Assembly: GCF_009833125.1 (NCBI RefSeq)
Contig: NZ_QRCC01000004.1
Coordinates: forward strand, 62,001-126,000
Length of the DNA: 64,000 bases
Origin: Nitrosomonas sp. HPC101
Lineage (GTDB): Bacteria > Pseudomonadota > Gammaproteobacteria > Burkholderiales > Nitrosomonadaceae
Reading direction: 5' to 3'
Positions 1 through 64,000 of the stretch are shown in pieces. Both the position numbers and the translations under genes were made by a program. How positions within the stretch are numbered: the stretch's first letter is position 1; each line of letters begins with the position of its first letter. The notes under the pieces are model-generated. The model did not search any database. It was given only the letters and a program-made list of their open reading frames with translations, and had not been told where the DNA came from.

Positions 1-345
1 TAGTTCGGTCAAGACAGTATGCATGCATTTGGCTGCTCCGATGATGGCATCCACCGGACAGGCGCGCAGGCAGAAGGTGCAGCCGATACATTGTGCTTCA
101 TCGATGAAGGCGACTGAGGGCGGTTTGGGGTGACCGTAAGCCGTATTCAACGGTTTCGGAGCGATGTGGAGGATAGCAGCAATGGTTGCGACGCCGGCAT
201 CACCGCCAGGCGGGCATTGATCAATATCTGCCTGGCCCTCGACAATGGCTCTGGCATAGGGCTTGCATCCATCAAATCCGCACTGACCGCACTGGGTTTG
301 TGGTAACGCAGCATCAATCTGTTCGATCAGTTTGTTTTTATCCAT
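1..345 (-). CDS. rnfB: RnfB/RsxB-type iron-sulfur electron transport protein, 3' part cut by window edge
   Basis: The frame is open from the ATG at 345 to the window edge, so only the first 115 residues are visible. There is no N-terminal membrane segment. The protein starts directly with a four-cysteine cluster domain (C19, C22, C27, C44), followed by a ferredoxin-type 4Fe-4S motif, [12 protein letters not shown]. This order is that of the RnfB/RsxB subunit of Rnf-like electron transport complexes; the short soluble-start form is common in betaproteobacteria. The start codon overlaps the end of pyrD by 8 bases (ATGGATAA), so the two are translationally coupled. Whether a complete rnf operon exists cannot be seen here; a stand-alone ferredoxin that feeds other enzymes is possible. 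Confidence 0.82.
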
Positions 346-1366
346 TATCAGTGGAACGGGCACAAAGTAATGAAACTGTCTCCGTAACCAGATTCGGGCC
401 ACGGTAAATCAATCCGGAATAAACTTGTACCAGACTGGCGCCAGCATCTATTTTGGCTTGTGCGTCTGGCGCTGACATAATGCCCCCCGCCCCGATAATG
501 GGAATGGCTTGTTGGAGGTGATCGGCAAGCTGGCGGATAACTGCATTGCTGCGAACTGTTAATGGCGCCCCGCTCAACCCACCTTGTTCGTCGCCGTAGG
601 GTAAATGTTCTGTGCCATATCGCGCGATGGTGGTATTGGTTGCAATAACTGCATCCATGCGGTGTTTAAGCAACAGTGATGCAATCGCGGCAATCTGTTC
701 GGGTTCCAGGTCCGGTGCAATTTTAACTGCCAGCGGGGTATAGCGGCCATGCTGATCACTGAGTCGGGTCTGCTCTGTCTTAAGTGCGCTCAGCAGCTGT
801 TCCAGCTCGATTTCATTTTGCAGTTGCCTGAGCTGTTTGGTATTGGGAGAGGAAATGTTGACGGTGACATAACTGGCATACGGGTACACTTTACGTAAAC
901 CAATCAGATAGTCATCGACTGCATTCTGTAGAGGAGTATCTGCATTTTTACCGATGTTGATGCCCAGTATGCCGCGGTAACCGGATTGCTGGACATTTTC
1001 TATCAGCTTATCTACGCCCGCGTTGTTGAATCCCATCCGATTGATAATCGCTTTGGCACGTGGAATGCGGAACAGCCGTGGCCGAGGGTTGCCGGCCTGT
1101 GGGCGCGGGGTGACGGTTCCCACTTCAATAAAACCAAATCCCAGGGAGGCCAGTGCATCGATATAGGCTCCGTTCTTGTCGAGACCGGCAGCCAGTCCAA
1201 CGGGATTGGGAAAATCCAACCCCATGATGTGAACAGGTGCGCACTGGATGGCGCAACTGGGCAGCAGGCTGGCTTTCTTCAACAGGCCGAGGGCATCCAG
1301 GGTAAGAGTGTGAACTTTTTCGGCATCAAGCATAAACAGCAGCGGGCGTAACAGGTTGTATATCAT
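338..1366 (-). CDS. pyrD: Dihydroorotate dehydrogenase, class 2 (quinone-linked)
   Basis: This enzyme oxidises dihydroorotate to orotate in pyrimidine synthesis and passes electrons to the quinone pool at the inner membrane. The 342-residue length and hydrophobic N-terminal helix are typical of class 2 enzymes. Visible motifs are [10 protein letters not shown] near residue 60, the FMN/substrate segment [11 protein letters not shown] containing the class 2 catalytic Ser near residue 172, TNTTIAR, and the C-terminal phosphate-binding IIGAGGIMS. It overlaps bpt by 4 bases upstream and the rnfB start by 8 bases downstream. This gives a tight minus-strand operon aat-bpt-pyrD-rnfB. No anomaly was seen. 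Confidence 0.97.
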
Positions 1367-2100
1367 TCAGGTTGTTGTACAGGTTTCTGATATTGCCACT
1401 GGTTGTCAATCAGGAGCTGGAGTGGTTGGAAATTGGTTTTATAGCGCATTTTTCGGCTGTTTTTGATCCAGTAACCCAGATAAAGATAAGGTAGTCGGTC
1501 ATGATGGCATTGTGCTATTTGCCACAAGATATTAAAGGTGCCATAGCTGGCTCCGGCGATATCCGGATCAAAAAAGGTATATACCGAAGAGAATCCATCC
1601 GGCAGCTGGTCGATGATACTGATCATGCGCAGCTGTTGATTTTCGTGAAATGTTACCAGAAAGGAGTCGACCGTACTTTTCAGGAGGAAATTACAATACT
1701 GTTCATGCCCGTTTTGATCATCAAGATCCATGCCGCCACCGGGATGACGCGATTTCTGGTAACGCTGGTAGAGATCAAAGTGTGCAGGGTTGAAATGAAG
1801 GGGATGCCGGTCAGTCTGCAAATGCTGATATCGCTTCCATATTCTGCGTTGGGTGCGGCTGGGGGTGAACAGCGCCACCGGGATGCGCACGGGGATGCAG
1901 GCGTGACATAGCTCGCAATCCGGACGGTAGATGAGATCACCGCTGCGGCGATACCCTCGCCGGATCAATTGGGCGTAGATATCGCGATCCGGGATGTTCT
2001 CACCCGTGATCACGATACGGGAGCGGGCGAATTGTTCCGGCAGATAACTGCAGGGATAGCGTCGGGTAGTTTGGAAATTCATGGGAATAATCTCGATCAC
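1363..2100 (-). CDS. bpt: Aspartate/glutamate leucyltransferase (Bpt)
   Basis: This enzyme transfers leucine from Leu-tRNA to proteins with N-terminal Asp or Glu, marking them for ClpS/ClpAP degradation (leucine N-degron pathway). The 245-residue protein has the N-terminal cysteine cluster [15 protein letters not shown] typical of ATE1/Bpt enzymes and the GGGMD and CDEL-like core features of the family. The first codon of the frame is GTG at 2100, which overlaps the aat stop as GTGA. An in-frame ATG at 2082 ([11 protein letters not shown]) is an equally good start. It sits directly behind aat, the other leucyl-transferase of the pathway. clpS and clpA lie about 29 kb away in the same window. 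Confidence 0.93.
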
Positions 2101-2804
2101 CCCGGATAGGTGAAATCAAACAGCCATTTTTTGTTTTGGTCGGGCAAGCTGGTAAGTATGTCCAATTGTTCGGCGAAGTGTGATCTTGAAATTTCCCGTG
2201 CGCCCATCGACATCAGATGAGCGGTTTTCATTTGGCAATCGATCAGGCCATACCCCCAGCTTTCCAGTTGTTTTGCCAGGTAAACCAGCGCAATTTTAGA
2301 TGCATCTGGTATCCGGGAAAACATTGATTCACCAAAGAAAGCCTTGCCTATAGCTATGCCATACAGCCCACCGACCAGTTTGCCATCTATCCAGGTTTCA
2401 ACCGAATGTGCTATTCCCATCTGGTGTAGCGTGGTGTATGCCGCGATTATGTCATCGTGTATCCATGTCTCCGTCTGGCTTCTGCGCGGTGCTGCACAGG
2501 CTTGCATGACTTGCGTGAAGGTGCTGTCCGTACGGATCTGGTGGTGATGTTTTTTCAGAACCTTGTGCAGTGAACGCGAAATTTTCAATTCCTGTGGAAA
2601 CAGTACCATTCTTGGATTCGGGCTCCACCAGAGTATAACCTCCCCTTGATTGAACCAGGGAAAGATTCCCTGGCGATAGGCGGAGATCAGACGTTCCGGT
2701 GACAGGTCTCCTCCGATAGCCAATAGGCCGTTGGGTTCGATCAATGCTTGTTCCAGCGGAGGGAAGGGGGTATCGGAAAAGAGCGTACAAATCATGGCAG
2801 ACAT
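2097..2804 (-). CDS. aat: Leucyl/phenylalanyl-tRNA--protein transferase (Aat)
   Basis: Aat adds Leu or Phe to proteins with N-terminal Lys or Arg, making them ClpS substrates. The diagnostic family signature [17 protein letters not shown] followed by [10 protein letters not shown] lies near the N-terminus, and NPRMVLFP and [18 protein letters not shown] follow. The open frame runs back to a TTG at 2870, but homologues begin just before the signature. I therefore prefer the ATG at 2804 (MSAMICTLF) or the ATG at 2795. It is the first gene of the aat-bpt-pyrD-rnfB operon and overlaps bpt by 4 bases. Confidence 0.95.
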
Positions 2805-2988
2805 AAATAGCTTCAGGTAAACAGCGGTAAATGGCAATTTTTGATGCAGATCATAATCATCCTCCTGCAATTATCCCAAATAATTCTGGAAACCGCAGTT
2901 GGACGTGCCTAAGTATGCAGGCTTGCCGCCTGGCAAGGCACAGTGTTGCCAATTTGCCCGGGCCAAAATAGCAGAAAACAGCCTTGCC

Positions 2989-3030
2989 TTGATATAGATC
3001 AAAGTATTTTTCCTGAGAATTATCTAGCAT
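2989..3030 (+). promoter_or_regulatory. FNR/ANR box and class II promoter before the outer-membrane protein gene
   Basis: TTGATATAGATCAA at 2989-3002 is a perfect match to the FNR half-sites TTGAT-N4-ATCAA. Its centre is at 2995.5. A TAGCAT hexamer at 3025-3030 sits where a -10 box belongs if the transcription start is near 3037, which puts the FNR site at -41.5. That is the normal class II activator position, and no good -35 hexamer is needed or seen. The window encodes an FNR protein (42957-43712) with the matching recognition helix. That this FNR binds here is an inference. Confidence 0.72.
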
Positions 3031-3078
3031 CTGTCATGCAACATTTGCATGAACATAAAACAAGAAAGGAGAAAAAGG

Positions 3079-3957
3079 GTGAGTCATAATCCATTCGGAA
3101 AGCGTGCTGTATTAGGTGCTGTGGCCAGTGTGTTTGCTGCTTCAGTGCTGTTGGATGCGCCGCAGACATTTGCCGAAGGCATATCGACGCAGGTTCTGGA
3201 AGAGCAGATCAGACTGCTTGAGCAGCAACTGCAATCCATCCGGGGTGAGCTGGATAGAGTTAAAACCGATGCTGTGCAGCATGAACAAAAAGTTGACCAG
3301 AAATTGCAGGCGGTAGCTTCGAAAGAAAAAAAGGAGCACATGGAGCTTGAGGCTGAAGACGCATCCCACAAACATATGCTGTTTTTCCGGGGTGGGTTTG
3401 CACGTGCCGACCATCTTCGCAATGGTGTTTCTATTCAAAGTGATGTTGCCCCGATCGGAATGCAGGATCAGGCAGGTAGAAATGCCTGGTATGTGGGTGC
3501 CGGGTTTGATTTCAGCCTGACCAATGATGTCTGGGGTTTGGCACCTGGCACCAGCATTTTTGCTGAGCTGATGTTTGAATACAAACAGTACAGTAACAAA
3601 GTGAAAGGGAATCCTCTTGCCAGTAACCCAACATTGCTGGTGGATCCAACAGGTGTTCCACGAAATGTAACCGTCAGCCAGTTTACGCTGACAGCTGCAC
3701 CGAAGATCAAGTTTATGGAGGGCAGCAAGTTCAGGCCATGGATTATCCCTGCCGGTCTGGCATTGCATGTGATCAGCCCTCCCTCTGAGTCCATTACTGT
3801 GTTGGAGCCAGGAGTGATGTTCGGTGTGGGCGCGGATTACAATATCTGGAAATCAATGTATGTTGGCGCGGATGCCAGATACCATCTGGCTGGCAAAATT
3901 GACGGAGTAGATGTCAGCGGATTGACCGTTGGGGGGTATCTTGGAATCGGCTTTTAA
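3079..3957 (+). CDS. Outer-membrane beta-barrel protein with N-terminal coiled coil
   Basis: The protein is about 292 residues. A cleavable signal peptide ends near PQTFA-EG. Next comes a charged heptad-like stretch (roughly residues 38-90, rich in LEEQIRLLEQQLQ) that should form a coiled coil. The C-terminal 190 residues show alternating aromatic/polar strands ending in YLGIGF, typical of an outer-membrane barrel. The GTG at 3079 is preferred because AAGGAG lies at 3066-3071, 7 bases ahead; an ATG at 3049 would add 10 residues and leave that site inside the gene. It has its own FNR-type promoter and a strong terminator, so it is monocistronic. The exact family is not recognised; a porin-like or adhesin-like role is possible. 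Confidence 0.75.
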   Translation: MSHNPFGKRAVLGAVASVFAASVLLDAPQTFAEGISTQVLEEQIRLLEQQLQSIRGELDRVKTDAVQHEQKVDQKLQAVASKEKKEHMELEAEDASHKHMLFFRGGFARADHLRNGVSIQSDVAPIGMQDQAGRNAWYVGAGFDFSLTNDVWGLAPGTSIFAELMFEYKQYSNKVKGNPLASNPTLLVDPTGVPRNVTVSQFTLTAAPKIKFMEGSKFRPWIIPAGLALHVISPPSESITVLEPGVMFGVGADYNIWKSMYVGADARYHLAGKIDGVDVSGLTVGGYLGIGF

Positions 3958-4100
3958 AGCAGGATAAGTATTTTTAATCAGGATTAGTTGGAAATTGTTT
4001 CAATCGTAGTTTGCTTTCTCAGTAGTAACGAGTATTTCTCTCTTCTTGCTTTGAGCAAAATCGGAGCCCAAGTAACAGATTTTGTGACGAAGCCTTTATA

Positions 4101-4132
4101 CCCCGCCAAAATTTCTGGCGGGGTTTTTTTTT
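4101..4132 (+). terminator. Rho-independent terminator of the outer-membrane protein gene
   Basis: A perfect 8-bp stem CCCCGCCA (4101-4108) / TGGCGGGG (4116-4123) with a 7-base loop is followed directly by nine T residues. It lies 143 bases past the stop of the outer-membrane protein gene and just before the end of mpl, which converges from the other strand. The T-run serves only plus-strand transcripts. The stretch 3958-4100 holds no recognisable gene. Confidence 0.9.
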
Positions 4133-4146
4133 GACTTTCAGGAAGC

Positions 4147-5517
4147 TCAGGGTCGGCTATGCAGCGCGTCAAGCAGTTTGTCATACAAGCCGCCAAAACT
4201 GCCGTTACTCATGATTAGAATATGATCACCTGGCCGGGCGGTCGCGGAAATGGCCTGAATCATGGCGGCAAGGTCATGGTGGGTCGTGGCTTTTTCACCA
4301 AGCGGGATAAGCGCTGCTGCAACATCCCAGCCGATCTGATGTGCATAGCAGAAAACCTGATCAGCCTGATTCAGACTGGCCGCAAGATTATTCTGCCAGA
4401 CGCCCAGCTTCATCGTATTAGAGCGGGGTTCCAGCACGGCAAGAATACGCGCTGAGCCGATTTTGTCGCGTAATCCGGCCAGCGTTGCCTGAATCGCGGT
4501 CGGATGATGTGCAAAGTCGTCGTACACGTAAATGTTGTTGATTACATCCCGCAATTCCATACGACGCTTTACGTTTTTGAAGGAAGACAGCGCTTCGATC
4601 CCGACCTGTGCCGGCACGCCGGCATGACGGGCAGCAGCGAGCGCGGCCAGCGCATTCATGCGGTTATGTTCACCCATCAGCTCCCAGTTCAGCGTGCCTT
4701 GTAATTCGTCTTGCACGTAAACGGACAGGCTCCGATCGTGTACCGTCGTCATGTGCCAGCCGTTTTCCATGCCGAAGCGCTCTGTTGGTGTCCAGCAACC
4801 CTGATTCAACACACGCTGCAGATTTTTATCCTGCCCGTTGACGACAAGCAGGCCGTTGCGGGGAACGATGCGAATAAGGTGATGAAACTGGCGTTCGATT
4901 GCAGCCAGATCCGGAAAAATATCGGCGTGATCATATTCCAGATTGTTGAGCACGGCAGTTTTCGGCTGGTAGTGCACGAATTTGGAGCGTTTATCGAAAA
5001 AGGCGGTGTCATATTCATCCGCTTCGATAACGAAGAAAGGCGAAAACTCCTGCTGTGCTTCGATTATCCCCAAGCGGGCCGACAGCCCGAAATTTTCCGG
5101 AACACCACCGATCAGAAATCCGGGGGAAAGTCCGGCGTATTCCAGGATCCATGCCAGCATTGAGCTGGTGGTGGTTTTGCCGTGCGTGCCGGCAACGGCG
5201 AGCACCCAGCGATCGTGCAGCAGATGTTGCGCCAGCCACTGCGGACCGGATGTATACGGCAGGTGTGCGTCGAGGATGGCTTCCATCAGCGGGTTACCAC
5301 GTGTAACAACATTGCCGATGACAAACAAATCAGGCTTCAGATTGAGCTGATCGGCATCGTAACCTTCAATCAGCCTGATTTTCTGCTCACGCAGCTGCGT
5401 GCTCATCGGCGGATAAACATTGGCATCGCAGCCGGTGACGGTATGGCCGGCAGCACGTGCCAGCACTGCCAGCCCGCCCATAAAAGTGCCGCAAATGCCA
5501 AGAATATGAATATGCAT
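4147..5517 (-). CDS. mpl: UDP-MurNAc:L-Ala-gamma-D-Glu-meso-DAP ligase (Mpl)
   Basis: Mpl joins recycled murein tripeptide to UDP-MurNAc, returning cell-wall fragments to peptidoglycan synthesis in the cytoplasm. The start at 5517 gives MHIHILGICGTFMGGLAVLA, the usual Mpl N-terminus with its GxxGTFMGG dinucleotide-fold loop; the open frame upstream to 5670 has no homologous look. The ATP loop AGTHGKTTTSS lies near residue 110. EADEYDTAFFDKRSKF, the Mpl-type substrate region, follows, and then VYDDFAHHPTAI. The length of 456 residues is standard. ampG, which imports the recycled muropeptides, is encoded at 25600-26955. The gene converges on the outer-membrane protein gene. Confidence 0.95.
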   Translation of the reverse strand: MHIHILGICGTFMGGLAVLARAAGHTVTGCDANVYPPMSTQLREQKIRLIEGYDADQLNLKPDLFVIGNVVTRGNPLMEAILDAHLPYTSGPQWLAQHLLHDRWVLAVAGTHGKTTTSSMLAWILEYAGLSPGFLIGGVPENFGLSARLGIIEAQQEFSPFFVIEADEYDTAFFDKRSKFVHYQPKTAVLNNLEYDHADIFPDLAAIERQFHHLIRIVPRNGLLVVNGQDKNLQRVLNQGCWTPTERFGMENGWHMTTVHDRSLSVYVQDELQGTLNWELMGEHNRMNALAALAAARHAGVPAQVGIEALSSFKNVKRRMELRDVINNIYVYDDFAHHPTAIQATLAGLRDKIGSARILAVLEPRSNTMKLGVWQNNLAASLNQADQVFCYAHQIGWDVAAALIPLGEKATTHHDLAAMIQAISATARPGDHILIMSNGSFGGLYDKLLDALHSRP

Positions 5518-5776
5518 GAATATTGGAGAGGATAACTGTGAATGAATTGATAAGGTGCTTGCGAAATTATACGCGAGACCATTGACAGCGCTATTTTTCA
5601 ATACATCGAACGTGATCGTGGCACAGAACGCGGTTTTCGACCAGGTAAACTGTGTGCGCTTGGCGGTCATCCTGCTCAGCGCGCTGAATAGAAAAATTAA
5701 TGTGAAGCCATGCGTATGACCGCGAAGCGGTTTCCATGCTACGCTCCTCTGATTGAATCAATTGGGGAGAAGATAA

Positions 5777-6949
5777 ATGGCTTTGTTGCCATTGTATATA
5801 CTAAAAAGCACGCGGCCTAAGATTGTCATTATCGGCGGGGGGTATGCCGGCCTGGCTGCGTTGACCACACTGCGACGGTACAGCGCTGATGTGGAAATCA
5901 CGCTGATTGATCCGGGCACGCATCATCTCAAGATCACGCATTTGCACGAGACGTTTCGTTATCCGCTGTCCGATCTGCAGGTGTCTTATACGTTGCTGGA
6001 GCAGCGTTTTGATTGCCGGCATATTCGGAGTGCGCTGACAATAGATGAAGCAGCCTTATGCCAGTGGCAGGAGAGAGGATGTTTGCAGCTGAAAGAGGAA
6101 GCAGTGCCATTCGACTATTTACTGGTGGCGACAGGTGCGAGGCAGAACTGCCTCGATGGTGTGTCTGGCGACGTTGCAGAGAATGTATTGGTGCTGGAAG
6201 ATTTTTGTACGGCGGCTGGCTCTGATTTGCTGGATACATTTTTGGAGAAACAGGATTCGGCAGCTTCCTGCATCTCAGTGATAGGTGGTGGCGCGACCGG
6301 TATCCAGTTTTTGTTTGAACTGGCTGGTTTTCTGCATCGCCGTCGGGTTAGCCATAGCTTGCGTCTGATAGATGATAAAGCGCGTGTGCTGCAACAATTC
6401 CCACCAGGATTTGCATCCTATATTGAAAAACGTATGCTGGAACTGGATATTGAATTTTTCCCCGGAGTGTATTTTCTGGAACAGCGCAATAACCAGATTT
6501 TGCTGGAGGAACAAGCAAGCAGGCGGCAGTTTGAATTACCCTCCATGCTGTCACTGGTATTTACCGGTAACCGCCAGAATAATCTGATCGAAACCAATCT
6601 GTTCGGCCAGGTGAAAGCAGGCGGCAAGTTACTGGAAAATGTGTTTGCCGCTGGGGATGGTTCGGTTTATCCATCACTAGGATCGAATTCAATGACGGCG
6701 CAATCCGCGGTACGTAAAGGAAAGCTGGCTGCCCGTAATATGCTGCGCTATTCCGGCCTGCTCAAAGTACTGGAGCCTTATCTGCATCGTGATCTCGGTT
6801 ATGTAGTCAGTCTGGGGCCGGAGGATGCAGTCGGCTGGTTGGTGCTTGAAAATAATGTCGTGACAGGCGTGCCGGTAATGGTCATCAAGGAGGCCGTTGA
6901 AACGCGCTATGATTTGTTGTTAAGTGGGGTCGATACGTATCTGGTTTGA
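5777..6949 (+). CDS. NAD(P)/FAD-dependent oxidoreductase, NDH-2-like
   Basis: The 390-residue protein has two dinucleotide-binding folds. The FAD fold shows IVIIGGGYAGLAAL near residue 17, and the NADH fold shows VIGGGATGIQFLFELA near residue 165. A C-terminal FAD motif, VFAAGDGS, is present near residue 290. This is the layout of type II NADH dehydrogenases and related quinone reductases (FadH2-like Ndh family). A GGGGAGA ribosome site precedes the ATG. It is shorter than typical Ndh (about 430 residues) and shows no clear C-terminal amphipathic membrane helix, so the electron acceptor is uncertain. It stands alone, reading away from mpl and toward the Nudix gene. Confidence 0.75.
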   Translation: MALLPLYILKSTRPKIVIIGGGYAGLAALTTLRRYSADVEITLIDPGTHHLKITHLHETFRYPLSDLQVSYTLLEQRFDCRHIRSALTIDEAALCQWQERGCLQLKEEAVPFDYLLVATGARQNCLDGVSGDVAENVLVLEDFCTAAGSDLLDTFLEKQDSAASCISVIGGGATGIQFLFELAGFLHRRRVSHSLRLIDDKARVLQQFPPGFASYIEKRMLELDIEFFPGVYFLEQRNNQILLEEQASRRQFELPSMLSLVFTGNRQNNLIETNLFGQVKAGGKLLENVFAAGDGSVYPSLGSNSMTAQSAVRKGKLAARNMLRYSGLLKVLEPYLHRDLGYVVSLGPEDAVGWLVLENNVVTGVPVMVIKEAVETRYDLLLSGVDTYLV

Positions 6950-6974
6950 TCGGTGTAGTGCCACAAAACAGGAA

Positions 6975-7910
6975 TCAGATGCCACGCATCATGGCGATCC
7001 CGTGTGCTCCGTATGTCCGGGCCGTTTCCAGATCAGCCGGCAGCAAACCACCCAGCGCGTAAACCGGTAGCGAATAGTCTTGAATCAGTCCAGCAAATTT
7101 TTCCCAACCTAAGGTCGGTGCACCAGGGTGGCTGAGTGTGGGTTGCACGGGGCTTAGGGTGACAAAATCCACACCCAGTTGTGCTGCGCGCTGAAGTTCC
7201 TGCTCATTATGGCAGGACGCGCCGCACCAGCTGATGTCCGGTCGTAAATCGAGCGATAGCAGTTGATTCGTGGTGAGGTGTACACCATCAGCCTGTAAAT
7301 CCTGTGCGAGGGTCAGGTTTTCATTAAGCAAGACTGTGGCCCGGTGATGGTGAGCCAGTTGCACAGCAGTTCTGCCAAACTGTTTCAGTTCATCAGATGC
7401 CATTGCTTTCTGACGGATTTGCAACAGTTTGATGCCCTTGCCAAGAGTTGTTTCAATCGCTTGCAATGCTGCTTCCGTATCGGTTTCCGCCGGGCGGGTG
7501 ATGGCATAAAGCGGCGGCAGGCGCAGGCTGCGCAGGATAAAGGTGTTGGCGGGCAGCAATGGAGCAACAGTTATATTTTCAGTCGTTTGCCACGCAAGCT
7601 GCTGTTGTTCGCGGGGAGTGAGTGTGCCTTGCCAGCCAGTGACGCGATAGAAGCGGAGTCGTACCGTGGCGTGCGGATAGCTGAAAGTCCGTGTCAGCCA
7701 GGGGGTAGCCTGACGAATCGTGATGCCCAGCTCTTCATTCAGTTCGCGCGTCAGCGCTTGCAACGGAGACTCGCCTGCTTCGATCTTTCCACCGGGGAAT
7801 TCCCAGTAGCCAGCGTAGGGTTTGCCGGCAGGCCGGCTGGTGAGTAGAAAATGGTTATCCGGGCGAATGAGAACGGCGGCGGAGACTTCAACCAGCAATG
7901 GGTCAGCCAT
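6975..7910 (-). CDS. Nudix hydrolase fused to a ThiE/TenI-like domain
   Basis: The 311-residue protein starts at the ATG at 7910, one base after the stop of the ATPase gene; the open frame further upstream overlaps that gene and is not coding. The N-terminal domain is MutT-like with a complete Nudix box at residues 41-63 (G-x5-E-x7-REL-x-EELGI), so it probably hydrolyses oxidised nucleotides. Residues 140-311 resemble thiamine-phosphate synthase. However, the metal-binding aspartates of that family are not conserved (LLNEN where LINDR is usual; HLTTNQ where HLGQ-D is usual). The second domain may therefore be regulatory. Similar two-domain proteins occur in many proteobacteria. It is the last gene of the argJ operon. 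Confidence 0.85.
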   Translation of the reverse strand: MADPLLVEVSAAVLIRPDNHFLLTSRPAGKPYAGYWEFPGGKIEAGESPLQALTRELNEELGITIRQATPWLTRTFSYPHATVRLRFYRVTGWQGTLTPREQQQLAWQTTENITVAPLLPANTFILRSLRLPPLYAITRPAETDTEAALQAIETTLGKGIKLLQIRQKAMASDELKQFGRTAVQLAHHHRATVLLNENLTLAQDLQADGVHLTTNQLLSLDLRPDISWCGASCHNEQELQRAAQLGVDFVTLSPVQPTLSHPGAPTLGWEKFAGLIQDYSLPVYALGGLLPADLETARTYGAHGIAMMRGI

Positions 7911-7911
7911 G

Positions 7912-8805
7912 CTATTTCTTATCGACTTTGGCTGATTCTGCTTTTGCCAGTTTGTGCTGACCTGCCCAATCGCGGGCAAATTGGCGCGCGACCCGTCCGT
8001 TGCGCGAGCCGCGCGCCAGTGCCCAGCGTAGTGCTTCTTGCCGGGCAGGGCCGGATAACCTGCTGATGCCGTGCTGCAAGAGCCAGTGCTGGACAATTTC
8101 CAGATATTGTTCCTGATCAAACGGATAAAAAGACAGCCACAGACCAAAGCGTTCCGATAGCGAAATTTTTTCCTCAGTGGTTTCTCCCGGATGGATTTCG
8201 CCATCCACGTGCCGGGCTGCCAGATTTTCGTGCATGAATTCTGAGATGAGGTGGCGGCGGTTGGAGGTGGCGTAGACCAGTACGTTGTCGGATGCGGTGG
8301 AAATAGAACCATCAAGAATGACTTTCAGTGCCTTATAGCCCGGCTCATCTGCTTCAAATGACAGATCATCGCAATACAGAATGAAGCGCTCCGGACGTTG
8401 GTCAATAAGCTCAACGATATCGGGTAAGTCGGTGAGCCCTTGTTTATCCACCTCGATCATGCGTAAACCCTGGTCAGCATAGCGGTTCAGCAGAGCTTTG
8501 ATCAGTGAAGATTTTCCGGTGCCGCGTGCGCCGGTCAACAGCACATTGTTGGCTGGAAATCCGGAAACAAACTGTTGGGTATTGCGGTCAAGCGCCTGCT
8601 TCTGCTCTTCAATATTCAGCAGTTCGTTCGGTGTAATTGTATGCGGGTGGTTGATTGCCTGCAAAAAACCGATGTTGCCGTGTTTACGCCAGCGAAAGGC
8701 AATGTGCGTACCGAGATCAGCGTGCTGCGTCCGAGCGGGGAAGGCATTCTCAATGCGTGTCAGCAATCGATCAAGGCGTTGAAAAAGCAATTCGGAATCA
8801 TTCAT
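7912..8805 (-). CDS. DUF815-family P-loop ATPase
   Basis: This is a cytoplasmic AAA-like ATPase of unknown cellular role. Walker A is GARGTGKS and the Walker B strand is FILYCDDLSFE. The sensor segment YATSNRRHLIS and the C-terminal RNGRVARQFARDW are typical of DUF815 proteins, which are about 280-300 residues long. The ATG at 8805 (MNDSELLFQ) lies 7 bases after the argJ stop. An upstream in-frame start at 8832 would overlap argJ and is less likely. Gene order argJ-ATPase-Nudix is conserved in betaproteobacteria, but this does not reveal the function. Confidence 0.85.
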   Translation of the reverse strand: MNDSELLFQRLDRLLTRIENAFPARTQHADLGTHIAFRWRKHGNIGFLQAINHPHTITPNELLNIEEQKQALDRNTQQFVSGFPANNVLLTGARGTGKSSLIKALLNRYADQGLRMIEVDKQGLTDLPDIVELIDQRPERFILYCDDLSFEADEPGYKALKVILDGSISTASDNVLVYATSNRRHLISEFMHENLAARHVDGEIHPGETTEEKISLSERFGLWLSFYPFDQEQYLEIVQHWLLQHGISRLSGPARQEALRWALARGSRNGRVARQFARDWAGQHKLAKAESAKVDKK

Positions 8806-8812
8806 GACGGGT

Positions 8813-10042
8813 TTAGCTGCGATAGTCGGCATTGATTTTAACGTAATCGTAGGAGAGATCGCAGGTCCATATCGTAGTGGATGCGTTGCCCCGATTGAGT
8901 TTTACTTGTATGGTGATCTCTGGCGCTTGCATGATACGTTGACCATCTTCTTCACGATAGCTGGCGGCACGGCCACCATGCTCGGCTACCAGAATATCTC
9001 CCAGATAGAGCTGGATAAGATCAACCTCCAGATCATCGATGCCAGCATAGCCGATAGCCGCCAGAATCCGTCCCAGATTGGGATCGGACGCAAAACAGGC
9101 GGTTTTGATCAACGGGGAATGTGCGATGGCATAGGCAACCTTGCTGCATTCTGCCTTGGTTTTGCCACCTTCCACCAGTACGGTGATGAATTTGGTAGCG
9201 CCTTCACCATCGCGCACGATCATCTGCGCAAGCTGAATGGCTACTTCGGTGATGGCAGTCTGTAGCGTGGTGAAACCGGGGTCGGATGCTGTAGTAATCG
9301 GGCTGTGCTTCGCTTGGCCAGTCGCCATCAATATCAGTGCGTCATTGGTGGAAGTATCGCCATCCACAGTAATGCGATTGAAAGACTGATCGGCTGCATA
9401 GCGTACCATGTCATTCAGCAGAGGCTGTGTCACGGCTGCATCCGTGGCAATATAGCTGAGCATCGTGGCCATGTTTGGATGGATCATGCCTGAGCCTTTG
9501 GCGATACCGGTGATGGTGATCGTTGTGCCGTTCAGCTGAATCTGACGGGAAGCTCCTTTGGGTACGATATCGGTTGTCATGATTGACTGGGCGGCGGCAA
9601 ACCAGCTATCTGGTGTTAGATTCGCCAATGCCCGGGGTAGGCCGGCAGTGATTTTTTCTATCGGTAGCGGCTCCATGATGACACCGGTGGAAAATGGCAG
9701 AATCTGTTGCGCCTGGCAGCCGATCAGTTCGGCTAGCGAGGCGCAAGTGGCGTACGCGTGATCAATGCCGGATTGACCGGTGCCGGCATTGGCATTGCCG
9801 GTATTGATTACCAGTGCGCAGATTGATGGAGAGCCTGCAAGATGTGATTTGGCAACCACAACCGGCGCAGCGCAAAACCGGTTTTGAGTAAAAACACCAG
9901 CAACCCGCGTGTTCTCGACAAGCCTGATGATCAGTAGATCTTTGCGATCGGATTGCTTGATGCCTGCTTCTGTTGTTCCCAGCAGTATGCCCCGGATCGG
10001 TAGCAACTGTTCAGGCAGTAAAGATGGAATATTGACTGGCAT
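8813..10042 (-). CDS. argJ: Bifunctional glutamate N-acetyltransferase / amino-acid acetyltransferase
   Basis: ArgJ recycles the acetyl group from N-acetylornithine to glutamate in arginine synthesis, and bifunctional forms can also use acetyl-CoA. The 409-residue precursor cleaves itself at an internal Thr. The signature [14 protein letters not shown] places the nucleophile at Thr193. The first 10 residues read [10 protein letters not shown], and the C-terminus [11 protein letters not shown] is the usual ArgJ end. It heads the minus-strand operon with the DUF815 ATPase and the Nudix protein. It is divergent from the rhodanese gene across a 150-base gap that must hold both promoters; no clear hexamers stand out there. 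Confidence 0.96.
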
Positions 10043-10193
10043 GAACGAAAATCTGTAAGAAAAGCGCTATCGTAACCTATCCCACAGGAAATCGCCGGGT
10101 CACCTGAAATTAATCTGCTGTCCGCAACTATGAATGGAGTTTCGTGGGTACTTTGTTAAAATGACAGTTTTTGCCGGCTCTGGATGACATCGT

Positions 10194-10607
10194 ATGGAAT
10201 CAACGTTTCTGGTAGACAATATATTTTTTATCGTGGCGGCAATGTTAAGTGGTGGCATGCTGCTGTGGCCGGTGGTGGCGCGTAACTCCGTCCGTGATAT
10301 TGGTTCAAAGCAGGCTATCCGGCTGATTAACTATGAGGATGCGCTGGTGCTGGATGTCAGAGATGAAAGTGAGTATGTCGGTGGCCATCCGCCCAACGCC
10401 AGGCATATCCCGGTAGAGCAGTTGGAAGAACGCTGGCATGAGCTGGAGAGATTCAAGGATAAACCCGTGGTTATCATCTTTACACCTGGGCTGCGACCAG
10501 GACGAGCCGGCTCCGTTTTGCGCAAGCATGGTTTCAAACAGGTTTTCAATCTATCCGGCGGTATTGAAACCTGGCAGCGTGAAAATCTTCCACTGGTGAA
10601 AAAATGA
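10194..10607 (+). CDS. Membrane-anchored rhodanese-like protein lacking the catalytic cysteine
   Basis: A single membrane helix (residues 8-29) is followed by a rhodanese domain with LDVRDESEYVGGHPPNARHIP and the C-terminal FNLSGGIETWQ. The active-site loop, normally C-x-x-G-x-R-S, reads FTPGLRP, so the catalytic Cys is Phe96 (codon TTT). Persulfide transfer through this loop is therefore unlikely, and a binding or scaffold role is more plausible. It overlaps grxC by 4 bases (ATGA) and leads the run grxC-secB-SH3-gpsA, which matches the order seen in many betaproteobacteria. Confidence 0.88.
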   Translation: MESTFLVDNIFFIVAAMLSGGMLLWPVVARNSVRDIGSKQAIRLINYEDALVLDVRDESEYVGGHPPNARHIPVEQLEERWHELERFKDKPVVIIFTPGLRPGRAGSVLRKHGFKQVFNLSGGIETWQRENLPLVKK

Positions 10608-10894
10608 TGGATGATAACGGTGCAGGAAGAGACCCAATGCCTAGGGTGGTGATGTATGTATCCGGATTCTGCCCTTATTGCACCATGGCAGAAAAATTAT
10701 TGCGCACAAAAGGTGTGGAGGAGATTGAGAAGATCAGGGTGGATCTGCGACCGGAACAGCGGGCCGAGATGATGCAGCGTACCGGGCGACGAACAGTTCC
10801 GCAGATCTATATTGGACAAATCCATGTAGGCGGGTATGACGATCTGTCGATGCTGGATCGACAGGGTAAACTGGCCAGGCTGCTGGCTGGTTGA
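10604..10894 (+). CDS. grxC: Glutaredoxin 3 (GrxC)
   Basis: This small dithiol glutaredoxin reduces protein and glutathione mixed disulfides in the cytoplasm. The active site CPYC is at residues 23-26 and the cis-proline TVPQIYI at residues 64-70, followed by HVGGYDDL, the glutathione-binding Gly-Gly segment. The frame starts with ATGATGG overlapping the rhodanese stop; Met12 (MPRVVMYVS) is an alternative that would give the standard 85-residue length. Translation is probably coupled to the rhodanese. Confidence 0.95.
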   Translation: MMDDNGAGRDPMPRVVMYVSGFCPYCTMAEKLLRTKGVEEIEKIRVDLRPEQRAEMMQRTGRRTVPQIYIGQIHVGGYDDLSMLDRQGKLARLLAG

Positions 10895-10971
10895 CTGAAC
10901 ATATCTGCCGGTTCCCGGTTGTTACTGGAGGCCGGCTGATTTTTGATAAATGTATTTAACCGGAATCAACC

Positions 10972-11457
10972 ATGACTGAATCACAGCAACAGCCTGTTTT
11001 TGTTATCGAAAAAGTATATGTCAAAGACTTATCACTGGAAATTCCCCATGCGCCTCAGGTTTTTCTGGAACGGGAATCTCCCGAGATCAACCTTCAGCTG
11101 TCCACCGGCAGTAGTGTTATAGAAGGGGAGATCCATGAGGTGACCGTGACAGCTACTGTCACGGCGCGGCTGAAGGAGAAGGACAGGGTGATGTTTCTGG
11201 TAGAGGCTCATCAGGCTGGTATTTTCCGGATACGTAATGTTCCTGAGAATGAGATCGAGGCAGTGTTGGGTGTGTTGTGTCCAAACATCCTGTTTCCCTA
11301 TCTGCGCGAAACAGTTTCAGATACGGTAACGCGCGCCGGATTCCCGCCTGTGATTCTCAATCCGGTTAATTTCGAGGCGATTTATCATCAGAAAAAGCAG
11401 CAGGAGACGGCCGGATCACCACCTGATCAGCCTACAGATAATGCAACCAGGCACTGA
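10972..11457 (+). CDS. secB: Protein-export chaperone SecB
   Basis: SecB is a tetrameric chaperone that keeps exported proteins unfolded and delivers them to SecA. The 161-residue sequence has the family's N-terminal strand [20 protein letters not shown]. It also has the conserved [17 protein letters not shown] and the [15 protein letters not shown] core, followed by [16 protein letters not shown]. It follows grxC after 77 bases and is separated from the SH3 gene by 3 bases. The grxC-secB-gpsA order is conserved across beta- and gammaproteobacteria. Confidence 0.97.
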
Positions 11458-11460
11458 TTC

Positions 11461-11949
11461 ATGAGATTTCAGCCATTCAGGATCGGTTTTACTACAGCCG
11501 GTTTGTTGCTTCCATTGCTGATTCTGTTGTTTTTTTCCTGTAAGGCAATTGCGCAGGCGGATAGCCAAAACGAGTTCCTGTCGATCGCAATCCCCGCAGC
11601 TGTTCTGTACGATGCACCCTCTCTCAATGCAGGTAAATTATATGTGGCAAGCGTGAATTTGCCTCTGGAGGTGGTGGTAAAGGTAGTGGGATGGGTAAAA
11701 GTACGAGATTATCGTGGATCTCTTGCCTGGGTGGAGGATAAAAATCTCAGCCCGAAACGGTTTGTAATCATCAGCATTTCGACTGGAAGCGTTTATCAAT
11801 CTCCTGATCAGACTTCGCCGCTGGTGTTTCGGGCCCGACAGGATGTAGTGCTGGAATGGCTGGGTACTGCTGCAAATGGTTGGGTAAAGGTGAAACACCG
11901 GGATGGTCAGATTGGCTATATCAACGCTAATCAAGTCTGGGGTGTATGA
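11461..11949 (+). CDS. Exported SH3-domain protein
   Basis: The 162-residue protein has an N-terminal signal (hydrophobic LLLPLLILLFF, cleavage likely near AIAQA). Two bacterial SH3-like repeats follow: LSIAIPAAVLYDAPSLNAGK...GWVKVRDYRGSLAWV, and VIISISTGSVYQSPDQTSP...GWVKVKHRDGQIGYI. Such domains usually act in the periplasm by binding peptidoglycan or peptides. The substrate is unknown. The gene starts 3 bases after secB and overlaps gpsA by 4 bases, so it is inside the operon. Confidence 0.82.
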   Translation: MRFQPFRIGFTTAGLLLPLLILLFFSCKAIAQADSQNEFLSIAIPAAVLYDAPSLNAGKLYVASVNLPLEVVVKVVGWVKVRDYRGSLAWVEDKNLSPKRFVIISISTGSVYQSPDQTSPLVFRARQDVVLEWLGTAANGWVKVKHRDGQIGYINANQVWGV

Positions 11950-12935
11950 ATATCGCAGTGCTTGGTGCAGGAGCCTGGGGAACTGCTCTGGCAATTTATT
12001 TGTCGGCACGTCACGACGTAGCGTTATGGACCCGTAACACGGAGCATCTGGTAGAGCTGGCAACATTGCGCGTGAATCAGCGTTATCTGCCGGGACAGTA
12101 TCTGCCGGATTCCATCCATCTTGTTTCTGCGTTGAGCGATGTGCTGGAGCGGGCGGAGCTGGTTTTTGTGGTTGTGCCTGTTTCAGGGTTGCGCGTAACT
12201 TTACAGCAGATGGCCGCGCTGGATCGATCGTTACCATTTGTTCTGGGATGTAAGGGCTTTGAAGCAGGATCTGCAAAACTTCCCTGTCAAGTGGTTGAGG
12301 ATGTCTATCCGGCTGGGATTGCCTATGGTGTGTTATCTGGACCGAGTTTTGCCCGAGAAGTGGCGCTGGGACTCCCCGCAGCATTGACGCTGGCTTCACG
12401 TGATGATGCCTTTTCCAAATGGATCGCCAGTGAAATTCATACTTCAATTTTGCGGGTTTATTCTAACCATGATGTGATTGGAGTTGAGGTTGGAGGGGCT
12501 CTCAAGAATGTAGTTGCAATTGCTGCCGGTATTTCTGATGGGCTTGCATTTGGCAATAATGCAAGAGCGGCATTGATTACCCGCGGGCTTGCGGAAATTA
12601 TCCGCTTGGGTGTAGCGCTGGGCGGGCAAAGAGAAACCTTTACTGGTTTGAGCGGGATCGGGGATTTGATTCTGACTTGTACCGGTGATTTGTCGAGAAA
12701 CCGTCAGGTTGGCATGATGCTTGCTTCCGGATGGCCTTTGTCAGAGATTCTGCCTGAAATCGGACATGTCACTGAAGGTGTTTATACAGTTCGGGAGGCG
12801 CATGGAATGGGGCAGCAGCTTCAAATTGATATGCCCGTAACCCGAGCAGTTTATAGCATTTTATACGAATACATTCCGGTTAAGCGTGCAATCAGGGATA
12901 TGCTTGATCGTGAACCTGGCTCAGAAACAGATTGA
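11946..12935 (+). CDS. gpsA: Glycerol-3-phosphate dehydrogenase [NAD(P)+]
   Basis: GpsA reduces dihydroxyacetone phosphate to sn-glycerol-3-phosphate for phospholipid synthesis. The N-terminal Rossmann loop is GAGAWGT (residues 7-13). Family motifs FVLGCKGFE, LSGPSFAREVA, GALKNVVAIAAG with the catalytic Lys, and GLSGIGDLILTCTGDLSRN are all present. The length of 329 residues is standard. It is the last gene of the rhodanese-grxC-secB-SH3 run. No stem-loop with a T-run is evident in the 85 bases before the hupB promoter. Confidence 0.97.
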   Translation: MNIAVLGAGAWGTALAIYLSARHDVALWTRNTEHLVELATLRVNQRYLPGQYLPDSIHLVSALSDVLERAELVFVVVPVSGLRVTLQQMAALDRSLPFVLGCKGFEAGSAKLPCQVVEDVYPAGIAYGVLSGPSFAREVALGLPAALTLASRDDAFSKWIASEIHTSILRVYSNHDVIGVEVGGALKNVVAIAAGISDGLAFGNNARAALITRGLAEIIRLGVALGGQRETFTGLSGIGDLILTCTGDLSRNRQVGMMLASGWPLSEILPEIGHVTEGVYTVREAHGMGQQLQIDMPVTRAVYSILYEYIPVKRAIRDMLDREPGSETD

Positions 12936-13020
12936 AAATGGATTTTTCCGGTGTGCTATTTTTCCAATCCCGGTAGAGCAGGAATTTATTAAAAAATAAG
13001 GTCGATTTCCGGTTAAACAC

Positions 13021-13049
13021 TTGACCACCGTAAAACGGCTTGATATAAG
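13021..13049 (+). promoter_or_regulatory. Sigma-70 promoter of hupB
   Basis: TTGACC at 13021-13026 and TATAAG at 13044-13049 are separated by exactly 17 bases, five of six consensus positions in each. The expected transcription start is near 13056, giving a leader of about 67 bases. Because the two tRNA genes follow hupB within 50 bases and no terminator intervenes, this promoter may also read into them. Confidence 0.75.
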
Positions 13050-13122
13050 GGTTTCTACAGAGTTGTCTGTGTAAAAAGAGGTGTTTTCCTGCAACCTAAC
13101 GAAGCAAAACAAAGGGGAATTT

Positions 13123-13395
13123 ATGAATAAATCCGAACTCATCGAAGCGATTGCTCATCATGCCGACATTACAAAAGCGGAGGCGGGTAATGCACTGGAT
13201 GGTGCGCTATCTGCAATTAAGGATGCACTTAGCAAGAATGACAGTGTCACCCTGGTAGGCTTTGGAACTTTCAAGGTTGGGGAACGGGCTGCACGTACAG
13301 GGCGTAATCCACGTACCGGTGCCGAGATAAAAATCAAGGCAGCCAAAGTGCCTAAATTCACTGCTGGCAAAGCACTGAAAGATGCTGTAAACTAG
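13123..13395 (+). CDS. hupB: Nucleoid DNA-binding protein HU-beta
   Basis: HU compacts and bends DNA without sequence specificity. The 90-residue protein starts at [11 protein letters not shown], with an AAGGGG ribosome site just ahead; the open frame from 13081 is upstream leader. The dimer core and the DNA-binding arm are present ([21 protein letters not shown], then [22 protein letters not shown] with the conserved proline). The order hupB-tRNA-ppiD is typical of betaproteobacteria, where lon usually precedes it. lon is not present here. Confidence 0.97.
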
Positions 13396-13437
13396 CGCTC
13401 CTTCGATAGCAAAGACAAAGAAAAAGTCGGTGGGTTC

Positions 13438-13513
13438 GGGTGCTTAGCTCAGCTGGTAGAGCGTCGCCCTTACAAGGCGAATGTCGGCGGTTCGATCCCG
13501 TCAGCACCCACCA
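13438..13513 (+). tRNA. tRNA-Val (anticodon TAC)
   Basis: The 76-base cloverleaf has acceptor arms GGGTGCT (13438-13444) and AGCACCC (13503-13509), the D-loop AGCTCAGCTGGTAGAGC, anticodon stem TCGCC/GGCGA around loop CTTACAA, and the T-loop GGTTCGATCC. The anticodon is TAC (Val). The CCA end is encoded in the DNA. Confidence 0.97.
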
Positions 13514-13572
13514 AGCATTGCCGGGTAAACAGTCGTCTTATAAGCGATCTCTTATTAGAGAGTGTAATACTG

Positions 13573-13649
13573 GGAGTGGTAGTTCAGTTGGTTAGAATAC
13601 CGGCCTGTCACGCCGGGGGTCGCGGGTTCGAGTCCCGTCCACTCCGCCA
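13573..13649 (+). tRNA. tRNA-Asp (anticodon GTC)
   Basis: The 77-base cloverleaf has acceptor arms GGAGTGG (13573-13579) and CCACTCC (13639-13645), anticodon stem CCGGC/GCCGG around loop CTGTCAC, and T-loop GGTTCGAGTCC. The anticodon is GTC (Asp). CCA is encoded. A short hairpin GCCAT/ATGGC (13674-13689) followed by TCTTTT may be a weak terminator before ppiD. Confidence 0.97.
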
Positions 13650-13740
13650 TATTTTTACCTTGCGTAATGTCCAGCCATGATGATATGGCATCTTTTCCTC
13701 CCTCTGTTTTTCTCCGTTTCCTTTTTTTCGAGTATTCGCC

Positions 13741-15633
13741 GTGTTTGATTTTGTAAACCAAAAGAAGACGATAGTCCAGATTGTGCTTTTTATTGCCCTC
13801 TTGCCATTTTTATTCTGGGGGTTGGAATCGTATCAGGGTATGGGGGGTGCGAGTAGCGTTGCATCTGTTGATGGCGAGGAAATCAGTCGCCAGGAGTATG
13901 AGCAGGCGTTACGCAACCAGCAGGAAAATCTGCGTAATATGCTGGGGGAAAATTTTGATGCTGCTTTGCTGGATAATCCGCAGATGCGTATGGCTGTTCT
14001 GGAGAACCTGATTCAGCAGAAATTGTTACGTCATGAAGCTGGGCAAGTTGGGTTGACCGTGCTGGATTCTCGTCTGTCTGCTGAAATTCAAAATATCGCG
14101 CTTTTTCACGAGGATGATAAATTTTCGTATGAGCGCTATCGCGAATTGCTTCAGCGCCAGGGGATGTCTCCTGCAATGTTTGAAGCGAGACTGATGAGTG
14201 ATCTGATGCGGCAGCAGCTGCTGGAAGGTATCACCGGAAGTGTGATTGTCTCCAGAATGATTGCAGACAAGATTGCTGCACTAAGTGAAACAGAGTACGA
14301 GATTAACCAGGTAACGATCAGTCCTGAACAGTATATTGACCAGGCTGAGCCTGATGAGACTGCCGTTCAGTCGTACTACGATAATCATCGTCAGGATTTT
14401 ACGCTGCCGGAACGGGTTCGGATCGAATACGTTGTGCTATCTTTGGATGATTTGGCGAAGCAGGAACAGGTTTCCGATGAAGAAATCAGGCAATATTTTG
14501 ATGAACATCAGGATGAATTTGGTCAGGCCGAGGAACGGAGAGCCAGTCATATACTGTTGACCGTTCCTGCCGACGCAACTGAGGAACAAAAGGCATCTAT
14601 TAAGGCCAAGGCAGAACAAATCCTGGAACAGGCAAAACAGGATCCGGATAAATTTCCAGAGCTGGCCAGGGAATTATCGGAAGATCCGGGTTCAGCGAAA
14701 TCAGATGGAGATCTTGGTTTTTTTGCGCGCGGTCTGATGATCAAGGCTTTCGAGGATGCGGTGTTTGAGATGCAACCGGGTGATATACGTGGCCCGGTGG
14801 AAACTCCGTTTGGTTTTCATATCATCAAGTTGACTGAGGTGAAAGACGCGGATGTGGCTGAACTGGATGATGTCAAGGAACATATCAGGCAGCTGCTTCA
14901 GCGTCAGAAAGTCGCGGACAGGTTTGGAGAGATATCCGAGGATTTCAGCAATATTGTTTATGAGCAGAGTGATACGCTGCAACCTGTAGCGCAGATGTTT
15001 AATCTGCCTGTTCAGCAAAGTGACTGGATTGATCGCCATTCGAAGGAGCCCTCCGTGATTGCCAATGAACGCTTGCTCCAAGCGGTATTTTCGGAGAGTG
15101 CCATTCGGGATCATTACAATACTGAAGCGATTGAGGTGGCGCCGGATACTTTTGTTTCAGCCAGAGTGCTTGAGCATCGTCCTGCCAGTGTGCAATCAGT
15201 CGGTCTGGTCAAGGATAAAATTGTTGCATTTCTGAAACAGCAGCTCGCAGCTGAATCTACTGAGAAAGAGGGAGAACAGAAGCTTGCCAGATTGCAGGCG
15301 GGAGAGACTGATGAGTCTCTGGAATGGGGAAATCCAGTGACAATTTCTTATACCCAGAAAAAAGGGGGAGATGACGAGGTCCTGCGTGCGCTCTTTCAGG
15401 CTGATACAGGAAAACTCCCCGCTTATACCGGGGTCAAGACCAGCAAGGGAGGATTTGATCTGATCCGGATCAATCAGGTAAAAGTGCCTGCCGCCGAAAG
15501 TGAATCTTCCAAATATGCACTGCTTGTTAATCAGTTGCAGCAGGTGCATGGCCAAGAGGAATTAAATGCCTATCTTTCCGGCCTCAGACAACGCTCTGAA
15601 GTAAGAATCAACCCCATTGAGGAGAATGACTGA
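13741..15633 (+). CDS. ppiD: Periplasmic folding chaperone PpiD (parvulin-type)
   Basis: PpiD is an inner-membrane-anchored periplasmic chaperone that helps fold newly exported envelope proteins. The 630-residue protein begins FDFVNQKKTIVQIVLFIALL, a short cytoplasmic part plus one membrane helix. A SurA-like N-domain follows (DGEEISRQEYEQALRNQ), and then one PpiC domain at about residues 265-360 (RRASHILLTV, LGFFARGLMIKAFEDAVF, PFGFHIIKL). The start codon is GTG with no clear Shine-Dalgarno sequence. It converges on fabI with a 21-base gap. Confidence 0.94.
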   Translation: MFDFVNQKKTIVQIVLFIALLPFLFWGLESYQGMGGASSVASVDGEEISRQEYEQALRNQQENLRNMLGENFDAALLDNPQMRMAVLENLIQQKLLRHEAGQVGLTVLDSRLSAEIQNIALFHEDDKFSYERYRELLQRQGMSPAMFEARLMSDLMRQQLLEGITGSVIVSRMIADKIAALSETEYEINQVTISPEQYIDQAEPDETAVQSYYDNHRQDFTLPERVRIEYVVLSLDDLAKQEQVSDEEIRQYFDEHQDEFGQAEERRASHILLTVPADATEEQKASIKAKAEQILEQAKQDPDKFPELARELSEDPGSAKSDGDLGFFARGLMIKAFEDAVFEMQPGDIRGPVETPFGFHIIKLTEVKDADVAELDDVKEHIRQLLQRQKVADRFGEISEDFSNIVYEQSDTLQPVAQMFNLPVQQSDWIDRHSKEPSVIANERLLQAVFSESAIRDHYNTEAIEVAPDTFVSARVLEHRPASVQSVGLVKDKIVAFLKQQLAAESTEKEGEQKLARLQAGETDESLEWGNPVTISYTQKKGGDDEVLRALFQADTGKLPAYTGVKTSKGGFDLIRINQVKVPAAESESSKYALLVNQLQQVHGQEELNAYLSGLRQRSEVRINPIEEND

Positions 15634-15638
15634 TAAGC

Positions 15639-15662
15639 AGCAGTAACCCACAGGTTACTGCT
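15639..15662. terminator. Perfect hairpin between convergent ppiD and fabI
   Basis: AGCAGTAACC (15639-15648) and GGTTACTGCT (15653-15662) form a 10-bp stem with a 4-base loop, overlapping the fabI stop codon. There is no T-run on either strand, so if it terminates transcription it does so weakly or with Rho. Its symmetric place between converging genes fits a bidirectional terminator. Confidence 0.45.
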
Positions 15663-16449
15663 CATCAGCATCCAGATTAAATGCAACGGTATTGAATCCA
15701 GCATCCACGTAGGTAATTTCGCCGGTAATACCACTGGCCAGTTCACTACAGAGAAAGGCCGCTACGTTGCCCACTTCCTCGGTTGTCACGTTTCTTTTCA
15801 AAGGCGCTACTTTCTCGGCATAACCCAGCAGCTTGCCAAAATTACCAATTCCTGATGCTGCCAGAGTCCTGATCGGGCCAGCTGAAATTGCATTTACCCG
15901 GATTCCCTGTTTGCCAAGACTGGAAGCCATAAAGCGGACATTGGCTTCCAGACTGGCCTTGGCCAGTCCCATTACGTTATAGTTCGGCATAACACGTACA
16001 GCGCCGAGATAGCTAAGTGTTAGCAGGGCGGCTGATCTTCCTTGCATTAGCGGCAGAGCAGCTTTTGCCAGCGCAGAAAAACTGTATGAGCTGACATCGT
16101 GTGCGATGTGAAAGGCCTGCCGATCAACGCTTTCCAGGTAATCGCCCGTCAGGGCTGCGCGCGGGGCAAAGGCGATGGAGTGTACGATTCCATCCAGCCA
16201 ATTCCAGCGATCCGCCAATTCGCTGAAACAGCGGCTGATTTCTTCATCCTGGCTGACATCACAGCGGAACAGCAGATCGCTGCCAAACTCTGCAGCCAGT
16301 TTGCCGGTGCGCTCGCGTAAATCTTCCGATTGATAAGTAAATGCCAGTTTGGCACCTTCGCGATGCATCGCCCTGGCGATACCGTAAGCAATGGACCGGT
16401 TGCTCAGCAGACCTGTAATCAGAATGTGCCGGTCAGCTAAAAATCCCAT
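15655..16449 (-). CDS. fabI: Enoyl-[acyl-carrier-protein] reductase (NADH), FabI type
   Basis: FabI performs the last reduction of each fatty-acid elongation cycle. The 264-residue protein has the family N-terminus [20 protein letters not shown] (cofactor loop) and the substrate region [14 protein letters not shown]. It also has the catalytic Tyr-x6-Lys in [14 protein letters not shown], and [15 protein letters not shown] after it. An AACCGGAG ribosome site precedes the ATG. It is divergent from tex across a 283-base gap that contains no gene but must hold both promoters. Confidence 0.97.
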
Positions 16450-16592
16450 GGTTGAAAACTCCGGTTATTTGTTTATTTAAAGTACATCCTGATCGTATGA
16501 GAAGTGCATTAAATACAATCCCTGTGTACGTGCAGTGGGCATTGTATCATCGCTTTCCGGGAAAAATCCTTGCGACCTTGCTGAGCGGGTTT

Positions 16593-16622
16593 TTGTTCAA
16601 TTGACAGGTTGTCCGGTATGAT
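16593..16622 (+). promoter_or_regulatory. Possible tex promoter
   Basis: TTGTTC (16593-16598) and TATGAT (16617-16622) are spaced by 18 bases in the fabI-tex gap. The -35 is weak; a TTGACA at 16601 is a better hexamer but has no -10 at the right distance. The call rests on spacing alone. Confidence 0.3.
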
Positions 16623-16732
16623 AAAAACTATTTTGGGTAGCTTGCTGCAGAAGATATATCAATCAATTAATATCAGCGACTACTTTAGCTAAGCGATTTC
16701 CAGTATTTTCCTGACCGGTTCCCTTCTTCCTC

Positions 16733-19159
16733 ATGAATTCTATGATTTCCTTAACCTTGTCAACAGCCCCGGAAGCAGCACAAAAAAAGATTATTAACGT
16801 TATTGCCACAGAACTCGGTGCTGCAGCACGGCAGATCAGTGCGGCAGTAATGCTGCTTGATGAGGGCGCAACCGTACCTTTTATTGCACGATACCGCAAG
16901 GAAGCAACGGGTAATCTGGACGATACGCAATTACGCCTGTTGGAAGAACGTTTGATCTATCTGCGGGAATTGGAAGATCGACGGAAGGTCATCCTGGCTT
17001 CGATCGGGGAGCAAGGCAAGCTCACCGATGAACTGCGCCTTATGATTGAGCAAGCTGTAACCAAGCAGCTGCTGGAAGATATTTATCTACCCTACAAACC
17101 CAAACGTCGGACACGGGCGCAGATCGCACGCGAGGCTGGGTTGGAGCTGCTGGCGGATGCGCTTCTGGCGAATCCGGTACTTGATCCTGAACAGGAAGCT
17201 ACAAAATATATCAAGGTAGTGCCGGCTACTGAAGGAGTAGAGGCGATCAATGTTCCCGATACAAAAACAGCGCTTGAAGGGGCGCGCGATATTCTGACCG
17301 AACGCTTTGCGGAGACAGCAGATCTGCTTGCTATATTGCGCAATAAACTCTGGCAGGAAGGGAAAGTGATTTCGGTAGTGGTTACCGGTCAGGAAATGGC
17401 GGAAGAAGAAAAATTCCGCGATTATTATGCTTATACCGAGTCAATACGCCGGATTCCGTCGCACCGTGCACTGGCATTGTTTCGTGGCCGGGCGCTGGGA
17501 ATACTTAGAATCGATCTGGATCTGGACGAAACTGCCCGGGAGCGCGTTCCCCATCCCTGTGTCGCCCTGCTTGCCGCCCATTTCGGCGTTGAAAATCGTG
17601 GACGGAAGGCGGATCAGTGGCTGGGGGAAGTCTGCCAGTGGGCTTGGCGAGTTAAGGTACATCTGCATCTTACCACCGAGCTGCTGCTGCAGGTACGCGA
17701 AGCAGCGGAAACCGAGGCCATCCGGATCTTCAGCCGCAATCTGCGTGAGCTGCTGCTGATGGCCCCGGCAGGGCCCAGAGCTGTACTCGGGCTTGATCCG
17801 GGTTATCGTACCGGCTGCAAGGTGGCCGTGGTCGATGCTACCGGAAAATTGCTGGAAACCGCAACGATTTATCCGCATCAGCCACGGAATGACTGGCAGG
17901 GTTCGCTGGCAACTATCGTGCAACTGGTGCTCCGGCATGGTGTTGAGTTGATTTCGATTGGTAACGGGACAGCAAGCCGTGAAACCGACAAACTGGCCAT
18001 CGAGGTCATCCGACGGGTAGCGGAGCAGCATCCTGAATCAAAGCTGACTAAAATCGTTGTCAGCGAGGCAGGTGCCTCGGTTTATTCAGCATCTGCACTG
18101 GCTGCAACAGAATTTCCCGATCTGGATGTCAGTTTGCGTGGTGCGGTTTCCATTGCCAGACGGCTGCAGGATCCGCTGGCGGAACTAGTCAAGATCGAGC
18201 CCAAATCAATCGGTGTCGGCCAGTATCAGCATGATGTGAATCAGCGTACCCTGGTGCGATCGCTGGATGCTACGGTGGAAGATTGCGTCAATGCGGTCGG
18301 TGTGGATGTCAATACCGCTTCTGCTCCACTGCTGGCCCAGGTTTCCGGCCTTAATCGCGTACTGGCCCGGAATATCGTCGATTATCGCGATCTTCACGGC
18401 CCGTTTCCAAACCGGAAAACATTGCTCAAAGTGCCGCGTGTCGGCGGAAAAACATTTGAACAGGCAGCGGGGTTTCTACGCATTAATAAGGGCGATAATC
18501 CGCTGGATCGCTCTGCTGTTCATCCGGAGGCGTATCCGGTGGTGCAGCGTATTCTGGCTCGCCTGAACAAGGGAATCGGGCAGGTGATGGGCCAACCGGA
18601 AATGCTCAAGGGACTGGCTGCCGAAGAGTTTGCCGATGAAACCTTTGGTCTGCCGACCGTGCGCGATATTCTGTCCGAGCTGGAAAAACCCGGTCGTGAT
18701 CCGCGTCCGGAATTCAAAACAGCCACCTTTCAGGAAGGAATTGAATCATTGACTGATCTGCAACCTGGCATGATGCTTGAAGGCGTCGTGACCAATGTGG
18801 CAGCCTTTGGTGCTTTTGTCGATATTGGCGTGCATCAGGATGGTCTGGTGCATGTTTCAGCATTGGCAAACAAATTTGTCAAGGATCCTCATCAAATCGT
18901 CAAGCCAGGGCAGATCGTCAAAGTCAAGGTGCTGGCAGTGGACACGGTGCGTCAGCGTATCAGCCTGACCATGCGAATGGATGATGTTCCTGAAACGATT
19001 GAGCGATCCGGAGCACATCAGGAAGCACATAAAACCGCATCAGACAGTCGGCGACCCCGACGCAGTTCCCGTCAGCCACAGGCTACTCCGGGGATGGGTA
19101 AACCTGCGCAGATGAGTACACTGGCGCTTGCGCTGGCACGTGCACAGAAGAAGAAATAG
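16733..19159 (+). CDS. tex: RNA-binding transcriptional accessory protein Tex
   Basis: Tex is a conserved cytoplasmic nucleic-acid-binding protein linked to transcription and stress tolerance. The 808-residue protein shows the N-terminal helical part with [20 protein letters not shown] and the YqgF-like domain [18 protein letters not shown] (about residue 345). The helix-hairpin-helix region [18 protein letters not shown] and a C-terminal S1 domain (about residues 655-725, [21 protein letters not shown]) follow. After the S1 domain come a basic tail and a conserved-looking [12 protein letters not shown] end. The start may be Met1 or Met4. It converges on the EamA permease. Confidence 0.96.
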
Positions 19160-19186
19160 AGAATCCTGCGTTGTAGTACGAAGATT

Positions 19187-20095
19187 TCAGCTGCTGTGAG
19201 CTGTGGTGCCGGCGGCAATATTTTCTCTGACCTGAGTACGCTTGCCCAGCGCGACGATCATCGCCACGAGGACTGCCACCAGCCAGGTCATGAAATCAGC
19301 ATGTTCTCCCAGTAACAATACCGATGCGATGATGGTGATAAATGGCTGCAGCAGCTGGGTCTGGCTGACTTTTGAGATTCCCCCCAAAGCGAGTCCGTGA
19401 TACCAGGGAAAGAAGCCGAGATACTGGCTGATGACCGTGAGGTAAATAAACCCGATCCAGGATTCTGCAGGCAGATTCAACGTGACAGGCGCATAAAGCA
19501 CGGTCGGAATGATCAGAACAGGAAAGGAAAAAACCAGCGCCCATGAAATGACCTGCGGACCGCCTAGCGATTTGGACAGCCTTGCCCCTTCCGCATAACT
19601 GACACTGGCGCAAATTACTGATCCGAACAACGCGAGATCGGCCAGATGGAGTGTTCCTCCTGCCTGATTCAGCGAATAGCCGACTACCACAGCCGCGCCC
19701 ATCAGTGCAAACAGCCAGAATTTGCCGGACGGGCGCTCACCGGAAAACAGGGCCGCTGCAACAGCAGTCGCTAGTGGAAAGATGCCGAGTACAACACCGC
19801 CATGTGATGCATCAACATAACAGATTGCCCAGGCAGCCAGCAGCGGGAAACCAATCACAGCTCCGATAGCAACAATGACCAGACCTTTTGCCTCTTCCCG
19901 GGTCGGCAGGCGTTGGCGGGTGATCCATAGAAAGGCAGCTGCCAGCAGGGCAGCGCCGGTTCCCCGGCCAAGCGCTACGAAAACCGGATCGAGTGCTGCT
20001 ACGGCAGCGCGCATGGCGGGCAGTGTGAGTGCAAAGAAAACGACAGCAATCAATCCGTAAAAATAGCCAAGATTCTCGTTGTGAGTGTGTGTCAT
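19187..20095 (-). CDS. EamA/DMT-family permease
   Basis: The protein is about 302 residues with ten predicted membrane helices in two five-helix repeats, the layout of drug/metabolite transporters of the EamA family. The start at 20095 (MTHTHNENLGYFYG) is preferred because the open frame upstream is hydrophilic and unlike the family. The substrate cannot be told from sequence; relatives export amino acids or other metabolites. The next gene upstream on this strand, dctM, ends 134 bases earlier, so the permease could have its own promoter. Confidence 0.85.
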   Translation of the reverse strand: MTHTHNENLGYFYGLIAVVFFALTLPAMRAAVAALDPVFVALGRGTGAALLAAAFLWITRQRLPTREEAKGLVIVAIGAVIGFPLLAAWAICYVDASHGGVVLGIFPLATAVAAALFSGERPSGKFWLFALMGAAVVVGYSLNQAGGTLHLADLALFGSVICASVSYAEGARLSKSLGGPQVISWALVFSFPVLIIPTVLYAPVTLNLPAESWIGFIYLTVISQYLGFFPWYHGLALGGISKVSQTQLLQPFITIIASVLLLGEHADFMTWLVAVLVAMIVALGKRTQVRENIAAGTTAHSS

Positions 20096-20229
20096 GCAGG
20101 TCTTCTGATCAGGATGGGAGGAAGTACCAGGAGGGTGGGTATCCATACCTTGGTACATGTGAGTTGAATTGAAGCAGCATCATGGAAAGTAGCGTTTCTG
20201 GTAAATCTTGTCTGATTTATTTAGAAAGA

Positions 20230-21516
20230 TCAGACCAGTTTGATTAATCCCGGGTAAGCTGCCACCAGTGCCAATGTCAATATCTGCAACAGGATGAACG
20301 GAATAACACCCCGGTAAATATCGAGGGTAGTAACGGATGGGGGCGCCACGCTCCGTAGGTAAAATAATGAGAATCCAACCGGCGGGGTGAGGAAAGAAGT
20401 CTGCAGATTGAGCGCGACCAGAATGCCAAACCACAGTGGGTCGATTTCCAGCTTGATCAGCAGAGGGGTGATCATAGGGATGAAAATATAGGCGATTTCA
20501 ACAAAATCGAGAAAAAACCCCAACAGAAAGATAGTGAGCATCATCAGTAGGATGAATCCCCATTTTCCACCCGGAAGATGCTGTAGCAGCAGTTCGGCTG
20601 CTTCATCACCACCGGTGTAGGTGAACACCATCGAAAAGAATGTGGCACCTGCCAGAATGGTAAATACCATGGTCGTGATTTTAGTCGTTTCCATGGCGAC
20701 CTGGTGCAACATACTGATTTTGAACTTTCCGTTCAGTATCGCAAGAATAATTGCGCCAACCGAGCCCATTGCGGCGGATTCAGTCGGTGTTGCGATGCCG
20801 ATGATGACGGTTCCCAACACAATCATAACCAGGGACAGGGCCGGAATAATTGTTTTGAAGGCATGCCAGTATTGCCGGATGAGGGAAGCCCCTCCTTTAT
20901 TGGGTACGGAAGGAGCAACTTCCTTTCTGAACCAGGCCAGTATCAGGCAGTAGATAATATAAACGACTACTAACAGCAGGCCGGGTACCAGTGCGGCGCG
21001 GAAAAAGTTGCCGACGGGTTGTTGCAGTACGTCACCCATGATAATCAGTACGATCGAAGGAGGAATGATTTGCCCCAGTGTGCCCGATGCACAAATGACC
21101 CCAGTGGCCAGCCGTTTGTCGTAGCCGTATTTCAACATGATGGGCAGCGCGATCAGACCCATGGTAATGACCGAAGCACCTACCACGCCAGTTGCTGCCG
21201 CCAGCAACATGCCTACGACGATAGTCGATACTGCCAGACCACCCCGGATGCGACCGAACAGGGAGCCCATCGATTCCAGCATGCTTTCTGCAATCCCAGA
21301 TTTTTCCAGGATCATGCCCATGAAAATAAACAGAGGTACTGCCATCAGGGTGACGCTGGTCATGATGGAATGCATGCGTTCGGCAACCATCAGAAACAGA
21401 TCCAATCCTTCGAAATACAGGCCATAAAACAGTGCTACACCACCAAAAGTAAATGCCACCGGAAAACCGAATGCCAGCATGATCAGGCAGACCAGGAACA
21501 TGGATAGCGCAATCAT
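20230..21516 (-). CDS. dctM: TRAP transporter large permease DctM
   Basis: DctM is the 12-helix channel subunit of sodium-driven TRAP carboxylate importers. The 428-residue protein has FGFPVAFTFGG near the start, PLFIFMGMILEKSGIAE, the highly conserved ATGVVGASVITMGLIALP and GTLGQIIPPSIVLIIMG, and LQTSFLTPPVGFSLFYL. AGGAG lies 8 bases before its ATG. The start overlaps the stop of the 29-codon ORF as ATGA. The periplasmic partner dctP is not adjacent but lies at 27747-28808. Confidence 0.95.
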   Translation of the reverse strand: MIALSMFLVCLIMLAFGFPVAFTFGGVALFYGLYFEGLDLFLMVAERMHSIMTSVTLMAVPLFIFMGMILEKSGIAESMLESMGSLFGRIRGGLAVSTIVVGMLLAAATGVVGASVITMGLIALPIMLKYGYDKRLATGVICASGTLGQIIPPSIVLIIMGDVLQQPVGNFFRAALVPGLLLVVVYIIYCLILAWFRKEVAPSVPNKGGASLIRQYWHAFKTIIPALSLVMIVLGTVIIGIATPTESAAMGSVGAIILAILNGKFKISMLHQVAMETTKITTMVFTILAGATFFSMVFTYTGGDEAAELLLQHLPGGKWGFILLMMLTIFLLGFFLDFVEIAYIFIPMITPLLIKLEIDPLWFGILVALNLQTSFLTPPVGFSLFYLRSVAPPSVTTLDIYRGVIPFILLQILTLALVAAYPGLIKLV

Positions 21517-21602
21517 TTGGCAATCTCCTGGAAAAATAGCCTGTCCGAAGGTGGCAGGATGGCAGTCAGGAAAACCGCTGATACAAGGGTTAATAGGATC
21601 AT
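21513..21602 (-). CDS. Possible 29-residue membrane peptide between dctQ and dctM
   Basis: This short ORF reads MILLTLVSAVFLTAIL followed by PPSDRLFFQEIAK. Its ATG overlaps the dctQ stop (ATGA, 21599-21602) and its stop overlaps the dctM start (ATGA, 21513-21516), so it fills the gap exactly and would be coupled on both sides. The first 16 residues are hydrophobic enough for one membrane helix. There is no strong ribosome site of its own, and the AGGAG inside its 3' end serves dctM. It could be a chance open frame or a remnant. No known family was recognised. Confidence 0.4.
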   Translation of the reverse strand: MILLTLVSAVFLTAILPPSDRLFFQEIAK

Positions 21603-22168
21603 TGTTCTTTTTGGCGTGGCGCGGCGTAATCAGTCAGGGGTGGATTGTGTTTTTCCATCAATAGTCGCAGGTTGCGCAAGATTTCCGCCAGTGACTGAAG
21701 CAATACCAGGCCATAGCCGATGGGTAACAGCGCCTTGAATGCAAAGCGGTAGGGCAGTCCGCCTGGATCGCTGGATGTCTCTTGCAGCTGGTAGGAATAA
21801 CTGACGAAATCCCAGGAGCTGTAGAGAATCAGTGTACACATGGGAATGACGAAAACGAGGTAACCGCAGATGTTGATGATTGCCTGGCGACGCGGTTGCA
21901 GGCGAGCATAAATAATGTCCACCCGTACATTGGCATCTTCACGCACGACGTAAGCGGCTCCCAACAGAAAGATGGCTGCGAACAGGTGCCATTCCAGTTC
22001 CTGCATGGCGATTGAGCCACCGTGAAAAAAGTAACGCGCGATGACATCGGTGAATACCACGCCGATCATCAATACACACAGCCAGCCCGCCAGCCAGCCT
22101 GCTGCCCCGGAGATTCTGTCGATCAGGTGTTCCAGTTTATGTAAGTTTCCCATTTTGTATGCTTTCAT
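21599..22168 (-). CDS. dctQ: TRAP transporter small permease DctQ
   Basis: DctQ is the four-helix small membrane subunit of TRAP transporters. The 189-residue protein has the family pattern VLMIGVVFTDVIARYFF near residue 40, QELEWHLFAAIFLLGAAYVVREDANVRVDI, and a last helix ending ahead of LAEILRNLRLL. Met6 (22153) is an alternative start. It follows pmbA by 23 bases and is coupled to the 29-codon ORF and then dctM. Confidence 0.93.
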   Translation of the reverse strand: MKAYKMGNLHKLEHLIDRISGAAGWLAGWLCVLMIGVVFTDVIARYFFHGGSIAMQELEWHLFAAIFLLGAAYVVREDANVRVDIIYARLQPRRQAIINICGYLVFVIPMCTLILYSSWDFVSYSYQLQETSSDPGGLPYRFAFKALLPIGYGLVLLQSLAEILRNLRLLMEKHNPPLTDYAAPRQKEQ

Positions 22169-22191
22169 TCAGTCGGCATGTCATGGAGGAT

Positions 22192-23559
22192 TTAATGTCC
22201 GGCGATGGTCATGTGTTCAATCAGCAACGAACCACACTGGCGTGAACCACGTACGATGACATCATTGCCGACGGCGGCAATACCTCTTAGCATTTCCTTC
22301 AGATTGCCGGCAATGGTGATTTCTTCTACGGGATGGCTGATTTCACCATTTTCCACCCAAAATCCGGCAGCGCCTTGGGAGTAATCTCCCGTGACGAGAT
22401 TAACGCCATGGCCCAGCAGTTCAGTGACCAGCAATCCATTGTTCATTTTTTTCAATAAAGCATCAAAAGGTAGCGATACATTGTTTTCCAGGATCAGGTT
22501 ATGGTTGCCGCCAGCGTTGCCGGTGGAGCGCATGCCAAGTTTACGTGCGGTATAGCTGCCCAGAAAATAGCCTTGCACGATACCGTTTTCCACTACTTTG
22601 CGCGGATGAGTAGCGACACCTTCATCATCAAACGTGCAACTTGCCAGGCCTTTTGGCAGATGTGGCAATTCTCTGATCTGAATCGTTGCAGGAAATACCT
22701 GTTGGCCGATGCTGTCTAGCAGGAAGGAGGATTTGCGGTAAAGGCTGCTGCCACTGATTGCCTTGGCAAAATACCCCAACAAGCTGGAAGAGAGGGTTGA
22801 TTCAAATAGTACCGGCACCTCGCAGGTTGCAATTTTTCTGGCACCGAGGCGCGCCAGGGTGCGCATACCGGCTTTTCGGCCGACTGCCTCAATAGCTTCG
22901 AGGTCACGGGCCGCACGCGCAACGCTGTACCAGTAATCACGTTGCATGTTGTCTTGCTTCCCGGCAATGACAGCACAGCTGATGCTGTGGCGAGATAACG
23001 GATAGCCCGTATTGAAGCCGTGGCTGTTGGCATACACAAACCGGGAAGCACTGGCAGATATGCTGGCACCTTCCGAATTGGTGATGCGTTTGTCTGTTGC
23101 CAGTGCTGCAGCTTCACACTGACGTGCCAGTTCGATAGCTTCTTCAACGGGCAGTGGCCACGGGTGATAGAGGTCAAGGTCCGGAAAAGCGGTTGCCAGT
23201 AGATCCTGATCGGCAAGTCCGGCGTAAATATCGTCAGCTGTATACCGGGCAATCGACAGGGCAGCAGAGACAGTTTCTTGAATAGCCTGTGGAGAAAAAT
23301 CGGAACTGCTGGCATTGCCACGTTTGTATCCGATATAAACGGTGACGGATAAACCTTTGTCACGTGTATATTCGATAGTCTCCACCTCTCCCTGACGTAC
23401 GGTGACATTTTGGCCGGAACCGTCAGAAATATGCATCTCGCATGCATCTGCGCCGCTCTTTTTAGCAAATGTCAATACATCGTTTGCAATTTGACGCAGA
23501 GTCTCGTAAGGGTAGGTGAACGGCTGTAGCAGTTCCGGATGATGATTAGAATTATTCAT
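22192..23559 (-). CDS. pmbA: Metalloprotease PmbA/TldE
   Basis: PmbA (TldE) partners with TldD to form a cytoplasmic zinc protease that degrades unfolded or small modified peptides. The 455-residue protein has GQNVTVRQGEVETIEYTRDKGLSVTVYIG at residues 50-78. The C-terminal region ASCTFDDEGVATHPRKVVENG, GMRSTGNAGGNHNLILEN and GVNLVTGDYSQGAAGFWVENGE is highly conserved. As usual for TldE it lacks the HExxH of TldD. It is divergent from darP, the classic neighbour, and is first in an apparent run with the TRAP permease genes. Confidence 0.95.
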   Translation of the reverse strand: MNNSNHHPELLQPFTYPYETLRQIANDVLTFAKKSGADACEMHISDGSGQNVTVRQGEVETIEYTRDKGLSVTVYIGYKRGNASSSDFSPQAIQETVSAALSIARYTADDIYAGLADQDLLATAFPDLDLYHPWPLPVEEAIELARQCEAAALATDKRITNSEGASISASASRFVYANSHGFNTGYPLSRHSISCAVIAGKQDNMQRDYWYSVARAARDLEAIEAVGRKAGMRTLARLGARKIATCEVPVLFESTLSSSLLGYFAKAISGSSLYRKSSFLLDSIGQQVFPATIQIRELPHLPKGLASCTFDDEGVATHPRKVVENGIVQGYFLGSYTARKLGMRSTGNAGGNHNLILENNVSLPFDALLKKMNNGLLVTELLGHGVNLVTGDYSQGAAGFWVENGEISHPVEEITIAGNLKEMLRGIAAVGNDVIVRGSRQCGSLLIEHMTIAGH

Positions 23560-23799
23560 GTGAATTGGACTGGGGGCGATTTGTCAGAATGTTGGAAACA
23601 GATCCGCTTTCAGATCAGGGTTGATCCGGCCGAAAACGGGCAAAAGAAGAATGATCGTTACAGCTATGGACAAGTTGGGTGACCGAAGGTGGTTTTGAAT
23701 CCATCCATGTGGCACAAGCACATTTTTCAGTGTGTCCAGTTTAACCAGGGTTCCTTAAAGCGGGTTATGATAACAGTTTCCTGACTATTCCCGATACGT

Positions 23800-24315
23800 G
23801 TGACTGTGTCCAATCATCTGCCGGATATTTCCGAATCCGAATCTCAGCCGAGCAAGACCCGCCTTAAACAGGAAATGCATGCCTTGCAGGCACTGGGTGA
23901 ACGGCTGGTTGAGCTTGAGCCGGCCAGAATAGCCGAACTGGATCTACCGGAAAAGCTGATCGATGCGCTGCAGGAAGCTCGCAAAATAACCAGCCATGGC
24001 GCACGTCGTCGTCAGATGCAATTCATTGGCAAGCTGATGCGTACAGTTGATCCGCTGCCTGTTCAGGAAAAACTGGATGCCTGGCAGCATTCCAGTCTGA
24101 AGCATACCGCGTGGCTGCATCAGCTGGAGCGATGGCGTGATCGCATGATCAGTGATGAGTCAGCTGTAACGGAATTCGTGCAAAGTTACCCACAAATCGA
24201 TGTCCGGCAGTTGCGTACCTTGTTGCGTAACATTGAAAGGGAAAGGCAGGCCGATAAACCTCCCAAGAGTTTTCGCGCCTTGTTTCAGCTGTTACGGCAG
24301 ATTATTCCGGAATAA
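23800..24315 (+). CDS. darP: Ribosome maturation protein DarP (YjgA, DUF615)
   Basis: DarP binds late 50S precursors and helps peptidyl-transferase centre maturation. The 171-residue protein has the family signatures PSKTRLKQEMHALQALGE, ALQEARKITSHGARRRQMQFIGKLMR near residue 60, and WRDRMISDE. The GTG at 23800 or the GTG two codons on could start translation. It is divergent from pmbA, an arrangement shared by many proteobacteria. The 240-base gap between them contains no gene. Confidence 0.92.
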   Translation: MTVSNHLPDISESESQPSKTRLKQEMHALQALGERLVELEPARIAELDLPEKLIDALQEARKITSHGARRRQMQFIGKLMRTVDPLPVQEKLDAWQHSSLKHTAWLHQLERWRDRMISDESAVTEFVQSYPQIDVRQLRTLLRNIERERQADKPPKSFRALFQLLRQIIPE

Positions 24316-24429
24316 GCTGATAGTGCTGTTCCTCAGTCATCGTGGCTGATATTGAAAGATTGTTGGATTGCGCTGCCTGGTTTTTTGGAAGATTTGGATT
24401 GATGTAATTGATTTGAAGGAGATTGGCAG

Positions 24430-24816
24430 ATGTGGTTGAGATGGATGATATGTTCAATATTTTCGATGTTGATGGTTTTGCCCGTAACAGCGTCAGCTGC
24501 CCAGACAGCTGGTGCGAGTAACGCTGTCAGCGCAAAGTGCAACGGGTGCCTGTGTCCAGGAAACCCCTGCCAGCTTTGTCCGTTGCCGCCGCATACGGAT
24601 AATCCGGTGCCTGAAAATGAGCCCGAAACCTGTCGTGCTATCCGTGAAGCTGTTCCGCCGGCTCCGTTTCAGCCAGGAGAAAACGAGTATTTTGACAATC
24701 TGGATAAATCGACCATGGTGTGTATCCGTAGTGGCGGGGATGTCATTCCGAACACGCGCCGTGTGACAGGGTATCCGGCACGAGTTTACTGCAAGCCGGA
24801 TCTTTCCCGCCGTTGA
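24430..24816 (+). CDS. Secreted cysteine-rich protein of unknown function
   Basis: I do not recognise a family. The 128-residue protein has a clear signal peptide (hydrophobic ICSIFSMLMVLPVTASA, cleavage near residue 24) and a GAAGGAG ribosome site, so it is a real gene. The mature part holds eight cysteines: a tight cluster at residues 37, 40, 42, 47 and 50 (C-x2-C-x-C-x4-C-x2-C), and singles at 68, 98 and 121. It is also rich in proline. The cysteines could form periplasmic disulfides or bind metal. It sits between darP and xth, 13 bases ahead of xth, and is likely co-transcribed with it. Confidence 0.7.
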   Translation: MWLRWMICSIFSMLMVLPVTASAAQTAGASNAVSAKCNGCLCPGNPCQLCPLPPHTDNPVPENEPETCRAIREAVPPAPFQPGENEYFDNLDKSTMVCIRSGGDVIPNTRRVTGYPARVYCKPDLSRR

Positions 24817-24829
24817 GGTCTGGTAAAAA

Positions 24830-25603
24830 ATGAAAATTATCACGCTGAATCTGAACGGTCTGCGTTCAGCGACCAGTAAGGGCGTCTTTGACTGGTTGGC
24901 ACAACAAGAGGCAGATGTGATTTGTGTGCAGGAATTAAAAGCACAGCAAAATGATATTAATGGTGTGATGCGTTCACCCAACGGCTATAGTGGTTATTTC
25001 CACTGCGCCGAGAAAAGGGGTTACAGCGGTGTTGGGATCTATACCCGTCACACGCCGGACCAGATTATCGAAGGAATTGGTATTCCGGAAATTGATGCAG
25101 AAGGGCGCTTCTTGAGAGCGGATTTTGGCAATCTGACTGTTATTTCAATTTATCTTCCTTCCGGCTCGAGCGGAGAACATCGCCAGGCTGCGAAATTTTT
25201 CTTCATGGCGCGTTTTTATCCGCTGCTGCAATCATTGGCGGAATGCGGTCGCGAGGTATTGCTGTGCGGAGACTGGAATATTGCGCACAAGGAAATCGAC
25301 CTCAAAAACTGGCGTTCCAACCAGAAAAATTCCGGATTTCTGCCGGAAGAACGCACCTGGCTGTCTACCGTATTCGATGAATTGAAGCTGGTGGATGTGT
25401 TCCGTAAGCTCAATCCAGAGCCGGATCACTACACCTGGTGGTCCAATCGGGGTCAGGCATGGGCTAAGAATGTTGGTTGGCGGATCGATTACCAGATCGC
25501 CACGCCGGATCTGGCCAGTTCTGCAGCCCGTACTTCGATTTATAAAGACGAACGTTTTTCCGATCACGCTCCGCTTATCGTCGATTACGACTTCAGCTTA
25601 TGA
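24830..25603 (+). CDS. xth: Exodeoxyribonuclease III / AP endonuclease
   Basis: This enzyme cuts DNA at abasic sites and trims 3' blocking groups in base-excision repair. The 257-residue protein carries the full exonuclease-endonuclease-phosphatase motif set: ITLNLNGLRSA, VICVQELKAQ with the metal-binding Glu, GYSGVGIYTR, CGDWNIAHKEIDLKNW, the tryptophan-rich YTWWSNRGQAWAKNVGWRIDYQI, and the terminal catalytic His in FSDHAPLIVDYDF. It overlaps ampG by 4 bases (ATGA). Confidence 0.96.
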   Translation: MKIITLNLNGLRSATSKGVFDWLAQQEADVICVQELKAQQNDINGVMRSPNGYSGYFHCAEKRGYSGVGIYTRHTPDQIIEGIGIPEIDAEGRFLRADFGNLTVISIYLPSGSSGEHRQAAKFFFMARFYPLLQSLAECGREVLLCGDWNIAHKEIDLKNWRSNQKNSGFLPEERTWLSTVFDELKLVDVFRKLNPEPDHYTWWSNRGQAWAKNVGWRIDYQIATPDLASSAARTSIYKDERFSDHAPLIVDYDFSL

Positions 25604-26955
25604 AACCAGATGCATGTGCCGGCTGGCTGCATGCGCTGCGTATCTATCTCCACCCGAGAGTGGCCGGGATGCTGCTGCTGGGGTTCTCAGCGGGCCTGCC
25701 GATGTTGCTGGTACTGGGTACGTTATCTTTCTGGCTGCGCGAAGCGGGAATTGACCGTGCCACTATTGGTCATTTGAGCTGGGTGGGACTGGCCTATGGC
25801 TTCAAATGGGTGTGGGCGCCACTGGTAGACCGGATGCCGTTGCCACTGTTGACTTGCTGGCTGGGCCGCCGCCGCGCCTGGTTGTTGTTATCACAGATGC
25901 TGATTGGAGGAGCATTGATCGGCATGGCCAGTACCGATCCAGCCGAAAACTTATCAAATATGGTGATTTTTGCGCTGATCGTGGCGTTTGCTTCTGCTAC
26001 TCAGGATATTGCGCTGGATGCCTACCGGATCGAAGCAGTAGCGTTACGGTTGCAGGGCGCAATGGCCGCAACCTATCAGGCAGGTTACCGGCTGGCGATG
26101 ATTCTGGCCTCAGCCGGAGTTTTGTGGATTGCGGCTGCTCTGGATACTGTTCCTGGAGAATACAGCGCCTCATCTTGGCAGTGGGCGTATGGGTGCATGG
26201 CTGGCAGTATGTTGATCGGTATCATTACCACATTGGTGATCCGGGAACCGGAGGTGCCAGTTGATCCATTATTTTCTGAAGATCAGGATGGTTCGTCGCC
26301 CCGGTTGCTTGTTTGGCTGCAGGAGGCCGTGGTTGCTCCGTTTCGTGATTTTTTCGTGCGTTTTGGTTACCATGCGCTGCTGATTCTGGCGTTGATTGCG
26401 GTATATCGGATTTCGGACGTGGTCATGGGCATCATGAGCAATCCGTTTTACGTGGATATGGGCTATACCAAGGACGAAGTGGCGACGATCTCCAAGGTAT
26501 ATGGTGTGGTCATGACTATTCTGGGCGCGACCATCGGTGGGGTGCTGATTGCCCGGATTGGCGTGATACGTACGCTGTTTTTGGGAGCAGTATTGTCGGC
26601 AGCCACCAATCTTCTGTTCGTGTGGCTGGCAGGCAGAGGGCACGATGTGAGCGGGTTGATCTTTACCATTTCTGCCGACAACCTTTCGGCGGGGATCGCT
26701 TCCTCCGCTTTCGTTGCCTATCTTTCCGGGCTGACACATGCTGCCTATTCTGCCACCCAGTATGCGCTGTTCAGCTCGATTATGCTGTTGCTGCCCAAAT
26801 TTATCGCTGGTTTCAGTGGTGAATTCGTCGATGCCTATGGCTACGAACTGTTTTTTGCCGGCACAGCATTGCTGGGGGTGCCAGTGCTGATACTGGTATG
26901 GAAAGTGGGGCGAATCGATTTTGCAGGATTAGCACAAGGGTCTGGCAAAGCTTGA
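25600..26955 (+). CDS. ampG: Muropeptide permease AmpG
   Basis: AmpG imports anhydro-muropeptides released during wall turnover. The 451-residue protein is an MFS transporter with about 12-14 membrane helices. The AmpG-type N-terminus reads GMLLLGFSAGLPMLLVLGTLSFWLREAGIDRATIGHLSWVGL, with the family's characteristic KWVWAPLVDRMPLP and SATQDIALDAYRIEA next. The end of the protein is moderately hydrophilic. It is translationally coupled to xth. Together with mpl (4147-5517) it represents the peptidoglycan recycling pathway. Confidence 0.93.
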   Translation: MKPDACAGWLHALRIYLHPRVAGMLLLGFSAGLPMLLVLGTLSFWLREAGIDRATIGHLSWVGLAYGFKWVWAPLVDRMPLPLLTCWLGRRRAWLLLSQMLIGGALIGMASTDPAENLSNMVIFALIVAFASATQDIALDAYRIEAVALRLQGAMAATYQAGYRLAMILASAGVLWIAAALDTVPGEYSASSWQWAYGCMAGSMLIGIITTLVIREPEVPVDPLFSEDQDGSSPRLLVWLQEAVVAPFRDFFVRFGYHALLILALIAVYRISDVVMGIMSNPFYVDMGYTKDEVATISKVYGVVMTILGATIGGVLIARIGVIRTLFLGAVLSAATNLLFVWLAGRGHDVSGLIFTISADNLSAGIASSAFVAYLSGLTHAAYSATQYALFSSIMLLLPKFIAGFSGEFVDAYGYELFFAGTALLGVPVLILVWKVGRIDFAGLAQGSGKA

Positions 26956-26989
26956 TTCTGATTCGGATAACAGCAAGTCAGCGGGCTGG

Positions 26990-27652
26990 TTATCGATCGG
27001 GGGTGTCCGGCACTTTCGCGCCGTAGCGTGTGCGATAGATTTTTATTGCCGGGATATGGCAGGAAAGATCTTGTCGGGTATGTAAATAAGCGACGATATC
27101 GTCCAGCGTGATCAGGGACATGACCGGGATACCGTGCCTGTCCCTGACTTCCTGCAGAGTGGAACATTCACGCTCACCTTTTTCCATGCGATCCAGTGCA
27201 ACCATGATGCCGCACGGGGTGGCGCCGGCTGTGCGAATCAGGGTGACGGACTCTCCAACGGAAAGGCCGGCTGATATGACATCGTCAACGATCAGGATGT
27301 GTCCGGCCAGCGGCGCGCCCACGATATTACCGCCCTCACCGTGATCCTTGATTTCCTTGCGGTTGAAGCTGAAGGGATGGTTATGCCCGGCCTCGGCAAG
27401 CCCGATGGCGATGGTACTGACTAGCGGAATGCCTTTGTAGGCCGGGCCAAACAGGGCATCGAAACGGATGTCGGAATCAAGGATGGCCTGTGCGTAGAAC
27501 TGGCCGAGTTGTTTCAGTGCAAAGCCATCGTTGAACAGACCGGCATTGAAGAAATAGGGAGAAGGGCGGCCAGCCTTAGTTTTGAAATTACCAAAGCGCA
27601 AGACGTTGTACTGAAGAGCGAAATCAATGAATTTTTGCCGGAAATCTATCAT
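26990..27652 (-). CDS. pyrE: Orotate phosphoribosyltransferase
   Basis: PyrE joins orotate to PRPP to give OMP, the step after PyrD. The 220-residue protein begins DFRQKFIDFALQYNVLRFGNF and has the PRPP-binding loop ILIVDDVISAGLSVGES (about residue 125), with the flexible catalytic loop FSFNRKEIKDHGEGGNIVG just before it. It converges on ampG with a 34-base gap. A short inverted repeat GATAAC/GTTATC spans the junction but is too weak to call a terminator. Confidence 0.96.
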   Translation of the reverse strand: MIDFRQKFIDFALQYNVLRFGNFKTKAGRPSPYFFNAGLFNDGFALKQLGQFYAQAILDSDIRFDALFGPAYKGIPLVSTIAIGLAEAGHNHPFSFNRKEIKDHGEGGNIVGAPLAGHILIVDDVISAGLSVGESVTLIRTAGATPCGIMVALDRMEKGERECSTLQEVRDRHGIPVMSLITLDDIVAYLHTRQDLSCHIPAIKIYRTRYGAKVPDTPDR

Positions 27653-27746
27653 TCTGGGTTATGGGTATTAGAATCGGGTTGCTGGCTATATGTGATGGCA
27701 GGGCAACTTGTTTTGCATTCCGGCAAAGCGTTGTTCAGGCTGAAAA

Positions 27747-28808
27747 TCAACGTAACTCCAGGTAGTTCTGGTCTGTAATTTTGCTCCATTCCTTTGCTTT
27801 GTTCAGGAACGTCCTTTGACTTTCAATGACTTCACGGGCAAGCGGCGATTTGTCGGCAACCTGCTGCAGCAGCTCATCGTTAGCCTCTTTGAAAGCCTGG
27901 AGCACGTCATCAGGAAAGGTGCGAATATGGATACCATGCTCCTCACGCATTTTTTCCCAAGCTAGGCTGTTACGATAGAAGGACTCAGACAACATATCAA
28001 GCGAAGCTTCCTTGGCGGCCACTGCGATGATGGTGCGCAGATCTTCGGCCAGCGCATCAAATTTTTCCTTGTTAACGAAGAGATGCAGTTCCGCACCGGG
28101 TTCGTGCCATCCGGTGTAGTAGTAGGGAGCAATTTGTTGAAAGCCCATTTTTTCATCGTTGGCGGGGCCCAGCCATTCAACGGCATCAATTGTGCGGCGT
28201 TCCAGCGCTGTATAAAGTTCACCGGGCGGGATATTGACAGGTTTCATGCCGATTTTTTCCACCACTTCACCTGCATGTCCGGGAATGCGCATCTTTAGTC
28301 CCTGCAGGTCTTTCAGTGAGTGAATTTTATTTCTGAACCACCCGCCCATCTGAATGTGTGTGTTTCCAGCCGGGAATGCAACGATGTTGTGCCGGGCATA
28401 GACTTTATGCAACAGTTCCAGCCCACCGCCATAGTAATACCAGGCGTTCATTTCAGTGGGTGTCATACTAAATGGTGTTGTTGTGAAAAACGTGGTTGCC
28501 GGGTCTTTACCTTTATAGTAGTAGGAAGCGGTATGGCCCATTTCGTATGCGCCGATCCGCACAAAATCAAAAATTCCCAGAGCAGATTTATGTCGTCCGG
28601 GCGCATCGACAATGATGTGCATACGCCCTCCCGACATTTTTTCGACATTTTCAGCAAAACGTTTGGCTGCGTTGTGCAGCATGGGCGTTCCTTCCGGCCA
28701 AGACATGGCCAGGCGCCATGTGTAAATGGCGTTTGCACTGGCAAGCGGGGAGAAGAAGAAAATCAGAAGTGCAAGGGAAAATGTATGGAAGCGTGTCCGG
28801 AAGTTCAT
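27747..28808 (-). CDS. dctP: TRAP transporter solute-binding protein DctP
   Basis: This periplasmic receptor binds a carboxylate solute and hands it to DctQ/DctM. The 353-residue protein has a signal peptide ending near residue 26 (SPLASANA). The DctP family body shows WRLAMSWPEG, GRMHIIVDAPG, DLQGLKMRIPG with the Arg that contacts the ligand carboxylate, and VEWLGPANDEKMGF. It belongs to the large TRAP receptors related to YiaO/sialic-acid type proteins. The gene lies 15 bases behind clpA on the same strand and is about 5.6 kb from dctQ/dctM, so the transporter is encoded in two loci. Confidence 0.93.
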   Translation of the reverse strand: MNFRTRFHTFSLALLIFFFSPLASANAIYTWRLAMSWPEGTPMLHNAAKRFAENVEKMSGGRMHIIVDAPGRHKSALGIFDFVRIGAYEMGHTASYYYKGKDPATTFFTTTPFSMTPTEMNAWYYYGGGLELLHKVYARHNIVAFPAGNTHIQMGGWFRNKIHSLKDLQGLKMRIPGHAGEVVEKIGMKPVNIPPGELYTALERRTIDAVEWLGPANDEKMGFQQIAPYYYTGWHEPGAELHLFVNKEKFDALAEDLRTIIAVAAKEASLDMLSESFYRNSLAWEKMREEHGIHIRTFPDDVLQAFKEANDELLQQVADKSPLAREVIESQRTFLNKAKEWSKITDQNYLELR

Positions 28809-28823
28809 TTTGTTCTTTGGATT

Positions 28824-31094
<2,271 letters not shown>

Positions 31095-31095
31095 A

Positions 31096-31407
31096 TTATT
31101 CCTTCTCCATCACACACATGAGTGGATGCTGATTTTGTTTTGAGAATTCATTGATTTTTTGTACTTTTGTGGCTGCAATATCGCCGGGATAAGTTCCACA
31201 GACACCCGCGCCTTCAGTATGAATTTTCAACATGATTCGAGTTGCCATCTCTTCATCCATAAAGAAGAAGAGGCGTAATACCTTTATCACAAAATCCATG
31301 GGCGTAAAATCATCATTAATCAGTATTACCTTGTATAAGGGCGGAGGAGTCAACCTGGTTTTGCCCTTTTCGATAACACTTCCGGGGTTTTGATTATCTG
31401 CTGCCAT
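31096..31407 (-). CDS. clpS: ATP-dependent Clp protease adapter ClpS
   Basis: ClpS recognises N-degron residues (Leu, Phe, Trp, Tyr) and delivers their proteins to ClpA. The 103-residue protein has the ligand-pocket segment [16 protein letters not shown] (the NDD acids), the gate-side Met, and [13 protein letters not shown] containing the pocket His. The extended N-terminus ([14 protein letters not shown]) is the flexible tail that engages ClpA. It is cotranscribed with clpA and is divergent from cspA across a 371-base gap. Confidence 0.96.
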
Positions 31408-31778
31408 GGCTTATGTTTTCGATGTTCCGAGTCCGCTATTTTATAAGAAAAATATTGATCAATACCGACTTCCGTATTCTAACCGTTAACTTGATCTTTT
31501 CGGTGTTTATAGCTGTTTTCTTTCCCAAAGTTGTCTGAGTCGATTACGACAGAGCTCCTCTTTTTCTTGAGTAATCAGTAAGACAGTTACTGCTGCATTT
31601 CATCAATGAAGATTTGTAACGTCAACATCGTATCTTTGCTTGACTTGGGACATATTTTGCGTAAAACTGCAACCGGCGTTTGGCTTCAAGTTTTCTGCAG
31701 TACTGGTTAGAGCCGTTTGCGGTCTTGAAATTCAAATAGTATCAGGGTATCCGGCCCAGTTTTTTATAGGAAGTAGAA
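31408..31778. other. Divergent clpS-cspA intergenic region
   Basis: This 371-base AT-rich gap holds no supported ORF. It contains a self-complementary ATTGATCAAT at 31454-31463 on the clpS side, which is not an FNR site because it lacks the 4-base spacer. On the cspA side it carries the cold-shock promoter and leader described separately. Confidence 0.6.
31640..31667 (+). promoter_or_regulatory. Probable cspA promoter with long 5' leader
   Basis: TTGACT (31640-31645) and TAAAAC (31662-31667) are spaced by 16 bases. The transcription start would lie near 31674, giving a leader of about 105 bases, in line with the long structured leaders of cold-shock genes. The -10 matches only four positions, so the start is approximate. 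Confidence 0.5.
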
Positions 31779-31982
31779 ATGGCAACAGGCACAGTAAAGT
31801 GGTTCAATGATTCTAAGGGATTTGGTTTTATTACACCGGATGACGGCAGCGAGGATTTGTTTGCACATTTCTCAGCGATTAATATGTCAGGTTTCAAGAC
31901 CCTGAAAGAAGGCCAGAAAGTAAGCTTTGAAGTGACACAGGGACCAAAAGGCAAGCAGGCTTCCAATATTCAATCTGCCTGA
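31779..31982 (+). CDS. cspA: Cold-shock protein, CspA family
   Basis: The 67-residue single cold-shock domain binds single-stranded nucleic acid. RNP1 is [11 protein letters not shown] and RNP2 is DLFAHFSAI, preceded by the conserved [11 protein letters not shown]. An AGGAAGTAGAA sequence supplies the ribosome site. A pair of strong stem-loops lies just downstream, between cspA and the converging icd. Confidence 0.97.
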
Positions 31983-31992
31983 CCTGGCGGTA

Positions 31993-32053
31993 AAAACTGA
32001 CTGTTGAATGTCAGTTTTCCCCGATCTGAAATTACAAGGATTTTAGATCGGGG
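31993..32053. terminator. Two stem-loops between convergent cspA and icd
   Basis: The first hairpin pairs AAAACTGAC (31993-32001) with GTCAGTTTT (32010-32018), so its flanking A and T tracts make it a fair bidirectional terminator for cspA and icd. Immediately next, CCCCGATCT (32019-32027) pairs with AGATCGGGG (32045-32053). The second stem extends inward by a G-T pair and four A-T pairs around a 7-base loop. The second hairpin has no T-run. Confidence 0.65.
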
Positions 32054-32116
32054 GCCTGATTTGTGAAGTATACTTCTGAAACGAATTTGACAGAAATCCT
32101 TAATCAATGATTTTTG

Positions 32117-33364
32117 TTACATTCTTTGTGTCATCGCATTTCCAAATTCTGAAGAAGTGACCTGTTTGGCATTCGGCGTAAGTCTTGCCAGATCATAGGT
32201 CATGATTCTGTCCTGAATCGTTTTTTCCATCGAAAGAATAATAATATCAGCGGCTTCCTGCCAGTTGACATGTCTGAGCATCATCTCTGCTGACAAAATA
32301 ATTGATCCTGGATTGACTTGATCCTTACCAGCGTATTTGGGTGCTGTACCGTGTGTCGCCTCGAAAATGGCGATGCTGTCGCTCATGTTTGAACCGGGAG
32401 CAATTCCGATACCTCCTACCTGCGCAGCCAGAGCATCAGAAATATAGTCACCATTCAAATTAAGTGTGGCAATGACATCATATTCATTCGGACGCAGCAG
32501 GATTTGCTGCAAGAAAGCGTCGGCAATGACATCCTTGATGATAATTTCATTGCCATCATGCCGTAGTCTCATCCACGGTCCACCATCCAGCAATTCCGCA
32601 CCAAATTCTTTTGCTGCCAGTTCGTAACCCCATTTTTTGAAGGCGCCTTCGGTGAATTTCATGATGTTGCCCTTGTGCACTAGCGTGACAGAGCGCCGTT
32701 TATGGTCGATTGCGTATTGAATTGCTTTTCTGATCAAGCGTTCACTGCCTTCTTTTGAAACTGGTTTGATCCCGATCGCAGAGGAGCGCGGAAACCGGAT
32801 CTTGGTAATTTCCATTTCTGCCATCAGGAAATGGATTACTTTTTCAACAGCTCCTGTTCCAGCTTCCCACTCGATCCCCGCGTAGATGTCTTCTGAGTTT
32901 TCGCGAAATATAACCATATCCACTTTTTCCGGTTGTTTAACCGGGCTGGGTACGCCCTGAAAATAGCGTACCGGGCGCAGACATACGTATAAATCCAATA
33001 GCTGGCGCAGCGCAACGTTGATCGAGCGAATGCCTCCACTTACAGGTGTGGTCAGAGGCCCCTTGATGGATACTACAAATTCTCTTGCTGCCTGCAAGGT
33101 TTCATCCGGTAGCCAGATATCCTGTCCATAGACACGAGTTGCTTTCTCGCCTGCATATATTTCCATCCAGGAAATCTTTCGGGAGTCACCGTATGCTTTT
33201 TTTACTGCGCTATCGACTACATTGATCATGACTGGTGTGATATCCACACCTATGCCATCTCCCTCGATAAAGGGGATGATCGGGTTGTCTGGTACAACCA
33301 GGGTGGAATCGCTTTTCACCTGAATTTTGCTACCAGTGATCGGTACCTTGATATGCTGATACAT
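32117..33364 (-). CDS. icd: NADP-dependent isocitrate dehydrogenase
   Basis: This TCA-cycle enzyme makes 2-oxoglutarate and NADPH. The start at 33364 ([14 protein letters not shown]) is preferred: TGGAG lies 7 bases ahead, while the open frame upstream overlaps scpB. The 415-residue protein has substrate motifs [17 protein letters not shown] and [15 protein letters not shown]. It carries the NADP-type cofactor pocket [17 protein letters not shown] (Lys-Tyr and Val at the positions that select NADP in the E. coli enzyme). It lies 22 bases behind scpB and may be cotranscribed with it. Confidence 0.96.
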
Positions 33365-33386
33365 GATGTCTCCAGAAGTTAAAAGG

Positions 33387-34049
33387 TTATGTTGGTTCAT
33401 GTGTAACGGATTTATCGGATTCCTGAACGGTAGATATTTCCATATCGATTGATTCGGTTGCGGTAGCAGTAGCAGACAGATCAAGCGGATCAAAATTATT
33501 CAGAGAGGGCAGTTGCTCCAGCGATTGTAAATTCAAATCATCGAGAAAATGCTGGGTTGTCGCATAAAGATAGGGTCTGCCTGGTATGTCACGTTGTCCA
33601 ATGGTTTCGATCCAGCCGCGTGATTCCAGTGTTTTGATGATTGGTGTGGAAACCGCCACGCCTCGAATGGCTTCTATATCACCGCGAGTAACAGGTTGGC
33701 GATAGGCAATGATGGTTAGTGTTTCCATTACCGCACGTGAGTAACGCGGTGGTCTTTGCGGGCTGAGTCGATCTATAAAAACCTGCATCTCGGGTTTGCT
33801 CTGGAAGCGCCATCCTCCCGCGACTGAAACCAGTTCTATGCCGCTGTCACACCATTTCCCACTCAGAATGATCAGAGATGCAAGCAGTGTTTTTTTATCA
33901 ACATTGCCCTCGAAGAGCTTCATGAGATCGCTGATGGCCAAGGGCTCGGATGCAGTCAGCAGTGCAGCTTCAATAATCCTGACAATTTGATCCGGTGAAT
34001 GAACCGGATGTGCTTCAACGGACTCGATCGGAATGGCTGGGTTGGACAT
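33387..34049 (-). CDS. scpB: Segregation and condensation protein B
   Basis: ScpB is a winged-helix kleisin-binding subunit of the SMC condensin that organises the chromosome. The start at 34049 ([13 protein letters not shown]) overlaps the end of scpA by 35 bases. Two winged-helix domains are recognisable, the first with [22 protein letters not shown] and the second with [29 protein letters not shown], the most conserved ScpB segment, followed by [18 protein letters not shown]. The C-terminal 35 residues are acidic and low complexity. Confidence 0.95.
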
Positions 34050-34860
34050 AAATTGTTCCAAAACGATCTGACTGAACAATATCAACCAGTGCTTCCCGGG
34101 CCAGTTCCAGCAGTGCGAGGAAACTGGCTACGAGCTTGTGGATATTAGAGGTATCACTGAATAATTCGGTAAAAGGGGCGCTGTCCCGGGATTGCAGATT
34201 TCTCAGGATTTCACTCATGCATGCACGTACAGAGAGAGTTTCGTAATGGATGGTGTGGTTACGGTTGAGTTTGAGATGCTCTATCAGCGCAAGCCAAGTG
34301 TCAAACAGGTCTTGAGGACTTACATCGGGGAGCTGTTTCCGGGTAGAGAAATTGGCCTGAACAGAAGTCAGCATGAAATCCTTGCCAGCGACTGGCAAGC
34401 TATGGATATGGATAGCAGCCTGTTTGATCCGTTCGTATTCCAGGAGTTGTCGTACCAGTTCTGCCCGGGGATCGGCTTCTTCTTCCTGGACGGTCACCGG
34501 GCGCGGCAGCAGCATGCGAGATTTGATGTCGATCAGCAGCGCAGTCATGAGTAGATATTCTGCAGCCAGTTCAAATTGATCAACACGCATGGTTTCGACA
34601 TAGGCAATATATTGCCGGGTGAGTTCGGCCATGGGAATATCGAGAATATCCAGATTGTGCTTGCGGATCAGGTAAAGCAACAGATCAAGTGGTCCTTCAA
34701 ACGTTTCCAGAAAAACCTGGAGTGCCCCGGGTGGAATATACAGATCTTGCGGAAATTCCAGTAGCGGTATGCCTTCTACTCTTGCGATTGGATCAATTAA
34801 TGCAATGTTGTCCAGTATATTTCCAGTATCTGCAGAAACTTTCCCGGAGATATTATTCAT
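34015..34860 (-). CDS. scpA: Segregation and condensation protein A (kleisin)
   Basis: ScpA is the kleisin that bridges the SMC heads. The 281-residue protein shows VFLETFEGPLDLLLYLIRKHNLDILDIPMAELTRQY near residue 50 and the helix AAEYLLMTALLIDIKSRMLLP. The C-terminal winged helix contains TFLALLEL-like VASFLALLELARE and [15 protein letters not shown]. It overlaps trpS by 4 bases at its start and scpB by 35 at its end, so the three are in one operon. Confidence 0.95.
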   Translation of the reverse strand: MNNISGKVSADTGNILDNIALIDPIARVEGIPLLEFPQDLYIPPGALQVFLETFEGPLDLLLYLIRKHNLDILDIPMAELTRQYIAYVETMRVDQFELAAEYLLMTALLIDIKSRMLLPRPVTVQEEEADPRAELVRQLLEYERIKQAAIHIHSLPVAGKDFMLTSVQANFSTRKQLPDVSPQDLFDTWLALIEHLKLNRNHTIHYETLSVRACMSEILRNLQSRDSAPFTELFSDTSNIHKLVASFLALLELAREALVDIVQSDRFGTIYVQPSHSDRVR

Positions 34861-36062
34861 TGCTGATATCCAATTCCCAGTGCCGCTCTGACATCCCGCA
34901 TGGTTTCCTCCGCCAGTTGGTTGGCTTTTTCACTCCCTTCAGCGATGATTTTTCTGACCTGGGCAGGATCTTCTTCATACATTCTGGCACGTTCCAGAAT
35001 GGGCACCTGCGCCTCAAGTATCGACTGAATGACTGGTTGCTTGCATTCCAGACATCCGATCCCTGCTGTTGTGCAGCCTTCCCACACCCATTTCCGGATA
35101 TCCTCTGACGAATAAAGCTGATGAAACTGCCATACCGGGCATTTTTCTGGGTTGCCGGGATCGTTGCGACGAACGCGCGCCGGATCGGTTGGCATAGTGC
35201 GGATTTTTCGAGTGATGCTATCTGCATCTTCACGTAAGCCAATGGTATTGCCATACGATTTGGACATTTTCTGACCATCCAGGCCGGGCATTTTAGAGGC
35301 CTTGGTCAATAGCGTTTGTGGCTCGGGCAAAATAATCTTGTGCCTTCCTTCCAGATAGCCGGATAGTCGTTCGCGGTCATCCATGCTGAGATTCTGCAGT
35401 TCCTCCAGCAATAATCTGGCTTCAGTCAGCGCGTTTTCATCGCCTTGTTCCTGGTAGCGTTTGCGCAGTTCTCTGTAAAGCTTTCCTTTTTTTGAGCCCA
35501 TTTTTTTGATGGCTTGCGCTGTCTTGTTCTCAGAATCCGGTTCTTTGCCAAAGATATGGTTGAATCGGCGGGATATTTCACGCGTAAATTCCAGATGTGG
35601 AGCCTGATCCTCACCCACGGGAACGAGATTGGCTCGATAAACCAGGATGTCAGCACTTTGTAAAAGCGGATATCCCAGAAAACCGTAGGTGCCGAGATCC
35701 TTCTCGACAAGCTTTTCCTGCTGATCCTTGTAAGTGGGGACACGTTCCAGCCAGCCAAGCGGGGTAATCATCGACAATAGTAAATATAATTCGGCGTGCG
35801 CAGGGACTTTCGATTGGATGAACAGAGTCGCCTGTGCAGGATCCACTCCTGCTGCCAGCCAGTCGATCACCATATTCCAGCTGTTCTGTTCGATGATTTC
35901 GGGGGAGTCGTAATGAGTTGTCAGTGCATGCCAGTCCGCTACAAAAAAGAGACATTCATATTTTTGCTGCAAGATCAGCCAGTTTTTTAATACACCGTGG
36001 TAGTGTCCCAGATGTAGATTTCCTGTGGGACGCATGCCTGAAAGAACACGGTCAACAAACAT
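34857..36062 (-). CDS. trpS: Tryptophanyl-tRNA synthetase (long form)
   Basis: This class I synthetase charges tRNA-Trp. The HIGH-type motif is PTGNLHLGHYHG near residue 11 and KMSKS lies near residue 263 (GQKMSKSYGNTIGL). At 401 residues it is about 65 longer than E. coli TrpS. The extra part is a charged insertion (about residues 185-245, KKGKLYRELRKRYQEQG onward) between the nucleotide fold and KMSKS. Such long forms are known in betaproteobacteria. It overlaps scpA by 4 bases. Confidence 0.95.
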   Translation of the reverse strand: MFVDRVLSGMRPTGNLHLGHYHGVLKNWLILQQKYECLFFVADWHALTTHYDSPEIIEQNSWNMVIDWLAAGVDPAQATLFIQSKVPAHAELYLLLSMITPLGWLERVPTYKDQQEKLVEKDLGTYGFLGYPLLQSADILVYRANLVPVGEDQAPHLEFTREISRRFNHIFGKEPDSENKTAQAIKKMGSKKGKLYRELRKRYQEQGDENALTEARLLLEELQNLSMDDRERLSGYLEGRHKIILPEPQTLLTKASKMPGLDGQKMSKSYGNTIGLREDADSITRKIRTMPTDPARVRRNDPGNPEKCPVWQFHQLYSSEDIRKWVWEGCTTAGIGCLECKQPVIQSILEAQVPILERARMYEEDPAQVRKIIAEGSEKANQLAEETMRDVRAALGIGYQQ

Positions 36063-36114
36063 TTTTACAGAGCTCCGGGTAACATGGAATCAGAGAAAAC
36101 ATAAAAGTATCGAT

Positions 36115-36780
36115 TTATACATAAAGACCGAAAAGTATGACAATCATCTGTTTGGTGATTGTAATCAGGGGCCATAGCATCGCACCCAGAGCACCGCTGA
36201 TAAGTAGTACCAGCAGGATTGCAAACCCATAGGGTTCAATTTGGGCAAATTTCCAGGCAAGCCTGTTGGGTAGCAGACTGACGGCAATCCGCCCGCCATC
36301 AAGTGGTGGTAGAGGCAGAAGGTTCAGTACCATCAAAATCACATTGATTTCGATACCGGCAATACCCATCAATATCATGGGTTTTGTATAAATACCGTCA
36401 GGTACGCTTATGCCGAACTTGATGATAGCAGCCCAGAAGAATGCCATCAGCAGATTTGCGCCAGGCCCAGCGGCAGCCACCCACAGCATGTTTTTCTTGG
36501 GTTGGCGCAACTGATTAAAATTGACAGGGACCGGTTTGGCCCAGCCGAAAAGCAAGCCGTTACCCATTACCAGCTTGCTGGTCAGAAACAGCATTAAGGG
36601 AAGCAGAATGGTGCCAAAAGGATCAATGTGTCTGAGCGGATTCAAGCTGATACGCCCGGCTTTTTCTGCGGTCAGATCACCAAAATGTCTGGCAACATAG
36701 CCATGTGCCGCCTCATGCAATGTGATGGCAAAAATAACAGGCAATGCGTAAATAGCAATGCCCTGAATGATGTCATCCAT
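36115..36780 (-). CDS. M50-family site-2-protease-like membrane metalloprotease
   Basis: The 221-residue integral membrane protein has the zinc site HEAAHG in its first helix and the second metal ligand in LPPLDGGRIAVSLLP near residue 160, as in rhomboid-free S2P-like peptidases (no PDZ domain). The ATG at 36780 overlaps the YciO stop by 8 bases (ATGGATGA); the open frame upstream to 36825 is inside yciO. The substrate is unknown. It is part of the conserved betaproteobacterial operon PHP-yciO-M50-trpS-scpAB. Confidence 0.9.
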   Translation of the reverse strand: MDDIIQGIAIYALPVIFAITLHEAAHGYVARHFGDLTAEKAGRISLNPLRHIDPFGTILLPLMLFLTSKLVMGNGLLFGWAKPVPVNFNQLRQPKKNMLWVAAAGPGANLLMAFFWAAIIKFGISVPDGIYTKPMILMGIAGIEINVILMVLNLLPLPPLDGGRIAVSLLPNRLAWKFAQIEPYGFAILLVLLISGALGAMLWPLITITKQMIVILFGLYV

Positions 36781-37405
36781 GGGTGATTCCGAAAGGTGAT
36801 AGATCGCCTTTCCCAAGGCGGGCAACTTTCGGAGTTGCTTCCGTCAGATCGATGACGGTAGTCATGCGGGTGCCACATGAGCCAGCATCCATGATCAACT
36901 CGATCTGATGTTCCAGGCGCTGTCGTATTTCTTCAGCATCGTTCAGCGGGAGTTCGTCTTCTGGGAGAATGAGGGTTGAGCTTAGCAAGGGTTCATTTAA
37001 TTCCGCTAACAATGCCTGGGTAACAGGATGCTCGGGGATGCGCAGCCCGATCGTATGGCGCTTGGGATGCTGAAGGCGGCGTGGAACTTCACGGCTTGCG
37101 GTCAGAATGAAAGTGTAGCTTCCGGGAGTAGTAGCTTTGAGTAGGCGATATTGCGCATTATCCACTTTGGCATACGTTGCTATTTCTGCCAGATCCCGGC
37201 ATACCAGTGTGAAATTGTGATTTGCATCGACTTTGCGGATCGTTCGTATACGATCCATTGCCTCTTTGTTGCCAATCTGGCAGCCCAGTGCGTAGCAGGA
37301 GTCGGTTGGATAAGCAATGATGCCGCCGTTGCGAACAATATCAGCTGCCTGACGGATCAGCCTTAAATGAGGTGTTTGCGGGTGTATGGAAAAAAATTGA
37401 GCCAT
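36773..37405 (-). CDS. Sua5/YciO/YrdC-family protein (YciO type)
   Basis: Members of this fold bind ATP, bicarbonate and threonine; TsaC/Sua5 make threonylcarbamoyl-AMP for tRNA t6A, while YciO paralogues have a less clear role. The 210-residue protein has GGIIAYPTDSCYALGCQ, the basic KVDANHNFTLVCRDLAEI where true TsaC has the KxR motif, PGSYTFILTASREVPRR, and TIGLRIPEHPV. Its closest look is YciO. Another TsaC elsewhere in the genome would be expected. Confidence 0.88.
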   Translation of the reverse strand: MAQFFSIHPQTPHLRLIRQAADIVRNGGIIAYPTDSCYALGCQIGNKEAMDRIRTIRKVDANHNFTLVCRDLAEIATYAKVDNAQYRLLKATTPGSYTFILTASREVPRRLQHPKRHTIGLRIPEHPVTQALLAELNEPLLSSTLILPEDELPLNDAEEIRQRLEHQIELIMDAGSCGTRMTTVIDLTEATPKVARLGKGDLSPFGITHG

Positions 37406-37518
37406 GGCTGTTTTTTAAAGCGGTTATAGTAAGGAAATGGCGGGTATTCTTAATTAAGTAAAACCAGGATAATTTACCGGAGGATGATAATCCGGTTTGT
37501 CGGCCTGTTTATTTATGA

Positions 37519-38382
37519 TTACTGTATTGGGCTTTCCCGGATATCCGGAATATCCCATGCTGTCCATATCGGAGTGCATTCAGGCGGCAGTGCAGGCAGC
37601 CGGCCCAGATCAAAGTAACTTTCTCCCGGGCCGTGATAGTCAGATCCGCACGAGGCATACAGATTCATACGAGATGCCAGTTGAGCAAATTGCCGGGTTT
37701 GTTCAGGGGTATGGCTGGAAGAGACAACTTCTATTCCCGCTCCGCCCAGTTCACAAAATTCGCAGAGCAATTGTTCAAGTAAATGATTACCCAGTTTATA
37801 ACGGGCGGGATGGGCAATAACAGCCTGACCTCCACTGCCACGGATCCAGTCTATGGCTTCCCTCAGGCTGGCCCATACATGTGAAACGTAGCCTGGCTTG
37901 CCCTTGACAAGAAATTTTTTGAATACAGATCTGACATCCTTGGCATGTCCCTGGCTAACTAAAAAACGGGCGAAGTGTGTGCGACCAATTAATCTGCTTG
38001 CGCTTGCTTGGGCGCACGCACCTTCGAAGCTGCCTAGAATGCCATATTTGTCCAATTGTGTAGCAATTGCACGTGCCCGATTTATGCGGCCATCCCGAAT
38101 TTTTTTCAGCCCGTCGATTAACGGCGGATGTTCAGGATCGATATCCAGTCCAATGATGTGCAAAGTTCGATTGTTCCATGTGACAGAGATCTCGACGCCA
38201 TTGATTAACCTGATGTTTTCCTGCAAAGCACAGTGGCGGGCTTCGCGCAATCCGGCAATGTCGTCATGATCTGTTAGTGCCAGTATATTTACACCGCGCG
38301 AGGCTGCATGTGCTAATAATTGGGAGGGGGATAACATGCCATCGGATATGGTTGAATGGCTGTGCAAGTCAATGTTTGGCAT
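37519..38382 (-). CDS. PHP-domain phosphoesterase (RnmA/TrpH family)
   Basis: Family members hydrolyse 3',5'-nucleoside bisphosphates or degrade short RNA 5'-to-3' in the cytoplasm using three metal ions. The 287-residue protein starts MPNIDLHSHSTISDG with the first metal motif; LALTDHDDIAGL, HIIGLDID, IGRTHFAR, VIAHPARYK and CGSDYHGPG supply the rest. Upstream in-frame starts at 38415 and 38457 exist, but homologues begin at IDLHSHS. It heads the yciO-M50-trpS-scpA-scpB operon after a 113-base spacer before yciO. Confidence 0.9.
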   Translation of the reverse strand: MPNIDLHSHSTISDGMLSPSQLLAHAASRGVNILALTDHDDIAGLREARHCALQENIRLINGVEISVTWNNRTLHIIGLDIDPEHPPLIDGLKKIRDGRINRARAIATQLDKYGILGSFEGACAQASASRLIGRTHFARFLVSQGHAKDVRSVFKKFLVKGKPGYVSHVWASLREAIDWIRGSGGQAVIAHPARYKLGNHLLEQLLCEFCELGGAGIEVVSSSHTPEQTRQFAQLASRMNLYASCGSDYHGPGESYFDLGRLPALPPECTPIWTAWDIPDIRESPIQ

Positions 38383-38568
38383 CGAGGAATTTGTGATCAC
38401 AAGGTCCTCAATCATAACAAAACAGCCACCATAAAAACAGCCGCCCCAATTTTGCAACTGGAATCTGTTGGTGCTACAGATTTTTTGTAGATACTAAAAA
38501 CTGCAGTTGATCTCTGATTAGCCCCTGGAAATCTCCAATGGGTGAAACTGCTACGCACCGGTTGTATG

Positions 38569-38592
38569 CTTGGCGTGTCGCTTGGCGTGTCG
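38569..38592. repeat. Perfect 12-bp tandem duplication
   Basis: CTTGGCGTGTCG occurs twice back to back at 38569-38580 and 38581-38592, followed by a partial, decayed third unit (TTTGG). It is probably a slippage product. Confidence 0.85.
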
Positions 38593-38853
38593 TTTGGCTG
38601 CGTTATTCCTCGTTGCAGTGAATGACTTTGCATCTCTGCCAGGCAGTGCGCCAGATACATACTCGGATGCATCTAACTACGGTTTTAGGGGGAAAGCTAC
38701 GAAGACGTGTTAGTGGGCCTGGAGATTGCGAATAGCAGTTTTTATCGTGTTTTTACAGGGGTTACGTATGAAGTCAGAATTTAGCGAAAATGTAAGCAGT
38801 GCTTATCCCACATGCTTGCAAAAAGGGTTACTGTTTCGGCTATTATTTCAATA

Positions 38854-38896
38854 GCATAGCCTTCTTATTTTACTGCATTGAGTAAGAAGGCTATGC
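38854..38896. repeat. 14-bp inverted repeat (stable hairpin)
   Basis: GCATAGCCTTCTTA (38854-38867) is perfectly complementary to TAAGAAGGCTATGC (38883-38896) around a 15-base spacer. The motif GGCTAT/ATAGCC also occurs just upstream (around 38839-38844), so alternative stems can form. No T-run follows on either strand. It lies 60 bases past the lipoprotein stop, so it may stabilise or end that transcript. Confidence 0.8.
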
Positions 38897-38956
38897 ATGA
38901 CATCATGTTGAACTGTACGGATTGTGCTCGTAATGCTTTTTCATGAGCTGTAGATT

Positions 38957-39157
38957 TTAAGGCTGCTTCTCTTCTTTCGATTCAGGTGAGCTCGTAGCCA
39001 TTCCTTCAGGGGTATCGACATCAGGAGAAGAGTCACGCTCCATAAAAGCGGAAGGAGGTGGCTTTTCCATTGAGTGTCCATCAAGACTTTTTTTCTCTTC
39101 GCAGGCGCTTAATGCAAGAGCTGCGGCGCATGCAATCAGTAAATATTGATATTTCAT
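38957..39157 (-). CDS. Small acidic, proline-rich lipoprotein
   Basis: The 66-residue protein has a lipoprotein signal with lipobox LSAC (Cys19) and is preceded by TGAGGA, 6 bases from the ATG. The mature part is only 48 residues, rich in Glu, Ser and Pro, and has no recognised domain. An Asp-free +2 position (Glu) does not give a firm inner-membrane retention signal, so outer-membrane sorting is likely. Function unknown; it neighbours the Zur-like gene but reads away from it. Confidence 0.7.
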   Translation of the reverse strand: MKYQYLLIACAAALALSACEEKKSLDGHSMEKPPPSAFMERDSSPDVDTPEGMATSSPESKEEKQP

Positions 39158-39513
39158 GGTTTTTCCTCAAATTTGTTTGTTGAGAAGCTTTGGATGATAG
39201 TATAAGCGCCCGGTTTATACAACATGCGACTTAGACTGTTTAAAATTCCACTGGCTATTTTTAATCAGAATGAATTCATTAGGGTGTGAAATACCGATCA
39301 AGCAATAAAAAAGCCGCAAACTGGCCATTAACGCTTGCGCAGGCATCATGTCGTCTGGTGAATCATTTGTTTTGGTTCGGTTTTGATATATTCATTTTCT
39401 GCTTTTTCCCATACGTCGATCAGGTTTATTCCGTTGATCGAGACGCTGGTTTGTGCTTTCGTCACTGCGAGATTGTTTGACGATGGCCTGCTATTACCGG
39501 TAGCTTAGTTGAT
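39158..39513. other. Intergenic region between the lipoprotein and zur
   Basis: These 356 bases separate two divergent genes. A 64-codon plus-strand frame (39286-39480) starts with GTG lacking a properly spaced ribosome site and is not supported. Both promoters must lie here; TATACT on the minus strand about 40 bases before the lipoprotein ATG is a candidate -10. Confidence 0.5.
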
Positions 39514-39939
39514 ATGAATACTGCCGAGCAATTGATACAAAATACCGGGAAGCGCTCAACTCCAGCGCGCAGTGCAGTTCTGGGTGTGTTGCTGAATGCC
39601 GAGGATGTGCTTTCCCATAGCGAAGTGTTGGAGCATCTGCAGCAACTTGGTGCATTTGACCGGGTTACCGTATACCGTGCATTGGACTGGCTGGTCACTC
39701 AGGGTCTAGTGCATAAGGTGGCGGGGGCCGGTCGAGCCTGGCGTTTTCAGGTTACACGCAGTGAATCCATGCACCGTCACGCCCACTTTCAGTGTCATCA
39801 CTGCCATAAAGTTTTCTGCCTTCCAGAAGTTCAGCCAGTTTTGCCAAAAGAGCTGCCTTCTAACTTCTCCATTGATTCCATCGAGCTCAACATCATGGGT
39901 ATCTGCGCTGATTGTGGTCGCGCCATGATGAGTCACTAA
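39514..39939 (+). CDS. zur: Fur-family metal regulator, probably Zur
   Basis: This is a 141-residue winged-helix repressor of the Fur superfamily with the recognition region FDRVTVYRALDWLVTQGLV. The C-terminal half carries the metal ligands: His87, His89 and His91 with Cys94 and Cys97 (HRHAHFQCHHC), and a second structural pair Cys131 and Cys134 (CADCG). Assignment to Zur rather than Fur rests on the adjacent downstream receptor with a histidine-rich loop and is an inference. Two Fur-type palindromes lie between the two genes. Confidence 0.72.
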   Translation: MNTAEQLIQNTGKRSTPARSAVLGVLLNAEDVLSHSEVLEHLQQLGAFDRVTVYRALDWLVTQGLVHKVAGAGRAWRFQVTRSESMHRHAHFQCHHCHKVFCLPEVQPVLPKELPSNFSIDSIELNIMGICADCGRAMMSH

Positions 39940-39954
39940 TATAGCGTGGTATAA

Positions 39955-40013
39955 ATTGCAACATAGTTGCATTTGAGTTGTTGCTGCATCTATAATTGCA
40001 ACAATATTGCGAT
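39955..40013 (+). promoter_or_regulatory. Two Fur/Zur-like operators 40 bp apart
   Basis: ATTGCAACATAGTTGCATT (39955-39973) and ATTGCAACAATATTGCGAT (39995-40013) are both 9-1-9 palindromes with 7 of 9 positions paired, and they share the left arm ATTGCAACA. Their centres (39964 and 40004) are exactly 40 bases apart, close to four helical turns, so dimers would sit on nearly the same face. They lie after the zur-like gene and before the TonB receptor gene. Binding by this regulator is an inference. Confidence 0.6.
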
Positions 40014-40191
40014 TGTAAGATTTTTGTCAGCACTTACTGACCAAACCATACATTTGCCTTAGATAGAGGTACGTGTGCAGTATTTTCTCCTCATTCTTTC
40101 CTTCTTGTTTGTGCGTGTCGTGATTCTTGCCTGGCATCAGCAGGCAATCAAGTACTGACATATAAAACGATACATAAAACCTGGAATATAA

Positions 40192-42297
40192 GTGAAAAAA
40201 CTGGAAACTTTGATCAGTCTGATAACTTTTGCGGGGTTATCGTCATATGTTTGCGCTCAGGAGGTCACAAACAATCCAGTTCATGCGTCTGAAGTAGCGG
40301 ATCGCATATCGTTTAAAAAATTGCTTAAACCCGTGATTGTGACGGCTGATCCTTTAAGTGGGGATCAGGCAGATATATCCCGGCCGGTATCGGTTCTACA
40401 GCGGAAGCAGATGCAAACACGCGATTTGCGCAATATTGGCGAAGCAGTTTCTCAGGAGCTGGGAGTCTCTTCCAGTGATTTTGGTCCGGCAGTTGGTCGT
40501 CCGATAATCCGTGGTCTGGGTGGGCCACGCGTACGGGTGCTGGAGGATGGTATCGGCACGATGGATGTTTCCACGCTCAGCCCCGATCACGCCGTAGCGA
40601 CAGAAGCATTGTTTGCCGATCAGGTTGAAATTTTTCGTGGATCCTCGGCTTTGCTTTATGGTTCCGGTGCCAGTGGTGGAGTGGTAAATATTGTTAATCA
40701 TCGAATACTCGAGCAGGTGCCTGATGAAGTTGGTGGCGATCTGTATGGCCATTACAACTCGGTTGCGGATGATTTTACCGGGGCATTTCGATTGAATGCA
40801 GGAGCAGGGCGTTTTGCCTGGCACTTGGATGGAATGAAGCGGCATACTGGGGATTATTCTATTCCTAGATATGCAGAAGTTAACCCGGAATCCGGCGCAA
40901 AAAAAGGTGTGCTTGAGAATAGCGATGTTCGGACAACAAATTTTTCCAGTGGCTTGTCTTATGTCGGCGAACGGGGATTCCTGGGGGTTGCAGTCAGTCG
41001 TTTTGTTAATAATTATGGTATTCCCGGACATGACCACGGCGACCACGGCGACCACGATCATGAGAGTGAGGGTGAGGGTGGAAAAGGAGTGAGGATCAGG
41101 CAAAAACAGACACGTTTCGATATTAAAGGTGCATTAAATCATCCTCTGCCTGGATTGCAGAAAATAAAAACCCGCTGGGGGTATAACAACCATACACATA
41201 AGGAATCGGAAGGTGATGAGGTTGGGACGTTACTGATGAATCGTGAATGGGAGGGCCGGGTTGAAATGCTGCATCAGCCGTTGGCCGGTTGGAAGGGCGT
41301 GCTGGGATTTCAGTATCAAAACCGGGATCTTGCCACCCTCGGAGAAGAAGCATTTGTTCCCAGTTCTCGAATGGATTCCCTGGGAGTATTCTTGCTGGAG
41401 AGGCAGGATGTCGGGCGCTGGCATTTTGAGATGAGTGGCCGTTTTGAGCATCAGCGGGCAAAGCGCAAGGATGACAGTTTCGAGACCAGCCATAATGCAT
41501 TCAGTATTTCCGGTGGAGTGATCCGAAAATTCGGAGACGGTTACTCTGTAGGTGGCGATATTTCTCGTACCGAACGTGCGCCGGCACTGGAGGAATTATT
41601 TTCCAACGGTGCGCATCTGGCTACTGGTACGTTTGAAAGAGGTGACACATCGCTTACTCGGGAGAAATCCAGTAACTTTGATTTATTTCTGCGTCAAAAA
41701 GGGGATAAGCTGGATTGGACTCTGAATCTGTTTGCCAAATTAGTCGATAATTTTATTTTTCAGCAAGAACTGGATTTGACGGGTGACGGCCTGCCAGATC
41801 GGGTCAATATAGAAGGCAGGCCAGATGAGGATGGGTATCTGTTGTTGAAGTACCGTCAAAAAAACGCAAATTTTCTGGGGGCGGAATTTGAAACAATTGC
41901 GCATTTGCTGAATGATCATCGCGGTAAGCTGGATCTGCGTTTATGGACTGATTATGTCCGCGGTCGGCTGTCGGCAGGTGGGTATTTGCCGCGCGTGACA
42001 CCGCTTCGTTTTGGAGGAGCGCTTGATTATGTTTATGGTCCATGGCAAGGTCGGGTTGATGTAATGCGGGTACATAAACAGACGGATATCGCTCCGCTGG
42101 AAACAGACACGGCCGGTTATACCATGTTGAATGTCCAACTGGATTACCGGTTTGACTGGGGAAGGATGAATTATAACTTGTTCGTACGGGGTGCCAATTT
42201 ACTGAATGAAGAGGCGAGACGCCATACCTCCTTTCTGAAGGATCGGGTGCCGTTGCCCGGACGCTCCGGTCTGGTGGGCGTGCGCATAAATTTTTAG
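40192..42297 (+). CDS. TonB-dependent outer-membrane receptor, ZnuD-like
   Basis: The 701-residue protein has a signal peptide (cleavage near YVCA-QE), a TonB-box-like VIVTA, a plug domain (about 60-170 with RPIIRGLGGPRVRVLEDG and YGSGASGGVVNIV), and a C-terminal barrel ending GVRINF. An extracellular loop at residues 280-290 reads HDHGDHGDHDH, a histidine/aspartate string seen in zinc receptors such as ZnuD. The start is GTG with a weak GGAA site. It sits downstream of a Zur-like gene and its putative operators. A copper or nickel substrate is the main alternative. Confidence 0.82.
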   Translation: MKKLETLISLITFAGLSSYVCAQEVTNNPVHASEVADRISFKKLLKPVIVTADPLSGDQADISRPVSVLQRKQMQTRDLRNIGEAVSQELGVSSSDFGPAVGRPIIRGLGGPRVRVLEDGIGTMDVSTLSPDHAVATEALFADQVEIFRGSSALLYGSGASGGVVNIVNHRILEQVPDEVGGDLYGHYNSVADDFTGAFRLNAGAGRFAWHLDGMKRHTGDYSIPRYAEVNPESGAKKGVLENSDVRTTNFSSGLSYVGERGFLGVAVSRFVNNYGIPGHDHGDHGDHDHESEGEGGKGVRIRQKQTRFDIKGALNHPLPGLQKIKTRWGYNNHTHKESEGDEVGTLLMNREWEGRVEMLHQPLAGWKGVLGFQYQNRDLATLGEEAFVPSSRMDSLGVFLLERQDVGRWHFEMSGRFEHQRAKRKDDSFETSHNAFSISGGVIRKFGDGYSVGGDISRTERAPALEELFSNGAHLATGTFERGDTSLTREKSSNFDLFLRQKGDKLDWTLNLFAKLVDNFIFQQELDLTGDGLPDRVNIEGRPDEDGYLLLKYRQKNANFLGAEFETIAHLLNDHRGKLDLRLWTDYVRGRLSAGGYLPRVTPLRFGGALDYVYGPWQGRVDVMRVHKQTDIAPLETDTAGYTMLNVQLDYRFDWGRMNYNLFVRGANLLNEEARRHTSFLKDRVPLPGRSGLVGVRINF

Positions 42298-42319
42298 CAA
42301 GATCATTGAAAACTGTGTT

Positions 42320-42338
42320 CTCGGCAGTCAGTGCCGAG
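42320..42338 (+). terminator. Stem-loop after the TonB receptor gene
   Basis: CTCGGCA (42320-42326) pairs with TGCCGAG (42332-42338) around GTCAG, 23 bases past the stop. No T-run follows, so it may act as a Rho-dependent or weak end. The rest of the gap to 42594 is AT-rich and holds no gene. Confidence 0.45.
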
Positions 42339-42594
42339 CGCAAACAGGCGGTTTTCCAGTAAATAGTCTGTTAGAGTCCATTTTGTATTGAGTGCGCTAC
42401 AAGGAGTAGCTGAACTTATTGATTCACTGTAGATCACCTATTTATGACTGACATGTTTTTTATATTTTGAGTTTATTTTAATTTGTTGATTTTATTGAAT
42501 TTTATCGGAGATCGCTTGGGTGTGTGTCAAATATGCTAGACTTGATTAGTTTCCTGTAAATTTGGTTGTTTTTAGTCTAGAAGTGCTATTACCA

Positions 42595-42921
42595 ATGGAT
42601 GCTGTGAAGATGAAAGCTGTTTTACCTGTGGTGCTGCCTTGCCTACTGTTGTTTGCATTGAGCGGTTGTATCAGAAGTAATGACTACATGCCATCCTCAG
42701 AAGCGACAGGTGAAAAAATTTTCAAGGAAGCTTGCGTGCAGTGTCATACGCCTGTGAGCGGTAACGTAATGGTACTGAAGTCTGAAATGGCTAATGCGGA
42801 TGCTATTATGGAAAGAGTGAAAAATGGCAAGGGAATCAGAATGCCCGCTTTTCCAAATTTGACGGGAGATTCTGCGCAACGTTTGGCAGAATATGTGCTG
42901 GAAAATAGTGTTGCCCGGTAA
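42595..42921 (+). CDS. Small class I cytochrome c lipoprotein
   Basis: The 108-residue protein has a lipoprotein signal with lipobox LSGC (Cys25), one haem-binding site CVQCH (residues 47-51), and the likely axial Met83 in GIRMPAF, giving His/Met coordination. It should be anchored on the periplasmic side as an electron carrier. The ATG at 42595 is preferred over the TTG at 42562; the ATG at 42610 is another option. Its gene is 35 bases ahead of fnr on the same strand, so the two may be cotranscribed. The partner is unknown. Confidence 0.8.
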   Translation: MDAVKMKAVLPVVLPCLLLFALSGCIRSNDYMPSSEATGEKIFKEACVQCHTPVSGNVMVLKSEMANADAIMERVKNGKGIRMPAFPNLTGDSAQRLAEYVLENSVAR

Positions 42922-42956
42922 ATCGGTGCCTGGTCTTTATTTCTCTCTAATTCAAT

Positions 42957-43712
42957 GTGGGGTCGTCTTTGCATAACTGCGAAACATCCGGTCATTCCGT
43001 TGTCTTGCAACAACGATCCGATTGCACGACGTGCAGTTTTCGGGAGTTGTGCCTGCCGGTTGGGCTGACCGACGCAGAAATAGAGTATCTGGGTATTCTG
43101 ATCAACCATAAATTGAAGGTGCGGCGAGGTGAGTATTTGTCACATGCTGGATCTGATTTCAGAGCACTTTATGCAGTGAAAAACGGCTCCTTTAAAACTT
43201 GTGCTCTGAAGGCGGATGGACGCCAACAGGTGACTGGTTTTTATATGACAGGCGAGCTGCTGGGGCTGGATGCGATCAGCCCGGAGAAGCACACTTGTGA
43301 TGCAGTTGCACTGGTTGATAGTGAAGTTTGTGAAGTGCCCTTTAAAAAGCTTGAAGAGATTGGACGAAATATTCCTTCTTTGATGAGTCAGCTTCACAAG
43401 ATTATGAGCCGTGAAATTGTGCAGGACAGAGGCGTTATGATGCTGCTGGGCAGTATGCGGGCAGAAGAACGGCTGGCTGCTTTTTTGCTTAATCTGTCAA
43501 CCCGCTTGGCCAGGCGGGGATACTCACCCACAAATTTTATTTTGAGGGCAACAAGGGAAGATATTGGCAGTTATTTGGGACTCAAGCTGGAGACAGTCAG
43601 CCGATCCTTTTCCAAGTTGCAGGAGGAAGGTCTCATCACAGTTAATATCAAGCATGTCACATTGCATGATATTGACAAATTAAATCTCAGGATTGGTAAT
43701 TCAACAGTTTGA
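42957..43712 (+). CDS. fnr: FNR-type oxygen-sensing transcription regulator
   Basis: The 251-residue Crp/Fnr protein keeps all four ligands of the oxygen-labile 4Fe-4S cluster: Cys23, Cys26, Cys32 and Cys114. The cAMP-binding-like fold is followed by a winged helix with the recognition helix KLETVSRSF (Glu212, Ser215, Arg216), the same E..SR set used by E. coli FNR to read TTGAT. The translated frame starts at GTG 42957. A perfect FNR box is present at 2989-3002. No FNR site was found before this gene itself. Confidence 0.93.
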   Translation: MGSSLHNCETSGHSVVLQQRSDCTTCSFRELCLPVGLTDAEIEYLGILINHKLKVRRGEYLSHAGSDFRALYAVKNGSFKTCALKADGRQQVTGFYMTGELLGLDAISPEKHTCDAVALVDSEVCEVPFKKLEEIGRNIPSLMSQLHKIMSREIVQDRGVMMLLGSMRAEERLAAFLLNLSTRLARRGYSPTNFILRATREDIGSYLGLKLETVSRSFSKLQEEGLITVNIKHVTLHDIDKLNLRIGNSTV

Positions 43713-43746
43713 TTCCGATTTCGTCTGATCTACAAAGTGAGTTTTC

Positions 43747-43774
43747 TTGAGCGCAGGATGCGTCATGTTATAAT
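43747..43774 (+). promoter_or_regulatory. Sigma-70 promoter of rpsB-tsf
   Basis: TTGAGC (43747-43752) and a consensus TATAAT (43769-43774) are 16 bases apart and followed by GC-rich DNA (GCGCGCGG), a discriminator typical of stringently controlled ribosomal promoters. The start would be near 43781. Confidence 0.8.
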
Positions 43775-43780
43775 TGCGCG

Positions 43781-43929
43781 CGGTGCGGGAAGCAATTTCC
43801 TGCGCTTGGGAAATTTCCTATTCTATTTTAATGATTTTATAACATAACCTACAACGCGCGCTTATCAAAATAGGGTGCCTTCATTTAGGAAGTACGTCGA
43901 TAAGCAGCGGTTAACCCTAAGGAGAATTC
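43781..43929 (+). promoter_or_regulatory. Structured leader of rpsB mRNA
   Basis: The 149-base untranslated leader contains a stem GCGGGAA (43788-43794) / TTTCCTGC (43797-43804) close to the start, and ends in AAGGAG before the ATG. In gammaproteobacteria the S2 protein represses its own leader (the t44 element); a similar role here is an inference from position and length. Confidence 0.4.
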
Positions 43930-44685
43930 ATGTCAGTTACTATGCGGCAAATGTTGGAAGCGGGCGTTCATTTCGGCCATCAAACCCGTTTCTGGAACCC
44001 AAAAATGGCCCCATATATTTTTGGGCAGCGTAATAAAATTCATATCGTTAATCTTGAGCATACGCTTGTGATGTTCAGGGATGCGCTGGATTATGCCCGC
44101 AGGTTAACAGCAAACAAAGGGACAATTCTTTTTGTGGGAACCAAGCGCCAGGCGCGTGATATTGTCAAGGAGGAAGCAATCCGATGCGGTGCTCCTTATG
44201 TTAATCAACGCTGGTTGGGCGGGATGCTGACGAATTTTAAAACAATCAGACAATCGATTAAGCGCCTGCAGGATATGGAAAAAATGGTGCAGGACGGGAC
44301 ATTAAACAAACTGGTGAAAAAAGAGGCTCTTGATTTTCAGCGTGAACTGGAGAAGCTAAATAACAGTCTTGGTGGCATCAAGGAGATGAAAGGATTGCCG
44401 GATGCCATGTTTGTGATTGATGTGGGTTATCAGAAAGGTACGATCGTCGAAGCAACCAAACTGGGTATCCCGGTTGTGGGGGTGGTGGATACGAATCACA
44501 GCCCGGCAGGTATTCAGTATGTGATACCGGGAAATGATGATTCCAGTCAGGCCATACGGCTTTATGCGCGCGCCATGGCAGATGCCATCCTGGAAGGGCG
44601 CAATCAATCCATTCAGGAGATTGTCGAGATGGGTAAAACTGACAGCGAGATTCTGTCTGGTGAAGACCTGTCCGCAGATGCATAA
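43930..44685 (+). CDS. rpsB: 30S ribosomal protein S2
   Basis: S2 binds the head-body junction of the 30S subunit. The 251-residue protein starts [23 protein letters not shown] and includes [21 protein letters not shown] and [30 protein letters not shown] and the late [14 protein letters not shown] are also present, all standard. An AAGGAGAATT site precedes the ATG. It is first in the block rpsB-tsf-pyrH-frr-uppS-cdsA-dxr-rseP-bamA. Confidence 0.98.
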
Positions 44686-44757
44686 ATGATCTTCGTCATC
44701 CTCCCTTGGTAAAAGAGATTATTCAAAGTTTTTGTATTAATTGGATTCGGAGTCAGA

Positions 44758-45642
44758 ATGGCAGAGATTACTGCAAGCATGGTTAAAGAATTGCGCGAGC
44801 TTACGGGCTTGGGCATGATGGAGTGTAAAAAAGCATTGTCTGAGGCCGATGGGGACATGAAAGCTGCTGAGGATTTGCTGCGGATCAGAAGTGGAGCCAA
44901 GGCAAGTAAAGCGGCTGGCCGTATTGCTGCGGAAGGTGTCATTAGCGGGTTTGTTACTGCTGATGGTAAACGAGGGGGCATAGTGGAGGTCAACTGTGAA
45001 ACCGATTTTGTTGCCAAGAATGAAGATTTCATCCATTTTGCCAGCAATCTGGCGAAGTTATTGGTGAATCAGAACCCGCCGGATACAGCATCATTGGCTG
45101 AAATGCCTTTGGCTGACGGAGAGACGGTGGAATCTGTTCGCAAGGCTTTGATTATGAAACTGGGTGAAAATATCAGTATTCGCCGTGGCATGAGCTATCA
45201 GGCTAAAGGTCGTCTCGCAATGTACCTGCATGGAAGCAGGATTGGCGTGATGGTTGATTACTCGGGAGGAGACGAAGCACTGGGTAAGGATCTGGCTATG
45301 CATATTGCGGCCAGCAAGCCTGTTTGTGTATCGAGTGTACAAGTACCTGCTGATCTACTTGAGCGCGAGCGTCAGATATTCGCTGCTCAGGCGGCAGAAA
45401 GTGGTAAACCAGCCAATATAATTGAGAAAATGGTGGAAGGGCGAATCGCCAAATATCTGGCAGAAGTTACCTTGTTAGGTCAGCCTTTTGTTAAGGATCC
45501 TGAGCAGACTGTTGAGAAATTGTTAAAAGCACAGTCTGCCGAAGTCAGTAGCTTCGCGTTGTATGTTGTAGGTGAGGGTATCGAGAAGAAGTCTGATGAT
45601 TTTGTGGCTGAAGTTATGGCCCAAGTTAACCAATCAAAATAA
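44758..45642 (+). CDS. tsf: Elongation factor Ts
   Basis: EF-Ts exchanges GDP for GTP on EF-Tu. The 294-residue protein has an N-terminal UBA-like domain ([24 protein letters not shown]) with the conserved TGxGMMxCK, the core [10 protein letters not shown] that inserts into EF-Tu, and the C-terminal coiled-coil region. It follows rpsB after 72 bases with a GGAGTC site. Confidence 0.98.
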
Positions 45643-45779
45643 AAATAATTAGTTTGACCAGCTGCGATAGGGAAAATAACAAGATGGCGATCCCAGTTGG
45701 AATGGTTGTTGATAAAGTATAGATGCGACACGTTAATTCTCAGGAAGACTTTAGATAATTCTCTATTACACGGGCATAT

Positions 45780-46493
45780 ATGCCAACTGTCTATAAACGT
45801 ATTCTACTGAAATTGTCGGGCGAAGCTCTTATGGGTGACGCGCAGTATGGTATTGACCGTACAGTGATTGAACGCATTGTAGTCGAGGTTGCCGGAGTAC
45901 TGCAGTTGGGTGTTGAAGTTGCAATTGTAGTAGGCGGGGGTAATATTTTCCGTGGCATGAAATCTGCGGGAGATGGCATGGATCGTGTAACGGCCGATTA
46001 TATGGGAATGCTTGCTACCACGATGAATGCTTTGGCATTACACGATGCGATGAGACGGAATGGAGTTATCTCACGCGTACAATCCGCTTTGCGGATAGAC
46101 CAGGTTGTGGAACCTTATATCCGTGGCAAGGCTTTGCGCTATCTGGACGAACGTAAGGTGGTTATATTTGCTGCAGGAACCGGTAATCCCTTTTTTACCA
46201 CGGATACAGCGGCTGCTTTGCGTGGTATGGAAATAAATGCCAGCATAGTCCTTAAGGGGACCAAAGTAGATGGGATTTATACCAGTGATCCTTTTAAAAA
46301 CAAGGATGCGCAACGTTTTCGCAGCCTGACTTTTGATGAGGCGATTAATAAAAACCTTCAGGTAATGGATGCTACTGCACTGACTTTGTGTCGTGATCAG
46401 AAACTTCCTATCAACGTATTCAGTATTTTCAAGACCGGGGCACTCAAACGAGTTATCATGGGTGAAGATGAAGGAACCTCAGTAATTATCTGA
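45780..46493 (+). CDS. pyrH: UMP kinase
   Basis: PyrH phosphorylates UMP to UDP and is an amino-acid-kinase-fold hexamer controlled by GTP and UTP. The 237-residue protein starts [18 protein letters not shown] and has the nucleotide loops [10 protein letters not shown] and the UMP/ATP regions [38 protein letters not shown] follows. It supplies UDP downstream of PyrD and PyrE, which are encoded elsewhere in the window. Confidence 0.98.
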
Positions 46494-46600
46494 ATTTCTG
46501 GGTATTCTCTAAAATGTTGTGCTTCCACGTAATATATAGAAGAGCATATATAATATATATTGTTATAGCTGCTTTTCAATATCAATAAATTTACTTAAAT

Positions 46601-47158
46601 ATGATTGCTGATGTAAAAAAATCTTCTGAACAGAAAATGCAAAAAAGCCTGGAGGCACTTAAAGTTGATTTCAGCAAGGTAAGAAGCGGGCGCCCACATG
46701 CAGGGCTGCTGGATCATATAACAGTTGATTACTATGGAACACCAACACCGATCCGGCAGCTTGCGAATGTAACTTTGGCGGATGCGCGTACCATAGGGGT
46801 TATACCATGGGATAAAAAAGCATTTTCAGCGATTGAAAAAGCGATACGGGATTCCGATATGGGCTTGAATCCGATGACTGCAGGCGAAATGGTGAGGGTG
46901 CCTATGCCGCCTTTAACAGAAGAAAGACGCAAGGATTTGACCAAGATTGTTAGAGCGGAAGCGGAAACAACTCGTATTGCAATGAGAAATATCCGGCGTG
47001 ATGCTAACTCCCAGTTAAAAGAATTGTTGAAGGATAAATTGATCGCAGAGGATGAGGATCGTCGTGCGCAAGATGATATTCAGAAACTGACAGATCGCTA
47101 TATTGTCGAGGTAGATAAATTGCTGCAAACTAAAGAAGCGGAATTGATGGCTGTCTGA
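46601..47158 (+). CDS. frr: Ribosome recycling factor
   Basis: RRF splits post-termination ribosomes with EF-G. The 185-residue protein has the three-helix bundle and hinge typical of the family: [43 protein letters not shown], and [22 protein letters not shown]. It ends 3 bases before uppS. Confidence 0.98.
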
Positions 47159-47161
47159 TAT

Positions 47162-47965
47162 ATGCCCCTAACGCCAAGTTCAACACGTGAAATACCGGAA
47201 ACCGAGGCGATACCTAAGCATATTGCTATTATCATGGACGGCAACGGTCGATGGGCGAAGCAGCGTTATTTGCCGCGAATAGCAGGACATACACAGGGTG
47301 TTGAAGCAGTGCGGGGTACGATCAAGGCCTGTATTGAAAGAGGTGTTTCACACCTGACAATTTTTGCATTTAGTAGTGAAAACTGGCGCAGGCCTGCAGA
47401 AGAAATCAGGTTGTTAATGCAATTGTTTCTCGCTGCGCTTGAGCGGGAGATCACCAGCTTGCATGAAAATGGAGTTCGCTTCAGGGTGATTGGAGATCTT
47501 ACAAAATTTGATCCTAAAATCATTGATTGCGTTCGGCATGGTGAAGCACTTACTGCCAGTAATACTCGTTTGTATCTCACGGTGGCTGCAAATTACGGGG
47601 GACGTTGGGATATCATGCAGGCTATACGTAAAATGATTGCGGAAAATCCGGATTCAGCTGTGAATTTTGATGAATCTGATATTGCCAGTCACTTGACAAT
47701 GGCTGATGCTCCTGAGCCGGATTTGTTTATCCGTACAGGAGGCGAATGCCGGATCAGTAATTTCCTGCTTTGGCAGCTTGCATATACTGAATTATATTTT
47801 ACCGACACCCTGTGGCCGGATTTCAATGCATCAACGCTTGACGAGGCTATCCGTTCCTACCAGAAACGTGAGCGCCGATTTGGTCGAACAAGTGAGCAGC
47901 TTGAAAAACAACAGGAAAGACAGCAGGAAATCAGGAATACGATCTTGAGCAAAAACAAGATTTAG
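47162..47965 (+). CDS. uppS: Undecaprenyl diphosphate synthase
   Basis: UppS condenses IPP units onto FPP to make the C55 lipid carrier used for peptidoglycan and surface polysaccharides. The 267-residue protein carries the catalytic [23 protein letters not shown], and [25 protein letters not shown]. It supplies undecaprenyl phosphate for MurNAc and for the WecA-like transferase at 59135-60679. It is followed by cdsA after 32 bases. Confidence 0.97.
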
Positions 47966-47997
47966 TTATCATTATCAATTAGCGGGATTCCCCGTTC

Positions 47998-48825
47998 ATG
48001 CTGAGTACCCGACTTTTTACTGCACTCGTACTATTGACCGCCTTTCTGGCGGCATTATTTTATTTGCCGGATATTTTTTGGGCTGCATTGCTCCTGGGGT
48101 TAACTGTTACAGCTGCCAGGGAGTGGAGTCGTCTGGGGTGTTTTTCTGTTGGCCAGACTGTGTTTTACATGATTTTTACTACCTTGCTAGGAGGAGAGTT
48201 ATTATTTCTGACCAGCATGGTTGTATCCAGCAACCCGGCAGATTCATCGATGGCCGGGTTTTATGTCGCATCTGCTATTTTTTGGCTGCTGGTGGCACCT
48301 TTTCAGTTGGCAACAGCTCGGCCCATTCGCAACGTATGGGTACTCATGTTAATCGGCTGGTTGATATTGCTGCCAGCCTGCCTGTCGCTTTATCAGCTTC
48401 GTGCAATAAATCCATTGCTGTTACTCGGATTCATGGGAGTGGTGTGGGTATCTGACAGTGCTGCCTATTTTGTCGGGCGCGCTTATGGAAAACATAAACT
48501 TGCTCCCCGGATTAGTCCGGGAAAGACATGGGAGGGGGTGGCCGCTGCGTTGGTGGCTGTATTGATTTATACATTGATCTGGCTTTTTGCGGTAAATAGG
48601 GAGCACGAACTGATTGGCTGGCTGATTCCCTTGTTGCTCGTGCTTATGGCGCTGGGAATAGTGGGGGATCTGTTTGAATCACTCTTGAAACGACAGGCAG
48701 GCCTCAAGGATAGTGGCAGTATTTTGCCAGGTCATGGTGGGATACTGGACCGTATCGATGCGTTGCTCCCGGTTTTGCCCATTGCGACTTTGTCAGCCAT
48801 CTTATTTTATTCAACTGAATCATGA
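47998..48825 (+). CDS. cdsA: Phosphatidate cytidylyltransferase
   Basis: CdsA makes CDP-diacylglycerol, the branch point of phospholipid synthesis, in the inner membrane. The 275-residue protein has several membrane helices and the C-terminal signature spread over [47 protein letters not shown]. It overlaps dxr by 4 bases. Confidence 0.97.
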
Positions 48826-50057
48826 CTAAAATCCGTCATCTGACCATATTGGGTTCAACTGGCAGCATCGGTGAAAGCACGCTGGATGTAGTGGCCAGAC
48901 ATCCCGATCGGTTTCAGGTGGTTGCCCTGACCGCTAACAAAAATGTTGAGAAGCTGTTTGAGCTGTGCAAACAGTTTCGTCCATCGTATGCTGTGATGCT
49001 CAATGCCCAGAGTGCCGAGCGTCTGGAAGATAAATTGCGGACAACAGATGTGGGTGCCAAGGTGCTTTCAGGTATCGAATCACTGGAGAAGGTAGCATCC
49101 CTGCCAGAAATCGATACGGTCGTAGCAGCCATTGTTGGTGCGGCAGGTATTCGTCCAACACTCTCGTCCGCGCGGGCGGGCAAGCATATTCTTCTGGCCA
49201 ACAAGGAAACGCTGGTGATGGCCGGGCGTATCTTTATGGATACGGTCAGGCAACATCGTGCAACGCTGTTACCGGTGGACAGTGAACACAATGCGATTTT
49301 TCAGTCTTTGCCGCAATGTTTTAATGGAGATCTGGCGGGATCGGGCGTGCGACGAATACTGTTGACCGCTTCGGGCGGACCTTTCCGTAAGATGGATCTG
49401 GAAATGTTGGAAACGGTGACGCCAGAACAGGCTTGTGCCCATCCCAACTGGGTGATGGGCAAAAAAATATCGGTTGACTCGGCTACCATGATGAACAAGG
49501 GACTGGAAGTCATTGAGGCACACTGGTTGTTTAATGTAGCACCTGAAAAAATCCAGGTGGTTGTCCATCCACAAAGTGTTATCCATTCTATGGTTGAATA
49601 TATTGATGGTTCGGTGCTTGCCCAACTCGGCAATCCGGATATGCGCACGCCAATAGCGCATGCATTGGGTTATCCCGAAAGAATGGAAAGTGGTGTGCAG
49701 TCCATGGATATCTTTAAAATTGCACAGTTGAATTTTGAAGCCCCGGATTTCAAGCGTTTTCCCTGTCTCAGGCTTGCGTATGAAGCGCTTTCCAAGGGGG
49801 GGAATATGCCGGCTGTACTGAATGCTGCCAATGAGGTTGCGGTTGAAGTTTTTCTGACGGGAAAAATACCTTTCACAGCGATCCCCGCAGTCATCGAACA
49901 TACAATGGAATCAATAGACGGACAGGAAATGGTCGACCTGGACGATGTGCTCAAAGCTGATTCGCTGGCGCGTGAGATAGCACGCAAATGGCTGGATAAT
50001 CAGGATTGGCAAGAACAACCAAAGGGTGTTGCTATTTTGCGTCGGGCAGTGGAATAG
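48822..50057 (+). CDS. dxr: 1-deoxy-D-xylulose 5-phosphate reductoisomerase
   Basis: Dxr is the committed step of the MEP isoprenoid pathway that feeds UppS. The 411-residue protein has the NADPH loop [25 protein letters not shown], the metal-binding and substrate region [23 protein letters not shown], and [31 protein letters not shown]. Cotranslation with cdsA is implied by the ATGA overlap. Confidence 0.98.
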
Positions 50058-50078
50058 ATCATTTTGTAGATTTCTGAC

Positions 50079-51446
50079 ATGACATTGTTCTCAACCATTT
50101 TTGCATTCGTCATCGCACTGGGTCTGCTGATCACTTTTCACGAATTTGGTCATTATCTGGTTGCCCGCTGGTGCGGAGTCAAGGTGTTACGTTTTTCTCT
50201 CGGATTTGGCCGGCCGCTGCTCAAAAAACGCATTGGGAGTGATCAGACGGAATGGATGGTCGCCGCAATTCCGCTGGGGGGGTATGTCAAGATGCTGGAT
50301 GAGCGTGAAGGACCGGTTCCCGCTGACGAACTTTCGCGTGCCTTTAATCGGCAATCGGTTTCCAGACGTCTTGCCATCGTGATTGCAGGCCCGGCTGCCA
50401 ATTTTTTACTGGCCATTTTGCTGTATTGGTTACTTTTTATATCTGGCGTCAGTGGCGTAAAGCCAATCGTGGGAGAAATTGAACCCGCAACACTTGCGGC
50501 TTCGGCAGGATTCAGAAACGGGGATATGATTACCGGCATCGGTGATCGGGCAATTACCACCTGGCAGGAAGCCCGGTTGCTATTACTGGATAATGCGGCA
50601 GACAGAAATCCAGATGTTAGGATAACGGTGACGGGTGAAAGTGGAGTTTCTCGCCAACTCAGGCTGAATTTGAGCAGTCTTGGGGCAGAAGATCTTGAAG
50701 GCAATTTTCTGAAAGGGATGGGGCTGAGCATCTATCGACCCATTATTGTCCCAATTATTGATCAAGTAATGACTGGAGGAGCAGCGGAACACGCGGGTAT
50801 CAAGACTGGCGACAGGATTGTAGCGATTAATGGGAAGGAAGTCTCCGTTTGGGAAGATGTGGTCGATGTGGTGCGTTCAAGTCCCGGGCATACACTTTCG
50901 GTTGACGTGATGCGGGATGGTCGGGAGCTTGTCGTGTCACTACAACCGGAAATTGTATCCGAGGAGCACACTGAAATTGGCAGAGCTGGAATTACGCCTA
51001 GAATTCAGCATGAGATACTGGAAAATCTGCTGGTGAAGAACAGCTATCCTCCGTTGGCTGCTCTGGTTAAGGCTGTTACTAAGACTTGGGAAATGTCTTC
51101 TTTTACTGTGCGCATGTTGGGAAAAATGATCACGGGTGATGTTTCGCTGAAAAACGTCAGCGGACCGATTACCATCGCGAATTATGCCGGCCAGTCGGCC
51201 CAAATGGGGTTCGCTGCCTACCTGGGATTCCTGGCCCTGATCAGTATTAGTCTCGGTGTGTTAAATCTTCTGCCGATTCCAGTGCTGGATGGTGGACACC
51301 TGATGTATTACTTGATCGAAATGGTACGAGGTGTCCCACTATCCGAAAAAATCATGTATGTCGGTAATCAGATTGGTATGATCTTGCTGATCATGCTGAT
51401 GGTGTTCGCAATACATAACGATCTACTTCGTCTGGCTGCTGAGTAG
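50079..51446 (+). CDS. rseP: Site-2 protease RseP
   Basis: RseP cleaves anti-sigma factor RseA within the membrane and removes leftover signal peptides. The 455-residue protein has the zinc site [11 protein letters not shown] near residue 22. Two PDZ domains follow (about 120-200 and 210-290), and [17 protein letters not shown] carries the third metal ligand near residue 400. It precedes bamA by 2 bases, the common order. Confidence 0.97.
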
Positions 51447-51448
51447 AC

Positions 51449-53725
51449 ATGAAATTCAGGTTTTCTGTATTATTTTTTTTCCTGTATTCAATAGGTTGTG
51501 TGGCAAGTGATTCATTTGTGGTCAGAGATATACGAGTGGAAGGTATTCAGCGTACCGAGGCTGGAACAATATTCAGTTATCTGCCGGTTAAAGTTGGTGA
51601 TGTGCTCGACAGTCAAAAAGCCAGTGCAGCAATCAAGGCATTGTATGCCACAGGATTCTTCAGTGATGTCAAGCTGAAATCTGAAGGTGAGTTGTTGATC
51701 GTGCAGGTTCAGGAGCGTCCAGCGATTGCACAAATCGGCATCAACGGCGCAAAAGAGTTTGATAAGGATAAGCTCAAGGAAGGCCTGAAACAGGCTGGTT
51801 TGGCAGAATCTCGTATTTTCAGCCGCTCACTGCTGGAAAAGGCTGAACAGGAATTAAAGCGCCAATATATCAGTCGCGGTAAGTACGCAGTCAGAATCAC
51901 CACGACCACTACTCCACTGGAGCGTAACCGTATCGGTATCAATTTTGATATCAAGGAGGGTAAGACTGCTCGTATCAAACAAATCAATATTGTTGGCAAC
52001 CATGTTTTTCCTGAAGATGATCTGGTCGATCTGTTCAGTCTCAAAACACCGGGTTTTCTGACCTGGTTCACCAAGGACGATCAGTATTCAAAGCAGAAAT
52101 TATCGGCAGATCTTGAAACACTGCGCTCCTATTATCTTGATCGAGGATATCTTGAGTTCAATATCGAATCCACTCAGGTTTCGATCACACCGGATATGAA
52201 GGATATCTACATTACGATCAATGTAACGGAAGGTCCTCAATACACGGTATCCGATATCAAGCTTGCTGGCGAGTTGCTCGTGCCGGAGGAAGAGTTGCGT
52301 AAGCTGATCAAACTCGAACCAGGTGGAATATTTGTACGTGAGAAGCTGACCGAATCGATCAAGCTGATCAGCGACAGATTAGGGAATGATGGTTATGCAT
52401 TTGCCAATGTCAATGCCTCACCGGAACTGGACAAGGAAACCCGTAAGACAGCCTTTACTTTTTTTATCGACCCGGGGCGTCGGATTTATGTCAGGCGTAT
52501 CAATATCAGTGGCAATGAACGTACCCGAGATGAGGTGATCCGTCGTGAATTCCGGCAGATGGAAGGGGGATGGCACTCAACCGAACAGATCAACCGTTCC
52601 CGTCAAAGGGTGGACAAACTCGATTACTTTACCAGCGTGAATGTTGAAACGCCTCCGGTGGCAGATGTTCCGGATCAGGTGGATATCAACGTCAATGTGG
52701 TTGAGAAGCCGACCGGAGCGATTATGTTTGGTGCAGGCTACTCTGATCGCGAAGGGATTATTCTGAATGGATCGATTGCTCAGAACAATATTCTGGGAAC
52801 GGGTAACTTTTTAAGCTTGCAAGTCAATACCGGTAGCGTTAATAAAGTTATTTCGGCTTCATTCCGAAATCCTTACTATACGATTAATGGCATAAGTCTC
52901 GGTCTGGAAGCATTCAAACGCGATATCAACACCCGCTCCCTGAGTGCAGTGGGAGTGTTCAATACCGATACAACGGGTGCCAATATACGGTTTGGTATTC
53001 CTGTTGCAGAGAATGATATCGTTTCACTAGGGCTGGGTTATGAGCACACCAAAATCGATCTGCGTGATGACAGTCCGCAACGTTACAAGGATTTCGTCAG
53101 TCAATTTGGCAAGACTTCCAATAATCTTCCAATTACCCTGAGCTGGGCGCGTGACCGCCGTGACAGCGCCATCTGGACGACATCCGGGATGACACAACGT
53201 CTGTTCGGAGAATTCAGTATGCCGTTTGGTGATCTGAATTATTACAAGGTCAGTTACGAGCATCGTTGGTTCCTTCCGGTCTCTAAAATGTTCACCTTGA
53301 TGCTGAATGGTGAGGTGGGTGTTGGAGATGGCTATTCTGACAAGCCGCTTCCCTTCTTCAAAAATTTCTTTGCAGGGGGGTTCAACTCTGTTCGTGGATA
53401 CAATATCAATACATTGGGGCCACGTGACAGTGACGGCCGGGTGCTGGGCGGTAGCAAGCGAATTGTGGGAAATATCGAGGTATTGTTCCCGGTACCGTTT
53501 ATGAAGGAAGATAAATCAATGCGTCTGAGCGCATTCGCGGATGGAGGTACAATCATTAATTCATTTTCCGGACTGGGATTGGATGACTTTCGTTATTCCG
53601 CCGGGTTGGCTGCAACCTGGATTTCTCCGATGGGACCGCTGAAATTCAGTGTCGCCCAGCCACTTAATGATAAATCGGGTGACAAGATACAACGTTTTCA
53701 GTTCCAGTTTGGACAGACTTTCTAA
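51449..53725 (+). CDS. bamA: Outer-membrane assembly factor BamA
   Basis: BamA is the core of the complex that inserts beta-barrels. The 758-residue protein has a signal peptide, five POTRA domains (residues 24-420, each with the glycine-rich turn and a [26 protein letters not shown]-like helix-strand), and a 16-strand barrel. The barrel contains the conserved VRGY ([16 protein letters not shown]) and ends in QFQFGQTF, with the terminal Phe. Its substrates include the barrels at 3079 and 40192. Confidence 0.98.
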
Positions 53726-53778
53726 ATCCGAAAATGGTCTTAGAAGAAAATGCAAGATACATTGGATAATTCAGTTAG

Positions 53779-54309
53779 ATGACTGCTGCCCGATTTGTGA
53801 AGAGATTCATTATTCTAGTAGCCTTTGTTTTGTCGCCTTGTTTACTGGCTGGGGAGATCAAGATCGGAGTTGTCAATACCGAGAAAATTTTGCGAGAATC
53901 AATGCCTGCGGTAGCTGCTCAAAGAAAGATTGAAAATGAATTTCAAACACGTGATGCGAAAATAAAAGAATTTTCTGTACAGATTAGGACTTTACAGCGG
54001 GAGCTGGAAAAAGGGACAAATCTTGTGAGTGAAGAAGAACGGCGCATGAAGGAGCGCGAACTGGCTGGACTCAGCCGACGTTACCAGCGCGCTCAGCAGC
54101 AGATGCGAGAAGATTTGAGTTTACGCCAGAATGAAGAGTACGGTCTGATTTTGGAACGTACCAATAGGGTGATCGGAGAACTTGCAGAGCAACAGGATTA
54201 TGACTTGATCCTGCAACTGCAGGATTCGGTCTATCGAAGTGCGCGTATTGATATTACTGATCAGGTTATCAGGGCATTGAACGCACAGGAATCAGCTTCC
54301 GAAAAATAG
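53779..54309 (+). CDS. skp: Periplasmic chaperone Skp/OmpH
   Basis: Skp is a trimeric chaperone that holds outer-membrane proteins during transit. The 176-residue protein has a signal peptide ending near LLAGE and a body KIGVVNTEKILRESMPA. It ends in a long charged coiled coil (about 60-150, QIRTLQRELEKG onward), the tentacle helices. In most proteobacteria lpxD follows skp, but here fabZ follows after 39 bases. Confidence 0.94.
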   Translation: MTAARFVKRFIILVAFVLSPCLLAGEIKIGVVNTEKILRESMPAVAAQRKIENEFQTRDAKIKEFSVQIRTLQRELEKGTNLVSEEERRMKERELAGLSRRYQRAQQQMREDLSLRQNEEYGLILERTNRVIGELAEQQDYDLILQLQDSVYRSARIDITDQVIRALNAQESASEK

Positions 54310-54348
54310 TAATTAATAGTTTTTGTATAACAGAGAGACAGAACGGCC

Positions 54349-54786
54349 GTGATGGATATCCATGAAATACTGAAATACCTGCCGCATCGTTATCCGTTGA
54401 TTCTGGTTGATCGGGTAGTTGCACTTGAAATAAACAAACGGATTCATGCCTATAAAAATGTTTCCATCAATGAACCCTATTTTTCCGGACATTTTCCGCA
54501 TCATCCGGTCATGCCTGGCGTACTGATCGTTGAAGCGTTGGCACAGGCTGCTGCGCTGTTGACTATCAAATCTGAAAATATGGAGAAAGATACCGGGAAG
54601 GTATATTATTTTGTCGGTATCGATGCTGTACGATTCAAGAAGCCAGTCATCGCGGGTGATCAGTTGGTATTGAAGGTGGAGATTACCCGTCATGTCAAAG
54701 GCATCTGGAAATATACCGCTTGTGCAGAAGTGGATGACCGGCTGGTTACCGAAGCCCAGCTGATGTGTACTGCTCGAGCCATCTGA
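54349..54786 (+). CDS. fabZ: 3-hydroxyacyl-[acyl-carrier-protein] dehydratase FabZ
   Basis: FabZ dehydrates beta-hydroxyacyl-ACP in fatty-acid elongation. The 145-residue hot-dog protein has [13 protein letters not shown] and [22 protein letters not shown] with the catalytic His and Glu. The frame starts GTG at 54349; the ATG at 54352 ([11 protein letters not shown]) is a likely real start. It stands without lpxA and lpxB, the usual downstream pair, and overlaps rnhB. Confidence 0.97.
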
Positions 54787-55427
54787 TTCAGTTGGCTGGG
54801 AATCCGGAGATCACACCTTTTGATCCCATACGGGAATGGATTCGTCCGGAGGGAAAAGTTATCTGTGGTGTGGATGAAGCTGGAAGAGGGCCGCTGGCCG
54901 GCCCGGTCTATGCTGCATGTGTAGTGCTGGATTCCGGCTACGTTATCAATGGGCTGGCGGATTCCAAACAGTTGAGTGAAAAAAAGCGAATCACTCTGGC
55001 CAATCAGATCAAGCAACATGCTCGTGCATGGGCGATTGCTTCAGCTTCGGTAGAGGAGATAGATCGCCTGAACATTCTGCAAGCCAGTCTGCTTGCGATG
55101 CAAAGAGCCGTAGCCAGCCTGCTGCCGATCTCTAACGTATTGATTCTGGTGGATGGTAATCATATACTGCGGCTGGATGATGAAGTTCAAGCAATTATCA
55201 GGGGGGACCGTCTGGTAGCCGAAATTTCGGCAGCCTCAATTCTTGCTAAAACTGCACGGGATGCTGAAATGCTGCGGCTGCATGCAGTTTATCCAGCCTA
55301 CGGTTTCAACCGACACAAGGGTTATCCCACCAAGGCTCACTTGGAAGCGATTCGTTTACATGGCATAACCGCTATTCATCGCAGGAGCTTCGCGCCATGT
55401 GCCGAACGATCCCGATCGGGAGCCTGA
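54765..55427 (+). CDS. rnhB: Ribonuclease HII
   Basis: RNase HII removes RNA from RNA-DNA hybrids and single ribonucleotides in DNA. The 220-residue protein carries the DEAGRG motif in [34 protein letters not shown], and [13 protein letters not shown]. The translated frame starts at GTG 54765 inside fabZ; the TTG at 54792 is an alternative. The overlap implies coupling. In E. coli lpxB precedes it; here fabZ does. Confidence 0.96.
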
Positions 55428-55474
55428 ACAATGAGTTTTATCAACCACAAGGAAGCCTGACTCAGGCAGAAAAC

Positions 55475-55954
55475 ATGCGCATAGTAAAAAATATGGTGGT
55501 ATCACTCCACTATAAAATGACTGACCAGGAAGGAAATTTGATGGAAGAAACGGATGAACCCATCAGCTACCTGCATGGTGGTTATGACGGAATATTTCCA
55601 TTAGTGGAAGAGGCGCTGCATGAAAAGGAAACCGGCGCAACCTTATCCCTGCAAATGGAACCCGATGATGCCTTTGGTGAATACGATGAGGAGCTGATGC
55701 GGGTCGAGCCACGTAGCGCATTCCCGGAGGAAGTCGCAGTCGGGATGCAGTTTGAGGGAGGCGAAGAAGATTCTGATGATTTTTGTATTTATACCGTAAG
55801 GGAGATCACGGGTGATGTCGTGGTGGTGGACGGTAATCACCCGTACGCCGGTATAACATTTCAGTTTGAATGTACGGTAACGGAAGTACGTCCGGCTACG
55901 GCTGAAGAATTGTCTCACGGGCATGTGCATGGACCGCACGGACATGAGCATTGA
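55475..55954 (+). CDS. SlyD-like FKBP peptidyl-prolyl isomerase
   Basis: This is a cytoplasmic proline isomerase with chaperone activity. The start at 55475 (MRIVKNMVVSLHYKMTDQEG) is preferred; the open frame from 55397 overlaps rnhB and is unlike homologues. The 159-residue protein has the FKBP part, the inserted flap domain (about 70-125), and a short histidine-rich tail GHVHGPHGHEH that may bind nickel or zinc. It converges on mutS with a 0-base gap. Confidence 0.92.
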   Translation: MRIVKNMVVSLHYKMTDQEGNLMEETDEPISYLHGGYDGIFPLVEEALHEKETGATLSLQMEPDDAFGEYDEELMRVEPRSAFPEEVAVGMQFEGGEEDSDDFCIYTVREITGDVVVVDGNHPYAGITFQFECTVTEVRPATAEELSHGHVHGPHGHEH

Positions 55955-58576
55955 TCAACTCGTTTGATTGAGCATCGATTTGAGCAGATAAAGTTGTTCC
56001 AATGCATCCCGTGGGGTCAGTTCGTCAGGCCGAACCCGCTCAAGGTAAGCGAGTACCGGGTGTATGGAAGCAGGAGCAGCTGCCTCGTTTTCTCTGATTA
56101 TTTCAAATAAAGTCTGCTGAGGGCTTTGGCCGGGTGTTTCCTGCTCCAGCTCCGCCAGAATTTTTGCGGCATTCCGGATAACTTTATCGGGTACGCCTGC
56201 CAGCGCGGCAACATGCAGTCCATAACTGCGGCTGGCAGGCCCTTCTTCTATCCGGTGAAGGAAGACAATATGCCTTTTGTGTTCTACTGCAGTGACGTGG
56301 ATGTTGGCTGCCTGCGGAAATATTTCTGCCAGCCGGGTCAGTTCAAAATAGTGGGTAGCAAACAAGGTATAGCCCTGGTTCTGGGTCAGCAGGTGGCGAG
56401 CTATGGCAAAAGCCAGTGCAAGTCCATCAAACGTTGAAGTTCCCCGGCCAATTTCATCAACCAGAACCAGGCTTTGTGCGGTTGCGTTACGTAAGATACT
56501 GGCAGCTTCCGTCATTTCCACCATGAAAGTGGAACGCCCGCCCGCCAGGTCATCCGCTGCACCAATCCGGGTAAAAATCTGGTCGACTGGCCCAATCCGG
56601 GTATTTTCAGCCGGGACAAAACTACCGCAATGTGCCAGAAGGACGATCAGCGCTGTCTGTCTCATATAAGTGGATTTGCCACCCATATTCGGTCCGGTGA
56701 TGATCAGCATTTGCCGTCCTTCCCGCGTGACAGCGCCAAGCTGTACGTCATTGGTGATGTAGTGCTCCACCTGATTTTCCACTACAGGGTGCCGACCGGC
56801 TTCGATGACCAGAACCGGATCATCAGTGAATACCGGTTTGGTATAACCAAATAAATCTGCGTGTCTGGCAAAAGCGCACAGGGTGTCCAGTTCAGCAACA
56901 GAGCGGGCGATTGTCTGTAAGGGGATAATGAAATCAGCCAGTTGCTCCAGTAATTGCTCGTACAGCGCTTTCTCCCGAGCCAATGCCTGCTCGCGTGCGG
57001 TCAGTGTCTTGTGTTCGAATGCCTGTAACTCTGGAATGACGTAGCGTTCTGCATTTTTCAAAGTTTGTCTGCGACGGTAGTCCGATGGGATTTTCTCGCC
57101 ATGGGTACGGGTTACTTCGATATAAAAACCATGTACCCGATTGTATTCCACTTTGAGATTGGGAATACCGGTACGCTCGCGTTCCCGTGTTTCCAGTTGC
57201 AGCAGGAATTCGCCACAATTTTTCTGCAAAGCGCGTAGTTCGTCCAGCTCGGCATCATAGTCATCGGCGATTACACCTCCTTCACGGATCACTGTGCCGG
57301 GCATCGGTTGCAAGGCGCGAACGAGTAATTGCGTGGGTGTGGTATCCGGCGCTATACCCGGAATAAAGCGATGAACAGATGTGGCCGTCGAAGTTGAGAT
57401 CAGTTTGATAACTTCCGGGAGGGCTGTCAGACTGTCGCGCAAACCGGATAGATCGCGAGGTCTGGCCGTTCTTAAAGCAATCCGGCTGGTGATGCGCTCG
57501 ATATCGGCAATATGTTTAAACTGTTCCCGAATGTCCGCATAGAGGGGTTCCGGTTTTGTCTCAATCAAGTCAGAAATGGTATCTAGCCGTTGCTGCAAGG
57601 TGATGCGGTTACGCAACGGATGATGTAGCCAGTGCCGTAGCAACCTGCTACCCATGCTGGTTGAGCAGGTGTCCATCAGAGATGATAATGTGGGCGTATC
57701 TTCACCACGCAATGTCAACGTAATTTCCAGATTGCGGCGGGTGGTAGCATCCATACGCAAATAGGTTTCTGGTCGTTCCACTTGTAATGTGTGCAGATGG
57801 CCAAGCCGCTGTTCCGCTGACTCATCTGCTGCGGTTTGCTGTGTCAGCCTGATGTATCCAAATAACGCACCGGCTGCCATGATTGCGGCATGCAGCTCCT
57901 CGCAACCAAACGCATGCAGATCACGGGTGCCAAATTGCCGGGTAAGCTGCTGCATGGCGTGCTCATAATCGAATTGCCAGTCCGGTAGGCGTTTGGATGC
58001 AGCGCAACTGTTTAATGCCATCGGCAGATCAAGTGATTCCGGCAACAGAATTTCTGCTGGATGCAAGCGTTCCAGCTCACCTGCCAGATTATCCGGAGCG
58101 GTTTCCAGTACACGCATATCCCCGGCTGCCAGGTTGAGCCAGGCCAGACCGATTACACCGTGATGCAGTGCCAGCGTGAGTACAACACTGTTGTTGCGCT
58201 CATCCAGCAGTCCGGCATCGGTCAGGGTACCAGGGGTAATGATGCGGACAACCTGACGTTCTACCGGCCCCTTGCTGGCGGCGGGATCGCCGATCTGTTC
58301 ACAAATAGCGATAGATTCCCCCAGTTTCACCAATCTGACCAGGTATTGATCGGCAGCGTGGAACGGTACACCTGCCATTTTGATGGGATCCCCGGCAGAA
58401 GATCCGCGGTGAGTCAGAGTAATATCCAGCAACCTGGCTGCTTTTTCAGCATCTTCATAAAACAGCTCATAAAAGTCGCCCATGCGATAAAACAGCAACT
58501 TGTCGTCATGCTGCGCTTTGATACGCAGGTACTGCTGCATCATGGGTGTGTGCGAAGAAAGATCTATTTCATTCAT
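55955..58576 (-). CDS. mutS: DNA mismatch repair protein MutS
   Basis: MutS recognises base mismatches and recruits MutL. The 873-residue protein has the mismatch-contact motif [15 protein letters not shown] (Phe-x-Glu) near residue 36, the connector and lever domains, and the C-terminal ATPase with [22 protein letters not shown] and [20 protein letters not shown]. The ATG at 58576 ([11 protein letters not shown]) is used; the frame's first codon at 58585 is TTG. It converges directly on the SlyD-like gene. Confidence 0.97.
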
Positions 58577-59134
58577 ATGAATCAATTAATTCGTCCCCCA
58601 TGAAAACCGCCTGCTGCTTGCTATTTTTTTGGAGGAGACGAATCGAATTTTCTTGTTGTGTATGAAAATCAACCTGCACGGACAGGGAGTTTTATCAGGA
58701 AATGGGGTGATTAATGTATTTTCCATATGGGAAAACAGTTCCCAAAATGGCCAGCAGCCATTATTTCAGATTTCAGGAGCAAGCAATATCAGAAGGTTGA
58801 TGTGATTACCGACTGTACCTTTCAGGTAATTTTTGCCGTGTGGTAATCCGATTTCATATGACTAATGAGTTCGATCGCAGCACATTTTTTATCTCGCCGG
58901 TAGCGATTGTCCTGTTTGAGCAAGCCCACATGGTCGCAACTATGTTTTGTGGGTGATCCAGCTGGATGAGGCTTGTTGCTAATCAGAAAGAATTATAAAT
59001 TTGGCTGTCGAACTCGGGAAGATTATCAATGTATCCAGTCTATTGCCGCCCGGTTTTAAATTTTTCTCAAGTTTAATTTCCTGCTCTTTGGGGGTGAAAG
59101 CTGATTGAAAGTCATCAGATCATCAGGTTTTTTA
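58577..59134. other. Intergenic region between mutS and the exopolysaccharide locus
   Basis: These 558 bases contain no supported ORF. Short palindromes are present: TTTTCC (58719-58724) / GGAAAA (58730-58735), AATGGC (58746-58751) / GCCATT (58757-58762), and TACC (58816-58819) / GGTA (58825-58828) followed by ATTTTT, a weak terminator-like site on the plus strand. The mutS promoter lies at its left end. Confidence 0.6.
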
Positions 59135-60679
59135 TCATAAATGATCTGAATGTCGCTCAGCGTGAGTTATCGAATCCTGATCAAACATTGCTTCGAATAC
59201 CAGCAATTTCTGATTGGATTTGTGTCGATCTGCTATACGCCGGTCTCCTGGGGAATTGCCTTGGTTTTGTATCCTTCTGTCATTTCGTGGGTTACGTTCC
59301 ACAAATGGACGCAGCTGGATACCACTGTGTTTGTTTATGTGTTTTTGAGCGGAAGTTACGAAATTTTCAATCTCGTTTTTCATTGTCCTGGCATCTACAT
59401 CCAGCAAACGTATATTCACAACGACAGCGTACTGGTTTTCTTCATTATTCGATGAAGGTTTGTTTTTAATGACATGTATTAGTGAGTTTATGCTGGGTCT
59501 TAGCTCTTGTGAAAGCGTACGAACCAGATTTTCTGCTTCCTCTGGGGTGTAGCTGCCCAAAAAAAAACCGTGACTTTGTGTCGGAATGAGTCCCCAAAGT
59601 GTATGCAGATAACGTAAAGCCGTGATCAGATACCAAGGATGGAGAGACAAATAAAAGTACCCGGAAAAGAGTAGCAAAAATCCGATGAACATCATTGCTT
59701 CGGGTATTCCCAGATACAACCCGGTGAGTCCTATTACACCAAACAGCAGATGTATGGAAACAATTGTAAATACCGCATCATTTACACGATAACCTGCATT
59801 GAGAAGGATATGGTGAAAATGGTTATGATCAGGTTCAAAGGGCGACTTGTGTTGCCAGATCCGGCGTAACATGATGCTGATAGTATCCATCAGAGGAACG
59901 GAAAATAGCCAAAGTGCTGTAACTGGTGTTATGGCGCGATTTTCTCCCTGAGAAAGATCTATCAGAAGCCAGACAACCAGAAACCCCAGCAGCATGCTGC
60001 CATTATCACCGAGGAATACTTTTGCTCGCGGTTGCAGCTTGTGCCGGAGATTGAAAAACAAAAAACCCACGATTCCACCGGAAAGTGCAGTCGTGATAAT
60101 GATGCCAGGTGAGTCGTTGACGACCAGAGCTGTTGAGCCAAGTAGTACCAGACTTGTTAATGTCACAGATCCGGATAACCCATCCATTCCATCTATCATA
60201 TTCAGCGCGTTGATGCCACCAATAGTGGCAAAAAGCGTGACAGGGATGGCAAAAGCTCCTAGCGACAGCACTCCTCCGCCAGGCAAAATATGACCAAGGT
60301 CGGTTAGAACTACCCCACTAACCAGAGCCATGATCAGCCCGACTATGGTTTGCACAGCCAAGCGTATCTTATAGTGAAGCTGGAGGATATCATCGGCAAA
60401 ACCTACGGCAAAGATGGCAATGGAACTGATACTCAGCCCCAGCCATTTTATTGACTGTTCCGGGCAGCAGCTGATCAGGAAACAGAGGGCAATAAGTAGA
60501 GCGGCAAAGATGCCAGTTCCTCCCACAAAAGGTGTGAGGTGTTTGTGTTGTTTGTGTTTTCCTGGACGATCCAGGATACCGTAGGTATGTGCCAGAGAAA
60601 TTGCCAGCCGGATGGTAAGTCCGGATAGTATTGTGCTGGTAACAAATAGTGTGATTTGTTCTGGAAGATTAGGGTTCAC
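59135..60679 (-). CDS. WecA-like undecaprenyl-phosphate sugar-1-phosphate transferase with C-terminal extension
   Basis: This integral membrane enzyme starts polysaccharide repeat units by placing a sugar-1-phosphate on undecaprenyl phosphate. The first 365 residues have about 11 membrane helices and MraY/WecA motifs: GFADDILQLHYKIRL (metal Asp pair), NALNMIDGMDGLSG, FLGDNGSMLLG and HNHFHHIL. The remaining 150 residues are soluble, with a low-complexity stretch containing two DRRI units. That is longer than WecA (about 365 residues). The start is GTG 60679. It lies behind the tyrosine kinase and exporter genes. Confidence 0.9.
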   Translation of the reverse strand: MNPNLPEQITLFVTSTILSGLTIRLAISLAHTYGILDRPGKHKQHKHLTPFVGGTGIFAALLIALCFLISCCPEQSIKWLGLSISSIAIFAVGFADDILQLHYKIRLAVQTIVGLIMALVSGVVLTDLGHILPGGGVLSLGAFAIPVTLFATIGGINALNMIDGMDGLSGSVTLTSLVLLGSTALVVNDSPGIIITTALSGGIVGFLFFNLRHKLQPRAKVFLGDNGSMLLGFLVVWLLIDLSQGENRAITPVTALWLFSVPLMDTISIMLRRIWQHKSPFEPDHNHFHHILLNAGYRVNDAVFTIVSIHLLFGVIGLTGLYLGIPEAMMFIGFLLLFSGYFYLSLHPWYLITALRYLHTLWGLIPTQSHGFFLGSYTPEEAENLVRTLSQELRPSINSLIHVIKNKPSSNNEENQYAVVVNIRLLDVDARTMKNEIENFVTSAQKHINKHSGIQLRPFVERNPRNDRRIQNQGNSPGDRRIADRHKSNQKLLVFEAMFDQDSITHAERHSDHL

Positions 60680-60740
60680 AGGCTCGTTGTCTCATATCCG
60701 GTTAATTGATAGGGGAAGGTCGGGGCTGTATTCCTGCTTA

Positions 60741-62990
60741 CTATTTCTTGCTGCGATAATCATACTGATAGATATACTGACCATATTTGTGACGTGATGA
60801 GATTGCGAAAATGTCATTGAATATCACGCCTTTCAGATTCACACCTGCCTGTACAAGCTTTTTTACACTCTGTTCAAGTTCCCGTACCGGGTGTGCTTCA
60901 GCTTTGATAACCATGAGGCTTACGCTGGCCAGACGACCAATGATGGCAGCATCTGTGGCGGCTAAAATTGGCGGCGAATCAATGATGATCAGATCATATT
61001 GCTTGCTGACAGTTTCCAAAAGTTGCCCAAATCGTTCGTGCAGCAGCAATTCTGACGGATTGGGCGGTATTTCACCGGTTGGAATGAAATCTATATTTGC
61101 CTGTGGAACCCGCTTGATTGCATCATGCAGTCCGATAGGACGGCTGATCAATTCAGAGAGACCTCCTTCTCTATTCATGCGTAATGGTTTGTGGATCGCT
61201 CCTCTGCGTAAGTCGCCATCAATCAGCAATATTTTCTTGCCTGCATCCGCCATTACAACCGCAAGATTCATTGAAACGAAGCTCTTTCCCACTCCCGGGC
61301 TTGGCCCGGTAATCATAATGATATTGTTGCTTGCTTCCAGAAAAGCAAAATGCAGCGTGGTACGCAGACTACGCAGGCTTTCTACTGCGAGATCTTCCGG
61401 ATCTTCCAGAGCAAGCAGGAGAGGAGGGCCGTCCGGCATGGATTTGTTTTTCAGTTTCTTTTCAATCAGTTTTTGAGAGTTGCTATGCTGAATGGTGGCA
61501 TAGACCGGGATATTTAACGTTTTCTCAATTACACTCGGGTCTTTTATGCCGTGGTGAAGCGATCTTCGGACAAAAGCCGTTACGATACCCAACATCAATC
61601 CCGCCATGAGTGCAATAGCCATGACCAGTATTTTTTTGGGCTTGACCGGCAAATCAGGTGGTATGGCGTAATCGATGATTCTGACATTGCCTATCGTGCT
61701 TGCCTTGGCAACACGTATGGTCTGAGCGTGATTGAGCAGCGTGGTATAAAGCTCGCTATTTACCTCCATGTCTCTGGATAATCGCAGAATGATCTGTTGG
61801 GTTTCAGGCAGTACACCGATTTTCTTATCCAGAGCGTTGATTTGGGCCTGCAACCGGCTGATCTGTTTATCGATTGCAACGACATTGGGATGAAATTCCG
61901 TGAATTTCTGACGTAATTCATCCCGCTTCTGTTGCAGTAGCGTAACCTGGGTGTTGATCTCAACCGTGCTTGTCAGTATATTCTGGGTTTCAATGTCAAG
62001 GTTGATCGAACCTTTGCGAATTCTATAGTCGTTCAGTGCGCTGGTGGCTGCTTCCAGCTGTTCCTTGAGCTCCGGTAATTGTTTCTCAAGAAATTCAAGT
62101 GTTTTCTGGGATTCTGCTGATTTCTGCTCAACATTCTGCTGAAGATAGGTGTTGGAAATTTCATTGATGATTCGTACTGCTTCTTCCGGATTTTCTGATT
62201 CAATGGAGAGTCCAAGAATGCCGGTGTTCTTGCCAACTTCTGTAATGGAAAGATCTTCCCTCAACTGCTGGATTGCTCCCCCGATGGAGCGGCGTGTCAG
62301 TGTAAATAAAGTATCCGGGCGTGATTGCAGGCGGGTAACAAAAATCTTGACGGGATGTGGATAGCCTTCCAAGTGCTGAATGATCAACTTGCCTACCTCG
62401 CCTTCAAGAATGAACTCATCCTGGTAGATGAGCTTGAACCGGTTACCATCGGTTGCCTGTAACACGATTTCCTTATTTTTCCAGCTATCGGGTACTTCGA
62501 GTGTATCCACCTGAATGGCTTCCCCTCCCCAGGCGTAATGGGAAAATCCAGGCATCGGGCTTGATAGTGTGTCATCCTCGTTGAATCGTTGCAGCTGCCT
62601 GGCCACTATATGACCGATAAGAGGCAAGAACTTGGGGGCTGCAATGATATCGAGATGAAGATTCCTGATGGTTTGTCCTAGAATCATTCTGGACTTGATC
62701 AGCTCGATTTCGGTTTGTACTGGCGTTTTGGTCTCGAAAAAACTCGACAGAGAATCCAGTTGTTCTACCATGGACTGGCTGCTTTCGCTGATCTGTAACA
62801 GGCTGTCTGCCCTATAGATGGGCTGGCTCAGGAAAGCGATGGCAGCACCTATGATGCAGGCGACAAACGTAATGACGAGAATCAGCTTTTTATTATCTGC
62901 CAGGGTATCCAGTAGTTCGCCCAAGTCGATTTCGTCATTGGCCTGATCAGATGGTTGATCCATATGGGTTTTAGGTAAGTCAGATGGCAT
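60741..62990 (-). CDS. Polysaccharide co-polymerase / BY-type tyrosine kinase (Wzc-like)
   Basis: The 749-residue inner-membrane protein controls exopolysaccharide chain length and export. The N-terminal part has two membrane helices (about 38-55 and 455-475) flanking a long periplasmic coiled coil. The C-terminal kinase has Walker A GPSPGVGKSFVSMNLAVV, Walker A' LLIDGDLRRG and Walker B LIIIDSPPILAATDA. The tail is a tyrosine cluster, HKYGQYIYQYDYR, five Tyr in ten residues, that would be autophosphorylated. It sits between a Wza-like exporter and a WecA-like transferase. Confidence 0.94.
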   Translation of the reverse strand: MPSDLPKTHMDQPSDQANDEIDLGELLDTLADNKKLILVITFVACIIGAAIAFLSQPIYRADSLLQISESSQSMVEQLDSLSSFFETKTPVQTEIELIKSRMILGQTIRNLHLDIIAAPKFLPLIGHIVARQLQRFNEDDTLSSPMPGFSHYAWGGEAIQVDTLEVPDSWKNKEIVLQATDGNRFKLIYQDEFILEGEVGKLIIQHLEGYPHPVKIFVTRLQSRPDTLFTLTRRSIGGAIQQLREDLSITEVGKNTGILGLSIESENPEEAVRIINEISNTYLQQNVEQKSAESQKTLEFLEKQLPELKEQLEAATSALNDYRIRKGSINLDIETQNILTSTVEINTQVTLLQQKRDELRQKFTEFHPNVVAIDKQISRLQAQINALDKKIGVLPETQQIILRLSRDMEVNSELYTTLLNHAQTIRVAKASTIGNVRIIDYAIPPDLPVKPKKILVMAIALMAGLMLGIVTAFVRRSLHHGIKDPSVIEKTLNIPVYATIQHSNSQKLIEKKLKNKSMPDGPPLLLALEDPEDLAVESLRSLRTTLHFAFLEASNNIIMITGPSPGVGKSFVSMNLAVVMADAGKKILLIDGDLRRGAIHKPLRMNREGGLSELISRPIGLHDAIKRVPQANIDFIPTGEIPPNPSELLLHERFGQLLETVSKQYDLIIIDSPPILAATDAAIIGRLASVSLMVIKAEAHPVRELEQSVKKLVQAGVNLKGVIFNDIFAISSRHKYGQYIYQYDYRSKK

Positions 62991-63087
62991 ATCAGATTAC
63001 AAATAGATTATAAAATCTGGAGATGACCTTTTTTTGAAGGTGCTCGGCAAAATTTTCTGCGTTGCCAGCGTGTGTCGATAAAATTTG

Positions 63088-64000
63088 TTAGTGCCTCAAA
63101 AACGGCTGGACTCTAAGTGCGCCGTCGAATGCATTCAGCAGATTGATCGTTGGTTGAATCTGTCCGATGATTTGGTTCCAGCGTATGCCTTCTGCCCGAT
63201 CAACATAAATGACATCGCGTGGTTGCAGTGGAAAACGATCAGCCAAAAGCAGGGCATCAGGTGACTTTGCATCCAGATGGTATATTTCGGGTTTGCCCAA
63301 CCCTCCACGAAAAACAAAAATTCTTGATGGATCAGAGGTTCCCTGATCGAAACCACCCGCTTCACTCAGCGCTTCAGTCAATGTCATACGCGCCTTGTTC
63401 ATCACCAGACTGCGTGACCGACCTACGGCACCACCTGCGACGAAATGATTGGTTTCACCCAGCACAAACACCTTATTCAGTGCACTATCGGGCACGTTTA
63501 ATACATCTCCATGTTGAAGCAGAACATTTTGTGTGATATCACCTCCTTCATAGAGGTTGAGCAGGTTGATATTGTAAGTTTTGTCGTTCCGGGTCAGGAT
63601 GATGTTGCGCAAGTCCGCATCAGAATTTACTCCGCCGGCATTATTGATGGCTTCCAATACTGTCAGAGGAATATCCTTGACCAGTTGCACGCCGGGTTGG
63701 GCAACCTCGCCGACTACATAAACCCGCTGGCTGCGGTAAGCTGCCACGCGTACATCAAGTTGCACGAATTCAATATATTTTGAAAGCCTGCTGGTCAACT
63801 CTGCGCGGATATCCTCTACAGTCCGCCCGGCAGCTTGCACAACACCAACGTAAGGGTAAAAAAAGGTTCCGTCTTCACCCACGACATTTCCGGCAGATTC
63901 TGCAGAACGGAATTCACCCGCAGGAATGGTCAGTTCCGGATGATCCCAGACCGTAATACTAAGAATATCCCGCGGGCCTACCTGGTATTGCGAGTAGGGG
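63088..64000 (-). CDS. Polysaccharide export outer-membrane protein (Wza-like), 5' part cut by window edge
   Basis: The frame is open to position 64000, so the N-terminus and signal peptide lie outside. The visible 303 codons contain the Wza poly-export domain (YQVGPRDILSITVWDHPEL) and two SLBB-like repeats (RVYVVGEVAQPGVQLVKDIPLTVLEAI and KVFVLGETNHFVAGGAVG). The C-terminus ends QPFLRH. A GTG inside (63882) is not the start, because the conserved domain extends upstream. It is the exporter of the exopolysaccharide locus and is followed by the tyrosine kinase after 97 bases. Confidence 0.93.
   Translation of the reverse strand, partial: PYSQYQVGPRDILSITVWDHPELTIPAGEFRSAESAGNVVGEDGTFFYPYVGVVQAAGRTVEDIRAELTSRLSKYIEFVQLDVRVAAYRSQRVYVVGEVAQPGVQLVKDIPLTVLEAINNAGGVNSDADLRNIILTRNDKTYNINLLNLYEGGDITQNVLLQHGDVLNVPDSALNKVFVLGETNHFVAGGAVGRSRSLVMNKARMTLTEALSEAGGFDQGTSDPSRIFVFRGGLGKPEIYHLDAKSPDALLLADRFPLQPRDVIYVDRAEGIRWNQIIGQIQPTINLLNAFDGALRVQPFLRH

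Follow-up and report, generated by a model that had tools for sequence, protein, structure and literature searches.

The window, by which we mean the whole 64,000-nucleotide stretch of Nitrosomonas sp. HPC101 that was analysed, contains a gene for a Fur-family regulator followed by a gene for a ZnuD-like outer-membrane receptor, with two related palindromes between them (Table 1). The palindromes, ATTGCAACATAGTTGCATT at 39955-39973 and ATTGCAACAATATTGCGAT at 39995-40013, have identical left arms, and their centres (39964 and 40004) are exactly 40 bp apart. The coordinates thus confirmed the earlier note, which had described paired 9-1-9 palindromes with a shared left arm and this spacing. Counted from the letters, both are imperfect, with 7 of 9 arm positions pairing, and a 6-3-6 box, TGCAAC-N3-GTTGCA, describes the sites better than the 9-1-9 form. 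The fitted pattern matched 4 times (2 places, on both strands), while shuffled sequence averaged 0.15 matches and none of 100 shuffles reached 4, which is a rough measure since the pattern was fitted to the same two sites. In all three sister loci (L013-L015) TATAAT stands directly before box 2, and the box 2 position is taken by a box with at most one mismatch.

Table 1. Genes and sequence elements of the regulator-receptor locus, in positions of the window.
Feature	Position	Strand	Basis
Fur-family regulator, predicted Zur-type, 141 aa	39514..39939	+	PF01475, PDB profile matches, conservation
Box 1, TGCAACATAGTTGCA, perfect 6-3-6 palindrome, predicted upstream operator	39957..39971	.	same place in L013-L015
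TATAAT, likely -10 of the receptor promoter, abuts box 2	39991..39996	+	predicted from letters
Box 2, TGCAACAATATTGCG, departs from the 6-3-6 consensus at 2 positions, covers the presumed transcription start	39997..40011	.	letters
ZnuD-like TonB-dependent outer-membrane receptor, 701 aa, GTG start	40192..42297	+	NF038289, Pfam, 4rdr
GACCACGGC repeat, 2.8 perfect copies, encodes part of HDHGDHGDHDH	41032..41056	+	TRF

The regulator was placed in the Fur family by Pfam (PF01475, E 7.9e-12). Its PDB profile matches included E. coli Zur as well as Fur/PerR proteins, and the profile scores were equal for Fur and Zur structures (53.5 bits each). The match to chain 3eyy, which we take to be Streptomyces Nur, was weaker than that to E. 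coli Zur (34.3 against 53.5 bits). When the AlphaFold model (mean pLDDT 81.7) was compared with Foldseek, the structure matches were Fur, PerR and Zur, with PerR first, and the three kinds were not told apart. The regulator scored far below the cut-off of the NCBIfam Zur equivalog (45.8 bits, cut-off 167), which the canonical Zur of the same genome does not reach either (82.5 bits), and its top NCBIfam model was a Bacillus-type Fur (49.3 bits, cut-off 220).

The Cys4 structural site (CxxC ... CxxC; C94, C97, C131 and C134) is kept in all 109 regulator homologues. For E. coli Zur we take the sensor ligands to be His77, Cys88, His96 and Glu111, a numbering that agrees with the analysed chain. 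The counterparts of His77 and His96 (H67 and H87) are kept in 89 and 74 of the 109 homologues, respectively, and no Cys is conserved in the Cys88 region. Glu takes the place of Cys102 in all 11 canonical Zurs of the family; a gapped HMMER alignment pairs Cys102 with Cys113 instead. Judged from these alignments, the regulator does not have the sensor ligand set of E. coli-type Zur. The likely metal-sensor residues are H35, H89, H91 and C102, unlike those of canonical Zur. In HMMER alignments the His positions agree with the metal site of Fur, and the invariant Cys (109/109) stands at the position of an acidic residue in B. cereus Fur. Inspected by eye, H-x-H-F and the Cys at position 102 are kept in 38 of 40 loci of the order that were found by profile alone, L183 and L195 being the exceptions. 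Set A1 comprised 23 loci, with further family loci left out, and the tree was built on 50 selected rows; L015, in which the regulator is broken, was dropped.

The receptor has the plug and barrel of a TonB-dependent protein (PF07715 and PF00593). Its best NCBIfam match was ZnuD (NF038289, 436 bits against a cut-off of 950); this is a model of the "exception" kind, and a score below its cut-off was not treated as excluding homology. TonB haem families were also matched weakly. The best solved relative was ZnuD of N. meningitidis (4rdr, E 3.6e-67), whose buried zinc ligands are given in the accessible text of PMC4557270 as an Asp, printed as D90, with His100, Glu340 and His499; our alignment with 4rdr puts an Asp next to His100, as against the printed D90. 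The zinc-site residues of the receptor are D132, H133, E338 and H475, and each of the 24 receptors compared retains the buried ligands of ZnuD. This set (23 distinct receptors and that of the window; open frames of 580-850 aa, BLAST E 1e-40, more than 500 aligned) was chosen without a PDHA motif filter, a comparison filtered by PDHA being biased.

The earlier note had also drawn attention to a His-rich loop. The run HDHGDHGDHDH (residues 280-290) and its repeat units are indeed present, and the His/Asp-rich loop 3 lies at the same place in N. meningitidis ZnuD (PMC4557270, in the part available). However, such a loop occurs in only 3 of the 24 receptors; at L121, a locus of the N. europaea type, it takes the form of a long HD run. 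Because it is absent from the other 21, we rejected it as the defining zinc feature; it is a variable ornament and not a conserved part of the receptor.

We then compared the surroundings of the regulator in relatives. A ZnuD-like receptor follows it in all 30 family loci fetched, the window included. Among named loci (the best 80 of 392 confirmed, overlapping with the 40 order loci), a ZnuB, ZIP, COG0523 or ZnuD-like gene was found near the regulator in 68 of 80, with ZnuB in 12, ZIP in 18, COG0523 in 40 and ZnuD in 25, and 12 had none of the four markers. At the order loci the corresponding numbers were 27 and 13 of 40. As a control for both sets, 20 random stretches of similar size were taken at round coordinates from genomes of the order, and 1 of them had such a gene. 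Some of the named loci are gammaproteobacterial (Thiothrix, Contendobacter), and the set was retrieved through the peptide patterns DRVT[VL]YR[VA]L and H[AG]HF[QKH]CxxC, which favours H89 and H91. In L164, L165 and L218 the regulator is adjoined by CDF and in part NiCoT genes instead, which suggests export of nickel, cobalt or zinc. A plasmid search returned 97 records, 92 of them from Klebsiella, at about 30% identity among the matches listed, and was not used.

The box recurs together with the regulator. With at most one mismatch, TGCAAC-N3-GTTGCA was present near it in 53 of the 80 named loci (best 80 of 392; exact in 19) and missing in 27, whereas the classic Zur box and five control palindromes were each found near the regulator in 0 of these 80. 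Because the box recurs while the controls give 0/80, chance palindromes were rejected as an explanation. Where two boxes lie close together, their spacing is 36-40 bp in 10 of 12 cases at the named loci (best 80 of 392) and in 3 of 3 cases at the family loci. An exact search of 125 family genomes gave matches in 83, compared to 17 for a reversed control, and a class-wide exact scan gave matches in 47 of 369 genomes. In relatives the box occurs at ZIP, COG0523, znuCBA and ZnuD-like genes or close to them; in G008, for instance, a perfect box precedes a ZIP zinc-transporter gene by 43 bp. The regulator branch is, as far as these sequence comparisons indicate, widespread and mainly betaproteobacterial, and belongs within the known zinc regulator Zur.

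Within the 2.5 Mb genome itself, box 1 is the sole exact 6-3-6 copy. Eight further places match with one mismatch, all inside open frames, and there is no other intergenic copy within one mismatch, so that a wider regulon in this genome is unsupported at this threshold. When two mismatches were allowed, 139 places were found (64 with the reversed control). Another 5 places matched a looser pattern, and the genes around the two that were inspected did not include a zinc gene. The genome also holds a canonical Zur cluster (G000:C11) with two perfect classic boxes; the window regulator was therefore rejected as its only Zur, and it probably controls one operon here because that cluster is present. 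The two Zurs share about 29% identity. The classic box, TGTTATNNNATAACA, was found with the genome's own canonical Zur, and it is this box that the znuCBA cluster carries. The expectation that the palindrome would recur near other zinc genes is thus borne out in relatives and not in this genome. The suggestion of a lineage-specific motif has to be corrected: the box differs from the classic one, but it is common to many betaproteobacterial lineages that bear the regulator and had been predicted earlier in Desulfovibrio.

That prediction dates from 2004, when Rodionov et al. proposed a Zur_D box, ATGCAACNNNGTTGCAT, upstream of znuABC-zur operons (PMC545781). Box 1 agrees with it at 13 of 14 fixed positions. 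In the accessible text of PMC545781 the prediction covers two genomes, with one site each in the table, and Zur_D is described as no more than weakly similar to known Zur; the likeness we describe is one of boxes, the Zur_D protein not being part of the comparison. A limited literature search, with RegPrecise outside it, found the same palindrome as a Zur site only in the available part of PMC545781, and we make no claim that the betaproteobacterial box is unpublished. The window regulator is the orthologue of N. europaea NE1722, both published primers of which match the sister locus L013 exactly. NE1722 grouped with Zur proteins in the tree of Vajrala et al. 2011 (PMC3050691) and did not act as Fur in E. 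coli; the boxes, a link to the receptor and a zinc test are not reported in the part of that paper available to us. With E. coli-type Zur (4mtd) and the canonical Zur at G000:C11 the window regulator shares the Fur fold, the Cys4 site and zinc-gene neighbours, but its sensor residues and DNA box are unlike theirs. Other Cupriavidus species in our set carry the regulator type beside COG0523 and ZnuD-like genes, and such genes are among the targets of C. metallidurans Zur (FurC) according to a review (PMC6103462, in the part available). We infer that FurC and the Zur of Burkholderia cenocepacia, whose proteins were not in the comparison, may belong to the same subtype.

The earlier note had read the locus as a Zur-like regulator, putative operators and a zinc receptor, and this was supported by the neighbourhoods compared to random stretches, by the box compared to control palindromes and by the receptor ligands. 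With the locus anatomy, conservation, gene neighbourhoods and ligand conservation observed here, we consider it very probable that the regulator is a Zur-type zinc-responsive repressor of the ZnuD-like receptor and acts via the two boxes. In the following scheme we infer that the effector is zinc, that the regulator represses, that two dimers occupy the boxes and that the receptor's substrate is zinc. When zinc is sufficient, the zinc-loaded dimer would bind the two 6-3-6 boxes before and over the receptor core promoter; transcription would then be blocked, probably by two dimers that sit on the same face of the helix with about four turns between them. When zinc is short, the dimer would leave and the receptor would be made, which would capture zinc outside the cell and pass it inward with TonB energy. 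The His-rich loop may assist capture in this clade. The second, canonical Zur with its classic boxes would run znuCBA and neighbouring genes.

Other readings of the locus were weighed against this one. It is unlikely that the regulator is of the Nur kind, responding to nickel (or cobalt), with a receptor that imports nickel, useful for urease. The accessible text of PMC3919588 gives the proposed Streptomyces Nur-box as tTGCaa-N5-ttGCAA, with which the window box agrees (TTGCAA-N5-TTGCAT in box 1, 11 of 12 letters). The proposed sensor residues are moreover mostly His with one Cys, and NiCoT-like genes lie near the regulator at 3 of 40 order loci and 2 of 80 named loci (best 80 of 392), two sets that overlap. 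Zinc markers, however, are far commoner in the same sets (27/40 and 68/80), the receptor retains the zinc ligands of ZnuD, and chain 3eyy is the weaker relative. Very unlikely, too, is a regulator of the Fur or PerR type that responds to iron or peroxide and controls a receptor for haem or siderophores. Such a regulator would suit the fit of the His positions to the Fur metal site, the Fur model as the top, sub-cut-off NCBIfam match, the PerR structure that the AlphaFold model matches first and the weak haem-family matches of the receptor; it would not suit the invariant Cys in place of the acidic residue of B. cereus Fur or the zinc genes as neighbours. This genome also has a separate gene read as Fur (best PF01475 score) and a PerR-like gene, and the lack of Fur action by NE1722 in E. 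coli (PMC3050691, in the part available) argues in the same direction.

We give hardly any credence to control of the receptor by the canonical Zur of this genome, with the adjoining regulator as a remnant. Such a Zur is present, with perfect boxes elsewhere in the genome, and the regulator is broken in one of the four genomes of the clade (G032). Its frame is intact in the window, however, and the classic box was absent from the regulator-receptor intergenic region, both among the matches listed with up to two mismatches and in the letters themselves. In addition, the three closest relatives keep both new boxes without an adequate canonical Zur match (21.9 bits in G014, none in G032 and G048).

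Beyond zinc-responsive repression at this locus, we tentatively raise the possibility that the Fur superfamily contains a second class of zinc sensor, which evolved separately. In such proteins a Fur/PerR-type site would have exchanged its acidic ligand for Cys (H35, H89, H91, C102), and they would use an operator of their own, TGCAAC-N3-GTTGCA, often paired about 39 bp apart. Some ammonia oxidisers would have canonical Zur alongside and hence two zinc circuits per cell, each with its own boxes, and related receptors would have switched regulator and box in evolution. Zur as a kind, the palindrome (Desulfovibrio, 2004) and the grouping of NE1722 with Zur (2011) were already known; what is distinct here is the box of the subtype together with its predicted sensor site. 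The ligand exchange suggests a testable route from a Fur/PerR-type site to a zinc site. Models of E. coli-type Zur and the classic box would miss a regulon of the window type, because the regulator scores far below the Zur cut-off and the classic box is absent nearby. With a defined box and defined sensor residues such zinc regulons can be searched for. Among 125 genomes, 16 have both the window-type regulator and canonical Zur, 62 only the first, 31 only the second and 16 neither, so that the two tend to exclude each other, in counts that ignore shared ancestry. The 16 of 125 family genomes with both regulators offer a natural test of how work is divided between two zinc circuits.

In the 2.5 Mb genome of Nitrosomonas sp. 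HPC101, a Zur-type regulator gene of the Fur family is followed by a gene for a receptor, to which N. meningitidis ZnuD is the closest protein of solved structure (E 3.6e-67). The two boxes lying between these genes do have identical left arms and centres 40 bp apart, as the earlier note had claimed; this was confirmed from the sequence letters and by a pattern search. Box 1 is a perfect 6-3-6 palindrome, TGCAAC-N3-GTTGCA (here the new box), and box 2 carries two mismatches. No exact copy besides box 1 occurs in the genome, and all eight one-mismatch places outside the locus fall inside open frames; at up to two mismatches, 139 places were found versus 64 for the reversed control. Placement in the Nitrosomonas group agrees with the sister locus L013 (G014), where both PCR primers published for the N. 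europaea gene NE1722 (PMC3050691, in excerpt) match exactly. Further downstream, an Fnr-type regulator gene (42957-43712; 226.6 bits, cut-off 228) adjoins a small cytochrome c gene.

Features of the regulator locus and of related loci
Feature	Position	Length	Description
Regulator	39514-39939	141 aa	Fur family
TATAAT hexamer	39991-39996		perfect; ends immediately 5' of box 2
Receptor	40192-42297	701 aa	TonB-dependent receptor; top NCBIfam match ZnuD
Canonical Zur cluster	G000:C11 44000-62500 (L117)		same genome; zur, two COG0523-type GTPase genes, znuCBA, two perfect classic boxes
Small CxxC frame, example	L071:3275-3604
Small CxxC frame, example	L072:4582-4989

When searching 125 genomes of the Nitrosomonadaceae, regulator matches were found in 110, and an orthologue was assigned by score in 78. 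All 30 fetched family loci (L012-L041, window included) harbour a ZnuD-like receptor gene downstream of the regulator. In 22 of them a small CxxC open frame of about 110-135 aa with a hydrophobic N-terminus lies between the two genes; it is absent from the window's clade, and the two examples run gave no Pfam family. The exact new box was found in 83 of the 125 genomes versus 17 for the reversed pattern (counted from the table), and among the matches listed most are at the regulator locus. In G032 (loci L015 and L120) the regulator is fragmented across different frames, with both boxes and the receptor retained; the break may be an assembly error or a real loss.

The TATAAT hexamer adjoining box 2 is also present in all three sister loci (L013-L015). 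Upstream of the regulator in the family loci, a hexamer matching TATAAT in at least five of six positions starts no more than 20 bases before each of 25 boxes, with an offset of 9 or 6 bases in 22 of them; the pass rate of this test is 9% for random positions and 14% between -150 and -60. Between the regulator and the receptor are 24 boxes, at which this hexamer is much less regular. A repressor bound to boxes beside TATAAT would cover the transcription start. Close box pairs (up to one mismatch per box) are spaced 36-40 bp in 10 of 12 cases among the named loci, the best 80 of 392 confirmed, and in 3 of 3 among the family loci, a count that leaves out the window's own pair since box 2 exceeds the mismatch limit. 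This recurring spacing indicates that the pairing is no accident of the window's genome.

Next to the regulator (300 bp before to 400 bp after), the new box occurs in 53 of the 80 named loci at up to one mismatch, 19 of them exact, and is missing from 27; the classic E. coli-type Zur box and five control palindromes were found in none. Cupriavidus, Thauera, Azoarcus, Nitrosospira, Nitrotoga and Methylobacillus are among the organisms represented in this set. When 399 genomes of the Burkholderiales were searched with a profile, 156 gave regulator matches (E 1e-10), the weaker of which may be other Fur-family branches. Zinc-gene neighbours were sought by tblastn with reference proteins in 40 of these order loci and in the named loci, two partly overlapping sets. 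With a single threshold for all sets, at least one zinc marker (a ZnuB, ZIP, COG0523 or ZnuD-like gene) was found in 68 of 80 named loci (12, 18, 40 and 25, respectively) and in 27 of 40 order loci, versus 1 of 20 random stretches. No marker was found in 12 named and 13 order loci; L164 and L165 harbour CDF and NiCoT genes instead, and L218 CDF genes. In L164 and L165 the regulator sits between the NiCoT-like and CDF transporter genes, and here nickel or cobalt may have replaced zinc as the metal.

From the neighbouring genes and the ligands we infer zinc as the effector. The residues D132, H133, E338 and H475 of the receptor are counterparts of the buried zinc site named for ZnuD (PMC4557270, in excerpt), and all 24 full-length receptors compared retain them. 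The metal cannot be named from the box alone, since the new box also fits the nickel Nur-box proposed in PMC3919588 (in excerpt). The zinc-uptake module of the earlier note is supported by gene neighbours, conservation of the box and receptor ligands. Its His-rich receptor loop is present in the window, at the same place as loop 3 of N. meningitidis ZnuD, but is shared by only three of the 24 receptors (the window, an N. europaea-type locus and, in part, G032), whereas the buried site is universal among them. The loop looks like a fast-changing repeat and may add zinc-catching capacity. In the N. europaea-type locus (L121:5516-7666, G014) it is a long run of HD dipeptides, which suggests rapid repeat change.

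The proposed sensor site of the regulator differs from that of canonical Zur. Among 109 homologues (the window, 28 family and 80 named sequences), the structural site C94, C97, C131 and C134 is invariant, as are H89, H91 and C102, with H35 kept in 105, although the named loci were partly fetched by a pattern containing H89 and H91. Of the 40 sequences found by profile, 38 retain the sensor site, as read by eye. In columns 35, 89, 91 and 102, the family's 11 canonical Zurs carry Ala, Pro/Arg/Gln, Phe/Leu and Glu. C102 is opposite a Glu of B. cereus Fur in the HMMER alignment; in E. coli Zur it may pair either with Glu111 (no gap) or with Cys113 (HMMER's gap). The comparison uses the metal ligands assigned to PerR and to E. 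coli Zur.

The window's genome holds four Fur-family genes, among them a canonical zur with one classic box just upstream and the other at znuCBA. Only one of the two COG0523-type genes was run against NCBIfam and only znuA against a family, the other znu names being given by reading. Further frames read like the zinc-sparing paralogues ThrRS, HisI, QueD, gamma carbonic anhydrase and dihydroorotase. Across these 18.5 kb no new box was found at up to one mismatch. The expectation of the palindrome near other zinc genes therefore failed at the genome's own znuCBA but held in relatives such as G008, with a perfect new box 43 bp 5' of a ZIP transporter gene (PF02535, E 4.7e-35). This canonical Zur shares at most 41% identity with any other of the family and has no good match in the three closest relatives, pointing to a possible acquisition of the cluster. 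Of the 125 genomes, 16 harbour both regulator types, 62 the window type only, 31 the canonical only and 16 neither; the two tend to exclude each other (Fisher p 5e-7, with types assigned by score and relatedness ignored). Ten canonical-type loci were scanned: three (L124, L125, L127) have the classic box at up to one mismatch, none the new box. A ZnuD-like receptor adjoins canonical zur in G036 (BLAST) and also in G115 and G029, where this was judged by eye on truncated frames, indicating that a switch of regulator has occurred among related receptors.

The window's clade joins Methylobacillus, Nitrotoga and Sulfuriferula (98/88) in a tree built from 50 selected regulators, separate from other Nitrosomonadaceae (99/98), and the gene was therefore probably exchanged between lineages; deeper joins are unsafe because of long branches at the root. 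Outside the clade, the receptor is closest, among the loci compared, to Nitrosomonadaceae (about 45% identity), unlike the regulator, and the histories of the two genes may therefore differ.

The operator is not the lineage-specific motif that the earlier note thought it might be: in 2004 this palindrome had already been printed as the box predicted for Zur in two Desulfovibrio genomes (PMC545781), and NE1722 was grouped with Zur in 2011 (PMC3050691). Betaproteobacterial Zur regulons are under study (a Zur review and a B. cenocepacia RNA-seq paper). In the excerpts available of this literature, no statement was found that the new box is common to these lineages, that its pairs keep a regular spacing, that the sensor residues are distinct, or that one genome holds two Zur types, each with boxes of its own.

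A perfect new box lies 38 bp (L057, G008) and 32 bp (L059, G005) upstream of a DAHP synthase frame in two genus g2 genomes; the frame, named by Pfam on the L057 protein only, is a possible further target. Loci L265 and L230, of this betaproteobacterial type, are on contigs labelled as Moraxellaceae and Nanopelagicaceae MAGs; the contigs are probably misbinned, and the L265 regulator groups with Nitrosospira in the tree.
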